From Spirochaeta thermophila DSM 6578 (GTDB taxonomy: Bacteria > Spirochaetota > Spirochaetia > Winmispirales > Winmispiraceae): a stretch of 64,000 bases of DNA. Below the pieces are notes generated by a model. It had not been told where the DNA came from. It ran no database searches and was given only the letters and a program-made list of their open reading frames with translations. This document shows, one piece after another, positions 1 through 64,000 of this stretch (the stretch's first letter is position 1; each line of letters starts with the position of its first letter). The position numbers and the translations under genes were made by a program. Location: NCBI RefSeq assembly GCF_000184345.1, contig NC_017583.1, positions 1 through 64,000 of the forward strand, read 5' to 3'.

Positions 1-13
1 TTCCTGTATGTGA

Positions 14-33
14 TGTGGAAAATTTGTGGATAA
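14..33 (-). promoter_or_regulatory. Two DnaA boxes upstream of dnaA
   Basis: Positions 25-33 are a perfect complement of the DnaA box TTATCCACA. Positions 14-22 carry the one-mismatch form TTTTCCACA on the same strand, 11 bases away start to start. They lie directly before the dnaA start and fit DnaA autoregulation and an origin extending left of the window. Confidence 0.75.
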
Positions 34-51
34 CATGCGAGGGAGTACGAG

Positions 52-1410
52 ATGGAACACGCCTGGGATTACAGCATCGTATGGAAGGAAACACTCAATC
101 TCCTGAGGGGCGTCCTCAGCGAACAGGAGTTTCGCCTCTGGTTTTTCGAGGTGGACTACTACGACGGATCGGAGGAGACCCTCAGGATCAGGGTCCCTTC
201 CTCTTTCGTCCGGGATCAGATCAAGCAGCGGTATCAGAGGCTCATAGAAGACAAGTTCTACGAACTCCTCGGAAGAAAACTCCTGCTCGATTTCGTGGTG
301 GAAAAGAGGTCCCTCGCCCAGGAACGACCTGTTTCCTCTTCCTCCCCCCAAAGGGAAATCCCAAAGGAGAGACCACCCCATCCCCAGCTCCGTCGAGACT
401 ATACCTTTGAGAACTTCGTGATCGGTGAGAACAATGCGTTCGCTGCGAACGCAGCACTCGCGATTGCAAAGAATCCCGGAACGGCTTACAACCCGTGTCT
501 CATCTATGGAGGCGTCGGCCTGGGAAAGACACACCTCCTCCAATCCATTGGCAACTCGGTGTATGGGGAATTCCAAAATCTGAAAGTGGTGTACGTCACT
601 GCGGAGGAATTCACCAACGAATTCATCGCCTCGATTCAGAACAAAGAGACCCACAAGTTCAAGACAAAATACCGAAACGTGGACGTACTCCTCATCGACG
701 ACATCCACTTCTTCATGAACAAGACCGAAACCCAGGAAGAACTCTTCCACACCTTCAATGCGCTCTACGATGCCAACAAACAGATGGTGTTCACCTGTGA
801 CCGCCCGGTCTCCGAACTGAAGAACATCAGTCATCGCCTCAGGAGCAGGTTCGAGCGGGGTCTCAATGTCGATCTCCAACCTCCTTCGTTCGAGACCAGG
901 TATGCCATTCTCAAAAAAAAGATAGAACAGAAACCCATTCATATACCCGACGAGGTCATCACCTTCATCGCCGAACACGTCACCACAAATGTAAGGGATC
1001 TCGAGGCCGCACTCACCAAACTCATCGCATACGCCGAGCTCGTACATAGGGATATCACCATCGATATCGCAAAGTCACAGCTCAAGGACATGTTCACGAC
1101 CACGAAACAGACGAACATCACGATAGATCTCATACAGAAGGTGGTGGCCGACTACTTCGGGATCACGCAGAGCGACCTTAGAAACAAGAAGAGGACCAGG
1201 ACGGTGGTCTTCCCTCGGCAGATCGCCATGTACATCGCAAGGGAACTTACTGAATACTCGACTACGGAGATAGGGGAATACTTCGGCGGCAGGGATCACA
1301 CCACCGTAATGTATGCCATACAGAAGATAGAATCGAAGATGAGGACGGATCCTACCCTCGATACCATCATCGCCCAGCTCATCAGAGAGGTCCAGGAGGG
1401 TACGAAATAA
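52..1410 (+). CDS. dnaA: Chromosomal replication initiator DnaA
   Basis: DnaA binds DnaA boxes at oriC, melts the duplex and loads the DnaB helicase. The 452-residue product has normal family length. An N-terminal DnaB-interaction domain (about 1-90) and a variable linker (about 90-120) are followed by the AAA+ domain. Walker A GGVGLGKTH is near residue 154 and Walker B LLIDDIHF near residue 213. The C-terminal DNA-binding domain carries the signature GGRDHTTV near residue 412. DnaA boxes lie on both sides of the gene and dnaN follows 192 bases later, the classic origin arrangement. The ATG is preceded by only a weak Shine-Dalgarno (GGGAG, 41-45). Identification is secure. Confidence 0.98.
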   Translation: MEHAWDYSIVWKETLNLLRGVLSEQEFRLWFFEVDYYDGSEETLRIRVPSSFVRDQIKQRYQRLIEDKFYELLGRKLLLDFVVEKRSLAQERPVSSSSPQREIPKERPPHPQLRRDYTFENFVIGENNAFAANAALAIAKNPGTAYNPCLIYGGVGLGKTHLLQSIGNSVYGEFQNLKVVYVTAEEFTNEFIASIQNKETHKFKTKYRNVDVLLIDDIHFFMNKTETQEELFHTFNALYDANKQMVFTCDRPVSELKNISHRLRSRFERGLNVDLQPPSFETRYAILKKKIEQKPIHIPDEVITFIAEHVTTNVRDLEAALTKLIAYAELVHRDITIDIAKSQLKDMFTTTKQTNITIDLIQKVVADYFGITQSDLRNKKRTRTVVFPRQIAMYIARELTEYSTTEIGEYFGGRDHTTVMYAIQKIESKMRTDPTLDTIIAQLIREVQEGTK

Positions 1411-1602
1411 GAGGTGGTATTTTTATGGAATTCCTGTATATAATCTCGAGACGGGTGGAAAACTGGACAGACGGTGGAAAAAGGGAGATGAAAAAAAGAA
1501 TTGTTTTTTATTCCAATATAAAAGGATACACCATTTTCCACAATTCTCCGCCCTCTACTATTACGACTACTAGAATTTATATCTTATAGAAAGGAGAGTG
1601 TC
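1411..1602. other. Probable oriC segment between dnaA and dnaN
   Basis: This is the longest gene-free stretch in the window (192 bases). It is much more AT-rich than its surroundings and holds three near-consensus DnaA boxes: 1454-1462 and 1473-1481 (GGTGGAAAA, 19 bases apart, same orientation) and 1534-1542 (TTTTCCACA, opposite orientation). An A/T-run tract at about 1491-1525 could be the unwinding element. The nonamer TTCCTGTAT at 1431-1439 also occurs at 1-9, before dnaA. The origin may therefore be split around dnaA. This is inference from box positions; GC skew over the whole chromosome was not available. Confidence 0.7.
1439..1444 (+). promoter_or_regulatory. Candidate dnaN promoter -10 box
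   Basis: A perfect TATAAT lies at 1439-1444, preceded by a weak -35 (TGGTAT, 1415-1420, 18-base spacing). Start of transcription would fall at about 1451, immediately before two DnaA boxes (1454-1462, 1473-1481), so DnaA could repress it. The -35 is poor, so confidence is moderate. Confidence 0.45.
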
Positions 1603-2706
1603 ATGAAATTCACCTGTGAACGAGATGAACTCATAAAGGATATCTCACTCGCGCAGGACATCATCGCGTCGAAAAATGCCCTGTCGATACTCGCGAACGT
1701 CCTCCTGGTGGCGAAGGACTCCAAGCTCACCATCAGGGCCACGGATCTCAAGGTGGGATTCGAAACGAGCAGCCCTGTGGAGGTCTCGAGGGAAGGTGCC
1801 ACCACGGTCTTCTGTGACAAACTACTCGGTATCCTAAGGTCACTCCCCTCTGGAGCGGTCGAATTCGAGCTCGATGAGCACGACTCCCTCCACATAAGAA
1901 CCGTCTTCAAGAAAATCAATTTCACATTGAAAACCATCTCTCCCGACAAGTATCCCGAGATGCCTCTCCATGGAGATTCGTACTTCTCCATACCTCAGAG
2001 TGATCTACTCGAAATGATATCCCATACGGTCTTCGCCGTGTCGGATGATGAGACCCGGTACTTCATGAACGGAGTGTTCGTCGAGAAGGGAGAGAAAGGG
2101 CTCACAATGGTGGCCACCGATGGACGGAGACTCGCTTATATCGAAAAAGAGGTTGATGGTGGTGTTCCGGATTTCAATGGAGTTATCATCCCGCCGAAGA
2201 TCCTCCATCTTGCGAGGAAACTACTCCCCGGTGAGGGTATGGTCGATTTCGCGATCGGGGAGAAACATGTGTTCCTCAGATACGGTGATGTCTACCTCTC
2301 GAGCAACCTCATAGAGGGAAATTTCCCCGCCTACAGGCGGGTCATACCTGAACAGCAGGCGCATTCATTTACACTCCAGAGAGAGGAGTTCCTCGAGGCT
2401 CTGAGAAGGGTGTCCCTCCTCGTCGAACAGAAGTCACGGAGGGTTTTCCTCACGGTGAAAGAGGGGGTGCTCGTGGTGAGGTCCGAGGAGACCGATCTCG
2501 GGGTGGCACAAGAAGAGATCCCCGCGCAGTACGCCGACGAAGAGGTGACCATCGCCGTCAACTACCTCTACCTTCTCGAACCGCTCAAGGTCATGACAGA
2601 GGAACAGGTCGAGATCGCCTTTACCGAGCCGAGTCGAGCCATCACGGTCCGGCCGGTGCCGGAGAGGGAGTTCTTCCACATCGTCATGCCTATGCAACTC
2701 GATTGA
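1603..2706 (+). CDS. dnaN: DNA polymerase III beta subunit (sliding clamp)
   Basis: The beta clamp encircles DNA and tethers polymerase III and other replication and repair proteins. The product is 367 residues, the usual length for three tandem clamp domains. It opens with the typical MKFTCERDEL start, and the typical TDGRRLA segment sits in the middle domain. The C-terminal end HIVMPMQLD matches the clamp family ending (V-M/P-M-R/Q-L). AAGGAGAG at about 1590-1597 is a good ribosome-binding site. recF follows after 4 bases, so the two are probably cotranscribed. Confidence 0.97.
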   Translation: MKFTCERDELIKDISLAQDIIASKNALSILANVLLVAKDSKLTIRATDLKVGFETSSPVEVSREGATTVFCDKLLGILRSLPSGAVEFELDEHDSLHIRTVFKKINFTLKTISPDKYPEMPLHGDSYFSIPQSDLLEMISHTVFAVSDDETRYFMNGVFVEKGEKGLTMVATDGRRLAYIEKEVDGGVPDFNGVIIPPKILHLARKLLPGEGMVDFAIGEKHVFLRYGDVYLSSNLIEGNFPAYRRVIPEQQAHSFTLQREEFLEALRRVSLLVEQKSRRVFLTVKEGVLVVRSEETDLGVAQEEIPAQYADEEVTIAVNYLYLLEPLKVMTEEQVEIAFTEPSRAITVRPVPEREFFHIVMPMQLD

Positions 2707-2710
2707 GGAT

Positions 2711-3802
2711 ATGTTCCTCACCATCGGTTCGGAGGGGTTCCGCAATATCGTCACGGGTACGATCGACGTGGGAGCCCCTGTGGTCGTGTTTGTCGGCGAG
2801 AACGGTCAGGGAAAGACGAATATTCTCGAACTCGTCTACCTTCTCTGCTATGGTGTTTCGTTCCGTACACGACAGAATACCGTTCTGATAACGAGGGGAC
2901 GGAGCTCCTGCAGGATCCATGGAGAATTCAGAACCGAGGAAGGATACATACTCCCCATACTCGTGGAGATAGGTCCCACCTCCAAGGAGATATTCCTCAA
3001 CGAGAAGAAGATAGCGAACAGGAAGGAACTGTTTTCCATTTCTCCATGTATCGTATTCGCGCACGACGACATCCAGTTCGTGGTAGGGTCGCCGCTCCTC
3101 CATAGGCAGTTCATGAACCAGATCCTCACCCTGGTGGATCCTCTCTTTCTCGACTCTCTCAGGACGTACAACAGGATACTCACCTCTCGGAACGAGGCCC
3201 TCAAGGAAGCACGGGAGGATCTTTTGGAAGTGTACGACGACCAACTTGCCGACATCGCTCATCAGATCACGGTAAAACGCGAGCGAATGATGGATGCCTT
3301 TTCTTCGATCCTTCGGAGTACGTGCGAGGAGTTCGGATTCTCAGGGAACGTGTTCGATGTCTCGTACCGTCCTTCATTGAGGGGAGACGGAAAAGAGGAG
3401 TTGATGCGGATCCTCAGGAGTGAGCGCACGCAGGATCTGATGGTGGGGTTCACGCGGCGCGGTCCCCACAGGGACAGGCTCGTTTTTACCATGAACGGAC
3501 ATCCCGTCCCCGACTATGCTTCCACAGGAGAGATACGTCTGCTCTCCCTTTTGCTCAGGGTGGCGCAGACCACATATGTGAGGGAGAGTACGGGCAAGAC
3601 CCCCATCCTTCTCTTCGATGATGTGCTCCTCGAGCTCGATCCGTTGAAGCGAAGACGGGTCGTAGAAATGATTCCTCATGGGAGACAGAGTTTCTTCACG
3701 TTCCTTCCTGAAGAGCCCATCCTCCAGGTACTTGGAGGAGGAAGGAGTCTGGTGTATCATGTAGTCGAAGGACGGATCTTTCCGGATGAAACGAGCCAGT
3801 GA
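2711..3802 (+). CDS. recF: Recombination mediator RecF
   Basis: RecF is an SMC-like ATPase that, with RecO and RecR, loads RecA onto gapped DNA. The product is 363 residues. Walker A GENGQGKTN lies at about residues 31-39. The ABC signature region (STGEIRLLSLLL) lies near 270 and the Walker B region PILLFDDVLLELD near 300. The gene starts 4 bases after dnaN, and its 3' end overlaps the next gene by 17 bases, which suggests translational coupling. The order dnaN-recF is conserved in many bacteria. Confidence 0.95.
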   Translation: MFLTIGSEGFRNIVTGTIDVGAPVVVFVGENGQGKTNILELVYLLCYGVSFRTRQNTVLITRGRSSCRIHGEFRTEEGYILPILVEIGPTSKEIFLNEKKIANRKELFSISPCIVFAHDDIQFVVGSPLLHRQFMNQILTLVDPLFLDSLRTYNRILTSRNEALKEAREDLLEVYDDQLADIAHQITVKRERMMDAFSSILRSTCEEFGFSGNVFDVSYRPSLRGDGKEELMRILRSERTQDLMVGFTRRGPHRDRLVFTMNGHPVPDYASTGEIRLLSLLLRVAQTTYVRESTGKTPILLFDDVLLELDPLKRRRVVEMIPHGRQSFFTFLPEEPILQVLGGGRSLVYHVVEGRIFPDETSQ

Positions 3803-4241
3803 ACTCGTGCGCGCTCTTCTCTCCCATATCGCCCCCGAGCAGGGTGAAATGTATCTTCGTTTCTTTCACATGTGGAGACGGATCCTCGGAGAACGTCTCG
3901 CGTACCACTGCAGGATCCAGGACGTAGAGAAAGGTGTCGTGAAAGTCGTCGTCGATCACCCGGCATGGCTCGCCGAAGTACACTTCAAAGAAAGGTATAT
4001 ACTCTCTCGATTACAGAGAGACTTCCCCTCGCTGGGGATACGCCGCCTCGAGTTTCGGGTGGAGCCCACGATGACCCCTCGGTCCTCACAGGACCAGGTT
4101 CGTACGCAGTCCTCCGAGGGAACGGAACCGGTGGAGGTCGAGGAGATCCATGCGACGGAGACCGAGCGGATAAAGGACCCTCATCTGAGGGAGGCCCTTG
4201 AGCGATTGAGAAAGACCCTCTCCCGCCGCGCCTTGACGTGA
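3786..4241 (+). CDS. DUF721 / DciA-like protein
   Basis: The 151-residue product matches the DUF721 pattern: a helical start, a conserved W-x-x-I-L-G-x-x-L-A-x-H/Y-C segment (WRRILGERLAYHC, about 29-41), then a region with a conserved WLAEV-F motif (WLAEVHF, about 60-66). DUF721 includes DciA, which helps load the replicative helicase in bacteria lacking DnaC/DnaI. Its position between recF and rpmH supports a replication role, as in actinobacteria and spirochaetes. The C-terminal 60 residues are polar and probably disordered. The start lies inside recF (17-base overlap). The helicase-loading role is inferred from the family. Confidence 0.8.
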   Translation: MKRASELVRALLSHIAPEQGEMYLRFFHMWRRILGERLAYHCRIQDVEKGVVKVVVDHPAWLAEVHFKERYILSRLQRDFPSLGIRRLEFRVEPTMTPRSSQDQVRTQSSEGTEPVEVEEIHATETERIKDPHLREALERLRKTLSRRALT

Positions 4242-4312
4242 TCTCTTCGTGTTTTTATACTTGAACGACCAGGTCGAATGATATTTCCATTTGGAGTGGA
4301 GGATATACCTTT

Positions 4313-4468
4313 ATGAAGAGGACGTATCAGCCCAGCAGGGTGAAGAGAGTGAGGAAGTTCGGTTTCCGTGCCCGCATGAAGACGAAGGGTGGACGTCTCG
4401 TCCTGAAGAGGAGAAGGGCGAAAGGAAGAAAGAAACTCACCGTCTCAGATGAAAAGAAGCCTTACTAA
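4313..4468 (+). CDS. rpmH: 50S ribosomal protein L34
   Basis: L34 is a small basic protein of the large ribosomal subunit. The 51-residue product starts [18 protein letters not shown] and continues with the family core R-M-K-T-K-G-G-R. It is longer than the usual 44-46 residues: after the normal GRKKLTV ending it continues SDEKKPY. That extension is encoded by DNA that also contains the start of rnpA (20-base overlap). TGGAGG about 12 bases upstream is the ribosome-binding site. The 71-base gap before it is the only obvious place for an operon promoter; no convincing -35/-10 pair was found there. Confidence 0.97.
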
Positions 4469-4808
4469 GAAAGAGCGCCTCGCAAGGCCTAAGGATATTC
4501 AGCGCCTGTTTCTTGAGGGACGGAAGGTTAGAGTAAAGGGTGCGGGTCTCACGTTCATCGAGAATGGACGTGACTACTGTAGGATCCTGTTTGTGGTCCC
4601 CAGGAGCATAAAAAGTAAGGTGGAACGTAATCGTCTCAAGCGTGTGGCGAGGGAGTGCGTTCGCCTCCAGAAGGACCTTCTACCTCCCGGATATGATCTG
4701 GCGCTCATTCTCTTTCCCGGAGACTATTTATATGAAGCACGGATGGAGCAGTTCCGCTCCCTTCTCAAAGCGGCAGAGCTGGTGGGTGAGATGGATCGCA
4801 TTTCCTAG
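4449..4808 (+). CDS. rnpA: Ribonuclease P protein component
   Basis: RnpA is the protein subunit of RNase P, which matures tRNA 5' ends with the RNA subunit (not seen in this window). The product is 119 residues, normal for the family, starting [16 protein letters not shown]. It contains the signature segment [14 protein letters not shown] at about 58-71. The start lies inside rpmH (20-base overlap) with a distant Shine-Dalgarno (AAAGGAAG near 4430), so expression probably depends on rpmH translation. Its 3' end in turn overlaps yidD by 23 bases. The start is supported by the conserved LTKKERL immediately after it. Confidence 0.96.
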
Positions 4809-5013
4809 GAAGCTTCTCGTCCTCGTCATCAGACTCTACCAACGGTTTGTCTCCCCTGCATTTCCTTCCCGTTGCAGGTTCTATCCCACGTGTTCCCACT
4901 ATACCATCCAGGCGCTCGAGAAGTACGGCCTGGTGAAGGGACTGTCTCTGGGGATAAAGCGTATAAGCAAGTGTCATCCTTTCCATCCTGGTGGATACGA
5001 TCCAGTGCCCTAA
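4786..5013 (+). CDS. yidD: Membrane protein insertion efficiency factor YidD
   Basis: YidD is a small membrane-associated protein that assists YidC insertion. From GTG at 4786 the product is 75 residues, normal for the family. An amphipathic N-terminal helix is followed by the signature [18 protein letters not shown] (about 31-48) and by [14 protein letters not shown] at the end, both hallmarks of YidD. The start lies inside rnpA (23-base overlap) and lacks a clear ribosome-binding site, so translational coupling is likely. An in-frame ATG much further upstream would add residues with no family similarity. Confidence 0.92.
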
Positions 5014-5031
5014 GAGAGGAGTATATCGAGT

Positions 5032-6753
5032 ATGGAACGAAATGTGGTGATCGCAGTGATCCTTTCTGCCGTGGTGATCATTGCAAGCGCAGTGATCAAT
5101 CAGATGCTTTTCATGTCGCAGGTTCCTCAGGTCCCCACCCCTGTGGAAGAGGAAGTCCTTTCAGAGACACCCACACCTCAGGCGACCTCCTCACAGGAAG
5201 GCTCGTCTCTCCTCTCGGAGGGACTTCCTTCCGGCCTTTCCGTGGAGGCGCTCCTCCCCGCGGAGGATCGTGAGGTGGTCTACCGCTCCCCGCTCATGGA
5301 GGTGGTGTTTTCCTCCAGAGGGGGGACGGTGCGGTCGCTCAAGCTCCTCACCCACAGGGATGGGGAAGAGAGTGTCGAGATGGTCTATCGCCCCGAAGGG
5401 GGGCGGAACGCCTTTTCCCTCTCGATAGGGAAAGGGGATCTCCTCCTCCACGTGCCGTTCCAGGTGAGGAGGCCGGACGAACGGACGGTCGAGTTTTTTC
5501 AGGATGTGCGGCTCGGCGGGCTCCCTCCTTTCAGGGTGACGAAGAGGTATCGGTTCTATCCCGGGGAGTATCTCTTCGACCTCGAGGTGGAACTCGTCAA
5601 CTCCGAGAACAGCTCCCTTCCTCTGAACTTCGAGGGCGTCATGTACACGCTTGACACCGGTCCCCAGATAGGTCCTCCGTTCGCAGCCCTCGATCGTTAC
5701 GGCGAGTACAGGAAGTTCTTCTATTTCCTCAACGGCAAGAGGAAGGAGGTTCGCCTCGATCCCGGGAAGATCTCCGAACTCGAGGAGGGTGATCCCACAT
5801 GGGTCGCCATCTCGGGGAAGTACTTCACCCTCATCGCGATTCCTCTCTTGCCGCAGTATGATGTGGCCTTTTCCACCGTAGCCGAGGGTGATCTCCCACT
5901 GGGATCGACCGTCTACCTCTACAGACCGGCGGCGAGGAGCGCACGGATCACCGATCTGTATCGTTTCTACGTGGGGCCAAAGATCAGCGGGGAACTCTCG
6001 AAATACAACAAGAAGAACGAGAACAGCGCCGGTCTCTCGGAGCTCCACCTCGAAAAGGTGGTCGATACCTCTCTTCTGGGATGGCTCGAAGGGATCCTCA
6101 AGTTCTTCCTGCAGATCTTCTTCCGGCTCATCCCGAACTATGGGGTGGCCATCATCCTTCTCACGCTCTTTGTGAAGATCCTCCTCTTTCCCCTCACCCA
6201 CAAGTCGTATGAGTCGGCGAGTAAGATGCAGCAGCTCGCGCCGAAGATGGAGGAAGTCAGGAATCGCTACAAGGATGATCCCCAGCGGATGAACCAGGAA
6301 CTCGCGCTCCTCTATCAGAAGGAAGGGGTGAATCCCCTGGGGGGGTGTCTCCCTCTCCTCCTCCAGATACCCATATTTTTCGCCATGTACGGTCTCTTCA
6401 GTTCCCATTTCGACCTTCGGGGGGCGACGTTCATCCCGGGATGGATCGATGACCTTTCGGTACCGGAGAGCGTATTCCACTTCGATACCCCTCTTCCTCT
6501 CCTGGGATGGACCGATATCCGGCTCCTTCCGCTCATCCTCGTGGTCACCCAGATCATCTCCACTAAGATCACGCAAGGCGCCTCCTCATCGTCACAGAAT
6601 CAACTCTTCATGTATGTCCTCCCGGTGGTGTTCCTCTTTATCCTGTACAATGCGCCCGCGGGGCTTCTCGTCTACTGGGTGGCCATGAATATCTTTACCA
6701 TAGCCCAACAGCTCTACATCAACAGAGTGATGAAGCGAAAAACCTCAGACTAA
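5032..6753 (+). CDS. yidC: Membrane protein insertase YidC
   Basis: YidC inserts and folds inner-membrane proteins, alone or with SecYEG. The 573-residue product is of the long Gram-negative type. An N-terminal membrane anchor (about 4-24) is followed by a Pro/Ser/Glu-rich linker (to about 75) and a large periplasmic beta-rich domain (about 80-345). The conserved core with five membrane segments (about 360-560) includes NYGVAIILLTLFVKILLFPL and the loop with YQKEGVNPLGGCLPLLLQIP. AGAGAGGAG just upstream is the ribosome-binding site. It follows yidD by 18 bases and precedes jag by 11, the standard operon order. Confidence 0.97.
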   Translation: MERNVVIAVILSAVVIIASAVINQMLFMSQVPQVPTPVEEEVLSETPTPQATSSQEGSSLLSEGLPSGLSVEALLPAEDREVVYRSPLMEVVFSSRGGTVRSLKLLTHRDGEESVEMVYRPEGGRNAFSLSIGKGDLLLHVPFQVRRPDERTVEFFQDVRLGGLPPFRVTKRYRFYPGEYLFDLEVELVNSENSSLPLNFEGVMYTLDTGPQIGPPFAALDRYGEYRKFFYFLNGKRKEVRLDPGKISELEEGDPTWVAISGKYFTLIAIPLLPQYDVAFSTVAEGDLPLGSTVYLYRPAARSARITDLYRFYVGPKISGELSKYNKKNENSAGLSELHLEKVVDTSLLGWLEGILKFFLQIFFRLIPNYGVAIILLTLFVKILLFPLTHKSYESASKMQQLAPKMEEVRNRYKDDPQRMNQELALLYQKEGVNPLGGCLPLLLQIPIFFAMYGLFSSHFDLRGATFIPGWIDDLSVPESVFHFDTPLPLLGWTDIRLLPLILVVTQIISTKITQGASSSSQNQLFMYVLPVVFLFILYNAPAGLLVYWVAMNIFTIAQQLYINRVMKRKTSD

Positions 6754-6764
6754 GGAGATCTCAT

Positions 6765-7433
6765 ATGGTACAGGAATTTGAAGGCAGAACCGAGCAGGAG
6801 GCCTTGCAACGGGCGATAGAGAGCCTGGGGCTTGTGAGGGAGGAGTTCGACGTGGAGATTGTGGAGGAGCAGAAGCCCAGGCTCTTCCGACCTGGAAGGG
6901 TGGTGATCAGGGTTCACGTGCCGGATGGAAGCGATGCGAAATTGAAGGGGGGGCGTGGAGGGGCTCCGCAGGCCGGACTCGAACGACACTTGGTGGCTTT
7001 CCTGGAAGGGATCACCGAGCGGATGGGCTTCCCTTCGAGGGTGAAGGTGAAGGAGCGATCGGAAGAAAAGCTCGTCCTGGTACTCGAATCGGAGTATTCG
7101 CACATTCTCATCGGAAAGAAGGGCAAGAACCTTGATGCCCTCCAGGTGCTGGCCAATGTGATCGCCTCCCGTGACGGGGGGAGTTCAGTGAGGGTGGTGT
7201 TGGACGCCGAGAACTACAGGGAACGTCGCCAGGAACAGCTCGTCCAGCTCGCCAAGAGGGTAGGGTACAAGGTGAAGAGGACGAAGCGATCCGTGTTGCT
7301 CGAGCCGATGAATCCCTTCGAGAGGAGGCTCATCCACACCACCATAAGCGGCATTCCAGGTGTGGCGACGAAGAGTGAGGGAGAGGGGCTCATCAAACAG
7401 GTGAGAGTGTACTATACTGACCAAAAACGCTGA
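6765..7433 (+). CDS. jag: Jag/KhpB RNA-binding protein
   Basis: The 222-residue product has the three-part Jag layout. A Jag N-terminal domain (about 1-50, starting MVQEFEGRTEQEAL) is followed by a KH-type domain (about 85-145, with GKKGKNLDALQ) and a C-terminal R3H domain (about 150-215, with NPFERRLIHTTI). KhpB forms an RNA chaperone with KhpA in Gram-positive bacteria and affects cell division and envelope synthesis; its role in spirochaetes is inferred. It follows yidC by 11 bases, the usual neighbour. Confidence 0.92.
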   Translation: MVQEFEGRTEQEALQRAIESLGLVREEFDVEIVEEQKPRLFRPGRVVIRVHVPDGSDAKLKGGRGGAPQAGLERHLVAFLEGITERMGFPSRVKVKERSEEKLVLVLESEYSHILIGKKGKNLDALQVLANVIASRDGGSSVRVVLDAENYRERRQEQLVQLAKRVGYKVKRTKRSVLLEPMNPFERRLIHTTISGIPGVATKSEGEGLIKQVRVYYTDQKR

Positions 7434-7445
7434 AGGAGGGCGGAT

Positions 7446-7832
7446 ATGGAATTCAGAGACGACGTGCGATATGCGAGGACCCATGAGTGGGCCCGGCGTG
7501 AAGGTGATGTGGTGGTGTGCGGTATCTCCGACTATGCCCAGGACAGCCTTGGGGATGTGGTTTTCGTCCAACTTCCCGAGGTAGGTGTGGTGAAAAAGAG
7601 GGGTGAGGCCTTCGGGGTGGTGGAATCCGTGAAGACGACGAGCGATGTGCACATGCCGGTCTCGGGAAAGATCGTGGAGATCAACGAGACCCTCAAGGAG
7701 AGGCCGGATCTCCTCAATACGTCGCCTTTCGAGGAGGGGTGGCTCGTGAAGGTCCAGCCCACCGATCCGGCTGAACTGGATGAACTCCTCTCCGCGGATG
7801 ACTATCGAAAGTATGTGGAAGAGGAGGAGTGA
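7446..7832 (+). CDS. gcvH: Glycine cleavage system H protein
   Basis: GcvH carries the lipoyl arm that shuttles the aminomethyl group between the P, T and L proteins of glycine cleavage. The 128-residue product is full length. The lipoylated lysine is K63 in the signature VVESVKTTSDVHMPVSG. GGAGG about 7 bases before the ATG is the ribosome-binding site. No gcvT, gcvP or lpd gene lies nearby: the neighbours are jag and ugd. It may act with P and T proteins encoded elsewhere, or as a lipoyl-relay protein. Confidence 0.95.
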   Translation: MEFRDDVRYARTHEWARREGDVVVCGISDYAQDSLGDVVFVQLPEVGVVKKRGEAFGVVESVKTTSDVHMPVSGKIVEINETLKERPDLLNTSPFEEGWLVKVQPTDPAELDELLSADDYRKYVEEEE

Positions 7833-7868
7833 GCTCCGCACGCTCGCCTCTCATCGAAAGGAGTGCTC

Positions 7869-9194
7869 ATGCCTATGAAGATAGCGGTGGTGGGGACCGG
7901 GTATGTGGGCCTCACCACGTGTGTGGGGCTCGCCGATTTCGGCAACCACGTAGTGGGGGTGGACATCGATCGCGAGAAGGTCGCCCGGCTTTCCGCAGGG
8001 GATCCGGTGATCTATGAGGCGGGACTCGAGTACTACCTGAGGGAGAATCTCGCCGCGGGGCGGCTCTCGTTCACCACCAGCATGAAGGAGGCCCTCCGGG
8101 ATGCGGAAGTGGTCTTCCTTGCCGTGGGAACTCCTGAAAAGGAGAACGGGGAAGCGGATCTCTCCCAGATAGAGGCGGTCCTCGAGGAACTGGCCCCCCT
8201 GATAGATCATTATCTGGTGGTGGTGACGAAGTCCACGGTGCCCGTGGGAACGAACCGATGGATCCATGAAGAGCTCTCACGGATGGTCGATCCCCGGCTC
8301 TTCGATGTGGTCTCGAATCCCGAGTTCCTCAGGGAGGGAAAGGCCATTCAGGACTTCTTCCATCCGAACAGGGTGGTGATAGGGTACGAGAACGAGCGGG
8401 TGAAGGAGGTCATGCACGAGATCTACCGCCCGCTCTACCTCATAGAGACGCCCTTCGTGTGGTGTTCCTGGGAGACTGCGGAGCTCATCAAGTATGCGGC
8501 GAACGCCTTCCTCGCCACCAAGATCTCGTTTATCAACCAGGTAGCCAATCTCGCGGAGGAAGTGGGAGCCGATGTCCATGTGATCGCCAAAGCGATGGGG
8601 ATGGACGGGAGGATCAGTCCGAAATTCCTCCATCCGGGACCGGGATTCGGAGGCAGCTGCTTCCCGAAGGACACGAAGGCCCTGGTGAAGATCGGAGAGC
8701 GGTACGGGGTGGATCTCTCGCTCGTGAGGGAGGTGATCCGAGCGAACGAGGCCCAGAGAATGAGGATGGTCGAGAAGGCGAAGCGACTCCTGGGAGGCTC
8801 CCTCGAAGGTCGTCGCATAGCCGTGCTGGGACTCGCCTTCAAGGCAGAAACCGATGATGTACGTGAGACACCGGCGTATCCTATCATCCGGGCCATGCTC
8901 GAGGAAGGGGCGGTGGTGTGTGCGCACGATCCCCTCGCCATGGAGAACTTCAGGCGCCTCGTGCCTTCCATCGAGTACGCGGAGAACGAGTATGAGGCCG
9001 CACGTGGGGCCGATCTAGTCCTCATCTGTACCGAGTGGAATGAGTACCGCAATCTCGACCTCGAGCGGGTCGCGGAGCTCATGAGAGAGAGGAAGATCCT
9101 CGACACGAGGAACGTGCTCGATCCTGAACGGGCCAGGAAGACGGGTTTCGTCTATGAAGGTGTGGGACGAATACTTTTCAGGGGGAAACAATGA
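7869..9194 (+). CDS. ugd: UDP-glucose / nucleotide-sugar 6-dehydrogenase
   Basis: This NAD-dependent enzyme oxidises UDP-glucose twice to UDP-glucuronate (some family members use GDP-mannose or UDP-ManNAc). From ATG 7869 the product is 441 residues. The Rossmann motif GTGYVGL is at the N-terminus. The catalytic cysteine lies in [11 protein letters not shown] near residue 262. The C-terminal UDP-binding domain ends near [15 protein letters not shown] at 7857-7863 sits 5 bases before ATG 7869, so I prefer this start to the upstream GTG (7863) or the next ATG (7875). A UDP-glucuronate epimerase-like gene at 49858 may use its product. The start of ahcY overlaps its stop (ATGA). Confidence 0.9.
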
Positions 9195-10606
9195 TAGGAA
9201 CCCATGATCCCTACCGGGTGAAGGAGATAGGACTCGCGGAGGCGGGAAGGGCCGCCATAGAGATGGCGGAGAAGGAGATGCCTGGGCTCATGGCGCTCAG
9301 GGAGAAGTACGGGGACGCCAAACCTCTCGCGGGAGCAAGGATTTCCGGGTCGCTCCACATGACCGTGGAGACCGCCGTACTCATCGAGACGCTTCGTCTC
9401 CTGGGGGCTGAAGTACGCTGGGCGAGTTGCAACATCTACTCCACGCAGGATCATGCAGCGGCTGCTGTGGCGAAGGCAGGGATTCCTGTGTATGCATGGA
9501 AGGGAGAGACCCTCGAGGAGTATTGGGAGTGCACCCTCAACGCGCTCACCTTTCCGGACGGGGGAGGACCCGATCTCGTGGTGGATGACGGGGGGGATGC
9601 GACCCTCATGATCCACAAGGGATACGAACTGGAGGAGGGGTCGAGGTGGGTGGATGAGCCCTCGCAGTCGGAAGACGAACGGGCCTTGAAGGCTCTCCTC
9701 AGGCGGGTGTATAAGGAGGATCCGCACCACTGGCATAAAGTGGTGGAGCGGTGGAAGGGTGTCTCAGAGGAGACGACCACCGGTGTTCACAGACTCTACA
9801 TGTTGCAGGAACAGGGCAGACTGTTGGTCCCCGCCATCAATGTGAACGATTCGGTCACCAAGAGCAAATTCGACAATATCTATGGATGCCGGGAATCCCT
9901 CATCGACGGGATAAAGAGGGCCACGGATGTGATGATCGCAGGCAAGGTGGCCGTGGTGTGTGGTTATGGCGATGTGGGGAAGGGGTGCGCCCAGAGCCTC
10001 AAGGCCTTCGGCGCGAGGGTGATCGTGACCGAGGTGGATCCCATCTGTGCCCTCCAAGCGGCGATGGAGGGATATCAGGTGACGACGGTGGAGGAGACCC
10101 TCGGTATCGCCGATATCTATGTGACCGCCACCGGGAACGTGCACGTGATCACGGTGGATCACATGGCGAGGATGAAGGATCAGGCGATCGTGTGCAACAT
10201 CGGACACTTCGATGCGGAGATCGATGTGGCGGGCCTCAAGGCCGCTTCCGATATCGTGAGAACCGCGGTGAAGCCTCAGGTGGATCGCTATACCTTCCCG
10301 GATGGCCATTCCATCTATGTCCTCGCCGATGGGAGGCTGGTGAACCTCGGATGTGCGACCGGACATCCGGCCTTCGTGATGTCCGCTTCGTTTACCAACC
10401 AGGTCCTCGCCCAGATGGATCTCTGGCGGAACCGGCGGCGGTACGAGCGAAGGGTGTATCGTCTTCCGAAGGAACTGGACGAAGAAGTGGCTCGGCTCCA
10501 TCTGGAGAAGCTGGGGGTGAAACTCACCAGGCTCACTCCGGAGCAGGCGGCCTACATCGGAGTACCCGAGGACGGGCCGTACAAGCCGGAGCACTACCGG
10601 TACTAG
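9191..10606 (+). CDS. ahcY: S-adenosylhomocysteine hydrolase
   Basis: AhcY splits S-adenosylhomocysteine into homocysteine and adenosine using bound NAD, which keeps methyltransferases from being inhibited. The 471-residue product is the long bacterial/eukaryotic type, with the usual insertion of about 40 residues (near 150-190). The NAD-binding motif [14 protein letters not shown] lies near residue 256. Substrate residues are in [13 protein letters not shown]. The typical C-terminus is KPEHYRY. It overlaps ugd by 4 bases and is followed 25 bases later by metK, so synthesis and recycling of the methyl donor are encoded together. Confidence 0.97.
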
Positions 10607-10631
10607 CGACGAAACCAGGAAGGGAGAGGTC

Positions 10632-11798
10632 ATGAGTCTGAGGCGATATCTTTTCAGTTCGGAATCGGTGAGCGAAGGGCATCCGGACAAGATCGCAGAT
10701 CAGGTGAGTGATGCCGTGCTCGACGCATGTCTCGCCCAGGATCCCGAATCCAGGGTGGCCTGCGAGGTCTTCACCACCACCGGCATGGTGCTCGTGGGTG
10801 GGGAGATCGCCTCCCAGGCGCGCATCGACGTGCAGGAGCTCGTGCGTGAAGTGGTGAAGGAGATAGGGTACGACAGGGCGGAATACGGGCTCGACTACAG
10901 GAGTATGAGTGTGGTGAATGTGCTGCAGAAGCAGAGTCCCGATATCGCTCAGGGTGTGCTGGAGGGGATCGGCCTGTTCAAGGAACGAGGGGCTGGGGAC
11001 CAGGGGATGATGTTCGGATTCGCCTGCGACGAGACACCGGAACTCATGCCCATGCCCATCATGTGCGCACACAGACTCCTCCAGCATGCGGCGAGACTGC
11101 GTAAAGAGGGGGTGATCCCATGGCTGCGGCCGGATGCCAAGAGCCAGGTCACGGTGGAATACGAGGGATGGACCCCGAAGCGAATCACCGCCGTGGTGCT
11201 CTCCCATCAGCACGACGACGGATTGGAATACGAAGAGATCAGAACGGTCCTCATCGATCAGGTCATCAGGCCGGTGCTCGAACCCACGGGACTTCTCGAT
11301 GAGGCGACGGTCTACTACATCAATCCCACGGGGCGTTTCGTCATAGGAGGTCCCCACGGAGACACGGGCCTCACCGGAAGGAAGCTCATGGTGGACACGT
11401 ACGGAGGGATGGCCCGCCACGGTGGGGGAGCCTTTTCAGGAAAGGATCCCACCAAGGTGGATCGTTCGGCCGCCTATATGGCCCGCTATATAGCGAAGAA
11501 CATCGTGGCGGCGGGACTCGCGCAACGATGCGAGATCCAGGTCTCCTATGCCATAGGAGTCCCCCGTCCGGTCTCCATCATGGTGGATACTTTCGGAACC
11601 GGGAAGGTCTCCGATAGGGCTCTCGAGGAGGCGATAGACGAGGTCTTCGACCTCTCTCCCGAAGGGATCATCCGGGCTCTCGATCTCCGGCGCCCTCTCT
11701 ACAGGGCCACGGCGGTGTACGGACACTTTGGAAGAGAGGAGTTCCCTTGGGAACGGGTGGACAAGGTGGAGGAGATACGGCGCGCAGTCGGAATGTGA
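10632..11798 (+). CDS. metK: S-adenosylmethionine synthetase
   Basis: MetK makes S-adenosylmethionine from methionine and ATP. The 388-residue product has normal length. Signature 1 is [12 protein letters not shown] (about 117-128) and signature 2 is [14 protein letters not shown] (about 266-279). The N-terminus [17 protein letters not shown] is highly conserved. GGGAGAGG before the ATG is the ribosome-binding site. The 25-base gap after ahcY holds no S-box or other SAM riboswitch, so SAM control of this operon, if any, must act elsewhere. Confidence 0.98.
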
Positions 11799-11839
11799 GT
11801 ATGGAGGCGTGCACATCGGCCTCCTGCGGAAGGAGGTCG

Positions 11840-12427
11840 ATGTGTGTGGTTCCCTTCCTGGGTGTGCTCCTGTATGTAGGGTTCGTGCTCATCCCCTTTG
11901 CTCTGAGGATGCCTCTCCGTCTCGAAGATTTCGCGGTGACGGCCAGGGTAGAAGCCCCTCAGGCGGTGGTGGCGCTCGAGGGAGAGATCATACGGAGGTT
12001 CAAGAAGGGGGTCGAGATCGCCGAAAAAGAGGGGATTTCCCTGGTCTTCATTCCCTGCGTACTTCTGGAAGACAATCGCGAATATCTAGAGGATGTCTCC
12101 GCCTCGAATCCTCCCTTCTCGATCGTGATAGGTGCGGAGGGTTCTGCCTCTACCTATGAGGACGCGAGGATCACCAAGTCCTTCCTCTCGGAGAGAGGTC
12201 TTTCAAAGATCCTCATCGTGACCGACTGGTATCACGCCTGGAGGACGCTCCTCGTGTTTGAGAGGGTTCTGGGCAAGGAGGTGGAGATCGGACTCGAACT
12301 TTCTTCAGTGCCCCCGACAGACGATACGGTGCGGTGGTATGGAGTCCTCTGGAAGGAGAGGGTGAAGGCCCTGGCTTTTCATCTATCCCCCTTTTTGTAT
12401 AGGCTGTGGGAGGAGGATTCTCCATGA
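11840..12427 (+). CDS. YdcF/SanA-like (DUF218) membrane-anchored protein
   Basis: From ATG 11840 the product is 195 residues: a single N-terminal membrane segment (about 4-22) then an alpha/beta domain. The motif ASTYEDARITKSFL (about 105-118) followed by ILIVTDWYHAWRTLLVF fits the DUF218 family, in which E. coli SanA and YdcF are implicated in envelope integrity. The first family motif (VVxLGGG) is degenerate here (VVALEG). AGGAGG at 11831-11836 supports this start; an in-frame ATG at 11801 has no ribosome-binding site. Its stop overlaps the next start (ATGA). Confidence 0.65.
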   Translation: MCVVPFLGVLLYVGFVLIPFALRMPLRLEDFAVTARVEAPQAVVALEGEIIRRFKKGVEIAEKEGISLVFIPCVLLEDNREYLEDVSASNPPFSIVIGAEGSASTYEDARITKSFLSERGLSKILIVTDWYHAWRTLLVFERVLGKEVEIGLELSSVPPTDDTVRWYGVLWKERVKALAFHLSPFLYRLWEEDSP

Positions 12428-14046
12428 GACGACTCTGGACGGTGGTGTGGCTCCTGGTTGGTGTGGGATTCCTCGGTTCGGCATCCCCGGGCCTCGATCC
12501 TGCTGACGAGATCTACACGTTTCTCGCCCTGTGCGAGGGAGCGGGGTATGTGGATCACCTTCCTCCCCTCAAACCCTATCCCGAAACCGTGCTCCGCGAA
12601 CTGCTTTCCCAGGTGGTGGATCGGAGTACCGGGCTCGTAAGGGAGCGGGCACTCCAGTACCTCGACCAGGTCGGCACGGAAACCTCCATTGAGGGCTCCG
12701 GTGGGGTCGATCTCCGCATGAATGCATCCGGGGAATTCTTCGGGATCGGAGGAGGAGGAATCGATGCCCGGATGTACCCCGCCTCTGGGGTCGAGATCCT
12801 CGCCGATTGGGGCCTCTATCTGGTGGACAAGCAGGAAGGAGCCTCGCTCGCTCTTGCCCGCCCCCCCAGGAGAGATCTCCTCATGGAAGGGATGGCACTC
12901 TCCTCGTACGAGACTCTGCAGATGGATCTGGTGGCGGACTCCTCGGACTTCGAGATCGGGGAGAGGACGTACTACGTGAAACAGAGTATCCATTCGGCGG
13001 TCACCTTGGGCTCGTCCGATCTCTTCTTTCAGGCGGGGCTCATGAGGAGCAGCTACGGGGTGTGGGACGAGGAGGGGATCGTGATCTCCCAGGACGCTCC
13101 CCACGCACCACGCTTCGATCTCGTGTGGAGGACTCCCTGGTTCACCTATACATGGCTCTATATGGAGCTCGTCGCCACCGACAACGAGGGGGCCGGGAGC
13201 TGCAGGGGGAAACATCTTCGTCTCCAAGGCCTCTCCATTCCGATCTTCCCGTGGCTCTCGTTCGGGATATGGGAGACGGTGATATGGGGTCCTGAGTTCG
13301 ATCTCTACTACTTCCTTCCTCTCTCGCAGCTCACCTATCAGCAGATCTACGCCGGGGCTCCCGACAATTCGCTCTTCGGTCTTTCCCTGGCGGCCAGGCT
13401 GCCGCACGGGATAAAGGCGACCCTCGAGGTGTACGTGGACGATGCGGAGTTCTACGATCTCGTGGAATTCAACTTCAACACCCTCTACAAGGCCTCCCTA
13501 CGGGCCGGTCTCCAGTGGAGCGCCTTCACCCCCTTCCTCGCAGGGATCTCGCTCGACTATCTTCTCATAACCCCCTATATGTACACCCATAGGGATTCCT
13601 CCGATGTGAATTACCTCAACTACACGCACGATGGGGTGAACCTCGGTCCCGCTCTCCCTCCCAATTCTGATCGAATCCAGGTCAAGGCGGTTCTTACCCC
13701 TGTGTCTTCCCTTCGATGGATCCCTTCCCTGCGTTTCATCCGCCATGGGAACGCCTCCGAAGGTTATGAGAACGTGGAGCCGGGGGATGGGAGTATCTTC
13801 GATGACGGGTACACCGAGGACGGATATCCCACGTTCGATGCACAACCCACCCGCTTCCTCACACAGGAGGTGATCGAGAAGACCCTCCAGATCACACAGC
13901 AGCTTTCCTATAAGGTTCCGGCCTTCCACGGCGTGCTGGAGCTGGAAGGCGGCTACACGTATGAGTACATCTGGAACGTGGATTTGGAAGAGGGTCGGGA
14001 GGCGGCGAACCACTATTTCTGGTTCGGCACGCGGTTTTCCTGGTAA
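12424..14046 (+). CDS. Predicted outer-membrane beta-barrel protein
   Basis: The 540-residue product begins with a signal peptide (MRRLWTVVWLLVGVGFLGSAS) and continues as alternating aromatic/hydrophobic short stretches rich in Tyr, Trp, Gly and Asp. It ends YFWFGTRFSW, an outer-membrane-type aromatic C-terminus. The N-terminal part (YVDHLPPLKPYPETVLRELL) recalls Wzi-like capsule-assembly barrels of spirochaetes, but this link is tentative. GGAGGAGG sits 10 bases before ATG 12424; a GTG at 12406 would have that sequence inside the gene. It is coupled to the upstream YdcF-like gene by ATGA. Confidence 0.6.
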   Translation: MRRLWTVVWLLVGVGFLGSASPGLDPADEIYTFLALCEGAGYVDHLPPLKPYPETVLRELLSQVVDRSTGLVRERALQYLDQVGTETSIEGSGGVDLRMNASGEFFGIGGGGIDARMYPASGVEILADWGLYLVDKQEGASLALARPPRRDLLMEGMALSSYETLQMDLVADSSDFEIGERTYYVKQSIHSAVTLGSSDLFFQAGLMRSSYGVWDEEGIVISQDAPHAPRFDLVWRTPWFTYTWLYMELVATDNEGAGSCRGKHLRLQGLSIPIFPWLSFGIWETVIWGPEFDLYYFLPLSQLTYQQIYAGAPDNSLFGLSLAARLPHGIKATLEVYVDDAEFYDLVEFNFNTLYKASLRAGLQWSAFTPFLAGISLDYLLITPYMYTHRDSSDVNYLNYTHDGVNLGPALPPNSDRIQVKAVLTPVSSLRWIPSLRFIRHGNASEGYENVEPGDGSIFDDGYTEDGYPTFDAQPTRFLTQEVIEKTLQITQQLSYKVPAFHGVLELEGGYTYEYIWNVDLEEGREAANHYFWFGTRFSW

Positions 14047-14054
14047 GAGTTTTG

Positions 14055-14083
14055 TTGCGATCTGTCGAAGTTTCGGGTATAGT
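14055..14083 (+). promoter_or_regulatory. Sigma70 promoter, near-leaderless (REC-PAS gene)
   Basis: The -35 is TTGCGA (14055-14060) and the -10 TATAGT (14078-14083), with 17-base spacing. The ATG of the downstream gene lies 9 bases after the -10, so the mRNA leader would be 0-3 bases. There is no Shine-Dalgarno sequence. Confidence 0.75.
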
Positions 14084-14092
14084 ACATATCTG

Positions 14093-15058
14093 ATGGAAGG
14101 TGTGACGATTCTCGTGGTGGAGGACGAGGCGGTCATCGCCCTTCAGGTGAGAGAGGAGCTCGAGAGGCTCGGTATCTCCGGTGTCCATACCGCCTATTCG
14201 GGGGAGGAGGCGGTCCGGCTCGCGAAACAGGTGCTTCCCGATATCCTGATCATGGATATCAACCTTGGGGCAGGGATCGACGGGATCGAAGTGGCTCGGA
14301 GACTCCAGGAGGAGCGGTTCGTCCCCGTCATCTATCTGACGGCGTATTCCGAGCCGGGCCTCCTCATGCGTGCGGAAGAGACCTTTCCCTATGCCTATAT
14401 ACTCAAACCCTTTCATCCCCATCAGTTGAAGGTGGCGGTGAGGATGGCTCTCTCGAAGTACAAGAAGGACAGAGAGCTCTTTGAGACGAGGGTGTGGATG
14501 AAGGCACTCCTTCAGAATCTGCACGTGCCGTTCGTGGTCGTGGACGTGGAGCGAAGGATCCGATATGTGAGTTCAGGGGCGGAGGGTTTCCTCCTCAGCC
14601 AGGCGAAAAGGATCCAGGGTCTTCCTTTCAGCAAGGCGGTCCCCCTGTTCGAGGAGACAGAGGACATCCTCCATGAGCCCCCCTTCAAGGAGATCATTGA
14701 GTCGAAGACCCGCCATAGGACTCGTGCGGTACTGCTCCGAGAGGATGCACGGAGGGTCTCTGTGATCCTCGACATTGCTCCCTTTTACAGTGACAGGGAT
14801 GAGGCTCTTGGATGTCTGGTCTTCTTCCAGGAGGAGGGAGGCGACGAACATCCTGAGCCGGGAGGAGTCCCGGCGAGACCTCTCCTGGGAAGCAAGAAGA
14901 GCCTCTCCTCCTTTCTCGAGGTGGAGATCATCCGCCTCCTCCTCGAGCACGAACGATCCTCGTCCCAGGAGGAGCGGGCCTTCCTGGAGGGACAACGGCT
15001 AGCCTTCGAGACCGTCCTTCGTTACTATACAGGAAAGGATGTCTCGCTCTTCAACTGA
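14093..15058 (+). CDS. Response regulator with REC and PAS domains
   Basis: The 321-residue product has an N-terminal receiver domain (about 4-120) with the acidic pair VVEDE, phospho-acceptor Asp in LIMDINLG, and the conserved Lys in ILKPF. A PAS-like domain follows (about 135-245), then a helical tail without an obvious DNA-binding or enzymatic domain. The kinase partner is not nearby. A consensus sigma70 promoter ends only 9 bases before the ATG and there is no ribosome-binding site, so it is probably translated from a nearly leaderless mRNA. It is followed 17 bases later by lysA. Confidence 0.8.
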   Translation: MEGVTILVVEDEAVIALQVREELERLGISGVHTAYSGEEAVRLAKQVLPDILIMDINLGAGIDGIEVARRLQEERFVPVIYLTAYSEPGLLMRAEETFPYAYILKPFHPHQLKVAVRMALSKYKKDRELFETRVWMKALLQNLHVPFVVVDVERRIRYVSSGAEGFLLSQAKRIQGLPFSKAVPLFEETEDILHEPPFKEIIESKTRHRTRAVLLREDARRVSVILDIAPFYSDRDEALGCLVFFQEEGGDEHPEPGGVPARPLLGSKKSLSSFLEVEIIRLLLEHERSSSQEERAFLEGQRLAFETVLRYYTGKDVSLFN

Positions 15059-15075
15059 GGGATCGGAGGAAGGCC

Positions 15076-16335
15076 ATGCAGAAAGTGCTCCCTTTTTCGA
15101 AGGACCAGATGGAACGGCTGATAGAGGAATTCCCTACTCCCTTTCATCTTTACGACGAAAGGGGTATCAGGGAGACGGCGCGAAGGCTCTACGAGGCCTT
15201 CGATTGGGTTCCCGGCGGATTCAAGAACTTTTTTGCGGTGAAAGCCCTTCCCAACCCCTATATACTCAAGATCCTCAAGGAGGAGGGGATGGGTGCGGAT
15301 TGCAGTTCTCTGCCCGAACTGGTCCTCGCTGAGAAGGTGGGGCTCTCGGGTGAGGAGATCATGTTCACTTCGAACAATACGCCGTATTGGGAATACCAAA
15401 AGGCGTGGGATCTGGGGGCCCGTATCAATCTCGACGATATCACCCACATCTCCTATCTCGAAGCACATGTGGGAATACCCGAATTCATATGCATGCGTTA
15501 CAACCCGGGGCCACTCAAGAAGGGGAATGCCATCATCGGGCATCCTGAGGAGTCCAAGTACGGGTTCACGCGGGAGCAGATCATAGAGGGATATCGTCTC
15601 CTCAAGGAGAAGGGGGCGAAACGGTTCGGCCTCCATACCATGGTGGTGTCGAACGAGCTCAATGTGGACTATTTCGAGGACACCGCACGGCTCCTCTTCT
15701 CCCTCGTCGCGGAGGTGAAGGAGGAGGTGGGAGTCGATATAGAGTTCATCAACATGGGGGGAGGTATCGGTATACCCTACAGGCCGGATCAGGAAGCGGT
15801 GGATCTCTACGAGCTTTCTCGGAGGATCAAGGCCGCCTATGACGAGATGATCGTGAGGAGAGGCCTCTACCCTGCACGAATCGTGATGGAGAACGGGAGG
15901 ATGGTGACGGGCCCCCACGGGTTTCTGATCACGCGGGCGATCCACAGGAAGCATACCTACAAGCGCTTCATCGGTGTGGATGCGTGCATGGCGAACCTCA
16001 TGAGACCGGGGATGTACGGTGCCTACCACCACATCACGGTCCTCGGAAAGGAAGACGTTCCGCCTTCGGACGTCTACGACGTGGTGGGAAGTCTCTGCGA
16101 GAACATCGACAAGTTCGCCATCGACAGAGCGCTCCCTCCGATCGAGCCTGGAGACATCATCGTCATCCATGATACGGGTGCCCACGGCCATGCCATGGGT
16201 TTCAATTACAACGGGAAACTCCGCTCCGCCGAGATTCTCCTGAGAGAGGATGGATCGGCGGTATGCATCCGGAGGGCCGAGACGGTCGACGATTATTTCG
16301 CAACGCTTGATTTCTCCGGACTCGATGATTTCTAG
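15076..16335 (+). CDS. lysA: Diaminopimelate decarboxylase-like PLP enzyme
   Basis: LysA decarboxylates meso-diaminopimelate to lysine. The 419-residue product has the fold III layout. The PLP lysine is in FFAVKALPNP (about 53-62). The glycine-rich phosphate-binding loop is NMGGGIG (about 231-237), and the catalytic Cys region is GSLCENIDKFA near residue 340. Where most LysA have EPGR this protein has ENGR, and the sequence is divergent, so a related amino-acid decarboxylase is possible. GGAGGAAGG upstream is the ribosome-binding site. Confidence 0.75.
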   Translation: MQKVLPFSKDQMERLIEEFPTPFHLYDERGIRETARRLYEAFDWVPGGFKNFFAVKALPNPYILKILKEEGMGADCSSLPELVLAEKVGLSGEEIMFTSNNTPYWEYQKAWDLGARINLDDITHISYLEAHVGIPEFICMRYNPGPLKKGNAIIGHPEESKYGFTREQIIEGYRLLKEKGAKRFGLHTMVVSNELNVDYFEDTARLLFSLVAEVKEEVGVDIEFINMGGGIGIPYRPDQEAVDLYELSRRIKAAYDEMIVRRGLYPARIVMENGRMVTGPHGFLITRAIHRKHTYKRFIGVDACMANLMRPGMYGAYHHITVLGKEDVPPSDVYDVVGSLCENIDKFAIDRALPPIEPGDIIVIHDTGAHGHAMGFNYNGKLRSAEILLREDGSAVCIRRAETVDDYFATLDFSGLDDF

Positions 16336-16361
16336 CCGGAGAAAGGGAAGGGCATTTTCTC

Positions 16362-16390
16362 TTGTAATATCCCGGGGCTGGTTGTACAAT
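16362..16390 (+). promoter_or_regulatory. Sigma70 promoter before the GGDEF gene
   Basis: The -35 is TTGTAA (16362-16367) and the -10 TACAAT (16385-16390), with 17-base spacing. An ATG at 16397, 6 bases after the -10, opens a 39-codon frame (to 16516) that overlaps the GGDEF gene out of frame. The GGDEF start itself is at 16435, giving a leader of about 40 bases. Confidence 0.7.
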
Positions 16391-16434
16391 AGTACAATGA
16401 GTAGTCCCTTGAGGGAGGGGAGCCCGTACCATCC

Positions 16435-17475
16435 ATGGAAGACTCCGAACTCACGAAAGAGCAGCTCGCGCTGTATCAGAAGCAGCTGTTTGATCTCAGA
16501 CAGCTCATCGAGATAAGCAAAGGTCTCAACACCAACCTCGAACTGGAAACGCTCATCGACAGCATCCTCTATGTCTGTATGGGGCAGCTCAGGGTGGTGA
16601 AAGTGGGCATCTTCGTGAGGCGGGGAGTGGGGGAGCACGACTTCGTCCTTCACAGGAACTACTTCGGTTTCGATCTCGTCCATGACGTGGAGTACCGGAT
16701 TCCCGGAGAACATCCGATCATCTCTCTTCTCGAGAAGACCTCACAGCCTCTCACCCTTGAAGAGATGGGCAGGGTGATCTCCAGGGAGGAGATGGAACGG
16801 TTGCCGTTCTATTCCCTCTCTATCGATCTGGTGGTTCCCCTCGTGGCCAAAGGGGTGCTCTATGGGATCCTCATCCTGGGAGACAGGATCGACGGGGAAC
16901 CCATCAGCCAGTACGAGAAGCGATACCTCATGGATCTGGCGGGTATCGCGAGTATCGCACTTCACAATGCCTTTCTTTACGAAATGGCGGTCACCGATTT
17001 CCTCACTCATCTCAAGCTGAGGAACTACTTCGATTCCATGCTCGCGGATCTCATGCTGGTGGTGGAACGCGAACAGACTCCGCTCTCCCTCATCATGGCC
17101 GACCTCGATCACTTCAAGCGACTCAACGATACGTACGGCCATCTCGCCGGGGACAAGGTACTCCAGGAGATCGCCCGTGTGATCCATTTTCATACGAGGA
17201 AAAACGACATCGCGGCCAGATACGGAGGCGAGGAGTTTGCGGTGCTCCTTCCCCATACGCCGCTCGAGGCGGCGGTGGGCATCGCCGACCGGATCCGGAT
17301 CGCGGTGGAACACCTCGAGATCCCTTATGGTGGCGCCGTCATGCATATCACCATCTCGCTCGGCGTGGCGCAGTACGATCCCCGACGGGACGCCACTCCC
17401 GAGGATTTCATAGAGCGTGCCGACAAGGCCCTCTATATGGCAAAGGAGAAGGGAAGGAACAGGGTCTGTGTGTGA
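16435..17475 (+). CDS. GAF-GGDEF diguanylate cyclase
   Basis: The 346-residue product has a GAF-like sensory domain (about 25-175) and a C-terminal GGDEF domain (about 185-345). The GGEEF active-site motif (YGGEEFAVLLP, near residue 262) is intact, so it should make cyclic di-GMP from GTP. Metal and substrate residues MADLDHFKRLNDTYGH are also present. No membrane segment is seen, so it is cytoplasmic. No in-frame start exists upstream because of a stop at 16402-16404. A purine-rich tract (GGGAGGGGAG) lies about 9-12 bases before the ATG. Confidence 0.88.
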   Translation: MEDSELTKEQLALYQKQLFDLRQLIEISKGLNTNLELETLIDSILYVCMGQLRVVKVGIFVRRGVGEHDFVLHRNYFGFDLVHDVEYRIPGEHPIISLLEKTSQPLTLEEMGRVISREEMERLPFYSLSIDLVVPLVAKGVLYGILILGDRIDGEPISQYEKRYLMDLAGIASIALHNAFLYEMAVTDFLTHLKLRNYFDSMLADLMLVVEREQTPLSLIMADLDHFKRLNDTYGHLAGDKVLQEIARVIHFHTRKNDIAARYGGEEFAVLLPHTPLEAAVGIADRIRIAVEHLEIPYGGAVMHITISLGVAQYDPRRDATPEDFIERADKALYMAKEKGRNRVCV

Positions 17476-17478
17476 GGT

Positions 17479-17507
17479 TTGAAAAGCAGGGACAACGATA
17501 GTATTAT
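17479..17507 (+). promoter_or_regulatory. Sigma70 promoter, leaderless (bifunctional nuclease gene)
   Basis: The -35 is TTGAAA (17479-17484) and the -10 TATTAT (17502-17507), with 17-base spacing. ATG 17515 follows the -10 by 7 bases, so transcription should begin at or next to the start codon. Confidence 0.75.
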
Positions 17508-17514
17508 TGAAGTG

Positions 17515-18075
17515 ATGAACGAAGTGAAGTTTCTCGAAGCGGAGGTCTGGACCGTCGCGCGGACAGAGGGGGGGAATGCGGTCCTTGTTCGTCCCAAGGG
17601 TTCGGAGAAGGTGGTCCCCATCTTCATCGGGCAGCTCGAGGCCCAGTCCATCCTCATCGGTCTCGGAAACGTGCCGATGCCCCGTCCGCTCACCCATGAT
17701 CTCATACTCAGCCTCTTCAGGGAGCTGGGAGTGGAGCTTCTGAAGGTGGAGATCTGTGACCTCAGGGAAGCGACATTCTATGCGCGTCTCGTCCTCTCCC
17801 ATGAAGGGAAAACCCTTGTCATCGATTCCCGGCCTTCCGACGCCCTCGCTTTGGCGGTGAGGGTGCATTGCCCGGTATACGTCGCGGATTTCGTGGTGCA
17901 GGAGACGGCGATCTCGGTCCAGATCGTGGGGGAAGAGGAGGAACAGGCACCGGATCCCAGGCAGCTCGAGGTGTCGCGTCTCGAGGAGGAGCTCAAGAAG
18001 GCCATAGAGAACGAACGGTATGAGGAAGCTGCGCGTATCCGTGACAGGTTGAGGGAGTTGAAGAATTCACAGTGA
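17515..18075 (+). CDS. Bifunctional nuclease (BFN) domain protein with UVR motif
   Basis: The 186-residue product has a DUF151/bifunctional nuclease domain (about 5-135) with typical segments RTEGGNAVLVRPKGSEKVVPIFIG and IDSRPSDALALAVR. A C-terminal UVR motif (LEEELKKAIENERYEEAARI, about 155-174) resembles the UvrB-UvrC contact region. BFN proteins of plants and Thermotoga are reported DNases/RNases; UVR motifs mediate protein contacts. I choose ATG 17515 because a sigma70 promoter lies exactly where a longer N-terminus (TTG 17479) would be encoded. Confidence 0.8.
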   Translation: MNEVKFLEAEVWTVARTEGGNAVLVRPKGSEKVVPIFIGQLEAQSILIGLGNVPMPRPLTHDLILSLFRELGVELLKVEICDLREATFYARLVLSHEGKTLVIDSRPSDALALAVRVHCPVYVADFVVQETAISVQIVGEEEEQAPDPRQLEVSRLEEELKKAIENERYEEAARIRDRLRELKNSQ

Positions 18076-18094
18076 AGCGGTTCGGGATGCACGT

Positions 18095-19714
18095 GTGAAG
18101 GCGAATCATGGGCGACATGGCGTTGTACTGGTGAAGCGTCTTCCCCTGTGGTTCTTCCATCTCTCGGTCGGGTACCAGAGACCAGTTCGATCCCTGCGGG
18201 ACGTGCCCGAGGAGGAGCTGGAGCGTATCTCGTCGAGGGGGATCACATTCCTCTGGCTCATAGGCGTATGGGAGCGAAGCAAGGCTTCGAAGCGACTCAA
18301 GGAGCTCATGGGGAAGAAGGATGTGCTGGGATCGGCCTATGCGATCACCGCGTACCGTGTGGATCCTTCGGCAGGCACCCGGGGGGATCTCCTCTCTTTC
18401 AGGAGGCGTCTCCATCGGTACGGGGTCGGGCTCATGGTGGACGTGGTACCCAACCACACCGCCATCGATAGTGACTGGGTGTACGCGCATCCCGACTGGT
18501 TCATCTCCACGAGAGAATCGCCCTTCCCCTGGTATCGATTTTCGGGTGAGAACCTCTCCAGCCACCCTCACATAGAGATCAGGGTAGAGGATGGGTACTA
18601 CACCCGAAAGGATGCGGCGGTGGTCTTCGAAAGACGTGACAGCCGCACGGGGGAGGTGCGATACCTCTATCACGGGAACGACAACCAGTCGGTGCCGTGG
18701 AACGATACGGCGCAACTCGACTACACCAGGCGAGATCTTCGAGAGGAGATGCTCAGGACCATTCGAAGGGTGGGAGAGGCGGCCGACGGGATACGTTTCG
18801 ACGCTGCGATGCTCCTCATGAGAGACCAGTACCGGAGGCTCTGGTTTCCCGCCCCGGGTGAAGGCACCATGGTTCCCTCGAGGGAACGCTTCTCACTCGG
18901 GGATGAGGAGTTCTCGGCCCTCTACCCGCGTGAGTTCTGGGATGAGGTGGAGGAGGTGTGTCTCGATCTTCCCCATCTTTTCACCGTGGCCGAAGTCTTC
19001 TGGGGACTCCAGGACGCGTGTGCCTCCCGGTTCTTCTTCGATGCAGTGTACGACGCCTCGTTTGCGACGCACGTGGCCAAGGAGGAGAATTCCCGGTTTC
19101 AGGATCGATTGAGGGATCTCGCCCGACGGCCGGAACGGGCGGGCAGGATGCTCTTCTATCTCTCCAGCCCTGACGACCTTCCTCCTCTCATGAGATACGA
19201 TCCCCTCAGGAAGTATCAGGGTGCGGTCGTCTTCCTGACCACCCTTCCGGGGAGTATCCTCTTCACACATGGCCAGTGGGAGGGTTTCAGAGAGAAGTAT
19301 GAGATGGATGGGAAGAGTCCGGGGTGGGAGGAGGGTGCGGAGCTCGAAGCCTGGCACGATGAGACGATAACTCCTCTTCTGAAGGAGAGGGAGCTTTTCG
19401 CCCGTCCTGAGCGATGGGAAGTGTGCCGGTTCTCGACGGAGGGACGCTTCGTCGAGGATGTCTTCTCCTTTTTCTCGCAGAGAGGAGGGAGGCGACACCT
19501 CGTCTGCTACAACAATTCTGCTTCTCCCAGGAATGGGGTGGTCCTGAAGGAGGGGGGATGGAGGCCTCCTTCGGGAGGGGGACGCAGGCTGTCCTGGTAC
19601 GACCGGATCAGCGGGCGGCGTGGGGGCGGGGATCTGCACGTGGTGGAGAGAGAGGGGCTTCCTCTCGCGCTTGCTCCCTACCAGGCGGTGGTGCTGGAAC
19701 TCTCCTACGAGTAG
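18095..19714 (+). CDS. Cytoplasmic GH13 (alpha-amylase family) enzyme
   Basis: The product (up to 539 residues) is a glycoside hydrolase family 13 barrel without a signal peptide, so it acts on intracellular alpha-glucans. Region I is DVVPNHTA, region II GIRFDAAM with the nucleophile Asp, and region III VAEVFWG with the acid/base Glu. Region IV reads LSSPDD: the usual His of NHD is replaced by Pro, a form also known in GlgE-type maltosyltransferases. Substrate is unknown. The start is uncertain: GTG 18095 (used here) or GTG 18131, neither with a good ribosome-binding site. The 3' end overlaps convergent nadE by 10 bases. Confidence 0.75.
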   Translation: MKANHGRHGVVLVKRLPLWFFHLSVGYQRPVRSLRDVPEEELERISSRGITFLWLIGVWERSKASKRLKELMGKKDVLGSAYAITAYRVDPSAGTRGDLLSFRRRLHRYGVGLMVDVVPNHTAIDSDWVYAHPDWFISTRESPFPWYRFSGENLSSHPHIEIRVEDGYYTRKDAAVVFERRDSRTGEVRYLYHGNDNQSVPWNDTAQLDYTRRDLREEMLRTIRRVGEAADGIRFDAAMLLMRDQYRRLWFPAPGEGTMVPSRERFSLGDEEFSALYPREFWDEVEEVCLDLPHLFTVAEVFWGLQDACASRFFFDAVYDASFATHVAKEENSRFQDRLRDLARRPERAGRMLFYLSSPDDLPPLMRYDPLRKYQGAVVFLTTLPGSILFTHGQWEGFREKYEMDGKSPGWEEGAELEAWHDETITPLLKERELFARPERWEVCRFSTEGRFVEDVFSFFSQRGGRRHLVCYNNSASPRNGVVLKEGGWRPPSGGGRRLSWYDRISGRRGGGDLHVVEREGLPLALAPYQAVVLELSYE

Positions 19715-21354
19715 GGCTCGTACGGGGCCCGGGCGATGGGGATCCTTCGTCCCGTTCCGAAAGCCCGGGGAGAGATCTTCAGCACGGGGGGGGTCTGTCG
19801 TCGTTTGTGTTCTGCCCGTACGACCATGAGGAGTACGTGTCGCACGAGGTCGGGATCGAAGCCTCTGGCGATGATATCTTCTGCCGTGAGATTCCGGAGG
19901 AGGTAGAGCTCGAGGATCTGATCGAGGACCTCGTAGGGGGGGAGGCTGTCCTGATCGGTCTGGTTGGGTCTGAGCTCGGCGGAGGGGGGTTTGGTGAGGA
20001 TCTCTTCAGGGATGACCCCGGTGTCCTCCCTGATATGTCGGGCGAGTGCGTATACCTGGGTCTTGAAGAGGTCTCCGATCACCGCAAGGGCGCCCGCGGT
20101 GTCCCCATAGATGGTGCAGTATCCTACGGCGAGTTCCGACTTGTTTCCGGTGGTGAGGACGAGGGAACGCATCTTGTTGGAATAGGCCATGAGGATGGTT
20201 CCCCTTATGCGGGCCTGGATGTTCTCCTCGGTGATGTCCCAGGGAAGCCCCTGGAACACGGGTTCCAGGGTGGAGAGGAAGGTGTCGAAGACAGCCCGGA
20301 TGGGGAGCGTGTGCGCCTGGATGCCGAGATTCCCGGCGAGGGCCATGGCATCGTGGACACTGCCTTCCGAGGAGAATTGCGAGGGCATGAGAAAGGCAGA
20401 CACGCGCTCCGGACCGAGGGCCTCCACCGCCAGGGTGGCCACGAGGGCGGAGTCTATCCCTCCGGAAAGACCCAGGTGTACCCGATCGAATCCGGTCTTT
20501 GTGAGGTAGTCGCGGATGCCGAGGTGGAGGGCTCCCCGCACCTCCTCCAGGCGGGAGACCTCGAGGGGAGGAAGGGGGGCGGGGAGTGCCTCGGTATCGA
20601 TGAGGAAGAGTCCCTCCTCGAAGGCCGGGGCCCTGAAGACGAGCCTTCCCTCCCGGTCGGTCACCAGTGATTGTCCGTCGAAGATGAGGCTGTCGTTCGC
20701 TCCCACCATATTGACGTAGACGAGGGGGACCCCTGATCCTTTTCCTATGAGTTCCATGATCTTTGCTCGTAGGAGGACCTTTTCCATGTAGTATGGGGAG
20801 GCGGAGGGTATGAGGATGATCTCGGCTCCCTGGTCGAGGAGGTCCTGTATGGGGTCGATCGGGTATCTCAGGCCCGGTTGCGGTTCTGTTTCGCCCCACA
20901 TGTCCTCGCAGATCGCGATTCCCAGCCGCCGCCGTTTGAACGGGACCACGATTCGCTCGGACGCTGGTTCGAAGTAGCGGGCCTCGTCGAACACATCGTA
21001 CGTCGGGAGGAGGGTCTTGTGCTGGCGCAGGAGGATCCGTCTCTGATGGATGAGCGCAGCTGTGTTGTGGAGGGGTTTCCCTGCGGCGGACTTGTTCTTT
21101 TCCACATAGCCCACCACCACCCCCAGCTCGGGGGGGAGTTCGTGTTGAAGGGTCCTGAGGGCCCTGAGATTCTCCTGGACGAAGGAGGGATGCTCGAGGA
21201 GGTCCATGGGGGGATAGCCACAGAGGGCGAGTTCCGGAAAGATCACGAGATCCGCCTTTTGTCGGTAGGCCTCCATGGCGAAAGAGCATATCTTCTTCAC
21301 GTTGCCGGAGAAATCGCCTATCACCGGGTTTATCTGGGCAAGTCCGATCCTCAT
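19705..21354 (-). CDS. nadE: Glutamine-dependent NAD+ synthetase
   Basis: This enzyme amidates nicotinic acid adenine dinucleotide to NAD+, the last step of NAD synthesis. The 549-residue product fuses a nitrilase-type glutaminase domain (about 1-260) to an NAD synthetase domain (about 270-549). Glutaminase residues are Glu in FPELALCGYPP, Lys in KTLLPTYDVF and Cys in AICEDMWG. The synthetase has the P-loop GLSGGIDSALVAT. GGGAGG 6 bases before ATG 21354 fixes the start. It is divergent from the gene at 21432. Confidence 0.95.
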   Translation of the reverse strand: MRIGLAQINPVIGDFSGNVKKICSFAMEAYRQKADLVIFPELALCGYPPMDLLEHPSFVQENLRALRTLQHELPPELGVVVGYVEKNKSAAGKPLHNTAALIHQRRILLRQHKTLLPTYDVFDEARYFEPASERIVVPFKRRRLGIAICEDMWGETEPQPGLRYPIDPIQDLLDQGAEIILIPSASPYYMEKVLLRAKIMELIGKGSGVPLVYVNMVGANDSLIFDGQSLVTDREGRLVFRAPAFEEGLFLIDTEALPAPLPPLEVSRLEEVRGALHLGIRDYLTKTGFDRVHLGLSGGIDSALVATLAVEALGPERVSAFLMPSQFSSEGSVHDAMALAGNLGIQAHTLPIRAVFDTFLSTLEPVFQGLPWDITEENIQARIRGTILMAYSNKMRSLVLTTGNKSELAVGYCTIYGDTAGALAVIGDLFKTQVYALARHIREDTGVIPEEILTKPPSAELRPNQTDQDSLPPYEVLDQILELYLLRNLTAEDIIARGFDPDLVRHVLLMVVRAEHKRRQTPPVLKISPRAFGTGRRIPIARAPYEPYS

Positions 21355-21395
21355 TGTTTCCTCCCTCACGCAGAGGGTAGCACATTCCTTTTATG

Positions 21396-21425
21396 TTGAC
21401 CACGGCTTCGGAACCCCTGTACTAT
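21396..21425 (+). promoter_or_regulatory. Sigma70 promoter, leaderless (gene at 21432)
   Basis: The -35 is TTGACC (21396-21401) and the -10 TACTAT (21420-21425), with 18-base spacing. ATG 21432 is 6 bases after the -10 and has no Shine-Dalgarno sequence. Confidence 0.7.
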
Positions 21426-21431
21426 ACCGAC

Positions 21432-22007
21432 ATGGGAAACCTGCTTATCGTCTCGCACTTCTCCGGAGAGGCGGAACGGCTCGAGGCGAGGCTGAGGGAG
21501 AGAGGGATCGATGTGTTCCTCGCGTTGCCGGGAGAGAATGTCGACGAACCCCGTCTCCCCTGGAAGCCTTCATCGCCCTTTTCTTCGAAGTCCCTCCTCC
21601 TCCAGGTGCTCCAGAAGGGGGAGCTGGAGCGGCTCGTGTGTCTTCATCGTGTGCATCCGGAGAGCGGAGGCCCGCTCTCCTTTTCTGAGATCGAGGAGAG
21701 GGTGGACACCTGTCTGAAGGGGTGGCTCTTCCTCCTCAAGGAAGCGGCGGAACTCACGAGGAAGAGCGAAGTGGTCCTCGTGCTCGATGCCGACGGCGAA
21801 GGTTCTTCTCCTCTCGCTCCCCTCCTCGAGGCAGGGTTTCTTTCCCTTCTCGAAGTTTGTAGGCGTATGGGGATACCTGCACGGGGACTCAGACGGGAGA
21901 AGGCGGCCCTGGATCCTCTCGTCGATTCGATACTGGAAGGGGATGGGAAATCCCTCTATCGGTGGCGGGAGATCAGGGAACGACGCCGACTCTGGTTTTC
22001 CAAGTAG
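21432..22007 (+). CDS. Conserved-looking protein of unknown function
   Basis: The 191-residue product has no family that I recognise. It starts like a Rossmann-type strand-loop-helix (MGNLLIVSHFSGEAERLEARL) but lacks a glycine-rich nucleotide motif; a later strand reads VVLVLDADGEG. No signal peptide or membrane segment is evident. It could be a degenerate dehydrogenase-like or receiver-like domain. ATG 21432 is chosen because a sigma70 promoter occupies the DNA between it and an in-frame ATG at 21393. It is followed 8 bases later by a carrier gene and is probably cotranscribed with it. Confidence 0.55.
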   Translation: MGNLLIVSHFSGEAERLEARLRERGIDVFLALPGENVDEPRLPWKPSSPFSSKSLLLQVLQKGELERLVCLHRVHPESGGPLSFSEIEERVDTCLKGWLFLLKEAAELTRKSEVVLVLDADGEGSSPLAPLLEAGFLSLLEVCRRMGIPARGLRREKAALDPLVDSILEGDGKSLYRWREIRERRRLWFSK

Positions 22008-22015
22008 GAGGACCT

Positions 22016-23239
22016 ATGAAGATCTGGCTCAAGATCCTGCTTGCCGTCCTTCTCGGCGGCGTGCTCGGTCTGCTCCTTCCCCTCGACGATACGACAGGGG
22101 AGATCCTCTCGTTCGTACGTGATGTGGTGGTGGGACTGGGGAGGCTCTTCCTCCTTCCCCTCGTGGCCACGGGGGTGATCATCGGAACCTATGAGCTGAA
22201 ACGGGAGGGGCGTATCGGAGAGATCCTGGGTCGCCTCTTCCTCGTAGTGTGTGCGGTGGATATAGGGGTCGTGTTCCTCGCCCTCCTTTCCTCGGGGTTC
22301 CTCCCCCTGGAGCGGATCCCCATACTCGTTGAAGAAGTGGAGCCGGTGGAGATTCCCGATATACGGAGTCTCCTCCTTTCCCTCGTTCCCATGAACTTCT
22401 TTGAGATCTTTCTCTCCTCCGGCTCCTTCCTCCTCCCGGTGGTGCTGGTGGGGTTTTCCTTGGGGAGCATCATCCCCCTCGACTCGTATCTCACGGATCC
22501 GTTCGTGGATGTGGTGGATGCCGCCAACAGGGTGTTCTATCTCGTGAATGCCTTCGTGGTGGAGATCCTTCCCTTCGGTTTCGTCGGCGTGGTCGCACAC
22601 TTCCTCTATTCGTTGAGGGGGGAGACCGATCTCAGCCTCTACGGCAATCTCCTGGGAATGATAGGGATCTTCGGGGGAATCCTGTTTCTCTTGCTCGTGC
22701 TGGTGAGCGTAGTGTGGATCCGTCGAGGTACCGGAAGATGGTCCCTCCACCACCTTCCTGCACTTTTCCTGGGGCTTTTCCCCGGTGACGGCTACTTTCC
22801 TCTGGGTTTCCTCATCAGACTCGGAAAGGAGAACGGGGGGGTTCCCCGGAAGGTGGGAGCTCTTGCCTATCCGGTGGGCATCCTGTTCGCGAGGGCGGGA
22901 AGTGCGGGGGTGGTGCTCATCTCGTTCACGGTGCTCCTCTCGTCCTATTCCAGTCTGGGGCTTTCTCCCCTCGATTATCTCTGGCTCGCGGGGATGGGCC
23001 TCCTCTTCCTCCCTCTGTTCGGTGCACTCCCCGGGTCTGCGGTGATGGTTGGGCTCGTGATGCTCTCTCGCCTGTATGGCAGGGGATTGGACGAGGCCTA
23101 TCTGATCTTCCGGCCTGTCTTTCCTCTCCTCGTGAGCATGGGCACCCTTCTGGATGTCCTTTGCGTGAGCTTTCTGGGTGAGACCGTGGCAGGTCTCATG
23201 GGTGAGCGGGAGCCGATACCGCCGGAGCGTCACATATAG
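22016..23239 (+). CDS. Divergent dicarboxylate/amino acid:cation symporter
   Basis: The 407-residue product is a polytopic membrane protein resembling the DAACS family (GltP/DctA), with about eight membrane segments and hairpin-like re-entrant regions. The N-terminus (MKIWLKILLAVLLGGVLGLL) is typical. The Na+/substrate motif NMDGT is missing: the equivalent region reads YPVGILFARAG. The Ser-rich hairpin is also unclear. Substrate is therefore not predictable. AGGAGG precedes ATG 22016. Its 3' end overlaps the convergent gene by 10 bases. Confidence 0.65.
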   Translation: MKIWLKILLAVLLGGVLGLLLPLDDTTGEILSFVRDVVVGLGRLFLLPLVATGVIIGTYELKREGRIGEILGRLFLVVCAVDIGVVFLALLSSGFLPLERIPILVEEVEPVEIPDIRSLLLSLVPMNFFEIFLSSGSFLLPVVLVGFSLGSIIPLDSYLTDPFVDVVDAANRVFYLVNAFVVEILPFGFVGVVAHFLYSLRGETDLSLYGNLLGMIGIFGGILFLLLVLVSVVWIRRGTGRWSLHHLPALFLGLFPGDGYFPLGFLIRLGKENGGVPRKVGALAYPVGILFARAGSAGVVLISFTVLLSSYSSLGLSPLDYLWLAGMGLLFLPLFGALPGSAVMVGLVMLSRLYGRGLDEAYLIFRPVFPLLVSMGTLLDVLCVSFLGETVAGLMGEREPIPPERHI

Positions 23240-23853
23240 AAGCGAAGTCCCAGTCGGAGTCCCACGAGGAGGTGGTGGACGAGAGGTTCTCCATCCCAGG
23301 CATGGAAGAGGGGGAGTTCGATGTCGGGTCCTGCAATGAGCCCGAATGAGGAGAGTCTCCAGACGAGCTCAGGGGCGATTCTGAGGTAGAGGAGGCGGAT
23401 CCCGCCGTAGTAGTATCCCATGATGCTCCCGGACGGGTCCTCCCCGTACCCTTTGACGGCGAACGGAAACTGGAGAAGGATACCGCCCCGTATTCCTGCG
23501 GAGAGCTCTCTCGTCAACGGGAGGCCGTAGGAGAGCTCGAGACTGAGCCCCGGTATCATGAGGAGGCTCGCGTCGGGTGCTTCCATTTCGGCGGGCGCTG
23601 CGGTTTCTCCTGTGAAGAGGTACTCTCCGAACCAGAGGGAGATCCCCGGGATGAGGAAGAGGTCTTCTCCAAGGGGGAGATGCACCGCCCCCTTCAGGAG
23701 GTGGGTCACCTGAGGGGGGGCGGCATCGTCCACCGAGGAAAAACGGATGCCTATGGTGTCGGTGACCTCGAAGGATTGAAGGGTGAGCGAGGAGAGGGGA
23801 CCCCCTCCTGCCAGGAGTACAACGGCGAGTAGTATGCCCCTCGTAGACCTCAT
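23230..23853 (-). CDS. Predicted outer-membrane protein (small beta-barrel)
   Basis: The 207-residue product has a signal peptide (MRSTRGILLAVVLLAGGGPLSS) and then alternating amphipathic strands with frequent Gly, Tyr and Leu. It ends LLVGLRLGLRFYM, close to an outer-membrane sorting end. Eight strands would fit the length. No family recognised. ATG 23853 follows a consensus sigma70 promoter by 7 bases with no ribosome-binding site. That promoter overlaps the end of proS. Confidence 0.6.
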   Translation of the reverse strand: MRSTRGILLAVVLLAGGGPLSSLTLQSFEVTDTIGIRFSSVDDAAPPQVTHLLKGAVHLPLGEDLFLIPGISLWFGEYLFTGETAAPAEMEAPDASLLMIPGLSLELSYGLPLTRELSAGIRGGILLQFPFAVKGYGEDPSGSIMGYYYGGIRLLYLRIAPELVWRLSSFGLIAGPDIELPLFHAWDGEPLVHHLLVGLRLGLRFYM

Positions 23854-23860
23854 GACATAT

Positions 23861-23889
23861 ATGATAACACGTTCAGTAGCTCTTTGCAA
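23861..23889 (-). promoter_or_regulatory. Sigma70 promoter, leaderless (gene starting at 23853)
   Basis: On the - strand the -35 is TTGCAA (23884-23889) and the -10 TATCAT (23861-23866), with 17-base spacing. ATG 23853 is 7 bases after the -10. The -35 lies inside the last codons of proS. Confidence 0.75.
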
Positions 23890-25306
23890 AAAGGGCGATG
23901 TGTCGCGCCGGTTCTCCCGTGAGGATATCATTCTTCCCCGAGGCCTTCTCTTCATTCCCGAATTCCAGGACCCGGATGGTGGCCTTTGTCTCTTCCTTTA
24001 TCCTGGCCTCGACTTCGGGAGATCCTGACCAAGGAGCGAAGACGAACCCGCCGTCCTCGATGATCCGCTTGAAGGAGTCGTAATCTTCCACATAGTGGGT
24101 GTGTTCGTCCCTGAAGTCCTTTGCCCGCCGGAAGAGGGTCTTCTGGATTTCCTCGAGGAGCACGGGGATCTCCTCGGGAAGCCGGGAGACGGAGACCGCC
24201 CTCTTCTCTCCGGTATCCCTGCGTACGAGCACGGCCTTCTCCTGTTCCATGTCTCGCGGGCCCACCTCCACCCTGATGGGGACTCCTCTCAGTTCCCATT
24301 CGGCGAACTTCCACCCCGGGGAGTTCTGGTCGTCGAGATCCATCTCCACCGAAAGCCCCGCCTCGGTCAGCCGGGCGAAGACCCGCTTTGCGTAGTCGGC
24401 CACCTGATCCACGGTTTTCTTGGTATAGATGGGGATGATGACCGCCTGGGTGGGGGCGATACGGGGAGGAAGCACGAGACCCCTGTTATCCGAGTGTGCC
24501 ATGATCACCGCCCCGATGAGTCGGGTGGAGACCCCCCAGGAGGTGGCCCAGACATAGTCGAGGGAGCCCGCTTGGGTCTGGAATGTCACGTCGAATGCCT
24601 TGGCGAAGTTCTGGCCCAGAAAGTGGCTCGTGCCTGCCTGGAGGGCCTTCTTGTCCTGCATCATGGCCTCGATGGAGTAGGTGGTGACCGCTCCTGCGAA
24701 CTTCTCGGATTCGGTTTTCCTCCCGTAGAAGACCGGCAGGGCGAGGTATTCCTCGGCGAATTTCCGGTAGACGTGGAGCATCCTGAGTGCCTCTTCCTCG
24801 GCCTCTTCCCTGGTGGCGTGGGCGGTGTGCCCCTCCTGCCAGAGGAATTCGGTGGTGCGGAGGAAGAGCCTCGTCCGTTTCTCCCATCTCACCACGTTGG
24901 CCCACTGGTTGATGAGGAGCGGAAGGTCCCGGTACGACTGTATCCACTTCTTGTACATGCTCCATATGATGGTCTCCGAAGTAGGACGAACCACCAGAGG
25001 TTCTTCCAATGCCTCGCCGCCTCCATGGGTGACCACTGCGAGTTCAGGGGAGAACCCTTCCACATGCTCGGCTTCCTTGTGGAGGAAACTCTCGGGGATG
25101 AGGAGGGGAAAGTAGGCGTTCTGATGTCCTGTCTCCTTGAACATGCGGTCGAGGTGTGACTGGATCTTCTCCCAGATCGCATATCCCCGCGGTCGGATGA
25201 CCATACACCCTTTCACCGGACTGTAGTCCGCGAGTTGGGCTTTGAGCACAATGTCGACGAACCAGTCGGAATAGCTCACCTCTCTCGGGGTAATCTGTTC
25301 AGCCAT
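23873..25306 (-). CDS. proS: Prolyl-tRNA synthetase, archaeal/eukaryotic type
   Basis: ProS charges tRNA-Pro. The 477-residue product lacks the INS editing domain of the usual bacterial type and is of archaeal/eukaryotic architecture. Class II motif 1 includes [17 protein letters not shown], motif 2 [20 protein letters not shown], and motif 3 is the [16 protein letters not shown] region. A zinc-free C-terminal extension ends in KSY. GAGAGG precedes ATG 25306. The archaeal-type enzyme is known from spirochaetes such as Borrelia. A strong promoter lies upstream. Confidence 0.95.
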
Positions 25307-25353
25307 CGTTCCTCTCTTCTCTGATAGGGAATCTGAACGTGCGGTGCGGAAGG

Positions 25354-25383
25354 ATTGTACTGTGAGGATGAAGTCTATGTCAA
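25354..25383 (-). promoter_or_regulatory. proS promoter
   Basis: On the - strand the -35 is the perfect TTGACA (25378-25383) and the -10 TACAAT (25354-25359), 18-base spacing. Transcription would start near 25347, giving a leader of about 40 bases that includes the ribosome-binding site of proS. A normally led promoter for contrast with the leaderless set. Confidence 0.75.
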
Positions 25384-25391
25384 GAAATGGA

Positions 25392-26075
25392 TTATGGTGT
25401 AATGGTTTCCACCATGTACCGGATGGAGGGCCCGGTGGGAGCGTAGATCGTCTTCTCAATCACGAAGACGAGGGAGGCATCGTCGGGGGCGAGGATGACC
25501 TGGCGGATCCTGTACTCCTGGACCCCCTTGCGATAGTAGTTGGGCCTTCCTACGAGATAGGTTCTGTGTGTCCCATCTCTTCCCGTGATGACGACCTGGA
25601 GGTGGAACGCGGCTTCCGATGTCTCCTTACTCCCCCTCTCCGTCTGAATGAGGGTCACCCGATAGAGGGTGGAGGTGTAGAAGTCCCTGAACTCGAGGTA
25701 TTCCTTCGGTCGCTCCCCGTCGAGCAGTATGTAGAGGAGCCTCCCCTGACGGAGGTGATCGATCCGGTGTTTTCCCACGAGGGGGAGGGCGTCGTAGAGC
25801 AGGGCGAGGAGGGCTCCGATGCTTTCCTGCCCCGGAAGGAGCGAGACGGCGAAGGTTTTCCGCTGGATTCCCGCCGGGACGAACTCGTTCCGAGGTACGT
25901 CCACGAGATAGAGTTCGGCGTAGGGATGGGATGTCTCTTCCTCCACGCCGTGTACGCCGAAGAGGAAGTACCGACCGTCGGGTGAGAATCCCAGGTTGAG
26001 GAAGGCGGCGGCGTCCCCCGCCGAGAGCGTGAGGGGGATGAGTGAGAGCACGAGCGCAAGAAGGGCGCGTTTCAT
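25392..26075 (-). CDS. Predicted secreted protein, DUF2259-like
   Basis: The 227-residue product has a signal peptide ([20 protein letters not shown]). A segment of the form [16 protein letters not shown], followed by [19 protein letters not shown], recalls DUF2259 secreted proteins of spirochaetes. It is probably periplasmic. Function unknown. GGGAGG lies 9 bases before ATG 26075; an in-frame ATG at 26081 is only 3 bases from that sequence. It is head to head with the membrane protein at 26160. Confidence 0.6.
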
Positions 26076-26146
26076 CGTCATGGGCCTCCCTTTTTAGAGT
26101 ATCGAACCCTCTTCCTGTTACTATAGTGTTTTCGTGACAAAAAGTA

Positions 26147-26152
26147 TATCAT
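26147..26152 (+). promoter_or_regulatory. Candidate leaderless -10 box (gene at 26160)
   Basis: TATCAT at 26147-26152 ends 7 bases before ATG 26160, the same geometry as at 23853, and no Shine-Dalgarno is present. No good -35 is seen at 16-18 bases, so this is a weak member of the leaderless set. Confidence 0.35.
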
Positions 26153-26159
26153 CTTTTCG

Positions 26160-26954
26160 ATGACGCTTCAGCAGAGGAATATCGTGATCACAGGAGCCCA
26201 GATCGCCCTCGCGGCGGTGTTCCTGGTCTCTGTTTCGATCGCCGTACGGGTACGGGGGCTCGAAGGTGTTCCCGGCGGGGATGAGGCCCTGCCGATCCTC
26301 CTCTCGGCGCTCCTGCTCTCGTTGAGCGGATTCATCGGACTGCAGGTGGTGCGGTATCTCTTCGCACGTTCGGTTTCCCCCGAGATCTATTTTTTCCTCC
26401 TGTTCCTTTTCTCGGTGGGGATGGGGGGAGTGAAGGCGCTCGCCTGGTATGCCCATCGGACGGGAGGGCCCCTTTTCCTCCAGGTCTTCGCGGTGAGGAT
26501 CCTCTACTGGAGCTACTTCTTCGCCCTTGCGAGCCTGGGCGCGGCATCCCTCTATGCCCTTGGGTTTCCGTATCCCAGGGTGGGACGGCTTTCCCTGGGT
26601 ATCGGACTTGCCGGCGCCCTTCTCGCCTGGACGCTTCCCCTCTCCAATACACACTTTCTCGCGTACGCGGGCCTCTTCCCCCCTCTCGACCTCCCGTCGT
26701 ACGGTCTCCTCGTCGGCATGCTCACGATGGGCACGCTCGCGGGTTTTTTGACCGCATATCTCGTCCATGCCCCGCGGCCCCTCCTCCAGGGGACGACGGG
26801 GGCGTTTTCCATGGTGGCCGGGTATACGGTGGTCTTCTACGGGTGGTTCGAGGAAGGAGGACTGCTCCTCGGCCTCTTCTTTCTCATCACGGGGATGGTC
26901 CTCTACGGGAGGGAGCACTACAGGGTCACGGTGACAGGCGCGCCTCGTCTCTAG
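26160..26954 (+). CDS. Integral membrane protein of unknown function
   Basis: The 264-residue product has seven or eight predicted membrane segments (about 10-30, 43-62, 76-96, 105-133, 142-160, 176-196, 208-228, 232-250) and short loops. No charged motif or known family stands out; the general look is of 7TM-type sensor or transporter modules. Its last codon and stop share CTAG with the stop of the convergent gene (4-base overlap). Start codon lacks a ribosome-binding site. Confidence 0.55.
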   Translation: MTLQQRNIVITGAQIALAAVFLVSVSIAVRVRGLEGVPGGDEALPILLSALLLSLSGFIGLQVVRYLFARSVSPEIYFFLLFLFSVGMGGVKALAWYAHRTGGPLFLQVFAVRILYWSYFFALASLGAASLYALGFPYPRVGRLSLGIGLAGALLAWTLPLSNTHFLAYAGLFPPLDLPSYGLLVGMLTMGTLAGFLTAYLVHAPRPLLQGTTGAFSMVAGYTVVFYGWFEEGGLLLGLFFLITGMVLYGREHYRVTVTGAPRL

Positions 26955-27553
26955 GACGAGAAGAAGATGCTCGCGATGAGCCCGGTTCCCACGGGAAGGA
27001 GTATGTTGTCGAGATCGTCCACCGGGACGAGTTCCAGGAGCGTGGCGCTCAGCGCGATGGCCGCTGCTTCCCCGGGATGGCGGGTGAGGGGAAAGGCTGC
27101 CGCATACACGGCGAGGAAGCACGCGAAGGCTCCGGTTATGGTCTTGCCGCCGGTGCCGGGGATCCTGGGACCTCCGAGGCTCCGTCCCATGAGGCTTGCG
27201 AATCCGTCACCGAAGGCCAGGGCATAGATGGCGATGGTAGCCGCTGGTGCAGGATAGAGGAGGAGGGCCAGCATGGCGCCGAGTCCGAGGGTCACCGGAC
27301 CAAGGACGAAGCGGTCCCTGTCCCTCTCCCGCGAGGCCCACTCGGTGATGAGGGAGATGAGACCTACTCTCCTTCCGGAGATGCGGAGGGCCTCCGCAAG
27401 GGTGTAGACCGTCACCCCGAGGGCCAGGAGGATGATGGTAGGAAGGGCACCGAGGATGTTCGCCACTCCGGGAGAGAGGGCGATGGACATGTGAAGGGAC
27501 TTCCTCAATACTTCCTGTTGTACCGGCCGATCGAGTACGTACTGGTTGATCAT
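26951..27553 (-). CDS. Dolichol kinase / CTP-dependent lipid kinase-like membrane protein
   Basis: The 200-residue product is an integral membrane protein with about five segments. Motifs match the SEC59/DGK1-type lipid kinase and phosphatidate cytidylyltransferase-like superfamily: an N-terminal QEVLRKSLHMSIAL (R-K-x-x-H), a central FGDGFASLMGRSLG, and GTGGKTITGAFACF. Such enzymes use CTP to phosphorylate dolichol, phytol or diacylglycerol; substrate here is unknown. GAGGAGAG lies just before ATG 27553. The 163 bases upstream hold a T8 run but no gene. Confidence 0.7.
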   Translation of the reverse strand: MINQYVLDRPVQQEVLRKSLHMSIALSPGVANILGALPTIILLALGVTVYTLAEALRISGRRVGLISLITEWASRERDRDRFVLGPVTLGLGAMLALLLYPAPAATIAIYALAFGDGFASLMGRSLGGPRIPGTGGKTITGAFACFLAVYAAAFPLTRHPGEAAAIALSATLLELVPVDDLDNILLPVGTGLIASIFFSS

Positions 27554-27716
27554 CTTCTCTCCTCGGGGAAGAATCTGCAATAATCGTGCCATGGAAGGGA
27601 GAGAGGCTGGAGATGTTATCTTTTTTTTAAACAAGTAATTGTCGGGTCGTTGCGCAGAGGGATGGATCGGAGGGGCCCTTGTGTATCTTTTTGTATACGG
27701 AGGGCTTCAAAAAATA

Positions 27717-28817
27717 CTACACGCCGTCGCCGAAACAGGTGCCCACCGCACGGGCCGTGTCGATGAGGGGATGGTCGGGGGGGACGGTCTTCAGTTTTTC
27801 CGCCACCTCTCCGAGCGGGATGGCGACCACCTCTCCGTCCCGCAGGGCCACCATCTTCCCGTAGTCGCCTCGATAGAGGAGTTCCGCGGCCGCGGTCCCG
27901 AACCTGGTGGCGAGAAGCCGATCGTAGGGTGAAGGCGTCCCTCCGCGCTGGAGATAGCCGAGCACGGTGACGCGGGTCTCCATACCGGTGGCTTCCTGGA
28001 TGAGGTGGGCCACCTCGTAGCCCTTGGTGGGGAAGCGGTTCTTCTTGCGCCTCTTTTTCCTCTCTTCTTTTGACATGAGCGACTCTTCGCGCGAGAGGGC
28101 CCCTTCCGCGACCACGACGATGGAGAATTCCTTTCCTCGTTGCTGTCGGGTCTGGAGGTGGTGGACGATGTGAGCCAGGTCGTAGGGGATCTCGGGGATG
28201 AGGATGATATCCCCGCCCCCTGCGATCCCTGCATAGAGGGCGAGCCATCCTGCCTTGTGGCCCATGACTTCGATCACCATGACCCGATTGTGCGCGTGGG
28301 CCGTGGAGTGAAGGCGATCGATGGCCTCGGTGGCGATGTCGACGGCACTGTGGAAGCCGAAGGTGACGTCGGTGCCCCAGATGTCGTTGTCGATGGTCTT
28401 GGGAAGTCCGATGACGTTGAGACCCGCCTGTTGGAGGAGGTGGGCGGTCTTGTGCGTGCCGTTGCCTCCCAGGACCACCAGACAGTCGAGGTGGAGTTTG
28501 TGGTAGTTCTCGATGATGGCTTCCACTTTCCGGCTCCCCGCTTCGGAATCCTTCTCTCCAGGATCGGGTTTGAAGGGTTTCTCCCGGGAAGTCCCGAGGA
28601 TGGTCCCGCCCCTCGTGAGGATGCCGTCGAAGTCCCGAGGATGAAGGAGCCGTGCGTCCCCCTCTATGAGTCCGCGGTATCCGTGGGAGATGCCGATGAT
28701 GCTCATGCCGTACCGCCAGTAGGCTGCCTTGGTGACGCCTCGAATGGCGGCGTTGAGTCCGGGGCAGTCGCCCCCACTCGTGAGGATCCCGAAGGTGCGG
28801 GTCGCGGGACGTTTCAT
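27717..28817 (-). CDS. pfkA: 6-phosphofructokinase family protein
   Basis: This glycolytic enzyme phosphorylates fructose 6-phosphate. The 366-residue product has TSGGDCPGLNAAIRG at the N-terminus, and LPKTIDND and the sugar-phosphate residues MGHKAGW in the middle. The nucleotide/PPi selector loop reads GGNGT: Gly sits where ATP enzymes have Gly104 (E. coli numbering) but Asn replaces Asp103, and PKTIDND has Lys at position 124, which is typical of PPi-dependent or group III enzymes. Phosphoryl donor cannot be fixed from sequence alone. GGGAGG precedes ATG 28817. It overlaps the upstream HD-GYP gene by 4 bases. Confidence 0.9.
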   Translation of the reverse strand: MKRPATRTFGILTSGGDCPGLNAAIRGVTKAAYWRYGMSIIGISHGYRGLIEGDARLLHPRDFDGILTRGGTILGTSREKPFKPDPGEKDSEAGSRKVEAIIENYHKLHLDCLVVLGGNGTHKTAHLLQQAGLNVIGLPKTIDNDIWGTDVTFGFHSAVDIATEAIDRLHSTAHAHNRVMVIEVMGHKAGWLALYAGIAGGGDIILIPEIPYDLAHIVHHLQTRQQRGKEFSIVVVAEGALSREESLMSKEERKKRRKKNRFPTKGYEVAHLIQEATGMETRVTVLGYLQRGGTPSPYDRLLATRFGTAAAELLYRGDYGKMVALRDGEVVAIPLGEVAEKLKTVPPDHPLIDTARAVGTCFGDGV

Positions 28818-30037
28818 GAGGCCTCCCTCACGGGGTCGGGGTAACGCTTCCTGATCTGTTGGATGTTGGGATGGATGGAGAGGAAGGTCTCCACGAGCGA
28901 GGGGTCGAAGGCTGTGCCCGCGAGACGTTGGATTTCTTCGAGGGCCTTCTCCTCTTCCCAGGCCTCCTTGTAGCAGCGCCGGCAGGTGAGGGCGTCGTAG
29001 GTGTCGGCGATGGCCACGATCCTCCCGAGGAGGGGGATCTCCTCTCCCGCGAGTGCCCGCCGGGTCTCGAGTCTGAGTTCTCCGGTGGCGGGGTCGAGGA
29101 CCCCTGGATACCCGGTCCCGTCCCAGCGCTCATGGTGCGTGAGCGCGATCTCGAAAGCAGCCTGGTCGAACTCCGAGGCTCGATCGATGAAGAGTTCTCC
29201 ACCTCTCCACGTGTGTGTCTCCATCACGCTCCGTTCCTCGGATGTGAGGGGACCGGGTTTCTTGAGGATGCTGTCGGGTACCGCTACCTTGCCTGCATCG
29301 TGGAGCATGGCGCTCATCCTCAGAATGTCACGGGTGTGGATCACTTCCTGGAGGGGGAAGGAGTGAGAGATGGCCCACGCTTCGTAGAGTTCGACGGCAT
29401 AGGCGGCCACGCGGTTGACGTGGGCACCCGTCTCGTGCGGATCCCTCATCTGGGCCATGCGGATCATCCTGAGGATGATCTGTCGCATCATGCGGGCCTG
29501 CTGGAGTGAGTAAGAGGCGGCGAGACAGAGCTCTGAGACCGCCTCGAGATCCACCCGGGTGAAGGTTCGGATCCTGCCCGCGGTGTCCTTGGCGTTGATG
29601 AGCTGGAGGACGCCCAGGAGGTCACGTTGCGGGGTGAGGAGGGGGATGGTGAGCGTGGAGACGGTTCTGTAGCCGGCCACCTTGTCCATGGTGGCTTCGA
29701 ACCGGTAGGGGGCCTCGGGAGAGAGCTGGTAGACGTCCTCTATGATGAGGGGTTCCCGGGTGAGCGCCACGTATCCTGCGATGCTCTTCGCACTGATGGG
29801 GAGGGCGAATATCTCGTAGATGAGCTTGCGGCCGGGAGGGAGGTTCTTTTCCAGGGTTTCGTTCTGGGAGTAGGCGATCTTCAGGGCGTTTCCTTCTCTC
29901 AGATAGATGGACCCGGCGTCGGCGCCGGTGATGGTCCGGGCGTGCCGCAGTATGGTCTCGAGGAGCATGTCGAGATCCTTGAGATGAAGGAGGGAGAGCC
30001 CTCTCTCCTCGGTGGAGGGCTGCGGCTCGGGGTTCAT
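28814..30037 (-). CDS. GAF-HD-GYP cyclic di-GMP phosphodiesterase-like protein
   Basis: The 407-residue product has a GAF domain (about 15-180) followed by an HD-GYP domain (about 200-390). Metal-binding residues are present: MLHDAGK (HD pair), HTWRGGE and HHERWDGTGYP, the last with the GYP signature. HD-GYP proteins hydrolyse cyclic di-GMP, opposing GGDEF enzymes such as the one at 16435. No membrane segment. GGAGGGAGG lies before ATG 30037. It is cotranscribed with pfkA (ATGA overlap), an unusual pairing of signalling with glycolysis. Confidence 0.88.
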   Translation of the reverse strand: MNPEPQPSTEERGLSLLHLKDLDMLLETILRHARTITGADAGSIYLREGNALKIAYSQNETLEKNLPPGRKLIYEIFALPISAKSIAGYVALTREPLIIEDVYQLSPEAPYRFEATMDKVAGYRTVSTLTIPLLTPQRDLLGVLQLINAKDTAGRIRTFTRVDLEAVSELCLAASYSLQQARMMRQIILRMIRMAQMRDPHETGAHVNRVAAYAVELYEAWAISHSFPLQEVIHTRDILRMSAMLHDAGKVAVPDSILKKPGPLTSEERSVMETHTWRGGELFIDRASEFDQAAFEIALTHHERWDGTGYPGVLDPATGELRLETRRALAGEEIPLLGRIVAIADTYDALTCRRCYKEAWEEEKALEEIQRLAGTAFDPSLVETFLSIHPNIQQIRKRYPDPVREAS

Positions 30038-30054
30038 GATTCCTCCCTCCTTCG

Positions 30055-30084
30055 ATTATGAGTCGGAAGGGATGCCTTGCTCAA
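30055..30084 (-). promoter_or_regulatory. Promoter of the HD-GYP / pfkA operon
   Basis: On the - strand the -35 is TTGAGC (30079-30084) and the -10 CATAAT (30055-30060), 18-base spacing. It lies in the 43-base gap after the GltS-type gene and overlaps its stop codon. The leader would be about 10 bases and contains the Shine-Dalgarno. Confidence 0.6.
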
Positions 30085-31457
30085 GGGGTGCGACGGGTGC
30101 GGGCTGCGTTCCGGAAGGTGAAGGCGAGGAGTCCTGCGAAATAGAGGACGAGTATGGCCATGGTGATCCAGTAGAGCGAGGGGGTCCCCGTGAGGTAGCC
30201 GTAGACCGGAAGGTTGAGGACGAGGAGGAGGGGGAGGCCCATGACGAGGCCCACGCCGCTTCCGAAGACGAGGTTCTCGGCGGCGTGGGAGGAGAAGAGG
30301 GGATCCACTTCCCGGATGAGGGCGAGGCCGGTCGAGATGGTGCCGGTGATGTTGCCGTAGACCGCGGTGGCGTTCTCCTTCCAGTGGTGGTGGTAGATGC
30401 GTCGTCCCACAAACAGGCTGAAGAGCACGGTGGCGAGTCCTCCTGTGGTGGTGATGAGGAGGATGGGGAGGAGGTTGGCGGTGAAGACGTCGAGGGAGAT
30501 GGCGACGATGGAGGCGGTGATCATGTAGTCGAAGGCCCCTGCGGAGATGCGGGAGAGGAGATAGGTGTTGGGGTAGGTGCGATGCATGAGGCCCTTCCGT
30601 TTGAAGAGGTTGAAGAGGAGGCGGAGTCCTATGGCGTAGAGGGAACCGACGATGAAGTGGAAGCCCCAGAGGAGCTGGGAGAAGGTCTGCCCGAAGGTTC
30701 CTGTGCCTTCGAGCAGGAGTTCGACGCCCTTGAGGGTAAGGTAGGTGGCGAGATAGACGAAGCCGATGAGGGCGCCCTGTATGCTGAGGCGGTCGATGGA
30801 TTCGGTGAGGGGGATGTCGCCCGGTGCGTCGTATTCGACCACCTCGCCCGGAAGGTGGGGGCTTTCCTCGTCGTCGGGTGCGGCCTTGCGGGCTTTCTTT
30901 CCGAAGAGGATGTTGAGGACCACGATCCCGCCGAGACAGGCCCAGAGGAAACCGATGGTGGCGACGGAGAGGCCGATGTTCCCGCCGTGCGGGAAGCCAA
31001 GGGCTTCCCAGCGGGAGCCTATGGAGTAGGCCTGGCCGGGACCTTGTCCGAATCCCAGGGGGAGGAGGAGGCCGAACGCGGGAAAGAGGTGGGGGATGAA
31101 GGGAAGGAGGAGGAGGGTGAGGCCCAGGCCGATGATGCCCTGGAGGAGGTAGCCGGAGACGATGAAGGCGCCGGTGCGTACGATGGTGGGCATGTCACGC
31201 TGTGTGCGTTCCTTGAGGGCGAGGGCGATGAATCCGATGGCCATGAGGTGGTAGACGTAGGTCCCGAGGCGTGCCTCCGGGATCTCGATGAGAGCGAGGA
31301 GGTCCCTGCCCAGGAGGAGGCCGATGAAGCCGGCGATGAGGGCGTTGGGGAAGAGGAGCTTCCTCAGGAGGGGGACCTTTCGCTTGAGCAAGGTGGCGGT
31401 CAGGAGGAGGAGGGAGAGGACTGCGAAGTCCATGGGGAGGGTCCAATCCATGTTCAT
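30081..31457 (-). CDS. GltS-type (ESS family) sodium/glutamate symporter-like protein
   Basis: The 458-residue product is a polytopic membrane protein with about eleven segments in two inverted halves, fitting the ESS family (Na+:glutamate symporter GltS). The glycine-rich stretch PLGFGQGPGQAYSIG is typical of the first re-entrant hairpin. Substrate is inferred only. AAGGAG 7 bases before ATG 31457 sets the start. It overlaps the upstream acyltransferase gene by 4 bases and belongs to a flavodoxin-acyltransferase-symporter operon. Confidence 0.75.
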   Translation of the reverse strand: MNMDWTLPMDFAVLSLLLLTATLLKRKVPLLRKLLFPNALIAGFIGLLLGRDLLALIEIPEARLGTYVYHLMAIGFIALALKERTQRDMPTIVRTGAFIVSGYLLQGIIGLGLTLLLLPFIPHLFPAFGLLLPLGFGQGPGQAYSIGSRWEALGFPHGGNIGLSVATIGFLWACLGGIVVLNILFGKKARKAAPDDEESPHLPGEVVEYDAPGDIPLTESIDRLSIQGALIGFVYLATYLTLKGVELLLEGTGTFGQTFSQLLWGFHFIVGSLYAIGLRLLFNLFKRKGLMHRTYPNTYLLSRISAGAFDYMITASIVAISLDVFTANLLPILLITTTGGLATVLFSLFVGRRIYHHHWKENATAVYGNITGTISTGLALIREVDPLFSSHAAENLVFGSGVGLVMGLPLLLVLNLPVYGYLTGTPSLYWITMAILVLYFAGLLAFTFRNAARTRRTP

Positions 31458-32635
31458 GGGTGCTCCTTGAGAAGGTGTAGTGAGAAGTACCAAAGGTACG
31501 CCGAAGTGCGGGGGTCATGGAAGGCTATGCGGTGGAGGGTCGGGCCCAGGAGGAATTCGAGGCGTTCGTGCTTCTGGATGTTGAGCCCGCGTATGCGATC
31601 GAGGGGAAACGTATGGTTCCCCGAGGGGGTGGTGAGTCGAAGGTGTGTCCGGTGGAGGGAGAGGGTCCCGGAGGAGAGGAGGCGGGGGCGGGTGCGGAGA
31701 GGGCCGGTGAGAAGGGATGCGGGTGCGGAGAGGATGGGGGAGTGCTCCGGGAGGGACGAGAGAAGGGAGGGGTATGTCCCTCGCTGCCATGTGTTCCATT
31801 CCTTCATGGTGGTGAAGGGGATGGGGCCGTGGAGGAATCCGAAGGGATCGACCTGGATTGCGAGACCGCAGACGGTGCACGAGAGGGTGTGGAGCGAGGA
31901 GCGGAGGGTCCCGTGCGAAAGGCAGGAGGGGCAGAGGAAGAGGGTGCGCTCGAGGTACTCGGCCCGTGGACCCAAGAGGGGGAGGGGCTCCTGCTTCTGG
32001 GCCTCCCATTCGTCGTGGGCGAGGCGGGAGGCGAGGAGGTCCTCCACGGCAGGGGGAGAAAGGGTGGTGAGGTCGTCCGGGGAAAGGGGAGTGTGGAATT
32101 GCACGGAGACGGGTCCCCGGACGGCGCGTCGGCGCCACCTCCCCGCGGCGAGGAACGCACCTCGGATGGTGGCCGTGATCACGGGGACGCGGAGGGCCTG
32201 GACGAGGCGGGCGGTGCCGGGCGTGAGGGGGAGGGTCGTCCCGTCCCAGGTGGCGTGCCCCTCCGGGAAGAGGGAGATGATGCGACGGTCTCGTCGTGCC
32301 TGGAAGATGCCGCGCAGCGTTCCCGTGTCGGCTACCTGCTTGGTGATGGGGATGATGTCCATGAGGGCGAAGAGCATGTGGGAGAGTGGGGTGCGGATGA
32401 GGGAGTCGGAGGCCACGAAGCGGATGAGGGAGGGAGCGAAGAGGTTGACGAACACGGGGTCGAGATTGGAGGCATGGTTCGCGAGGATGAGGAACGGGGG
32501 ATCGAGTGCCGAGAGATTCTCGAGGCCCTCACCGGAGAGATGGAAGAACCATCCGATTCCTCGACCGAGGGTCTTGAGCACAGGGAATATGAGGCTTGCC
32601 CTGAGCGAAGAGGAGGTGAGACGGAGGCCTCTCAT
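31454..32635 (-). CDS. PlsC-family acyltransferase fused to a zinc-ribbon domain
   Basis: The 393-residue product begins with a lysophospholipid acyltransferase domain (about 25-215): catalytic NHASNLD (H-x4-D) near residue 53, FPEGHATWD near 123, and a third conserved Pro block near VPVITATI. Such enzymes acylate lysophosphatidate. The C-terminal 170 residues are unusual: two CxxC pairs (CPSC and CTVC, about 235-258) form a likely zinc ribbon, followed by a beta-rich tail. Start overlaps the flavodoxin stop (ATGA). Confidence 0.78.
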   Translation of the reverse strand: MRGLRLTSSSLRASLIFPVLKTLGRGIGWFFHLSGEGLENLSALDPPFLILANHASNLDPVFVNLFAPSLIRFVASDSLIRTPLSHMLFALMDIIPITKQVADTGTLRGIFQARRDRRIISLFPEGHATWDGTTLPLTPGTARLVQALRVPVITATIRGAFLAAGRWRRRAVRGPVSVQFHTPLSPDDLTTLSPPAVEDLLASRLAHDEWEAQKQEPLPLLGPRAEYLERTLFLCPSCLSHGTLRSSLHTLSCTVCGLAIQVDPFGFLHGPIPFTTMKEWNTWQRGTYPSLLSSLPEHSPILSAPASLLTGPLRTRPRLLSSGTLSLHRTHLRLTTPSGNHTFPLDRIRGLNIQKHERLEFLLGPTLHRIAFHDPRTSAYLWYFSLHLLKEHP

Positions 32636-33108
32636 CGGAAGGTCTCCGCCCAGGAGAGGATGGCCTGTTCCCGATCTTCCGACGGCATCTCCTCTCTGAA
32701 GCCGGCGATGCTCACCACCCGGTTCTCATGGTGCTCGAGGAGACGCACCCCTTCCTCAAGCGCCTTGCCGGGGTTCCCGGCGTACGAACAGAAGATGGCG
32801 CACCGCCTGTGGTGGATCGTACCGGAGGAGAGGAGACTCCTCATGGGGGAAGGGAGATGCCCGGCCCACACCGGGAATCCCAGTATCACCGTGTCGTAGA
32901 GGGAAGGATCCTTGCCGAGAGGGTTGAGTGGCGGTCGTCTCCTGAAGATGGACTGATACCCTCCGAGGAGGTAGAGCCTCCATCCCCGTGGGGGGAGTGG
33001 ATGCCGGAGCGAGATCCGCTCGATGTCGCATGAGAGATTGCTCCTGAGTATTTCCACGATCTCGTGTGTGGTTCCCGTGTGCGAATAGTAGACGATGAGA
33101 GTACTCAT
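32632..33108 (-). CDS. Flavodoxin-like protein
   Basis: The 158-residue product starts with the flavodoxin FMN-phosphate loop: LIVYYSHTGTTHEIVEIL (about 4-21). GFPVWAGHLPSPMRS near residue 77-91 matches the second FMN loop of the flavodoxin/NADPH-FMN reductase group. It is an electron carrier or quinone reductase-like protein; partner unknown. GTGAGGTC lies before ATG 33108. It is the first gene of a - strand operon and is divergent from the glycosyltransferase at 33182. Confidence 0.8.
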   Translation of the reverse strand: MSTLIVYYSHTGTTHEIVEILRSNLSCDIERISLRHPLPPRGWRLYLLGGYQSIFRRRPPLNPLGKDPSLYDTVILGFPVWAGHLPSPMRSLLSSGTIHHRRCAIFCSYAGNPGKALEEGVRLLEHHENRVVSIAGFREEMPSEDREQAILSWAETFR

Positions 33109-33181
33109 GACCTCACTTCATCAACGGGGTTTTTTCTAGTATAAAAAACTAAGATCGTTTTTTCCAGAAAAGGAGAGTCGC
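33109..33181. promoter_or_regulatory. Divergent promoter region between flavodoxin and glycosyltransferase genes
   Basis: The 73-base gap is AT-rich. On the + strand TATAAA (33142-33147) with a weak TTCATC 17 bases upstream could serve the glycosyltransferase, leaving a leader that includes AAAGGAGAG. On the - strand TATACT, with TGGAAA 17 bases upstream, could serve the flavodoxin. The two -10 boxes share bases, so the promoters would compete. Confidence 0.5.
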
Positions 33182-34576
33182 ATGGACTCGTTTCGGATAG
33201 GGTTCGTGAGCGGAAAACTGGGTGATGTAGATGGGGTATCCTTGGAGGTGGAAAAGTGGATCAATGTGCTCCAAGACATGGGACATGAGGTCGTGACGAT
33301 CGCGGGAAAGTATCGCGCCCCTCTCACGCTCATCCCCGAAGAACACCAGGTGGTGTTTCCCGAGATCAGGTTCGACTCTCCCTCTCAGCGGCACTACGAG
33401 CGTATCTTTTTCCCGTATCTCAACAAGGTGCCGGTATACCTGACCGAGGAGAAGCTCAAGGGTTACGTGGAGGAGTGCATCAGGGAGGGGCTCGAGGTGG
33501 GTGAACACCTCTTCGAGAAGGTGAAGGACTTCGATCTGGATGTGCTCATCGCTGAGAACACCAACGCCATGCCCATGACCCTCCTGGGAGGCGTGGCGGT
33601 CCACCATGTGGCCACCGAAAAGCGGGTGGCTACGATCTTCCACCATCACGACTTCTGGTGGGAGCGCAGCAGGTTCAGCAACAACCGGATAGAGACCTTT
33701 CTCAACAGGATCATGCCTCCTTCGGATATAGGGCTCGAGCACGTGGTGATTTCCTCCTATGCGGCCCACATCCTCACCTCCATCAAGAGGGTTTCCCCCC
33801 ATGTGGTACCCAACTGCGAGGACTTCGATCATCCGGTGGTCCTCGATGACTACAACAGTGATTTCAGACAGGAGCTGGGATTCTCCGAGCGGGATGTCCT
33901 CGTCGTACAGCCCACTCGCATCGTTCGCAGGAAGCGTATCGAGGATTCGATCCGTCTCATCGCGGCACTCCTCCGGGCCTATCCCGATCTGAGGGGGAGG
34001 GTGCACTACATCATCTCTCTGTATCAGGGGGATGAACCCGACGTGGATTACGTGGATCAGATAAAAGCCCTCGCCGAGAGGGAGGGGATCCCCCTCCATC
34101 TCATCGCGGAGAGGGTGAGTGCGGTGCGGGGGCGTGATGCGGAGGGGAGAAAGCTCTATACCAACCGGGACGTGCTGGTGAATGCCGACCTCGTCACCTA
34201 CCTTCCTCTCTGGGAAGGTTTCGGGAACGCGCTCCTCGAGGCTGTCGCGGCCCGGGTGCCGGTGGTCACCACCACCTATCTGGTCTACAAGACCGACATC
34301 AAGCTTCCGGGGATGCGCCTCATCGAGGTTCGTGATCGATATGATGAAGACGGGAGGCTCATCATTCCTGATCAGACATTGGAGGAGATCCACCACGTGC
34401 TCACGCATCCCGAGGAGAGGAAGGTTCGGGTGGAGGAGACATTCCAGGTGGCGCGGGCGGAATTCGGTCTCCACACCTTGAGGAAGCGCCTCGAAAGGGT
34501 CTTCGAGCTCTACGGTGATGAGATCCGGGCTTCCAGGAAGCGTCTGAGAAAGGCGAAGCGCCTCTACTCGGTGTGA
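33182..34576 (+). CDS. GT4-family glycosyltransferase
   Basis: The 464-residue product has the two-Rossmann GT-B layout. The N-terminal domain (about 1-210) includes GKLGDVDGVSLEVEKW and AENTNAMPMTL; the C-terminal domain (about 225-420) includes QPTRIVRRKRIEDSI and the donor-binding LPLWEGFGNALLEA with the E-x7-E pattern of GT4. No membrane segment. Sugar and acceptor unknown. AAAGGAGAG before ATG 33182 is a good ribosome-binding site. Its 3' end overlaps convergent lgt by 13 bases. Confidence 0.85.
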   Translation: MDSFRIGFVSGKLGDVDGVSLEVEKWINVLQDMGHEVVTIAGKYRAPLTLIPEEHQVVFPEIRFDSPSQRHYERIFFPYLNKVPVYLTEEKLKGYVEECIREGLEVGEHLFEKVKDFDLDVLIAENTNAMPMTLLGGVAVHHVATEKRVATIFHHHDFWWERSRFSNNRIETFLNRIMPPSDIGLEHVVISSYAAHILTSIKRVSPHVVPNCEDFDHPVVLDDYNSDFRQELGFSERDVLVVQPTRIVRRKRIEDSIRLIAALLRAYPDLRGRVHYIISLYQGDEPDVDYVDQIKALAEREGIPLHLIAERVSAVRGRDAEGRKLYTNRDVLVNADLVTYLPLWEGFGNALLEAVAARVPVVTTTYLVYKTDIKLPGMRLIEVRDRYDEDGRLIIPDQTLEEIHHVLTHPEERKVRVEETFQVARAEFGLHTLRKRLERVFELYGDEIRASRKRLRKAKRLYSV

Positions 34577-35538
34577 GACGCCGTTCCCTTCCGGCTTGTT
34601 CGACCCGTTATGCGTGGAAGGACGAGGAGGAGGATCACCCCTGCGAGGATCATGAAGAAGGAAAGGATCTGTCCGGTGGTGAAATTGAAAAGAGAGAGGA
34701 GAAGGTGTGGGTTCGCCTTGGAGGGCTCGAGCATGATGGGGAATCCTATCCCGGCATCCGGTTGTCTGAAGTACTCCAGCACGAACCGGAAGCCGCCGTA
34801 TCCTATGAGGTACCAGGCGAGCACGGCCCCCTTGAACGGACGCCGCGGACGCACGAGAAACCAGAGGAGCGCCCAGAGCACGATCCCTTCGAAGAGAGCC
34901 TCGTAGAGCTGGGAAGGATGGCGTGGGAGGTTCACGAGCACGTTGCTTGAAGGGAGGGGAAAGCCCGTCCTCTGGGCGAACTCCTGGACCCATGATTCCT
35001 TCGCCGGGAAGCGTTCTGCTTCGGGAAAGATCATGGCCCACGGGAGGGCGCTCACCCTGCCGTAGAGCTCACCGTTGATGAAGTTACCGAGCCTTCCGAA
35101 GGTGTAACCCAAGGGGATGGAGGCCGTGAGCATGTCCCCCCATTCGAGCACGTCTTTTTTGTGTCGTAGGCAATAGAGGAGCACTCCGAGTGTTCCCCCG
35201 ATGAGCCCGCCGTGGTAACTCATGCCTCTCAGACCCACGAAACGACCGTGTTCATCGAACGGCCAGAAGATGAGGAGGGGATTCCTCAGGTACGTGCCGC
35301 TGGGATCGTAGACCAGTGCGGCGAATATTCGGGCGCCGAGGAGGAGTCCCACGATTCCCCAGAAGAAGAAATTGAGAAGCTCGTCCGTGGTGACCGGTAG
35401 TCTGCGTTCTCGCACCTGGTAGGCCATGAGCACATAGGCCACGGCAAAGGCTACGAGGTACATGAGGCTGTACCATCTGAAAGGCAGACCGGGGATGATC
35501 TCGGGACTCAGCCAGGAGGGATAGAAGACGTAAGCCAT
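34564..35538 (-). CDS. lgt: Prolipoprotein diacylglyceryl transferase
   Basis: Lgt moves diacylglycerol from phosphatidylglycerol to the lipobox cysteine of prolipoproteins, the first step in lipoprotein maturation at the inner membrane. The 324-residue product has about seven membrane segments. Signature GRLGNFINGELYGR (about 165-178) and the catalytic region MSYHGGLIGG (about 121-130) are intact, and RHPSQLYEALFEG follows. AAAGGAG lies 5 bases before ATG 35538. It is the last gene of the - strand group that includes the MinD-like and DUF342 genes. Confidence 0.95.
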   Translation of the reverse strand: MAYVFYPSWLSPEIIPGLPFRWYSLMYLVAFAVAYVLMAYQVRERRLPVTTDELLNFFFWGIVGLLLGARIFAALVYDPSGTYLRNPLLIFWPFDEHGRFVGLRGMSYHGGLIGGTLGVLLYCLRHKKDVLEWGDMLTASIPLGYTFGRLGNFINGELYGRVSALPWAMIFPEAERFPAKESWVQEFAQRTGFPLPSSNVLVNLPRHPSQLYEALFEGIVLWALLWFLVRPRRPFKGAVLAWYLIGYGGFRFVLEYFRQPDAGIGFPIMLEPSKANPHLLLSLFNFTTGQILSFFMILAGVILLLVLPRITGRTSRKGTASHTE

Positions 35539-35560
35539 GGGATCTCCTTTCCTTCCTCGA

Positions 35561-38527
35561 TTATGAAGAGGCAAGGGGTTTGATTTCAATACGGCCCGAT
35601 TGAGGGTCGAAGGTGATACGGACGGCTTTCTGGGGACTCCTGATTTCGTGAATCCTTCCGTGCGATTCTATCACCACGCCGGGGTGAATGGTGCCATGGA
35701 CGATGATGGAGGAGTCGAAGTGCTGCTCGAACCGTTCCCTGAGCGTGAAAAGGCGGAAGGAACGTTTCTCCATGACTTTGAGGAGTCGGAATTTGCGTGC
35801 GTGGAGTTCCTGGCGTTTCCCCGGATTACCGTTTCGGGCGAGTCGTTGTATCTCATTGTCGAGCTGTACGATCTGTTGCTTGAGCTTGGTGATCTCCTGC
35901 TCCTCTATCTCGATCTGGTCTTCGATGAGGTAGTCCTGTCCGAAGGAAACCTCTGTACGCAGGCCTTTCTCGGAGCCGAGGGTTCCCACCTCCACCCCCA
36001 GCCTGCTCTTCACCTTCCCTCCCAGGAGGACTCCCTTCTCGGGTCCCACCAGGAGTCTGCCGTTGCATTTCACCAGACTCCTGTAGCAGGCCGTGCCGAG
36101 GTGGATGTCGCCTACGGCGAGGAGACGGGTGTGTTCTGCGAACCGGGCGCTTATGTCCTCCTTGGCCCTCACCACCGCCTTGCCTCCCCCCTTTATGCCC
36201 TGTTTGATGATCACGCTTTTCCCTGCCGAGAGAAGGGCCGCTTCCACGCCCTCTTCCACCAGGATCGATCCGGTGGTGATCACATAGAACCCACTCCTCA
36301 CGGATCCCTTGACCGTGATGTCGCCGGTGAGCCGCAGATTTCCGGTGGAGAGGTCGACATCGCCTTTTATCACCTGACGCGAGAGGATGTCGATCCTGCC
36401 CCCCACATACGAGAGCACCCCGCGTTGAGTGGAGAGGAGGAGCGTGGTGCCGTCTTCCTGGGGTTCTTCCCTCACTCCCTCCCCTGTCGTGATCTCGGAC
36501 GGTCTGGTTTGCAGTGGCTTGCGGACTCTCCCCCTCAGGTCCCATCCCTCTTCCGGGAGCTGGGCCGGGGGAAAGATCCTCGCGATGGGCTGCCCCTCGT
36601 CCACCACGGTGTAGCGGTCCTGCTCCTTGAAGTTGACCTGCCCCGAGGGGCCTTCCTTGAACGGCTTCCCCGACGGGAGGGGGACGAGGAACTCTATCCT
36701 CCTCTGTCCTCCTGCCACCGGTTCCTTCCCCCGTGCGACGACCACCCTTCTCACCTCCCCCTCTTCCTGAGCGCGCTGCAGGGCCTCCTTCACGAGACCT
36801 TCGTCCACTCCCTTTACCACCCCTTCTTCACGGATCGCCTTCAGGATGTCCTCGAAGGTGAGCTTTCGCCCCGTGCCCACTCCCTCTTCCAGGGTGAGGT
36901 AGGCCTCCATGTCGTCCGGGCTCGTCTCCACCAGGATGCGGGCGTCGCGATGGGGGCGGACCCTGAGGTGGAGGACTCCGTCCTTTTCCCCCTGTTCCAT
37001 GATCCCCTGGATGGTGGCGATGAGGAGGTTGCCCTTTTCTTCGATGTTCTCGTGGATCACGAGGGGAGGGGTGTCTCCCGGGAGTCCCGGTATCTGGTTC
37101 CCGAAGACGTCGGTTCCGGGTTGTCCCGGGGTTGCGGGGCTGATGAGGAAGATGGGCTGGTCCTTTTCCACATAGGCCAGCTTTTCCACCTCCTGGAGGG
37201 AGAACTCCACGATGGAAGGGATGCCCTTGTATGCCTCGACCACGGCGGCGGTCTTCTCCTTGATCGCCTTCGCTTCCTCATCGGGGAGGTAGTGCACCGA
37301 GGGTTCGAGGGTGCGGTCCGCCCCCTTCTGGGGGGGAGTTCCCTTCACCAGGACGTAGTCCTTGAGCTCGAGCTCAGGGCTGTGGTAGAAGGCGAGGATA
37401 TCTTCTCCTATCTTTTTGTAATCGAGGGGTTTGAGTCCGCTCTCCTTGATGGCCTTCCCCACCTCCTTGAGGTTGAGAGGTTTCCCCTTTCCCGTACCTT
37501 TCCGTATGGTGAGGGTGGCGAGGAGCTTGTCCTCCGATATGTCTATGGAGAAGGAGGCATCCCGGTCTTCGGAGATGGGGACCCGTTCCAGCGGCGACCT
37601 GCGAACGATCGCGAGGCGGATCATTTCCTGGATCTCCTCCGGGGAGAGGAGGCGCTCCTCGGGATACCCCAGGGACACGGCTTTCTGGATGATGAGTGAG
37701 ACATCGGGAAACTGAGCGTCTTCGGTGCCGGGGTAAAGGGAGAGGAAACAGGAGGCCTTGTCCGGAGACAGTTCCACCTCCCACCTGTGGGGCCGGAAGG
37801 GGATGATGTCCGCCCAGTTCCTCCCCACCCGGAGTATCCCCGTGGTGAGGGCGATCAGTTCGTTCCTCTCCCTCCGGATGCCTTCACCGGGATAGAACGA
37901 GGGATCGGCGAGTACTGTGGGCGGGATCTCCTCTCCGAAGATGTCCTGTCCCGGGAGGCCCGGGACCGCGGGAGATACGACCCCCAGTTTCTTCCCCTCT
38001 TCCACGTAGAAGGTAGAGCGCACGGTGGGGTCCACATAGACCTTTTCCCTCCTCGTCTTCTTGTGCGTGACGGTGATCTTCTCCTTTTTGGGGGGCAGGA
38101 AGGGGAGTGCCGCCTTTTTCAGGACTTCCTTTTCTTCTTTTACCGTCTCCTGCAGTTCCCTGTAGATCTCGGGAGGGGGTGCCTTGGCGAGGACCTTTTC
38201 GATGTCTTTCTCCATCTCGGAGGGGACGGAAAGATCTTTCGCCCAGGTGACGGTCTCGGGCACGGGTTTTTCCGGAGGGATGCCTTCCAGGAGGGTGAGT
38301 GTGACGATGTGATCGTTGCTCTGGGCGATTCTCCTGAGGGCCTCCCGGAGGCGTTGTTCGGGTACCTTTCCCTCGAGTCCGTGCTGTTCGAGGACTTCTT
38401 TGAGGGTTGCGACGTTCCAGAGGGGATCCCCGTCTTCCCCCTTGGTGAAGACGAGAGAGACCCTGAGTCTCTGTTCGTCTATCGTGATCTGCGCCTTGCC
38501 TGTGACGGTCAGCTTCTGTGTGGTCAT
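35561..38527 (-). CDS. Very long DUF342 (FapA-like) protein with three related modules
   Basis: The 988-residue product belongs to DUF342, which includes flagellar assembly protein FapA, usually about 450-700 residues. Three copies of a module with the pattern E/D-x-G/D-x-x-(I/L)-x-x-(I/V)-x-P-A appear near residues 172 (PAVPGLPGQDIFG), 455 (PATPGQPGTDVFG) and 645 (PPAQLPEEGWDLRG). A beta-helix-like region near 700-830 (GDVDLSTGNLRLTGDITVKG) is followed by a coiled coil (about 870-935, EIEEQEITKLKQQIVQLDNE). It lacks a signal peptide. MinD-like and DUF342 genes are also paired in flagellar operons of other bacteria. The role here is unknown. Confidence 0.75.
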   Translation of the reverse strand: MTTQKLTVTGKAQITIDEQRLRVSLVFTKGEDGDPLWNVATLKEVLEQHGLEGKVPEQRLREALRRIAQSNDHIVTLTLLEGIPPEKPVPETVTWAKDLSVPSEMEKDIEKVLAKAPPPEIYRELQETVKEEKEVLKKAALPFLPPKKEKITVTHKKTRREKVYVDPTVRSTFYVEEGKKLGVVSPAVPGLPGQDIFGEEIPPTVLADPSFYPGEGIRRERNELIALTTGILRVGRNWADIIPFRPHRWEVELSPDKASCFLSLYPGTEDAQFPDVSLIIQKAVSLGYPEERLLSPEEIQEMIRLAIVRRSPLERVPISEDRDASFSIDISEDKLLATLTIRKGTGKGKPLNLKEVGKAIKESGLKPLDYKKIGEDILAFYHSPELELKDYVLVKGTPPQKGADRTLEPSVHYLPDEEAKAIKEKTAAVVEAYKGIPSIVEFSLQEVEKLAYVEKDQPIFLISPATPGQPGTDVFGNQIPGLPGDTPPLVIHENIEEKGNLLIATIQGIMEQGEKDGVLHLRVRPHRDARILVETSPDDMEAYLTLEEGVGTGRKLTFEDILKAIREEGVVKGVDEGLVKEALQRAQEEGEVRRVVVARGKEPVAGGQRRIEFLVPLPSGKPFKEGPSGQVNFKEQDRYTVVDEGQPIARIFPPAQLPEEGWDLRGRVRKPLQTRPSEITTGEGVREEPQEDGTTLLLSTQRGVLSYVGGRIDILSRQVIKGDVDLSTGNLRLTGDITVKGSVRSGFYVITTGSILVEEGVEAALLSAGKSVIIKQGIKGGGKAVVRAKEDISARFAEHTRLLAVGDIHLGTACYRSLVKCNGRLLVGPEKGVLLGGKVKSRLGVEVGTLGSEKGLRTEVSFGQDYLIEDQIEIEEQEITKLKQQIVQLDNEIQRLARNGNPGKRQELHARKFRLLKVMEKRSFRLFTLRERFEQHFDSSIIVHGTIHPGVVIESHGRIHEIRSPQKAVRITFDPQSGRIEIKPLASS

Positions 38528-38535
38528 ACGCAGGT

Positions 38536-39690
38536 CTATTCCCCTCGGGTTTCAGGGAGGAATCCGTTCTGCATCGCCTTTACGAGCTGGGCTTTGAGGA
38601 ATTGGTTCTCCTTCCTCAGTCTGTTGATCTCCAGCTGCTGCATCTTCACGGTCTCCACCAGGTCTCCCATGGTGAGGGTTCCGGTGTGGAGAAGCTCTTC
38701 CACGTATTCCATCTTGTTCTCGAAGTCGATCTGGGCTTCCACATCGGCTTCCTGGAAGGATTCGTCTATCTCCTCGATGTCGAGGAGCGATGTCTCCTCT
38801 TCACCTATCTGGAGGAGTTTGTCGGCGATGCGATAGACGGCCTGGGAAAGGACCGAATCCGGTTTGTAGACGAGTATGGGAAGTTTGGAGGAGAGGGCGA
38901 TGTCCTGGAGGTCGTCTCTGTAGATGATGCCAAGGTGTTCGATGTCGATGCCCAGGTATTGCTGGCAGGATCGTCTGAGGCGTTGGGCCCTCACGGTGTC
39001 CTGGGGTTGCTCGAGCATGTTGAGGATGAGTCGTGGGTGGAATGAGGAGAGGGACCGGGTGAATTGTTCGTAGCTTTCCGGATCCACTTCCTTGATGAGT
39101 TCGGCGAGTTTCGGGAGGTAGAGTTCCTGGAAGGCCTTTCCCTCTTTCTCGAGCCTCTTGAGATAGTGGTAGCCTTCGCTTCCTCTCTTGCAGGAGAGAT
39201 AGAGGAGTCTGAAGATCACGTTTTTGAGGAAAAGATAGGCATTCACCGTGGCGGTCGGCGTGGGGGTGGTCACGATGATGCCGTTGTTGGACATCAGGAA
39301 GAAGTCCAGGGTGTTGATGTGTGTTCCCGCCCCCAGATCGATGATGAGGTAGTCCGCATGAAGCTTCCTGAGGTGTGAGAGGATCTTCTTCTTCTGTCCG
39401 GCGGTGAGGTTCGCGACGCCAGGGATCTCGGCATCCCCGGGAACGAATCTCAGCCGTTCGTATTGGGTGGGACGTACGATGTCCTGGAAGGAGAGGCCCG
39501 GCGTGGTGAGGAAGCTACCGATGCCGCGGGGGGCGGGGATGCCCAGCATGAGGTGCAGGTTCGATCCTCCCAGATCGAGGTCCACCAGGACCACCTCTTT
39601 GCCCGCCTGGGCGAGGGCGATGGCGAGGTTTGTCGCGATGAGAGATTTTCCCACACCTCCTTTACCACTGGCTATGGGGAAGATGTGCAT
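38536..39690 (-). CDS. MinD/FlhG-type ATPase
   Basis: The 384-residue product has the deviant Walker A of the MinD/ParA family at the N-terminus (ASGKGGVGKSLIATNL) and a second motif LVDLDLGGSN. The Walker B segment is LIIDLGAGTH near residue 117. Sequence style (FHPRLILNMLEQPQD, DDLQDIALSSKLP) is closest to FlhG/YlxH-like proteins. A C-terminal tail (about 300-384) forms a helical coiled coil. It starts inside the upstream small gene (19-base overlap) and ends 8 bases before the DUF342 gene, so all three are probably one operon. Confidence 0.85.
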   Translation of the reverse strand: MHIFPIASGKGGVGKSLIATNLAIALAQAGKEVVLVDLDLGGSNLHLMLGIPAPRGIGSFLTTPGLSFQDIVRPTQYERLRFVPGDAEIPGVANLTAGQKKKILSHLRKLHADYLIIDLGAGTHINTLDFFLMSNNGIIVTTPTPTATVNAYLFLKNVIFRLLYLSCKRGSEGYHYLKRLEKEGKAFQELYLPKLAELIKEVDPESYEQFTRSLSSFHPRLILNMLEQPQDTVRAQRLRRSCQQYLGIDIEHLGIIYRDDLQDIALSSKLPILVYKPDSVLSQAVYRIADKLLQIGEEETSLLDIEEIDESFQEADVEAQIDFENKMEYVEELLHTGTLTMGDLVETVKMQQLEINRLRKENQFLKAQLVKAMQNGFLPETRGE

Positions 39691-40091
39691 GGCTCATCCT
39701 TTTCCTGTAGGGGGGTGGTTCCGTGAGGCGGAGGGACGGAAGACCGATCGAGGAGAAGCCCCAGAAAGATGAGAGCGTCTATGCCGGTGGTGGCGATGAC
39801 GAAGAGCGGGGGGATCACGGGGCTGGAGAGGAGAGTGGAGAGGAAGAGGGCGAGGCCCATGAGGACCTGCAGGAGTTTCCCTGAGAGGTGGAGTCGTCTC
39901 GCGCCCTGCGCGGGGCGTTCGAAGAGGGAGGCGAAGGCCTGGAGGGCGAGGAGGAGGGCCGGGCCGCTGAGCCAGAGGAGGATCAACGCCCTCCCCGCTT
40001 CGATGCGCACCGGGGCTTGGAGGATCAGAAAGAGAAAGGCGAAACGGATCATTTCCCACAACGCGGCAAAGAGAAAGAAAATTTTTCGCAT
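39672..40091 (-). CDS. Small integral membrane protein of unknown function
   Basis: The 139-residue product has four likely membrane segments (about 2-22, 34-54, 70-88, 92-112) and a polar Pro-rich tail. No family recognised. AAGG lies about 7 bases before ATG 40091; ATG 40094 and GTG 40097 are also in frame. It overlaps the MinD-like gene start by 19 bases, pointing to translational coupling and a possible membrane partner. Confidence 0.5.
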   Translation of the reverse strand: MRKIFFLFAALWEMIRFAFLFLILQAPVRIEAGRALILLWLSGPALLLALQAFASLFERPAQGARRLHLSGKLLQVLMGLALFLSTLLSSPVIPPLFVIATTGIDALIFLGLLLDRSSVPPPHGTTPLQEKDEPCTSSP

Positions 40092-40147
40092 CATCACCTT
40101 CTAGTCTAAAAGGGGGTGGTATGTGGGTCAAGTGAGGATTCCTCGAG

Positions 40148-40176
40148 TTGACAAAACGGGAGGTATTTCTGAGAAT
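40148..40176 (+). promoter_or_regulatory. ctpA promoter
   Basis: The -35 is the perfect TTGACA (40148-40153) and the -10 is weak, GAGAAT (40171-40176), 17-base spacing. The start of transcription near 40183 leaves a leader of about 25 bases with AAGGTGG before ATG 40208. An in-frame TTG at 40148 is part of the -35 and is not a plausible start. Confidence 0.6.
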
Positions 40177-40207
40177 AGACTTCACACAGGCGCTCAAGGT
40201 GGTGATG

Positions 40208-41614
40208 ATGAAAAAAGGGGATGTCCGACTGCGGGGGATATGGTGGGGAGGATTCCTCCTCCTCTTCGGGTTCCTGATGTCCCTTGTATGGGCGGACGGG
40301 CTCTTTGCTCTCGACCGTTCGACGGATCAACTCCTCTCTCTCTTCGAGACGGTCTTTTCCTATGTACAGGATCACTATGTGGAAGAGCCTGATCCTGAGG
40401 TTCTTCTGGAAGGAGCTCTGGAAGGGCTCTTCGAGAGCCTGGATGATCCATACTCCGAGTATCTTTCAGAGGAAGAGCTCCGCGATCTCTCCGACACCAC
40501 CCGAGGGGAGTTCGGAGGTATAGGCCTCTATATCGCCAAAGAGACCTCGAACGGCGGGGATGCGGGCTATGTGGATGTGGTCGCTCCCATCGAAGGCACT
40601 CCGGCCTACCGCGCGGGCATCCTGGCCGGGGACAAGATCATAGGGATAGAAGGGGAGTCCACGATGGATCTCTCCATCGACGAGGTCCTCTCCCGCCTGA
40701 GGGGTGAGCCCGGCACGCAGGTGACCATCACCATCAAGAGGGGGGGCGACTATGTGTTCGATGTGACCCTCACCCGTGCGATCATCCAGGTGCCCACGGT
40801 GCGCTACGAGTTCCTTCCCGAGCACAAGGTGGGTATCCTCAGGATCATCCAGTTCACTCCGCACACTCCGGAGAAGGTTGAGGAGGCCATCTCCGCGTTC
40901 AAGGAACAGGGGTATCGGGGACTCCTCATCGATGTACGCTCCAATCCAGGAGGGCTCCTCGATTCGGTCCTCGAGATCACGGATTTCTTCTTCAGAGAAG
41001 GGATCATGCTCAGGGAGGAGGGGCGGACTTCCGAGGCTACACGCACCTATTATGCCACCGGAGATCTTTTGGTGGACGAGGATATCCCTGTGGTGGTCTT
41101 GGTGAACAGGGGGACGGCCTCGGCGGCCGAAATCCTCTCCGGCGTGCTCAAGGACAGGGGGAGGGGAACGCTGGTCGGAGAGACGACCTACGGAAAAGGG
41201 TCCGTTCAGCAGGTGCAGTTGCTTCCCAGAGGAGGTTTCCGTCTCACGGTTGCCCGTTACTATACGCCCAGTGGGGTGGTGATCGACAAGCATGGGATCG
41301 AGCCGGATGTGACGGTGGAGGAGGAGACCTTCACCGAGGACCAGATGGCCCTCTACGGAGAACTCCTCTCTTCCGGGAGGATCACGGAGTTCGTGGTGTC
41401 TCATGACGTGGTCCCCTCCGAGGAGGCGATCCGGAGTTTCATCTCCCGGCTGGCGTCGGAACGACCGGAATACGATCCCGAGATCCTGAGACGTCTCATC
41501 CATGCCGAGGTGGTGAGGCGTTCGACGCATCCTCCACTCTATGATCCGGACTACGACAGGGTGATGCAGGAGGGGATGCGCATCCTCCTCGGGCTGATGG
41601 GAGGCGAGACCTGA
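40208..41614 (+). CDS. ctpA: Carboxyl-terminal processing protease (S41)
   Basis: CtpA-type periplasmic proteases trim C-termini of envelope proteins. The 468-residue product has an N-terminal membrane anchor or signal (about 10-32), a PDZ domain (about 90-170, GIGLYIAKE...AGDKIIGI) and the S41 catalytic domain (about 175-375). The Ser in VNRGTASAAEI and Lys in TTYGKGSVQQ form the Ser-Lys dyad. Start chosen at ATG 40208, 5 bases from AAGGTGG; ATG 40205 is the alternative. It is coupled to yjbQ by a TGATG overlap. Confidence 0.93.
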   Translation: MKKGDVRLRGIWWGGFLLLFGFLMSLVWADGLFALDRSTDQLLSLFETVFSYVQDHYVEEPDPEVLLEGALEGLFESLDDPYSEYLSEEELRDLSDTTRGEFGGIGLYIAKETSNGGDAGYVDVVAPIEGTPAYRAGILAGDKIIGIEGESTMDLSIDEVLSRLRGEPGTQVTITIKRGGDYVFDVTLTRAIIQVPTVRYEFLPEHKVGILRIIQFTPHTPEKVEEAISAFKEQGYRGLLIDVRSNPGGLLDSVLEITDFFFREGIMLREEGRTSEATRTYYATGDLLVDEDIPVVVLVNRGTASAAEILSGVLKDRGRGTLVGETTYGKGSVQQVQLLPRGGFRLTVARYYTPSGVVIDKHGIEPDVTVEEETFTEDQMALYGELLSSGRITEFVVSHDVVPSEEAIRSFISRLASERPEYDPEILRRLIHAEVVRRSTHPPLYDPDYDRVMQEGMRILLGLMGGET

Positions 41615-42009
41615 TGGAACGGATCTCAGTGCGTACCGGAGAGAGGGTTCAGGTAGTGCTCATCACGCGGGAGGTCCAGGAGATCGTCGCCCGCTCGGGT
41701 GTCGAGGAGGGGATCTGTGTGGTCTATTCGCCTCACACTACGGCGGGAATAACGATAAACGAGGCGGCGGATCCTTCTGTGATACGGGACTTCCTCATGG
41801 AGACAGGCAGGATCGTGCCTTTCCAGGACGGTTATGCTCACGCCGAGGGAAACTCCGCGGCTCATATCAAAACGTCGCTCGTCGGTCCTTCGGTGACGAT
41901 CCCTGTGGAAGGAGGAGCCCTCACCCTGGGTACCTGGCAGGGAATCTATTTCTGTGAGTTCGACGGGCCGCGCACCCGGAAGGTGTTCGTCCAGATCATC
42001 GGTCGCTGA
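41614..42009 (+). CDS. YjbQ / UPF0047 family protein
   Basis: The 131-residue product is full length for UPF0047. Conserved segments are SPHTTAGITINE (about 41-52), GNSAAHIKTSLVGPS and GTWQGIYFCEFDGPR. E. coli YjbQ has weak thiamin phosphate synthase activity, but the true function of the family is unsettled. Its ATG overlaps the ctpA stop, and wecG-like follows 24 bases later, so it sits in a ctpA operon with no thiamine genes. Confidence 0.88.
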   Translation: MERISVRTGERVQVVLITREVQEIVARSGVEEGICVVYSPHTTAGITINEAADPSVIRDFLMETGRIVPFQDGYAHAEGNSAAHIKTSLVGPSVTIPVEGGALTLGTWQGIYFCEFDGPRTRKVFVQIIGR

Positions 42010-42033
42010 TGCTTTGGGGGAATTGGGGGGATC

Positions 42034-42810
42034 ATGACAGCTGCGACGAACATACCTTGGAAGAAGAGGATCCGTATCCTGGGCATCCCCGTGGATCGTG
42101 TGGAGGATGCGGATCTCGAGCGGGTGTTCCATCACTTCCTCCTCGATGGGCGGCTCCACCATATCGTGTTCGCACGGCGTTCGGATTGCATGCGTGCCCG
42201 CTGTTCGAAGCGGAAGCGACGGATACTGGAAGAAGCATCTCTCGTCCTGCCTCTTGATCGTTCGCTCGTGTGGGCGGCTCGACGGCTCCACCAGGAGGCC
42301 CCTGTGAGGTACCTTCCTTTTTCCTTCATCGTCCGGCTGCTGCGTTTCCTGGAGGAGAAGGGAGAACGGGTGTACCTCCTTGGAGAGAGCCCACAGGATA
42401 TCCTCACCATCGAGCGGAATATCCGGGAGACGTTCCCCGGTCTTCGTGTGGTGGGACGTTACCACGGCAACTTCCCAAAGGATGTGGAGGACACGATCCT
42501 CACCGCGGTGAAGAAGGCCACGCCGGCCCTCATCCTGATAGGGAGCGGTATTCGCGGTGGGGATGAGTGGGTGTCGCAACACAGGGCGGAACTTCCCCCT
42601 GCCATGGTGATCGTACATCCCGAGACGATGCAGGTCTTCGCGGGGAGAAGGAAGAGGGTGTCTCCTGAGGAGTTCTACGGGCGCATTCCCCCGCTGAAGG
42701 GATTCGTCCTCAACCCCCTCCGGATCCTGAAGGTGTTCTATTATCTTTGGTTCGGTTTTCTGGTGATGGTGTACAAGGTGTTCGGTTTAAACAAGTCGCG
42801 AGATGATTAA
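42034..42810 (+). CDS. WecG/TagA/CpsF-family glycosyltransferase
   Basis: The 258-residue product fits the GT26 family that adds ManNAc, ManNAcA or related sugars to lipid-linked carriers. Typical segments: ILGIPVDRVED near the N-terminus, GERVYLLGESPQDILTIERN (about 109-128), and ALILIGSGIRGGDEWV. The C-terminal end is hydrophobic and basic (RILKVFYYLWFGFLVM), suggesting membrane attachment. The acceptor is unknown; it may act in envelope glycan synthesis. GGGGGG lies before ATG 42034. The next gene overlaps by 8 bases. Confidence 0.85.
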   Translation: MTAATNIPWKKRIRILGIPVDRVEDADLERVFHHFLLDGRLHHIVFARRSDCMRARCSKRKRRILEEASLVLPLDRSLVWAARRLHQEAPVRYLPFSFIVRLLRFLEEKGERVYLLGESPQDILTIERNIRETFPGLRVVGRYHGNFPKDVEDTILTAVKKATPALILIGSGIRGGDEWVSQHRAELPPAMVIVHPETMQVFAGRRKRVSPEEFYGRIPPLKGFVLNPLRILKVFYYLWFGFLVMVYKVFGLNKSRDD

Positions 42811-43939
42811 AGTAGCGCTTATAGATATGAAGGGAGGGAGCGAGGACTTTTTCAGGCTCCTCCTTCCGGAAGATGTCTCCATGGTTCTGCTGGATGAGAC
42901 CGCAGTGAAGGTGCGGCTCGGTGATGAGAGACCGGATGCGGTGATCCTTGTCCATGGTGCGGGAGATGAATGGCAGGGGATCGCGAGAACACTGGTGGAT
43001 GTCTGCCCCCATATTCCCCTCGTCCTCTGCTCTCCCGACCCGTCCCCCCACACGGTGGTGAGGGGGATGGACCTGGGTGCCGTGGACTATCTCCCTTTCC
43101 CTCCTGAAAGGGAAGCCCTTCATCGTGCACTTCAGCGGGCACTTCGGTGCAAAGGCTACTCCTCTTCGGGCGTGGGGGACAGGTCTCCGCTCGAGCGTCT
43201 GGTGGGCAAGAGCGAGTCGATCGTGAAGATCCGGGAATATGTGCCCTTGGTGGCCCGGGTGAAGGAGACCGTGCTCATCCAGGGCGCGACGGGGACGGGC
43301 AAGGAACTCGTGGCCCGGATCCTCCACGATCTCTCTCCCAGGAGGGAGATGCCTTTTGTGGCGGTCAATTGTGGTGCACTTCCTCCCTCTCTCATCGAAG
43401 CAGAACTCTTCGGTACCGAGGAGGGGGCCTACACCGATGCGCGGAGGCGGCCGGGTCTTTTTGAGCAGGCTGACAACGGGACGCTCTTCCTCGACGAGGT
43501 GGGAGAGCTTCCGGCGGACCTGCAGGTGAAGTTCCTCCGTGTCCTGGAGGAGGGGCGAGTCGTGAGGGTGGGCGGACATCGCTCGATCCGGGTGGATGTG
43601 CGTGTGGTGTGCGCCACCCACAGGGATCTGGCGGGGGAGGTGAAGCGGGGGCGGTTCCGGGCGGACCTCTTCTACCGGATCAATGTGCTGAAGATCTCGA
43701 TTCCCCCCCTCACCGATCGCAAGGAGGATATCCCCCTTCTCGCCTCGTATTTCACCCGGATGCTCGCGGACCAGTACGGATGCTCGCCCAGGATCTCGTC
43801 CGGGGCCATGGACCGCCTTCTCTCGTACGACTGGCCGGGTAACGTGAGGGAACTGAAAAACGTGCTCACGCGGGCCGTGCTCGAGGCGAGGTTCAGGGGG
43901 CTCGAGATGATCACCCCCGATCTGGTGAGATTCGAGTAG
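42803..43939 (+). CDS. NtrC-like AAA+ protein with degenerate receiver, no GAFTGA and no DNA-binding domain
   Basis: The 378-residue product resembles sigma54 activators but lacks three hallmarks. The receiver-like N-terminus (about 1-115) has no phospho-acceptor Asp: the strand reads DAVILVHGAG. The AAA+ domain (about 130-365) has Walker A GATGTGKE and Walker B LFLDEVGE, but the sigma54-contact loop GAFTGA reads GAYTDA. The protein stops after the AAA+ lid (NVRELKNVLTRAV) without a Fis-type helix-turn-helix. It is therefore unlikely to be an ordinary sigma54 activator. Start overlaps the upstream gene by 8 bases; its stop abuts the convergent gene. Confidence 0.8.
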   Translation: MIKVALIDMKGGSEDFFRLLLPEDVSMVLLDETAVKVRLGDERPDAVILVHGAGDEWQGIARTLVDVCPHIPLVLCSPDPSPHTVVRGMDLGAVDYLPFPPEREALHRALQRALRCKGYSSSGVGDRSPLERLVGKSESIVKIREYVPLVARVKETVLIQGATGTGKELVARILHDLSPRREMPFVAVNCGALPPSLIEAELFGTEEGAYTDARRRPGLFEQADNGTLFLDEVGELPADLQVKFLRVLEEGRVVRVGGHRSIRVDVRVVCATHRDLAGEVKRGRFRADLFYRINVLKISIPPLTDRKEDIPLLASYFTRMLADQYGCSPRISSGAMDRLLSYDWPGNVRELKNVLTRAVLEARFRGLEMITPDLVRFE

Positions 43940-44401
43940 TCATCTGATCACCCTCACCGCTTTCGCGAGGAGCACCGGGACAGGGGTCCCGTCCGGGGAG
44001 GAGTCCACGTCGATGAGCCTGCACAGGACGATGACCCTCCTCCTCTCGATGAGGCTCTCGGGGAGGATGGGATCCCTCCTCGAGAGGGGTATCCTCGATC
44101 GGAACTCCGCACCCCTGAGGATGACGTCCGCGCGGTAGAGGGCCACCTCCTCCTCCGAGAGCCATGCGCCCGAGACGAGTTCCATCTGGGCGGTGAAGGA
44201 CTCTCCTTCCTCGGGATGTAGGACCTTCACGGAGCCTATGATACCATCGAGGACGAGGTAGAACCCTGATATCTCCTCTTTTCCCTCGGGAAGGGTCTCG
44301 ATGAGCTCTTCGAGGGTGAGGTCGAAGAGCACACCCCCGACAGGGTCGTATGCCCACAGGAAGGTTCCGAGCATCATGTACAGGAGGAACAGTCGCTTCA
44401 T
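43940..44401 (-). CDS. Predicted secreted protein of unknown function
   Basis: The 153-residue product has a signal peptide (MKRLFLLYMMLGTFLWA) and a mixed alpha/beta mature part with two charged loops. No lipobox Cys and no known family. GGGTGA lies 6 bases before ATG 44401; a GTG at 44410 is also in frame. The promoter overlaps that of the divergent SDR gene. Probably periplasmic. Confidence 0.55.
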   Translation of the reverse strand: MKRLFLLYMMLGTFLWAYDPVGGVLFDLTLEELIETLPEGKEEISGFYLVLDGIIGSVKVLHPEEGESFTAQMELVSGAWLSEEEVALYRADVILRGAEFRSRIPLSRRDPILPESLIERRRVIVLCRLIDVDSSPDGTPVPVLLAKAVRVIR

Positions 44402-44405
44402 GTCG

Positions 44406-44434
44406 TTCACCCGCTCTCTATGTCATGATAGGAT
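44406..44434 (+). promoter_or_regulatory. Candidate SDR promoter
   Basis: The -35 is TTCACC (44406-44411) and the -10 TAGGAT (44429-44434), 17-base spacing. It ends 6 bases before GTG 44441 and 21 bases before GTG 44456, so the gene could be read leaderless from the first start or by Shine-Dalgarno from the second. Confidence 0.5.
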
Positions 44435-44453
44435 AGTGGCGTGAGGAGGTCAA
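44425..44453 (-). promoter_or_regulatory. Promoter of the secreted-protein gene (44401)
   Basis: On the - strand the -35 is TTGACC (44448-44453) and the -10 TATCAT (44425-44430), 17-base spacing. It gives a leader of about 16 bases. The -35 covers the Shine-Dalgarno of the divergent SDR gene. Confidence 0.65.
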
Positions 44454-44455
44454 GC

Positions 44456-45196
44456 GTGCGGAAGGATCGGAAAGACCTCGGCGGAAAGAGGGCTCTGGTG
44501 GTCGGAGGATCCGGAGGGATCGGGCGAGGGGTGAGTCTCATGCTCGCAGAGGAGGGTGCGTCCGTCGTCGTCCATGGAGGACACGACGAGGCACGGCTCG
44601 AGGAGACGCGTGCCTTGTGTGCGCGCACTGCCGAACAGGTGGACGGATTCCTGTGTCCCTTTGACCAGCGGGAGGTATTCCTCAGGGAGGTGGCATCCCG
44701 CCTCCCGTTCGACATCGTGGTGTGGTGTGCCGGACCGGTGGAGTACGTGGGCCTCGGGCAGGCATCCCTGGAGGTGTGGGAACGGATGGTCCGGGGAAAC
44801 CTCGTACTACCCGGGGCCGTGGTGGGCATGGTGGCGGGACTGATGGCGGAGCGGGGACATGGCCGTATCGTCCTTTTCGGGGGGCCAGGGAGCGACGCAC
44901 TGAGGGGGTATACCTCCATCACGCCGTATGCGGCAGCGAAGGCAGGGCTCGGAGTGCTCGCGAAGTCGGTGGCGGTGGTCTACGGGAGTTCGAACGTGGC
45001 CTGCAATGTGATCTGTCCCGGTGTCGTGTTCACCGAGTACACCTCTCGGGAGGAGCGGGAACGCTGGCGAAAGGTCCCAGAGGCGCGTATCGCCTCGTCG
45101 GAAGAGGTGGTGGACCTCGTCCGCTATCTGGTGAAAATGCCTACTCCTCTTGTAAATGGGGCGGTGATTTCTGCCGATAAGGGACTTAGATTGTGA
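44456..45196 (+). CDS. Short-chain dehydrogenase/reductase (SDR)
   Basis: The 246-residue product is a classical SDR: cofactor motif VGGSGGIGRG at the N-terminus, the WCAGP segment in place of NNAG, and the catalytic YAAAK near residue 162, with an upstream Ser/Gly-rich strand (FGGPGSDAL). It resembles FabG but substrate is unknown. AGGAGG 6 bases before GTG 44456 supports this start; GTG 44441 (5 codons longer) would fit a leaderless mRNA. Confidence 0.8.
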   Translation: MRKDRKDLGGKRALVVGGSGGIGRGVSLMLAEEGASVVVHGGHDEARLEETRALCARTAEQVDGFLCPFDQREVFLREVASRLPFDIVVWCAGPVEYVGLGQASLEVWERMVRGNLVLPGAVVGMVAGLMAERGHGRIVLFGGPGSDALRGYTSITPYAAAKAGLGVLAKSVAVVYGSSNVACNVICPGVVFTEYTSREERERWRKVPEARIASSEEVVDLVRYLVKMPTPLVNGAVISADKGLRL

Positions 45197-45216
45197 TCCT
45201 CGGAGGGGATGCGGAT

Positions 45217-45245
45217 TTGACAAACCATACATAGACTTATATTAT
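45217..45245 (+). promoter_or_regulatory. Strong promoter of the STAS-PspA operon
   Basis: The -35 is perfect TTGACA (45217-45222) and the -10 TATTAT (45240-45245), 17-base spacing, the best sigma70 match in the window. Transcription should start near 45252. An 11-codon open frame (45260-45295) overlaps the start of the first structural gene. Confidence 0.8.
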
Positions 45246-45259
45246 GTAGGTATAGTCAC

Positions 45260-45295
45260 ATGAAGCAAAAAGCGAGGTTCGGGAATGGCAAATAA
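45260..45295 (+). CDS. Possible 11-codon upstream reading frame (leader peptide)
   Basis: ATG 45260 opens a frame for MKQKARFGNGK that stops at 45293-45295, 8 bases after the ATG (45285) of the STAS gene in another frame. It begins about 8 bases from the predicted transcription start and has no ribosome-binding site. It could couple or tune translation of the operon. It is very short, so it may be chance. Confidence 0.3.
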   Translation: MKQKARFGNGK

Positions 45296-45836
45296 CGACA
45301 TCATCCCAGGATTCGACGAGGAGAAGGATGAAAGCCTCAAGATACGTCTTCAGAAGGTCGACTCGGTGCCTGGGTGTCTCATCCTGTTTCTTACGGGCTA
45401 CATAGATACGTATAATTCGAATTTTTTCCAGAAGAAGGTCACCAGGGCGATCGAACAAGGATACATCCGTCTCATCTTCCACTGCGGCGGGCTCAACTAT
45501 GTCTCCAGTACCGGTATAGGGTCGTTCACCGCGTTCCTCAAGGCCGTGAAGCCCAGGGGGGGAGACATCGTGCTCCTCGAAATCCAGCCGAAGGTGTACG
45601 AAGTCTTCCAGCTCCTCGGATTCTCCCAGTTCTTCACCATAAAGGACAATCTCGAAGAGGCGGTCGCCCACTTCTCCGAAGGGGGGCAGAAGGTACAAAC
45701 CGAGATCTTCCCCAAGATCTTCAAGTGTCCCATCTGTTCGAAGAAGTTGAAGGCCACGCGTCCTGGGCGCTTTCGTTGTTCGGAGTGTAAGACGATCCTC
45801 GCCATAGACAACAACGGCCAGGTCTTCCTGGGATAG
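45285..45836 (+). CDS. STAS-domain protein with C-terminal zinc ribbon
   Basis: The 183-residue product has a STAS domain (about 25-130) like anti-sigma antagonists of the SpoIIAA type: LTGYIDTYNS, then YVSSTGIGSF, in which the Ser that is phosphorylated in SpoIIAA is retained. A four-Cys zinc ribbon follows (CPIC...CSEC, about 147-169). Such a fusion is unusual. The family role is partner switching with a serine kinase; no such kinase lies nearby. GAGG lies 7 bases before ATG 45285. PspA follows 11 bases later. Confidence 0.75.
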   Translation: MANNDIIPGFDEEKDESLKIRLQKVDSVPGCLILFLTGYIDTYNSNFFQKKVTRAIEQGYIRLIFHCGGLNYVSSTGIGSFTAFLKAVKPRGGDIVLLEIQPKVYEVFQLLGFSQFFTIKDNLEEAVAHFSEGGQKVQTEIFPKIFKCPICSKKLKATRPGRFRCSECKTILAIDNNGQVFLG

Positions 45837-45847
45837 GGAGGAAGGGT

Positions 45848-46543
45848 ATGGGCTTCTTTCAGCGCCTCGTGAGGGCCGTGAAGGCTCAATTCAATGCCCT
45901 TCTCAAGCGTATCGAGGATCCCGAGAAGCTTCTCGATCAACTCCTCCTCGACATGAACAAGCAGCTCCTCGAGGCGAAGCGCTCGGTTGCCCAGGCCCTC
46001 GCGGATGAGAAGAGGCTGGAGAAGAGGGTGTCCGAATACGCAGCTCAGGTCGACGACTGGGAGCAGAAGGCCGTGACCGCCCTCAAGGCCGGCAGGGAGG
46101 ATCTGGCGAAGCAGGCTCTGGTGAAGAAGGCTGAGCTTCTCGAGGTGCTCGAGCAGTACCGAAAGAGCCATGAGGAGCAGCACGCCACGGTGGAGAAGCT
46201 GAAGGCCTCGCTCCGAGACCTCCAGGACAGGATTGAGGACGCGAGGAGGAAGAGGAACATCCTCATCGCACGAGCGAAACGGGTCCAGGCCCAGAAACGT
46301 CTGCAGGAGACCATAAAGGGGCTCTCTGATACCTCTGCCTTTGCCGCGTTCGAGGAACTCGAGAAGAGAGTCGAGGAGCTGGAGGCCGAGGCCGAAGCCA
46401 CCGAGGCCCTCGAGGTGGAAGATACGACCCTGTCGCTTGAGGAACAGATAAGGAAGCTCGAGAAACCGGAGGACAAGGCGGACGTCCTCCTCGAGGATCT
46501 CAAGAAACGACTGGGGCTTCCGCATGATTCCTCGGGGTCGTGA
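45848..46543 (+). CDS. pspA: PspA/IM30 (ESCRT-III-like) membrane-stress protein
   Basis: The 231-residue product is almost entirely helical. It opens with the amphipathic helix MGFFQRLVRAVKAQFNALL, then the IEDPEKLLDQLLLDMNKQL segment typical of PspA/Vipp1, and continues as a long coiled coil to about 185. The C-terminal part (about 195-231) is acidic. PspA proteins polymerise on damaged or stressed inner membranes. Unlike E. coli, no pspB, pspC or pspF is adjacent. GGGAGGAAGG precedes the ATG. The next gene starts 20 bases before its stop. Confidence 0.9.
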   Translation: MGFFQRLVRAVKAQFNALLKRIEDPEKLLDQLLLDMNKQLLEAKRSVAQALADEKRLEKRVSEYAAQVDDWEQKAVTALKAGREDLAKQALVKKAELLEVLEQYRKSHEEQHATVEKLKASLRDLQDRIEDARRKRNILIARAKRVQAQKRLQETIKGLSDTSAFAAFEELEKRVEELEAEAEATEALEVEDTTLSLEEQIRKLEKPEDKADVLLEDLKKRLGLPHDSSGS

Positions 46544-47162
46544 GATACCCATTGGCGTGTTCCTCCCCGACGCTGATGTGAGGTACTACTTCTGGCTGGA
46601 CTACAAGGACTTCCCCCATCCCCAGAAGGAGGACATCGTCATACTGGAAGATGTCGAAGAGGCGAAGTGCTGCCAGGTGGTCTCCCTCCCCTGGAAGGAT
46701 TTTCTTTCCATATCCCTCGAGACCGGAGAAGGGGGACCGGTGTGGATCCCCTATGGTCCGGCCGACTATGTTGCCCAGGCGTTCGCCCTCGGGTGCGGAG
46801 ACTACTTGAAGGAACCCTGGAGCGTCGGAGAGCTTCTGGTACGGGCCCGACGTTTTCTTCCCCAGCGGGTGGTGTTGCGAGGAAAGGTCTGTGAGTACCA
46901 CAATGGAGTCCTCAGACGGGAGGGGAAGGAGGTGCGTCTCACTCCCGTTCAAGGGCATCTCTTCTCCCTCCTGGTGCGGCACAGGGGGAAACCCCTCGGG
47001 AGGGAGGCGCTCTCCCATGCCGTGGGCATGAGGAACGGATCGTCCCGGGCCGTGGATATGCACGTCTCCCTGTTGAGGAAGAAACTGGCCGAACTCGATC
47101 TGGAGGGTGTGCTCGTTTCCGTGATCAGAAAGGGCTACATGCTGATCGACGAGGATCGATGA
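46524..47162 (+). CDS. OmpR/PhoB-type regulator with degenerate receiver
   Basis: The 212-residue product has a C-terminal winged-helix domain (about 120-210) of the OmpR type (RLTPVQGHLFSLLVRHRGKPL, RAVDMHVSLLRKKL, VSVIRKGYML). The N-terminal part (about 8-112) keeps only the end of the receiver fold (LGCGDYLKEPWSVGELLVRARR) and lacks the acidic pair and the phospho-acceptor Asp in a recognisable place. It may sense something other than phosphate. Lying inside the pspA operon, it could be its regulator. It overlaps pspA by 20 bases and the next gene by 4. Confidence 0.75.
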   Translation: MIPRGREIPIGVFLPDADVRYYFWLDYKDFPHPQKEDIVILEDVEEAKCCQVVSLPWKDFLSISLETGEGGPVWIPYGPADYVAQAFALGCGDYLKEPWSVGELLVRARRFLPQRVVLRGKVCEYHNGVLRREGKEVRLTPVQGHLFSLLVRHRGKPLGREALSHAVGMRNGSSRAVDMHVSLLRKKLAELDLEGVLVSVIRKGYMLIDEDR

Positions 47163-48148
47163 AGGAATCAGGCATGAGGGATTCTCTTTTCCTCCCTGTG
47201 TACTATGTGGTGTGGCTCCTCGTGATACTCCTTCTGGGAGTGCTTTCCTGGGGGATGGCCTCCTGGGGTCTCGCCGACGGCGTGTATGTCACGGTGGATG
47301 GAAAGACCACAGTGCTTCCTTTCTTCCTGAAGGCCCTGAGGGCCCTGGGGCCTTCGGCAGGAGTACTGGCGCTCATCATAAGCCTCTCGAGGGTGTTCGT
47401 TCGTCCGGGCGTTCTCTTCCTCTCCATCCTGGAGCTCGCCCTGCTCATGACGGGATATCTCTACCTCTGGTATGCCTTCGCCGTTCCTCCCCTGAAGGAA
47501 GGGGTGGCCGCCCTTGAGTGGCGCTACACCTCGCCGGTCTCTTCGCAGGCACTCGTGAGAACGGCGGAGGATCGGTACCTCTTCGTGTATGCCTCGGGAA
47601 GGTTCGATGCCGGGGTGGTGGATGTGTGGTTCGAACGCGAGCCGGTCGTCCGCCTCTTCCAGGAAGGGTGGTTCGACGAGGAGACCGGGCGGTATGTCCT
47701 GGGAGAGACGGAATCGATCGACCTTTCCCGAAGGTACGACGCCTCGGTCCTCGCTCCGATCCCCGGCTGGGCTTCCGTGTGGGAAGAGGTGACGTTGACC
47801 ATGGAAGAGGTGTGGGACCAGGCCTTTTCCATGGGGGCACCACGGTCTCTTCTCTTCCTCGGCTCATGGTTCCTCTTCTCGATCGGTATGTGGACCTGGG
47901 TGAGATTCACCCGCTGGCCTTTCTTCAACACGATCCTCGCCGTCGGTATGGGTATGACCCCCGGGCTCTTCATGTGGGGGGTGAAGCGCTTCACCGAAGA
48001 GCCGCTCTTCGTCGAAGTCGTGTCGCGGATTCCCCTGTCCTTTGACTACGTGGTTCTCGGCATCCCCGCCTTCATCGGACTATGCGCCCTCCTCTTCCTC
48101 CTCTTCCTCCTGCCCTATGCACGCCTCCGGGAGGAGGTGGCATGGTGA
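47159..48148 (+). CDS. Membrane protein with 3+3 segments around a periplasmic domain
   Basis: The 329-residue product has three predicted membrane segments near the N-terminus (about 13-37, 60-85, 90-108), a soluble region of about 120 residues, and three more segments (about 230-250, 260-280, 298-322). This is the topology of LptF/LptG (YjgP/YjgQ) permease subunits of the LPS exporter, but I see no clear sequence match, and no function is claimed. Coupled to the upstream regulator (ATGA) and to the next gene (7-base overlap). Confidence 0.6.
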   Translation: MKESGMRDSLFLPVYYVVWLLVILLLGVLSWGMASWGLADGVYVTVDGKTTVLPFFLKALRALGPSAGVLALIISLSRVFVRPGVLFLSILELALLMTGYLYLWYAFAVPPLKEGVAALEWRYTSPVSSQALVRTAEDRYLFVYASGRFDAGVVDVWFEREPVVRLFQEGWFDEETGRYVLGETESIDLSRRYDASVLAPIPGWASVWEEVTLTMEEVWDQAFSMGAPRSLLFLGSWFLFSIGMWTWVRFTRWPFFNTILAVGMGMTPGLFMWGVKRFTEEPLFVEVVSRIPLSFDYVVLGIPAFIGLCALLFLLFLLPYARLREEVAW

Positions 48149-49824
48149 GTCCTGCAGGGCGTATCGTGAGGGGGCTCTTCGTCTGCTATCTGATCTCTTT
48201 CGTCCTCGTGATGGGATGGGTGTATGTCATGGGGAAGGGTGAGGCTCCTGTACATCCCCTGCTCGCCGTTCCGTGGCGGTTGTATGAGGGTGTCGCCGGA
48301 TGGTTGAGACATTTCCTCTTCTTTCATCTCCTCTCGGTGGTCCTGGTCGTGGGCTTTTTCTCTTCCCGATACCTGCTCATCCAGCAGGATGTGAAGGATC
48401 GCTTCAGGATCCTCCAGGGCCTCCTCATCTTCGTGGTGGTGGAGGCGGGGGTCTATCTCCTCCTCCAGGAGGGGGTCAAGCCGCTCGTGATACGGAATGC
48501 ACGACATCTGGAGTACAGGACCCGGCTCGCCGAGGAGTTTCTCGACCTCTACGAAGGTGCGAAGGAACGAGGGGACGAGGCGACGATGCTGCAGGCACTC
48601 AGGAGTTACACGAGGCTGATCCCCTCGGATGAGGCGTACCGTGAGGAGCTTCGTACCCTCGAGCGGGGACGGCCCATGGTGGAGGAGGCGGGGGAGGAGG
48701 AGGGTTTCCCCGCCGTACCACGCAACCTCTCGGCGGGGGAGGCCCTTCGTCTGGCGGAAGAGGCCTTCCAGAAGGAGGACGCGTATACGGCCTACTACTA
48801 TGCGCGGCTCGCCCATACGATCGAGCCCTCCCTGGTGGAGGCGAGAAGGCTTCAGGCGAAGGCGTGGGAGGCCATCCTGCGGGAGGAAGAGACGGCCTCC
48901 TCCAGGAAGGACAAGGACTTCTTCGCCGCCAAGCGGCAGGCGTACGAGCGTCTCATGGGAGGAGACTATCTCGGTGCCTACTATGCCTTCATGCGCCTCA
49001 AGGAGGAACGGCCCCGTGACGCCGATGTGGTGCGGTACTACGAGGAGGCCAGGGAGAGGGTGGAATCCTACGCCTTCTATTACGAGGAGATAGCGAATCT
49101 GTCCGACGTGGGGGGGATTCCCCGTGTCTTCTTCGCGAGGAGGGGGGATGACAGGATCGACTTCTTCTATCTCGAGAGGGTGATCCGGGTGGCCGAGGGG
49201 ACCTACGGTTTCGGGGTGGAGGTGACCGGTGTGGGAGGGGAGGGTGCCCTGCTCTACCGCCTCCGGGCGCCCTACGCAAAGATCGAGCAGGGTGTCCTCG
49301 TGCTCCACTGTGTGGGGCGGAGCGATCGGTCGGTGCGCTTCCTTCCCGAGGAGGAGGGCGAGGTCCCGTACGACCCTGTGTTCCTCGTGCCGGTGGGGCT
49401 CGATGTGGATCAGATCCTGCTCCTGGGTGGCACAGGGTGGGAGGGGAGGACCCTCTCCGAACTCTTCCAGCTCGTGTGGTTTCCCGATCGGGTGCTCCTT
49501 CCCCGAGGGGAGATCACGACCCTCATCTATATACGGATATACAGGGCGCTGCTCTTTCTGATAGGATCGTTTCTCGTGCTCGCCCTTGCATGGAGGGGAC
49601 GCTACAGGGCTGCGAGGCGATCGTGGGGATTGCTCGTGGTGGGGGGATCTCTCGTGGCTGCGGCGGTGTGGTGGGTTGCGGATATGATGGAGAAGGGAGG
49701 CGCCCGTCTCATCGCGGCGGCCATGGCGCTGGGTGGGAGCGGGGCGGCGGTCGCCGTCCTCGTCGTGGGGAGCGCCGTGCTCCTGGGCCTCAGCCTCCTC
49801 CTCCTGGTGAGGGCGATGCAGTGA
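48142..49824 (+). CDS. Large membrane protein with 3+3 segments and a TPR-like periplasmic region
   Basis: From ATG 48142 the product is 560 residues: three membrane segments (about 8-30, 50-72, 90-112), a large soluble region with helical repeats of TPR type (about 115-330, e.g. NLSAGEALRLAEEAFQKED), a beta-rich part (about 330-465), and three C-terminal segments (about 470-492, 500-522, 535-558). It shares the 3+3 topology of its upstream neighbour, so the two may form a heterodimer. GGAGGAGG precedes the ATG. Function unknown. Confidence 0.6.
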   Translation: MVSPAGRIVRGLFVCYLISFVLVMGWVYVMGKGEAPVHPLLAVPWRLYEGVAGWLRHFLFFHLLSVVLVVGFFSSRYLLIQQDVKDRFRILQGLLIFVVVEAGVYLLLQEGVKPLVIRNARHLEYRTRLAEEFLDLYEGAKERGDEATMLQALRSYTRLIPSDEAYREELRTLERGRPMVEEAGEEEGFPAVPRNLSAGEALRLAEEAFQKEDAYTAYYYARLAHTIEPSLVEARRLQAKAWEAILREEETASSRKDKDFFAAKRQAYERLMGGDYLGAYYAFMRLKEERPRDADVVRYYEEARERVESYAFYYEEIANLSDVGGIPRVFFARRGDDRIDFFYLERVIRVAEGTYGFGVEVTGVGGEGALLYRLRAPYAKIEQGVLVLHCVGRSDRSVRFLPEEEGEVPYDPVFLVPVGLDVDQILLLGGTGWEGRTLSELFQLVWFPDRVLLPRGEITTLIYIRIYRALLFLIGSFLVLALAWRGRYRAARRSWGLLVVGGSLVAAAVWWVADMMEKGGARLIAAAMALGGSGAAVAVLVVGSAVLLGLSLLLLVRAMQ

Positions 49825-49857
49825 CAGGGTGTACCGACAGAGGGAGGACGAAGCGAT

Positions 49858-50910
49858 ATGAGGTTTCTGGTGACAGGGAGTGCCGGTTTCGTGGGGTTCC
49901 ATCTCGTGGATCTCCTCCTGCGGAAGGGACACGAGGTGGTGGGGATCGACAACCTCTCCCCCTATTATGACGTGGGGCTCAAGAAGGCGCGTCTTGCGGA
50001 GCACGGAATCGTGGTAGGCGAGCGGGGGGAAGGGATATCCTCGAGGATCCGCGATGGCTACACCTTCTACTTCGGAGACATTCGGGACAGCGGCTTCCTG
50101 GAGACCCTCCTCCGGCGTCACGGGGTGGAACGTGTCATCCACCTCGCGGCCCAGGCAGGGGTCCGGTATTCCCTCACCCATCCGGAGGTCTACCTGCAGA
50201 GCAACATCGAAGGGTTCTGGGTCGTGCTCGAGGCTTCGAGGCGCTGCGGAGTGGAGAGACTGGTGTACGCCAGTACGTCGAGCGTCTACGGGCTCAACGA
50301 GAAGGTCCCGTTCTCCGAGCGGGATGGGGTCGATCATCCGGTGAGCTTGTACGCGGCCACCAAGCGCTCGAACGAGCTCTTTGCACACGTCTACAGCCAC
50401 ATCTACGGCCTTCCCACCATAGGGCTCAGGTTCTTCACCGTCTACGGGCCCTGGGGACGTCCCGACATGGCCTACTTCTCTTTCACCGAGCGCATCCTCA
50501 AAGGCGAGCCCATAGAGGTCTTCAACCACGGTCGTATGGAGCGGGACTTCACCTATGTGGAAGACGTGGTGGAGGGAGTCGCGCGGGTGGCGGAGCATCC
50601 TCTCCCTGAGAGGCGGGACTGGGATCCGAGTGATCCCCGGCCCGACAGATCGTCGGCTCCCTTCTGGGTCTACAATATAGGCCACGGTTCGCCCGTGGGC
50701 CTCATGGACTTCATCAGAGCCATCGAGGAGGCGCTGGGTCGGGAGGCCAGGATCGTCTATCGTGAGATGCAACCCGGGGACGTGGTGGCCACCCATGCGA
50801 GTACGGAATCGCTCGAGGAGGCCGTGGGTTACCATCCCTCCACCCCGCTTTCGGAAGGGATCCGGCGGTTCGTGGCATGGTACTGTTCGTACTACGGAAT
50901 CGAGCGGTGA
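49858..50910 (+). CDS. NAD-dependent epimerase, UDP-glucuronate 4-epimerase-like
   Basis: The 350-residue extended-SDR product has GSAGFVGFHL at the N-terminus and the catalytic YAATK near residue 163. Segments such as DNLSPYYDVGLKKARL, HLAAQAGVRYSL and FFTVYGPWGRPDMAYFSF match UDP-glucuronate 4-epimerases, which interconvert UDP-GlcA and UDP-GalA. With ugd (7869) this would give a UDP-GalA route. GGGAGGAC lies about 9 bases before the ATG. Its stop abuts that of convergent murA. Confidence 0.85.
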   Translation: MRFLVTGSAGFVGFHLVDLLLRKGHEVVGIDNLSPYYDVGLKKARLAEHGIVVGERGEGISSRIRDGYTFYFGDIRDSGFLETLLRRHGVERVIHLAAQAGVRYSLTHPEVYLQSNIEGFWVVLEASRRCGVERLVYASTSSVYGLNEKVPFSERDGVDHPVSLYAATKRSNELFAHVYSHIYGLPTIGLRFFTVYGPWGRPDMAYFSFTERILKGEPIEVFNHGRMERDFTYVEDVVEGVARVAEHPLPERRDWDPSDPRPDRSSAPFWVYNIGHGSPVGLMDFIRAIEEALGREARIVYREMQPGDVVATHASTESLEEAVGYHPSTPLSEGIRRFVAWYCSYYGIER

Positions 50911-52185
50911 CTACGACTCTTTCCTGATGCGGGCCCCGAGATGCTGGAGTCGTTCCACGAGATCCTCGTATCCCCGTTCTATCTGGTAGACGTTGTGGAT
51001 GAGGCTCTCACCTTCCGCACAGAGGGCGGCGATCACCATGGCCATCCCTGCCCGTACGTCGGGCGAGGTGAGTTCGGAGCCCCGAAGCCGTGAAGGTCCT
51101 GAGACCACGGCGCGGTGGGGGTCGCAGAGTATGATGCGTGCGCCCATCTCGATGAGTTTGTCCACGAAGAACATGCGTGACTCGAACATCTTCTCGTGGA
51201 TGAGGATGGTTCCCTCGGCCTGGGTGGCCACCACGGTCATGATGCTCGTGAGGTCGGCCGGGAATCCGGGCCACGGGGCATCGTCTATCTTGGGAATGGC
51301 CCCTCCCAGATCGGGCACCACCTTGAGGGATTGCCCGGCCGGCACGTGGATGGTGCGCCCCTCTTGTTCCCAGTAGATCCCGAGCTTCCCGAAGGCGAGT
51401 TTGGTCATCCTGAGGTGCTGGGGGTCTGCATTCTCTATGACCACATCGCCCCTGGTGACGGCCGCGAGTCCGATGAACGAACCCACTTCCATGTAGTCGG
51501 ACCCTATGGCGAAGGTGGTACCCGAGAGGCGCTCCACTCCTTCGATGGTGAGGACGTTCGAACCGATCCCCGAGATCTGCGCTCCCATCTGGTTCAGCAT
51601 GTGGCAGAGGTCCTGTACGTGGGGCTCGGACGCCGCGTTCCGTATCACGGTGGTGCCTTCGGCGAGCACGGCGGCCATGATGGCGTTTTCGGTGGCCGTC
51701 ACCGAGGCCTCGTCCAGGAAGATCTCGTCCCCCACCAGTCTGTGGGCCGTGAGCCTGAAGACGCCGTCGATCTCCACCCGGGCGCCCAGGGCGGAGAGGG
51801 CGAGGAAATGGGTGTCGAGCCTCCTTCGACCGATCACGTCTCCGCCGGGGGGTGAGAGTACTGCCTTCCCGGTACGGGCCAGGAGGGGGCCTGCGAAGAG
51901 GATGGAGGCCCGGATGAGCTTCGCCTTCTCTTGAGGGATTTCTGAGGTGACGATATCGGTGGTCTTGAGCCTGTAGGAGTCTTTACGAAGGCGCGTGACC
52001 TGGACGCCGAGGTACTGGACGATGTCGAGCATCACCCTCACGTCCTGGATGTCGGGCACGTTCTCGAGGACCACCTCTTCGTCGGTGAGGAGACAGGCGG
52101 CGATACAGGGGAGTGCTGCGTTCTTGTTCCCCTTGGCGAGGATGGTGCCTTTGAGCGGGAAGCCGCCTTCGATTCGGTATCTCAT
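50911..52185 (-). CDS. murA: UDP-N-acetylglucosamine 1-carboxyvinyltransferase, Cys-to-Asp type
   Basis: MurA transfers enolpyruvate from PEP to UDP-GlcNAc, the first committed step of peptidoglycan synthesis. The 424-residue product has GNKNAALP at the N-terminus and a closing C-terminal domain. The active-site loop reads [13 protein letters not shown]: the position equivalent to E. coli Cys115 is Asp. Cys115 is alkylated by fosfomycin, and Asp variants (known in Chlamydia, mycobacteria and Borrelia) are intrinsically resistant. GTGAGG precedes ATG 52185. A lipoprotein gene lies 11 bases upstream. Confidence 0.95.
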
Positions 52186-52196
52186 GGTGCCTCACT

Positions 52197-53240
52197 CTAC
52201 GGATTGGTGGGGGGTCTGTCAATGAGAAACTCGAAGGGGGGGTCCTGGAAGGGGAAGGCCTTGAGTCCGAGAAAGGCGGTGGCGACGAAGGATCCTTCCC
52301 CGGTCTCGATGCGGACCGGGACCAGGATCTTCTCCCCCGGCATTCCTCCGTCCGGAAAGGGGTTCTCCGAGATCTCGGGGAAGGTGATCCCTCGGATCCC
52401 GTGGAGCCTGAAGGTGTTCCCTTCTTCTATGACGAAGACGTCCTCCAGTGTCTCCGCTTCCTCCACGCAGGCGTAGGAGAGGAAGGGTTCGGGTCCGTTG
52501 CGGATGAGCCTTCCGGCCTTCGAGAAGAATGCCTTCAGGCTGCGTACGATGCCGAGCGACCGTTCGAGCGAGAATCGGATCCCGTTCCAGGTGTACCAGG
52601 AGAGATAGGTCTCCCGGCCCACGCCCTCCTCGCGTACGGTCTCCCTGACCAGCACGTCGATGGTGCCGTCTGTGTCGAGGTCCTGGAAGGAGGTGGTCAT
52701 GGAGGGCCTGGTGAAGAAGGTGTCGATCGACGGCAGGCCGTTCCCGCCGGAGGAGACGAGGAGATGCACGATCTTCTGGGGTTTGAGGCAGGTGAGAAGG
52801 AGCGCTATCCCTCTGCGGGGGGAGGCGAGGGTGAGGGAGCGTGCCTCCTTGAGCACGGGATACCGGCCGAGGGGGAGGCGCTCCAGGCCCTGTTCCGTGA
52901 CCCACGCGATCGCGAGGTCGGGCAGATCTTCGGTCTGGTAGATACGGTTGATGTCGGAGAGCTCTTCCCAGCGGTATGGGGCGCCGGGAGTGCACAGGAT
53001 GAGGGCCTCCCCGGTGTCGGACCGGAAGGCCGCCACCGGCCGGCCGTCCTTGCCGTGTACGGGGAAGAGATCGGGGGGGAGGGAGGGGAGGGGTTTTTCC
53101 GCGGGAGTGGGGAGGGCGGGGGAGGGTGGGGGGGCGATGGGAGGGGACGGTGCCGGCGTACGACAGGAGGCCCAGAGCAGTGCACACGCGAGGATTGCAT
53201 ATTTTTTCGTTTTCAGGGCCGTTCTACCGCGATAATGCAT
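52197..53240 (-). CDS. Predicted lipoprotein of unknown function
   Basis: The 347-residue product has an N-terminal signal with a plausible spirochaetal lipobox (LLWASC, Cys near residue 26), followed by a Pro-rich spacer (about 27-60) and a beta-rich domain with a FG-GAP-like fragment (FQDLDTDGTIDVLV). No family recognised. It should be lipidated by Lgt (34564). Start is uncertain: ATG 53240 has no ribosome-binding site and TATACT lies just 2 bases upstream. It is probably cotranscribed with murA. Confidence 0.6.
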   Translation of the reverse strand: MHYRGRTALKTKKYAILACALLWASCRTPAPSPPIAPPPSPALPTPAEKPLPSLPPDLFPVHGKDGRPVAAFRSDTGEALILCTPGAPYRWEELSDINRIYQTEDLPDLAIAWVTEQGLERLPLGRYPVLKEARSLTLASPRRGIALLLTCLKPQKIVHLLVSSGGNGLPSIDTFFTRPSMTTSFQDLDTDGTIDVLVRETVREEGVGRETYLSWYTWNGIRFSLERSLGIVRSLKAFFSKAGRLIRNGPEPFLSYACVEEAETLEDVFVIEEGNTFRLHGIRGITFPEISENPFPDGGMPGEKILVPVRIETGEGSFVATAFLGLKAFPFQDPPFEFLIDRPPTNP

Positions 53241-53258
53241 AAGTATACCGTTTGTGTA

Positions 53259-53302
53259 TTGCTAAAACCCCTCATCTCTGCAATGATTGAGCCTGATCAT
53301 TG
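53259..53302 (+). promoter_or_regulatory. lysC promoter with overlapping palindrome
   Basis: The -35 is TTGCTA (53259-53264) and the -10 AATGAT (53282-53287), 17-base spacing. A perfect inverted repeat CAATGAT/ATCATTG (53281-53287 and 53296-53302, 8-base centre) covers the -10 and the predicted start of transcription, a typical position for a repressor operator. The regulator is unknown. Confidence 0.5.
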
Positions 53303-53328
53303 TAGCACAGGATGGAGGACCCGGAAAG

Positions 53329-54711
53329 ATGAAGGTGATGAAGTTCGGAGGGAGCTCTGTCGCCGATGGGCCGAAGATCGCCCACGTGGTGGAGCTGGTG
53401 AGGAAGGCTCGGGAGAGGGAGCCGGTGGCGGTCGTGCTCTCGGCCATGAAGGGGGTCACCGACCTCCTCCTCTCCATGGCCCGCAAGGCCGAATCGGGGG
53501 ATCCCTCGTACCGTGAGGACCTCTCTTCGCTCACCTCCAGGCAGAAGGAGACACTCTCCTCTCTCATGGGGGATGGGACACAGGCCGGGGCGGCGTGGGA
53601 TGCCGTCTCCGCACTGCTCGAGGATCTCTCGAGCATCCTTCACGGCATCGAGCTCGTGCGCGAGTGTTCCAGGCGGAGTCTCGACCTGGTGGCGAGCTTC
53701 GGCGAACGTCTCAACTGCACCCTCGTGACCCGCTACCTTCTCTCGCTGGGTGAGAGGGCGGAGTACGTGGACGCGAGGGAGGTGGTGCTCACGGACGACT
53801 CGTTCGGGAGCGCGGTGGTGCAGTTCGAGGAGACCTATGGGAGGATCCGTGAGAGGCTCGCCGGGGATGCGATCTATGTGGTGACGGGATTCATCGGCGC
53901 AACCAGAGAGGGGGTGACGACCACTCTGGGAAGGAACGGCTCTGACTACAGTGCGGCCATCGTGGGGGCCGGAGTGGGTGCCGAGGAGGTGGAGATCTGG
54001 ACCGACGTCGACGGAGTCCTGAGTGCCGATCCCCGGGTGGTTCCTGAAGCCTTCGTCCTCGAGGAGGTTTCGTTCCAGGAGGCGATGGAGCTCTCCTATT
54101 TCGGGGCCAAGGTGATACATCCCTACACCATGATCCCTGCGGTGGAGCGGGACATCCCCATCGTGATAAAGAACACGATGAATCCCGGGTTTCCGGGTAC
54201 GCGTATCGTGAAGCATCCCAAACCGCATCCTTGGCCCATCACGGGCATCGCCTCGATTCCTGGTGTGGCCCTCATCAACATAGAGGGCAGCGGGATGATG
54301 GGGGTGCCCGGGATCGCGGCGCGCGTGTTCTCCGCCCTCGCCGAGGCCAAGGTGAACATCATCATGATCTCGCAGGCCTCCTCGGAGCACAGTATCTGTG
54401 TGGTCTGCAGGAAGGAGGAGGTGGACAGGGCCCTCGATGCCTTGGAGCGCTCACTCGAGCCGGAGCGTAGGGCGAGGATCATCTCGGACTTCGAGTGCAT
54501 CAGGGATCTTGAGATCATCGCCATCGTGGGAGAGAATATGCGGGGTACGCCCGGGCTCGCCGGCCGCCTTTTCCAGGCCGTGGGTGAGAGGGGAATCAAT
54601 GTACACGCCATCGCCCAAGGGTCTTCGGAGCGCAATCTCTCGTTCGTGGTGGACGAGGAGCGGGGACAGGAGGCGGTCCGGGTGATCCACAGGGCCTTCT
54701 TCGGGAGATAG
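53329..54711 (+). CDS. lysC: Aspartate kinase
   Basis: Aspartokinase makes aspartyl phosphate, the entry to Lys, Thr, Met and diaminopimelate synthesis. The 460-residue product has a kinase domain (about 1-290) with KFGGSSVADG at the N-terminus, GRNGSDYSAAIVGA in the middle and the EIWTDVDGVLSADPR loop, followed by two ACT domains (about 310-455) that bind regulatory amino acids. It is of the ThrA/LysC long type. GGAGG about 9 bases before ATG 53329; ATG 53338 is an alternative. thrC follows 8 bases later. Confidence 0.93.
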   Translation: MKVMKFGGSSVADGPKIAHVVELVRKAREREPVAVVLSAMKGVTDLLLSMARKAESGDPSYREDLSSLTSRQKETLSSLMGDGTQAGAAWDAVSALLEDLSSILHGIELVRECSRRSLDLVASFGERLNCTLVTRYLLSLGERAEYVDAREVVLTDDSFGSAVVQFEETYGRIRERLAGDAIYVVTGFIGATREGVTTTLGRNGSDYSAAIVGAGVGAEEVEIWTDVDGVLSADPRVVPEAFVLEEVSFQEAMELSYFGAKVIHPYTMIPAVERDIPIVIKNTMNPGFPGTRIVKHPKPHPWPITGIASIPGVALINIEGSGMMGVPGIAARVFSALAEAKVNIIMISQASSEHSICVVCRKEEVDRALDALERSLEPERRARIISDFECIRDLEIIAIVGENMRGTPGLAGRLFQAVGERGINVHAIAQGSSERNLSFVVDEERGQEAVRVIHRAFFGR

Positions 54712-54719
54712 GAGGGGCC

Positions 54720-56027
54720 ATGCGTTTCGTGAGCACGAGGAATCCCAAGGACGTGGTCTCGTTCGAAGAGGCGGTGTTCCGGGGGCTTGCTCCGGACGGA
54801 GGGCTCTACCATCCGGTGGAGCGTCTGGACCTCGCCTCCCTCTACGAGCGTCTCGGTCCCGAGAAGGGCTTCGTCGACGTTTCGTACGAGATGGTTCGCC
54901 TCCTCTTCGGCGATGAGTTCTCAGAGGAGGAGGCGGGCCGGCTCGTGGAACGGGCCTTTCCCTTCTCTCCTGTGCTGAGGGAGCTCACCGGTTCGATCCT
55001 CCTCCTCGAGCTCTTCCATGGGCCTTCGTGCGCCTTCAAGGACTTCGGCGCGAGCTTTCTCGCGAGCTGCATGGAGGTCTTCCTCTCCCGGAGGGAGGGG
55101 CGGGCCGTGATCCTCACGGCCACGTCGGGGGATACGGGGAGTGCGGTGGCACAGGCCTTCCACGGGCGGCGGCACATCGATGTGGTGATCCTCTACCCTT
55201 CGGGGAGGGTGAGTCCGCTTCAGGAGAAGCAGCTCACCACACTGGGGGGGAACGTCCATGCCCTCGAGGTGGCCGGCTCGTTCGACGATTGCCAGCGGAT
55301 GGTGAAGGAGGCCTTCCTCGATCGGGAGCTCAGGGAGCGGTGTCCTCTCACGAGCGCCAATTCCATCAACCTGGGGAGGCTCGTTCCGCAGTCGTTCTAC
55401 TACGTGTGGGCCTATGCTCAGCTGAAGGCGCGAGGGGATAGGCCTTTCTTCTGTGTCCCGAGCGGGAACTTCGGCAATCTCACCGCCGGGGTGTATGCGT
55501 GGTGGTGGGGGATGCCGGTGAGAGGGTTTCTCGCGGCCACCAACGTGAACGACGTGGTGCCGGAGTACCTTTCCACCGGGGTGTTCACGCCGCGGTCGTC
55601 GGTGAGGACGCTCTCGAATGCCATGGATGTGGGCAATCCGAGCAATTTCGAGCGGCTCCTCGCCCTCTTCGAGGGGGATCACCGCCGGATGGCCGCGGTG
55701 ATACGGGGTGAGCGGGTGACCGACGAGGAGACGCTCGATACCATCGCCCGGTACTGGCGGGAGCGTGAGGTCTTCCTCGATCCTCACACGGCGGTGGGGG
55801 TGAAGGCATCGGAGCGTCTCCTGGAACGGGAGAGGGGGGTGGCGCCGGTGGTGACGCTCGCCACGGCGCATCCGGGCAAGTTCCTCGAGGTGGTCGAGGA
55901 CGCGCTGGGGATCAGGCCTCCCCTCCCTCCCCAGCTCGAGGAGGTGCTCGCGAAGGAGAAGCGGGCCGTGAAGATCCCCAACACCCTGGAGGCGCTCAAG
56001 GCCTTCCTCCTCGATCTGTGGGGGTAG
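54720..56027 (+). CDS. thrC: Threonine synthase
   Basis: ThrC converts O-phosphohomoserine to threonine with PLP. The 435-residue product is full length. The N-terminus GGLYHPV matches the family, the PLP lysine is in SCAFKDFGASFLA (about 102-114), and the glycine-rich phosphate loop is TATSGDTGSAVAQ. AGGAGGGG before ATG 54720. It forms a pair with lysC; hom and thrB are not in the window. Its stop is 1 base from the convergent HD gene. Confidence 0.95.
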   Translation: MRFVSTRNPKDVVSFEEAVFRGLAPDGGLYHPVERLDLASLYERLGPEKGFVDVSYEMVRLLFGDEFSEEEAGRLVERAFPFSPVLRELTGSILLLELFHGPSCAFKDFGASFLASCMEVFLSRREGRAVILTATSGDTGSAVAQAFHGRRHIDVVILYPSGRVSPLQEKQLTTLGGNVHALEVAGSFDDCQRMVKEAFLDRELRERCPLTSANSINLGRLVPQSFYYVWAYAQLKARGDRPFFCVPSGNFGNLTAGVYAWWWGMPVRGFLAATNVNDVVPEYLSTGVFTPRSSVRTLSNAMDVGNPSNFERLLALFEGDHRRMAAVIRGERVTDEETLDTIARYWREREVFLDPHTAVGVKASERLLERERGVAPVVTLATAHPGKFLEVVEDALGIRPPLPPQLEEVLAKEKRAVKIPNTLEALKAFLLDLWG

Positions 56028-56028
56028 G

Positions 56029-57111
56029 TCATTCCACGTACAGCTTGATGAGGCGTCTCAGCCGGGGGTCCCTGAAGGGGTTGCGTCGTGCCTTGAGGAA
56101 GGAGCGGTAGGCCCTGCAGGCCTGGTAGTAGGGTTGGGGGCCGCGGAAGGTGGAGGAGAGGTCGCACCGGTAGAGTTCGAGGAGCATGGGGAAGAGGGGT
56201 GAGGAGAGGATCTCGGCGATGCTCCGGGGAGGGATGCGGGGGAGGGCGCCGGGGAGCATGTGGTAGCGCACGAGGAAGGCCACGTCGTCCTGGAGGGAGG
56301 AGGGGAAGTCGAGGTCCCGGAGGAAGGTGCGGGCGATCCGGGCGCCGATGTTGGCGTGGAGGTGGAAGCGGTTGGTGCCGTGTGGTACGGCGTCTGGTTT
56401 GCCTATGTCGTGGAGGAGGATGGCGAGGGAGAGGAGAAGATCGGGGCGTTTGCGGTGCTTGAGGGCCTCGAGGGTGTGCTCCCACACGCTTCCTTCTGGA
56501 TGGTAGTCCTTGACGTGATGGACGTCGCGGAGTCGTGCGAGCGGGGGCCAGAGTCGGGGCAGGGCTTCGGTGCGGGAGAGGAGGGCCAGGCCGTGCCAGG
56601 GTGTCCGGCCGGTGAGGATGAGGGAGAGGGTTGCGGCCTGGGTTTCGGTGGGGGGATGGGGGGACGGGATGAGGGTGGGGAGGGTGGGGGGTGGGGTGTA
56701 GGGGTAGCGGGAGAGGAGCACGGCGCAGGTGAGGGCGTGGCTGAGGGTGAAGGGGGTGGGGAGGGCGAGGGCGGGGGAGCGGAGGAGCGGGTAGAGGGCG
56801 TCGGGAGCCTGGAAGGCGTCGCGCGAGGGGTCGTGGGTGAGGGCGAGGAGGGGGTGGGGAGGGGGGGTGTGGGGGGTGACGAAGTAGATGCGGGTGTCTT
56901 CCAGGGTGAGGGCCGCCTCCACTCCCTCCAGGCCGGGGTATTCGAGTCCTTCGAAGAGGCGGGCGAGGTCGACGAGTTCGGCGGTGCTCTGGATCCACAG
57001 GTGGGTGGGGGTTCCCTTCACCTTGAAGTAGCGGTCGAGGGCGGAATACCCGGCGAGTCGGGGTCGGTGGCCAGCCCGGTCGAGTGAGGCGAGGACATCC
57101 CGAGGTTCCAC
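56029..57111 (-). CDS. HD-domain protein with degenerate nucleotidyltransferase-like head
   Basis: The 360-residue product has an intact HD domain (about 215-330: EHTLEALKH, LLHDIGKPDA, FHLHANIGA, RYHML) of the kind found in CCA-adding/poly(A) polymerase-like enzymes. The N-terminal third resembles that family in layout (KGTPTHLWIQST) but I see no GG...D-x-D catalytic motif. It may be a phosphohydrolase that has lost tRNA nucleotidyltransferase activity. The middle part is very Pro/Leu/Thr-rich. GTG 57111 follows AAAAGGAG by 3 bases. It follows the DUF4954 gene by 15 bases. Confidence 0.65.
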   Translation of the reverse strand: MEPRDVLASLDRAGHRPRLAGYSALDRYFKVKGTPTHLWIQSTAELVDLARLFEGLEYPGLEGVEAALTLEDTRIYFVTPHTPPPHPLLALTHDPSRDAFQAPDALYPLLRSPALALPTPFTLSHALTCAVLLSRYPYTPPPTLPTLIPSPHPPTETQAATLSLILTGRTPWHGLALLSRTEALPRLWPPLARLRDVHHVKDYHPEGSVWEHTLEALKHRKRPDLLLSLAILLHDIGKPDAVPHGTNRFHLHANIGARIARTFLRDLDFPSSLQDDVAFLVRYHMLPGALPRIPPRSIAEILSSPLFPMLLELYRCDLSSTFRGPQPYYQACRAYRSFLKARRNPFRDPRLRRLIKLYVE

Positions 57112-57126
57112 GACACGCTCCTTTTC

Positions 57127-58911
57127 CTAGTGAGTGAGGCGATTCCGTTCCTCGTCGAACCGCGTCCTGATATGCGAGAGTACCTTATCCTCTTCAGGAT
57201 GGGTGTGTGTGTAGTCGTCGATGATGCGTCTTCCGCGTATGGAGTCTTTGTGTCTCGATCCTTCGATGCGCTCCCACACCGCATCGAGGAGTTCGAGGTA
57301 TCGGGGGATCTGCTCTTCTCGTTGTTCGGGAAGCTGGTACTTCTCTACGAGGGGCTGGATGTCGTTGTGCCAGGTGGCGTCATCACACGAGGAGAGACCG
57401 AGGAGGATGCGGAGGATGCCGTACTCGAGGAAGAGGCGGTAGCCCTCCAAGGCACCGAGCCTGTCTTCTTCGGTGACGTAGTTCTTGCCGATCCCGGGAA
57501 GGTGCTCGGGGAGATAGAACGGTCGGGGGCTTCCTATGGAGGAGAGTCGGTCGAGTGCCCTGTCCATGAGGAAGAGGATCCGTGGGCGGAAGATCTCGAA
57601 CTCGGGGCGGTAGCGTCTCGCCTTGTTCCGGGTGCGGAACTTCTCCTCGCTCCGGAAGAGGCTGTAGGCGTTGCCGGTGAGCATCCAGCCGGGCATGAGC
57701 TGGTTGTAGGCCGTGGGCACCTCGCTGGGGTAGGAGATGGGTTGGGTGATGAGGGAGAAGGGGTATTCCATGCGCTGGGGCATGGTCATCACCGCGGTGG
57801 CGATGGTGGTGTAGGGAGCGTCCCTGAAGTGGGCGGGGAACTTGATGCTGCAACCCAGGCCGAAGAACATCCCCTCTCCGGGCCAGATTTCCTGGTCGGG
57901 TTGGCGTGAGGTGTGGTTGGATCCCACGTTGGCGCCGTAGGCGATGTTCCCCTTCCCCTCGGGCCACCATGCGGCGATGAGGAGGGACTGATGGTGGAAG
58001 CCCACGAAGGGACCGACCAGGCTCGCGGTGACCTCGCCTTTGGCGATGTGGGTGTTGGGGAGGATGATACTGGTCTCGACCTTACCGTGATCCTCGACGC
58101 CCGTAGCCTCCATGAGGAGGCTACGGCGCACCAGGGCGCCGGTGGTCACGTGGACGCCCTCCTGGAGAATCGCCTCCTGGAGTATGGTGTGGTCGCCCAC
58201 GATGCTCGGTGCCTCCTCGGAGGAGTGTATGGTCACGTATGTGAGGCTGCTCCCTGTGACGGCTGCATGGGGGCCTGTGTACACAGAGGAGAGGGTACTG
58301 CAGTGGGCCACGTGGGCCTTGGGGCCTATGTAGGAGAAGGGAAAGAGGGTGGTACCCCGGTAGTGCGTGAGGAAGTTCGCGTAGGCCTCTTCGAGGCTGT
58401 CGGGGAGGGGGCGGGTGGTGAGGGCGATGGCGAGGTCCGGGGTGAGGACGTCGCATGGGGTGATCTCGCGCCCGCCGGTCTCTATGCCGGGGGAGATGGT
58501 GGGAAGTACGCCGGCATGGAAGGGGCCTGGGGTGTGGCTGGTGGTGTGGATCACCTCGGCCCCCACGTCGATGTAGAGGTTTGAGAGGAGAGGGCAGTGG
58601 TGGATCCTCGCGTGGGAGCAGACCACGGTGTGTCGGATCACCGAGTGGTAGATTCCCTCGGGGAAGAGGTCGTTGTCAGAGGGCTCGAAGAGGCCCAGGT
58701 AGCAGGATCCTCTGAAGGTGGAGTACCAGATGCCGCGGGGCGTGAACGAGGGATGGACGCGTATCGCCTCCCAGTCCTCGGCCCGGTTGCCCTGGGCTTC
58801 GAGCGCGGCGCGTTCTGTGGGGGTGAGGGGGCGGGAGGGGAGCGAGGAGGGGTCGGGAGGGATGGGGGCCTCTGCGGCGAGGGGTTCGAGGATGACGCGC
58901 CAGTCTTTCAT
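57127..58911 (-). CDS. DUF4954 family protein (left-handed beta-helix type)
   Basis: The 594-residue product matches the DUF4954 family known in spirochaetes and Bacteroidetes. The central part (about 95-350) has hexapeptide-repeat-like turns (VEDHGKVETSIILPNTHIAK, SIVGDHTILQEAILQEG) suggesting a left-handed beta-helix as in sugar-nucleotide and acyl transferases. The C-terminal 150 residues are helical. Catalytic role unknown. ATG 58911 follows a sigma70 promoter by 8 bases with no ribosome-binding site. Confidence 0.8.
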   Translation of the reverse strand: MKDWRVILEPLAAEAPIPPDPSSLPSRPLTPTERAALEAQGNRAEDWEAIRVHPSFTPRGIWYSTFRGSCYLGLFEPSDNDLFPEGIYHSVIRHTVVCSHARIHHCPLLSNLYIDVGAEVIHTTSHTPGPFHAGVLPTISPGIETGGREITPCDVLTPDLAIALTTRPLPDSLEEAYANFLTHYRGTTLFPFSYIGPKAHVAHCSTLSSVYTGPHAAVTGSSLTYVTIHSSEEAPSIVGDHTILQEAILQEGVHVTTGALVRRSLLMEATGVEDHGKVETSIILPNTHIAKGEVTASLVGPFVGFHHQSLLIAAWWPEGKGNIAYGANVGSNHTSRQPDQEIWPGEGMFFGLGCSIKFPAHFRDAPYTTIATAVMTMPQRMEYPFSLITQPISYPSEVPTAYNQLMPGWMLTGNAYSLFRSEEKFRTRNKARRYRPEFEIFRPRILFLMDRALDRLSSIGSPRPFYLPEHLPGIGKNYVTEEDRLGALEGYRLFLEYGILRILLGLSSCDDATWHNDIQPLVEKYQLPEQREEQIPRYLELLDAVWERIEGSRHKDSIRGRRIIDDYTHTHPEEDKVLSHIRTRFDEERNRLTH

Positions 58912-58919
58912 AGCAGAAA

Positions 58920-58948
58920 ATGGTACGGGTTTTTGTTCGATTGGGCAA
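58920..58948 (-). promoter_or_regulatory. Sigma70 promoter, leaderless (DUF4954 gene)
   Basis: On the - strand the -35 is TTGCCC (58943-58948) and the -10 TACCAT (58920-58925), 17-base spacing. ATG 58911 is 8 bases after the -10. Confidence 0.7.
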
Positions 58949-59045
58949 TGGTTGTAGTATTGCGGTATGCAACAAAAAAGAGGGGTGCGCCCCTCTGTGG
59001 AACACCGTACTGTCCGAACTCACGTGAAGACCAGCCCCCTTCTCC

Positions 59046-59074
59046 TTGTCGAATCGGGGAGAATGGCGTAGTAT
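59046..59074 (+). promoter_or_regulatory. Sigma70 promoter, leaderless (CDP-alcohol phosphotransferase gene)
   Basis: The -35 is TTGTCG (59046-59051) and the -10 TAGTAT (59069-59074), 17-base spacing. ATG 59081 is 6 bases after the -10 and has no Shine-Dalgarno sequence. It is divergent from the leaderless DUF4954 promoter 100 bases away. Confidence 0.7.
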
Positions 59075-59080
59075 CTTCTC

Positions 59081-59761
59081 ATGGAACGGAAGGATGCGAG
59101 ACGGATTCAAGAGTCCTTTCTCAGCGGACCGGAACGAAAGGTACTGGAGTGGATCGCGGCTCGTCTCCCGCGGTGGGTGGTTCCCGATCACCTCACGTGG
59201 TTCGGCTTTTTCGGGGCCCTTGTGGCAGGAGCCGGCTACGTGTTCACCAACTGGGGGAAGGGCTTCCTCTGGGTTTCTTCTCTGGGCTTCGTGATCAACT
59301 GGTTCGGGGACAGCCTCGACGGTACCCTCGCGAGGGTGCGGAAGATCCAGCGACCCACCTACGGGTTCTTCATCGATCACAATGTGGATGCGTTCACCGC
59401 GCTGGTGATCGGTATCGGGGCGGGGATCTCTCCCTTCGTTTCTCTCTCGGTGGTGCTCCTCATCCTCATCGGATACTATCTCTTGAGTATCTTCACGTAC
59501 ATCAACACCTATCTCCGCGAGGTCTTCAAGATTTCCTACGGCGGATTCGGACCTACCGAACTCAGGTTGGTTATCATCCTACTCAATGGTCTCTTCTACT
59601 TTATCCCTACCGACAATCCATCGGTGAGGATCCTGGGCGTCACCATGAAGTACTTCGATCTCTTCGCCCTGGTGGTGGCTCTCGTCCTTTTCTTCCTCTA
59701 TTTCTTTTTCTTCCTCACGGCACGCAGGGAGTATGAGAAGATCGATCCTCCCCGTTCATAG
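59081..59761 (+). CDS. CDP-alcohol phosphatidyltransferase family protein
   Basis: The 226-residue product has about six membrane segments and a complete catalytic signature D-x2-DG-x2-AR-x8-G-x3-D-x3-D: DSLDGTLARV near residue 77, then GFFIDHNVD. Such enzymes make phospholipids or transfer phosphoalcohol groups from CDP-alcohols. The substrate is unknown. It starts leaderless and is followed 11 bases later by a GtrA gene, so the pair may act on a lipid-linked product. Confidence 0.85.
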   Translation: MERKDARRIQESFLSGPERKVLEWIAARLPRWVVPDHLTWFGFFGALVAGAGYVFTNWGKGFLWVSSLGFVINWFGDSLDGTLARVRKIQRPTYGFFIDHNVDAFTALVIGIGAGISPFVSLSVVLLILIGYYLLSIFTYINTYLREVFKISYGGFGPTELRLVIILLNGLFYFIPTDNPSVRILGVTMKYFDLFALVVALVLFFLYFFFFLTARREYEKIDPPRS

Positions 59762-59772
59762 GAGGTCTTTTC

Positions 59773-60243
59773 ATGTTCGTGCGATTCCTCAAGTTCTTCG
59801 CGAGCAGGTTGGTGGGAACGGGGGTGGACACCTTCGTGCTGTGGCTGGCGAGTTCCTTTCTCTTCTCTTCCTATGTAGGGAAGTACCTCGTCGCCCCTGC
59901 CCTCTCGTTCGAGGTGGCGATGCTCCATAACTACACGATCTCCTATTTCTGGATATGGCGGAAGCGGATACGCCACCGGGGGGCGGCGGACTTCTTTCGC
60001 AGGCTCCTCCCTTACAACCTCTCCGTGCTCTTCGGTTTCGGGGTGAAGATGGTCCTCCTGCTCCTCCTCGAGCGCCTCTTTCACTGGGACGTGGTGTGGT
60101 GTAACCTGGGTGCCCTCACGGTGTCCGGCGTGATCAACTTCTTTCTCGGGGAGTTGGTGGTCTTCAAGAAGCGGGGGCACTCCTATGAGGACGGACTCCT
60201 GCTCGACGTCGAGACGGGGTGGACCAGGGGTGTCGAGAAGTAG
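59773..60243 (+). CDS. GtrA-like membrane protein
   Basis: The 156-residue product has four membrane segments (about 12-32, 36-58, 75-96, 105-126) and the GtrA signatures GVDTFVLWL, LHNYTISYFWIW and INFFLGELVVFK. GtrA-like proteins are thought to flip lipid-linked sugars across the inner membrane. AGGAGG lies before ATG 59773. It is in an operon with the CDP-alcohol phosphotransferase. Confidence 0.85.
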   Translation: MFVRFLKFFASRLVGTGVDTFVLWLASSFLFSSYVGKYLVAPALSFEVAMLHNYTISYFWIWRKRIRHRGAADFFRRLLPYNLSVLFGFGVKMVLLLLLERLFHWDVVWCNLGALTVSGVINFFLGELVVFKKRGHSYEDGLLLDVETGWTRGVEK

Positions 60244-60300
60244 GTTCCCGTGCTATCATTATCGAAGCGGATTTGATTTTTACTACATAGAGGAGGGTTT

Positions 60301-61446
60301 ATGTATTATCGGACGATGGGACGCACCGGTGTCGAGGTCTCTGCGCTTGGGTTCGGCTGTATGCGTTTCCCCACGAAGGGAGGGGACAGCAGCCGGATCG
60401 ATGAGGCGCAGGCCGAGAGGATGCTCCTCTATGCGATCGAGCACGGGGTGAACTACCTCGATACGGCCTGGCCCTATCACGGAGGAAGGAGTGAGCCTTT
60501 CGTGGGGAATGTTCTGGAGCGACATGGGCTGAGGGATCGGGTCTTCCTTGCCACCAAGATGCCCATGTGGGAGGTGAAGACAGGGGCCGATCTCGACAGG
60601 ATCTTCGACGAACAGCGGAGGAGGCTCAGGACAGACTACGTGGATTTCTATCTCCTTCACTCCCTCAACAAGGAGAACTGGAAGAGGGTGGAAGCTTCGG
60701 GTGCCCTCGAGTGGCTCCAGAGGAAGAAAGAGGAGGGGGCGATCCGTTTTATCGGGTTTTCCTTCCATGACGAGATTTCCGAGTTCAAGAGATACGTGGA
60801 CGCTTTGGGAGAAGGGTGGGATTTCTGTCAGATCCAGTACAACTACATGAATGAGCACGAGCAGGCAGGCACCGAGGGTCTCAACTATGCGGCCGAGCGG
60901 GGGCTGGGGGTGGTCGTGATGGAGCCCCTCCTCGGTGGATATCTCGCGGGGAGGATTCCCAGACTGGAGCCGGTGTGGGCGCAGAGCGGGAGATCGTGGT
61001 CTCCTGTGGAGTGGGCCCTCAGGTGGCTCTGGAATAATCCGAAGATCTCACTCGTACTCAGCGGGATGAGTACCCTCGAGCAGGTGGAGGAGAACGTGAG
61101 AATCGCCTCCACCGAGGGGGGCGCGCCGGGGAATCTCTCCTCCGGAGACCTGGAGGTGATCGTGCGAGTGAGGGAGGTGCTCGAGTCCTCCAAGGTGATC
61201 CCGTGCACCTCATGCAACTACTGCCAGCCCTGTCCCCACGATGTGGAGATCCCTCGGATCTTCAAGATCTACAACGATGCGGAGATCTTCGGGAATGTGG
61301 GGAACGCGCGTGGGGCCTACCGATGGATCCCCGAGGGACATCGAGCTTCGGACTGTGTGGCGTGCGGCGAGTGTGAGACGAAATGTCCCCAGCAGATCGA
61401 GATCATCGACTGGCTGAAGAAGGCGGGGGAGCTCCTCGAGGTGTAG
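60301..61446 (+). CDS. Aldo/keto reductase with C-terminal 4Fe-4S domain
   Basis: The 381-residue product has an aldo/keto reductase barrel (about 1-285) with LDTAWPYHGG and LLHSLNKENWK, and a C-terminal ferredoxin-type domain (about 295-381). Two Cys clusters are present: CTSCNYCQPCPHDVEIP and CVACGECETKCPQQIEI, enough for two iron-sulfur clusters. The substrate is unknown; electrons may come from ferredoxin rather than NADPH alone. GAGGAGGG lies just before ATG 60301. Confidence 0.88.
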   Translation: MYYRTMGRTGVEVSALGFGCMRFPTKGGDSSRIDEAQAERMLLYAIEHGVNYLDTAWPYHGGRSEPFVGNVLERHGLRDRVFLATKMPMWEVKTGADLDRIFDEQRRRLRTDYVDFYLLHSLNKENWKRVEASGALEWLQRKKEEGAIRFIGFSFHDEISEFKRYVDALGEGWDFCQIQYNYMNEHEQAGTEGLNYAAERGLGVVVMEPLLGGYLAGRIPRLEPVWAQSGRSWSPVEWALRWLWNNPKISLVLSGMSTLEQVEENVRIASTEGGAPGNLSSGDLEVIVRVREVLESSKVIPCTSCNYCQPCPHDVEIPRIFKIYNDAEIFGNVGNARGAYRWIPEGHRASDCVACGECETKCPQQIEIIDWLKKAGELLEV

Positions 61447-61491
61447 GAAAAAGACTTGCGCTCCCGGGAGAGGTGTTCCACACTTGATACT

Positions 61492-61875
61492 ATGAGGGTG
61501 CTGGTGGTTGAGGACGAGTTTCTCTCCCGGGAGAAACTTTCCGCTTTCTTCTCTCGCTATGGCGCGGTGGACAGTGCCCCGTCTGGACAGAAGGCGCGGG
61601 TCCTCTTCGAGAGGGCCATCGAAGAGGGGCTTCCCTACGACTGCATCAGCGTCGATCTGCACCTGCCCGATGAGGATGGGCTCTCGCTTCTCGCGTCTTT
61701 CATCCGGAGGGAGCAGGAGATCGGCGGGGGATGGTTCTCGAAGAAACTGGTGATAAGCGGGGATACGCAGAGGAATGTGGTGGAGTCGGCCGTGCGCACG
61801 GGCTGTGATGCCTACATCGCCAAGCCGATCCGGTTCAAGGTGTTGGAGGAGCGTATGCGTCTCATCTTCAGGTGA
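61492..61875 (+). CDS. Single-domain response regulator
   Basis: The 127-residue product is a receiver domain only (CheY-like). VVEDEF carries the acidic pair, the phospho-acceptor Asp is in CISVDLHLPDEDG, and the conserved Lys is in YIAKPI. The kinase is unknown. A weak -10 (CACACT, 61479-61484, 17 bases from TTGCGC 61456-61461) ends 7 bases before ATG 61492, matching the leaderless pattern. It is followed by a MinD-like gene with its own promoter. Confidence 0.85.
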   Translation: MRVLVVEDEFLSREKLSAFFSRYGAVDSAPSGQKARVLFERAIEEGLPYDCISVDLHLPDEDGLSLLASFIRREQEIGGGWFSKKLVISGDTQRNVVESAVRTGCDAYIAKPIRFKVLEERMRLIFR

Positions 61876-61878
61876 TTA

Positions 61879-61907
61879 TTGCACGGGGAGGGGAGGTCTC
61901 GTATACT
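61879..61907 (+). promoter_or_regulatory. Sigma70 promoter, leaderless (MinD-like ATPase gene)
   Basis: The -35 is TTGCAC (61879-61884) and the -10 TATACT (61902-61907), 17-base spacing, a near-perfect promoter. ATG 61915 is exactly 7 bases after the -10, where transcription is expected to begin. No Shine-Dalgarno is present. Confidence 0.8.
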
Positions 61908-61914
61908 CCACTCG

Positions 61915-63492
61915 ATGGGTACGTATGTCCTGGGTGTGGCCTCGGGAAAGGGCGGGGTGGGGAAGACGACCACAGCCGTGAACCTGGGGCTCTGGTACGC
62001 GAGAAGGGGGCTCAGGGTGGCCCTCCTCGATCTCGATCCTCTCGCCAATCTCCATGTGGTTCTGGACATACCCCTCACCGAACTCTCGGGGGTACGGTAT
62101 CCGAATGGCGGGAGTGGACTGGATGATGCGTCCTACCGGTATCTTCCGAGGTTTCATCTCCTCTTTCCGCCTTCCTCCTCCAGGCCTGCGCCGGACAGGC
62201 TCGCCGACCTGGTCTTCCGTTCGTTGTGGCACGAGGTCGAAGCCCGCTATGACGTGGTGATCGTGGATTTCCCGCCGGGTATCTCGCAGGAGGAGAGCCT
62301 CACCTTCCTCCCTTGTCTCTCACACGTCCTGGTGGTGACCACCTCGGAGCCTACCTCCCATGTCTCCACCGGGGGCTACCTGAGGGCGCTCTTCGATGTG
62401 CAGTCTTCTGCGAAGGCCATGCTCTGGTTCAACCGGTACAGTCCGTCGGTCTGGGATGGTTTCCTCCCGGACGATGTGGTGGGGACCTACAACCGCTTCG
62501 CTCCAGAGGAGATGCGTCTCTCGCCCTCCGAGCGGGAGCGTATCCTCACCGTGGCCCGTGTGCCGTACGACGCCACGCTCGACCTCCTCAAGGCCGAACC
62601 ATCGCTCGATGTGGTGCTCGATGCTCGTCTGGGGGAGACCCTCGAGGTGCTCTCCCGCAGACTCCTGGATCTGTGGGCTGTGCGTCTCTCCCTCCCCTCC
62701 CATGTGACGTCGCTGTGGACGAAGTGGCTTCACGAACACCCCGATCTGGGTGCCGGGGATGCGACGCGCTCCTTCCTTTCGAGCATGGAGAGGCTTCTCG
62801 GGGTGGAGGAGATGGAACGGCTCGTCGAGGGGAAAGCCGAGCTCGTGCGGTTCGCGGAGATGCTCGCAAGGACGTCGCTGTGGAAGGCACTCTGCCGGGT
62901 GAGGGGGCTCCTCGATGCACGGGTGGAGGGTCGGAAGGTTCCGGATCGGCTACTCTACGAACATGTGAGGGATGTGCTCACCCTCCTCCTCCCCTACGGG
63001 ATGAAGGATGGGTTCCTGAGAAACCTGGGGGGGATGCTCCTGGCTTCCCTTGCGCTCCACATGTTGGCGGGCAACCCCTCTGTGGACCGGCTGATCGGGG
63101 GTTTCGTCCCGGTGAAGAAGGAGGGCGGGCGTATCCGGCGGGACAGGGCGGCTCAGATCAGGTATCTCGTCTCGAAGGACGCCCTCTACCACGAGAAGTA
63201 CGTCGATCTCGTGGGCAGACTCTTTCCTCCCTTCATGGAGCAGATCTCGAGGCTCGTCCAACGATGGGGGTTCCAGCGATTCCTGTTCCGAGTGTCAGGA
63301 GGGGAGCCGCACAAGGCCGCCTATGTGAAGCTCCTGAGCAACGTGCTCCACGATGCCCTGCACGCCGGACTGGGGGTGTTCTTCGCCTTCAAGTACAGTC
63401 CCGCGGGTGAGGAGATACGGGAAGGGGCGGAGCGGATCCTCCGGGTGATGACAGGGGGGAGGAGTCTCGCGACGGGAGGAAGGGCCGGATGA
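61915..63492 (+). CDS. MinD/ParA-type ATPase with a long C-terminal extension
   Basis: The 525-residue product has the deviant Walker A motif ASGKGGVGKTTTAVNL at the N-terminus, DLDPLANLH (A' motif) and a Walker B strand VVIVDFPPGIS near residue 113. The ATPase fold ends near residue 260. The remaining 265 residues are helical and match nothing I recognise. The protein resembles FlhG/MinD regulators but is about twice their size. The start fits the promoter exactly. Its stop overlaps the start of the PAP2-like gene (ATGA). Confidence 0.78.
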   Translation: MGTYVLGVASGKGGVGKTTTAVNLGLWYARRGLRVALLDLDPLANLHVVLDIPLTELSGVRYPNGGSGLDDASYRYLPRFHLLFPPSSSRPAPDRLADLVFRSLWHEVEARYDVVIVDFPPGISQEESLTFLPCLSHVLVVTTSEPTSHVSTGGYLRALFDVQSSAKAMLWFNRYSPSVWDGFLPDDVVGTYNRFAPEEMRLSPSERERILTVARVPYDATLDLLKAEPSLDVVLDARLGETLEVLSRRLLDLWAVRLSLPSHVTSLWTKWLHEHPDLGAGDATRSFLSSMERLLGVEEMERLVEGKAELVRFAEMLARTSLWKALCRVRGLLDARVEGRKVPDRLLYEHVRDVLTLLLPYGMKDGFLRNLGGMLLASLALHMLAGNPSVDRLIGGFVPVKKEGGRIRRDRAAQIRYLVSKDALYHEKYVDLVGRLFPPFMEQISRLVQRWGFQRFLFRVSGGEPHKAAYVKLLSNVLHDALHAGLGVFFAFKYSPAGEEIREGAERILRVMTGGRSLATGGRAG

Positions 63493-64000
63493 CTGTGGAT
63501 CGTGGAAAGGGGGGCGGCCGAATGTCGGTACAGGATCATGGGCGTTCATTCCTCCTCGGGTGGTGGAGTCGTGTCCACCCTCTCCTGTCCTCGAAAAGGT
63601 ATCTGGGGGATCTCCTCGCCTCAGGGAGCCTGCTCTTCTTTCTCGTACGGGTGGTGTACCTGGAGTGGCTCCGGGAGTATCTCGCCGCCCTGCCTCCCAA
63701 CCCCATCCCCGACAGGATCCTCGAGCTCGTAGGCCCCTACAACCTCGATTTCTTCGTCTCCACGTACATCGTGCTCATGGGTACGCTCCTCGTACTCCAC
63801 GTGGTGCTCACCTGTCCCGAACGGCTGCCTTTCTACCTCAAGGTCTATTCCCTGCTCTACGCTCTCAAGTTCGCCGGGCTTCCCACCACCGCCCTCACGG
63901 CACCCGCCGATGCGATCTTCGACACCTTCGATCCCATAGAGAACGACCTGTTCTTCTCGGGGCACACGGCGTTCATGTTTCTCTCATTCCTCCTTGTGAG
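63489..64000 (+). CDS. PAP2-like phosphatase / sphingomyelin synthase-like membrane protein (partial)
   Basis: The gene runs off the right edge; 170 codons are visible. At least three membrane segments are predicted (about 40-60, 80-105, 125-145). The sequence FFSGHTAFMF (about 156-165) matches the second PAP2 catalytic motif (SGH), and the context (FDPIENDLFFSGH) recalls the sphingomyelin-synthase-like PAP2_C group. It would act on lipid phosphates at the membrane. It is coupled to the MinD-like gene. Confidence 0.7.
   Translation, partial: MTVDRGKGGGRMSVQDHGRSFLLGWWSRVHPLLSSKRYLGDLLASGSLLFFLVRVVYLEWLREYLAALPPNPIPDRILELVGPYNLDFFVSTYIVLMGTLLVLHVVLTCPERLPFYLKVYSLLYALKFAGLPTTALTAPADAIFDTFDPIENDLFFSGHTAFMFLSFLLV

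Follow-up and report, generated by a model that had tools for sequence, protein, structure and literature searches.

Among the described systems closest to the locus presented here is LptB2FGC, with its LptF and LptG proteins (PF03739). In E. coli, the coupling-helix Glu of these proteins contacts LptB, acting with LptB R91 (PMC10094684), and in the Lyme spirochaete the Lpt system is encoded by BB0464-0466, BB0807/0808 and BB0838 (PMC10353723). There is also a precedent for a STAS protein that partners a lipid transporter, MlaB in MlaFEDB (PMC10094684). For the PspA/Vipp1 (IM30) family, pairs of CesT/Tir and PspA have already been described (Ravi et al. 2024, PMC11237479), and a publication covering Spirochaetota has noted PspA with HTH neighbours (PMC9239133). 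The first-pass annotation of our locus regarded its combination of genes as undescribed, and this claim stands in part: the whole arrangement was not found in the open-access literature, but its CesT/Tir-PspA and HTH-PspA components are published. No description of a module made of the STAS-zinc ribbon protein (STASzr) and the two membrane proteins of the locus (M4 and M5) was found in the open-access literature either, and the main text of PMC11237479 has 0 occurrences each of STAS and Lpt.

The window analysed here comprises bases 1-64000 of the source genome, Spirochaeta thermophila DSM 6578, which is a single contig of 2,560,222 bases with dnaA at ~388. Five co-directional open reading frames were confirmed at 45285-49824 on the + strand (Table 1), and the gaps and overlaps reported earlier (11, -20, -4 and -7 bases) are correct provided that M5 starts at the ATG at 48142; a second in-frame ATG for M5 lies upstream at 48082. 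The earlier domain calls for the first three proteins (STAS with a C4 ribbon, PspA, OmpR-type) are backed by Pfam.

Table 1. Features of the five-gene block, with positions in the window
Feature	Position	Strand	Evidence
Sigma70-type promoter, TTGACA-17-TATTAT	45217..45245	+	11/12 hexamer bases match
STASzr: STAS with C-terminal CPIC...CSEC zinc ribbon, 183 aa	45285..45836	+	Pfam STAS, E 1.2e-22
PspA/IM30 family ESCRT-III-like protein, 231 aa	45848..46543	+	PspA_IM30, E 2.6e-48
OmpR-type winged-helix protein with pseudo-receiver	46524..47162	+	Trans_reg_C, E 3.6e-11
M4: membrane protein of LptF/LptG fold, 329 aa, 3 TM - beta domain - 3 TM	47159..48148	+	AF2, Foldseek, hhalign
M5: membrane protein of LptG fold, 560 aa, TPR domain inserted	48142..49824	+	AF2, hhalign
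TPR-like region inserted into M5 after TM3 and before the beta domain, residues 146-308	48577..49065	+	Helical hairpins in model
M5 beta domain, residues 326-417, LptG jellyroll/beta-taco equivalent	49117..49392	+	Strands in model, hhalign

The gene cluster is real, and its conservation extends over a class of spirochaetes. A search with a STAS profile yielded 511 relatives, with 80 named loci, whereas genome contigs searched with M5 alone gave no related loci, the STAS profile being the more conserved query. Joint conservation outside the source genome, in many families of the class, was borne out by the neighbourhoods of the 52 class loci with at least 6.5 kb of downstream sequence: 37 carry all five genes, with PspA found in 45, the winged-helix regulator in 50, M4 in 41 and M5 in 43, and the gene-order tables give the usual order as STASzr-(CesT)-PspA-regulator-M4-M5-(DnaJ)-MurA(convergent). 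Homologues of M5 were present in 38/60 relatives by single-sequence search, and an M5 profile matched 149 of 296 sampled genomes of the phylum (101/118 in the class and 48 elsewhere). In the same sample, the STASzr profile had matches in 185/296 genomes, the weaker ones outside the class being probably other STAS proteins, and PspA scored above its cut-off in 47/296.

The first-pass annotation built the operon around PspA, and it is here that our results depart from it. STASzr and M5 lie no more than 6 kb apart in 46 of the 68 genomes that have both, and 32 of those 46 are without a PspA gene; in these 32, STASzr is ~1.0-1.7 kb from M5, which is space for M4 alone. Moreover, in one family of small genomes (f19) M4-M5 is present without any other block gene and with other neighbours, and pairs of the M4-M5 type also recur in several other classes. 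Since the STAS gene adjoins M4-M5 where PspA is missing, and M4-M5 occurs by itself in f19, PspA is not the core of the block. Neither STASzr nor M4-M5 strictly needs the other, as f19 has lost STASzr and one small genome (G105) has kept STASzr with M5 absent. G002 has the block in two parts, STASzr-PspA-regulator and M4-M5. Most relatives have a gap of 155-450 bases before M4-M5, which may thus be a separate transcription unit, whereas the genes overlap or nearly so in the source genome. We consider, with moderate confidence, that this operon represents one version of an inner-membrane module that is ancestral in spirochaetes, with STASzr and M4-M5 as its core; in the best reading the module is specific to spirochaetes, and PspA and the pseudo-receiver regulator were recruited to it in many lineages.

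An alternative is that the adjacency results mainly from origin-proximal conservation of gene order and not from joint work. Where a genome is a single contig and its record begins at dnaA, the block is 48-257 kb from that gene, and most relatives carry a DnaA-box element between the regulator and M4, but STASzr and M4-M5 are still linked up to ~1.2 Mb from the record start and the M4-M5-type pairs of several other classes and f19 have different neighbours. We regard this explanation as improbable.

M4 and M5 had been described earlier as two proteins with three segments, a soluble domain and three segments each, in the manner of LptF/LptG. AlphaFold models, for which no sequences but those of the window and the loci were used, agree with this topology, and their comparison with LptF/LptG shows that the likeness goes further: both proteins have the LptF/LptG fold over nearly their whole length, and they share with LptF/LptG the organization as an adjacent gene pair. 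The M4 model (pLDDT 77.6, pTM 0.74) had LptF or LptG as all of its best 15 Foldseek matches (top 7.5e-6), and VIA-align placed 17 LptF/G entries at Z 10.2-12.5 against 7.6 for the next unrelated fold, with a large rmsd for some of these alignments, so that the domain arrangement may differ. The M5 model (pLDDT 86.9) aligned with LptG 6mjp_G over 332 residues at 4.4 A (Z 21.7), in an alignment that covers residues 1-559 and skips the TPR part. Profile comparison by hhalign with 46 canonical spirochaete LptF/LptG proteins gave probabilities of 95.9% for M4 and 96.8% for M5 (columns 356-494 of M5 pairing with 172-344 of LptF/G), while reversed profiles reached at most 7.6% and window-shuffled profiles at most 5.2%. 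The Pfam family itself (LptF_LptG, PF03739) is found in 16/34 M5 homologues, in some above the cut-off, but the M5 of the window is below it (17 vs 27.9 bits) and M4 had no LptF_LptG match. As for the insert of M5, TPR structures rank after LptG in the Foldseek and VIA results and its homologues have TPR Pfam matches; the insert would be periplasmic, since it follows TM3 in the alignment with LptG.

The pair differs nevertheless from canonical LptFG, which is encoded separately, at 1275075-1277383 in the source genome (LptF/G matches above the cut-off were present in 25/25 genomes searched). Besides the TPR insert of M5 and the lack of an LptA, LptB, LptC or LptD gene in the block, there is a difference in the coupling helix between TM2 and TM3, where canonical spirochaete LptF/G proteins have the Glu in 43/46 and a Gly in 44/46. 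Neither residue is conserved in the alignments of M4 or M5; in M4 a turn of 4 residues replaces the helix, and M5 has at this position a short helix without the Glu and Gly. Because the coupling Glu is not kept, M4-M5 would be classed, from its residues, as LptF/G-derived and not as a functional LptFG. That both are permease subunits of LptF/LptG type which diverged from canonical LptFG, M5 gaining a TPR domain, is a reading that we hold about as readily as we doubt it. It is also conceivable that M4-M5 is a second ATP-driven exporter of Lpt type that borrows LptB to carry a spirochaete-specific glycolipid or lipoprotein, with STASzr and PspA serving only to regulate or protect it. The LptF/G fold along the full length of both proteins is compatible with such an exporter, as is the TM2-TM3 loop of M5, which is near-canonical in length and makes some ATPase contact possible, and a spirochaete devoid of LPS has been described with a working canonical Lpt set (PMC10353723). 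The loss of the coupling Glu and Gly and the mere turn in M4 speak against it, however, as do the gene contents of the five-gene block, in which no ABC ATPase gene was seen, and we think the exporter unlikely.

STASzr shares with SpoIIAA/RsbV the STAS fold and the residue equivalent to Ser58 (Ser75, which lies opposite it in the alignment with SpoIIAA, 3.2e-9). The earlier claim that the phosphorylatable Ser of SpoIIAA is kept is correct, and Ser75 is invariant in the 27 class homologues. It is found within the equivalent of the D-S-[ST]-G loop, but the preceding Asp (Asp57) is replaced by Ser74. STASzr differs from SpoIIAA/RsbV also in its fused zinc ribbon, in the lack of a cognate kinase or sigma gene next to it and in its extreme conservation: mean column identity among the 27 class homologues is 72%, with Ser74, Ser75 and all four Cys invariant, and outside the genus the identity to the window protein is 70-87%. 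Considering that STASzr is about 80% identical across families and the homologues of M4 and M5 only 11-36%, unusual constraint must act on STASzr. RsbW-like ATPase domains are encoded in the genome and not at the locus: a SpoIIE-type phosphatase gene (2536843), with an RsbW-like ATPase gene behind it (2537907), is separated from it by ~68 kb, counted across the start of the record. Partner switching is thus possible, but its genes would not be linked to the block. In its proposed role STASzr resembles MlaB, since each would be a STAS protein in the cytoplasm that belongs with a membrane complex of lipid-transporter type, but the likeness to MlaFEDB is one of layout only, without an MlaF-type ATPase, MlaE or MlaD here.

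PspA of the window is a bona fide family member and the sole copy in the genome, with a PspA_IM30 domain over the full length (residues 3-221) and a match to Vipp1/PspA structures in the PDB (5.5e-36). Many relatives carry a gene of CesT/YbjN type directly before PspA, often placing a CesT/Tir gene between STAS and PspA, as in the described dyad (PMC11237479), but the window lacks this gene. The regulator was said earlier to have a degenerate receiver, and indeed no Response_reg domain was detected in 21/21 homologues, the acidic residues and Lys are not conserved, and the Trans_reg_C winged helix was found in all 21/21. Its pseudo-receiver is likely read by protein contact.

The near-perfect sigma70 promoter recognised earlier was upheld, its motif recurring across the class. 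The pattern TTGACA-N17-TAnnnT is present in 79/98 distinct upstream regions of the class, and alignment of these regions on TTGACA gives (A)TTTGACAAA-N14-TAnnAT in 79/98, with the middle of the spacer unconserved; the promoter score was at least 10/12 at 102/107 class loci and at ~3% of shuffled ones. With the pattern kept in 79/98 regions, the promoter is no chance find, and a genuine sigma70-type start common to these loci is well supported. Such a conserved promoter suggests steady expression of the operon. Sigma-54 control was also considered and rejected, as no good -24/-12 site was found upstream in the loci inspected, though the genome has RpoN. An AAA+ gene of the sigma-54-activator type lies ~1.3 kb upstream of the block (42803-43939); its product has the loop GAYTDA, not GAFTGA, and Pfam found no HTH domain in it.

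A reading along the lines of the first-pass annotation is that the operon is an envelope-stress regulon of Psp type, in which partner switching by the STAS protein controls PspA and the membrane proteins act as sensors. The occurrence of PspA in 45/52 blocks, the invariant Ser75 and the genomic SpoIIE phosphatase with an RsbW-like ATPase behind it agree with this proposal, but the linkage of STASzr with M4-M5 survives without PspA, the phosphatase and kinase genes are not at the locus and the promoter points to steady expression. In addition, unlike the Psp response, the block has no PspB, PspC or PspF (a family search found none among the five genes and three upstream genes, in agreement with the annotation), and PspA is dispensable for conservation of the rest. 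We find the Psp-type regulon rather doubtful.

The reading we favour, though it is evenly poised, is that M4-M5 is a lipid or lipoprotein handler or sensor, derived from LptFG, uncoupled from an ATPase and read by STASzr. M4 and M5 would pair as an LptFG-like heterodimer. An amphiphile (glycolipid, phospholipid or the acyl chain of a lipoprotein) could be bound by its cavity in the membrane and its beta domains in the periplasm, while the TPR domain of M5 would recruit a protein partner in the periplasm. Instead of pumping with LptB, the pair would be uncoupled from the ATPase in the cell and act as handler or sensor, and STASzr, from the cytoplasm and presumably by contact, would read its state and be switched by phosphorylation of Ser75. 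Where they are present, the pseudo-receiver winged-helix protein may adjust transcription, and PspA, accompanied in many relatives by a CesT/Tir protein, may patch the inner membrane. More tentatively, M4-M5 could be a second, ATPase-uncoupled complex of LptFG type, bearing a TPR arm in the periplasm, that handles or senses lipids or lipoproteins and signals to the cytoplasm through STASzr, with a tie to DnaA in many lineages by the DnaA-box element ahead of M4; if so, it would represent an undescribed envelope-surveillance system in spirochaetes. At least one well-studied spirochaete has no LPS and has kept its Lpt proteins, and M4-M5 offers concrete genes for the question of how lipoproteins and glycolipids are moved in spirochaetes. 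This LptFG-like pair is distinct from canonical LptFG, is hypothetical in the literature found and has its M5 in most sampled genomes of the class. Judging by where they lie on the chromosome, we take BB_0353 and BB_0354 as the orthologues in the Lyme spirochaete, and the literature found on these two genes was a taxonomic indel paper only.

The gap between the regulator and M4 was examined separately. A conserved small ORF was rejected, since its translations bear no relation to one another and the conserved signal lies in the DNA, as DnaA boxes; no Rfam RNA was found in the gap. A chromosome origin was rejected for two genomes (G026 and G239), whose GC-skew minimum is at dnaA, at distances of 146 and 260 kb. 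Wherever a class locus has a gap ahead of M4, DnaA boxes are present in it, 56/57 of them in one orientation, often in tandem (TGTGGATAAcyTGtGGAtaa) and in two places separated by about 200-247 bases. An exact box occurs 61 times within the 500 bases preceding M4 in 54 loci, against 20 times in the other ~810 kb. The window is without this element, as regulator and M4 overlap there, but the source genome has the same paired layout of boxes beside dnaA, at 14-33 and 2560023-2560042. Since it shares this layout with the boxes flanking dnaA, the element before M4 looks like a second origin-like DnaA-binding site.

In loci of relatives L133-L212 and L061-L100, the gene for M4, the first of the two LptF/LptG-fold membrane proteins that close the operon, is preceded by a gap of 155-450 bases after the gene for the OmpR-type regulator (or for the STAS-zinc ribbon protein, STASzr), and this gap carries paired tandem DnaA boxes in the same orientation, about 200-247 bases apart. 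No such gap with DnaA boxes is present at the M4 start in the window (47159). The origin of this genome probably lies at the record start, since tandem DnaA boxes are found there together with a GC skew that turns positive (window 1-400 and record end). The element before M4 in the relatives is similar to the one at oriC, but lies 146-260 kb away from oriC, and is a possible site of DnaA titration, reactivation or transcription control. Several families have an opposite-strand trio inserted between regulator and M4, which looks like an ECF sigma factor, an anti-sigma factor and YbjQ.

Among the 52 class loci with at least 6.5 kb of downstream flank, the AAA+ gene lies upstream of STASzr in 44, and in 37 so does the gene of a small protein that is apparently secreted. 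Pfam found no HTH in the AAA+ protein of the window. In 34 of the 52, but not in the window, a DnaJ-domain gene comes directly after the gene for M5, the second membrane protein. In family f8 the genomes have neither STASzr nor M5 but two PspA copies, one of which, in G009, is followed by a PspC-domain gene.

Features around the operon, at the origin and in relatives
Feature	Position	Remark
Sigma-54-activator-type AAA+ protein	42803-43939	GAYTDA in place of GAFTGA
Small, apparently secreted protein	43940-44410	convergent gene
Tandem DnaA boxes	14-33 and 2560023-2560042	either side of record start, upstream of dnaA
Membrane-anchored DnaJ-domain gene	L075 4684-5550; also L080, L094 and others	
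Inserted trio	L063 5278-6580 and similar loci	opposite strand
PspA region of G009, family f8	L100 7339-10219
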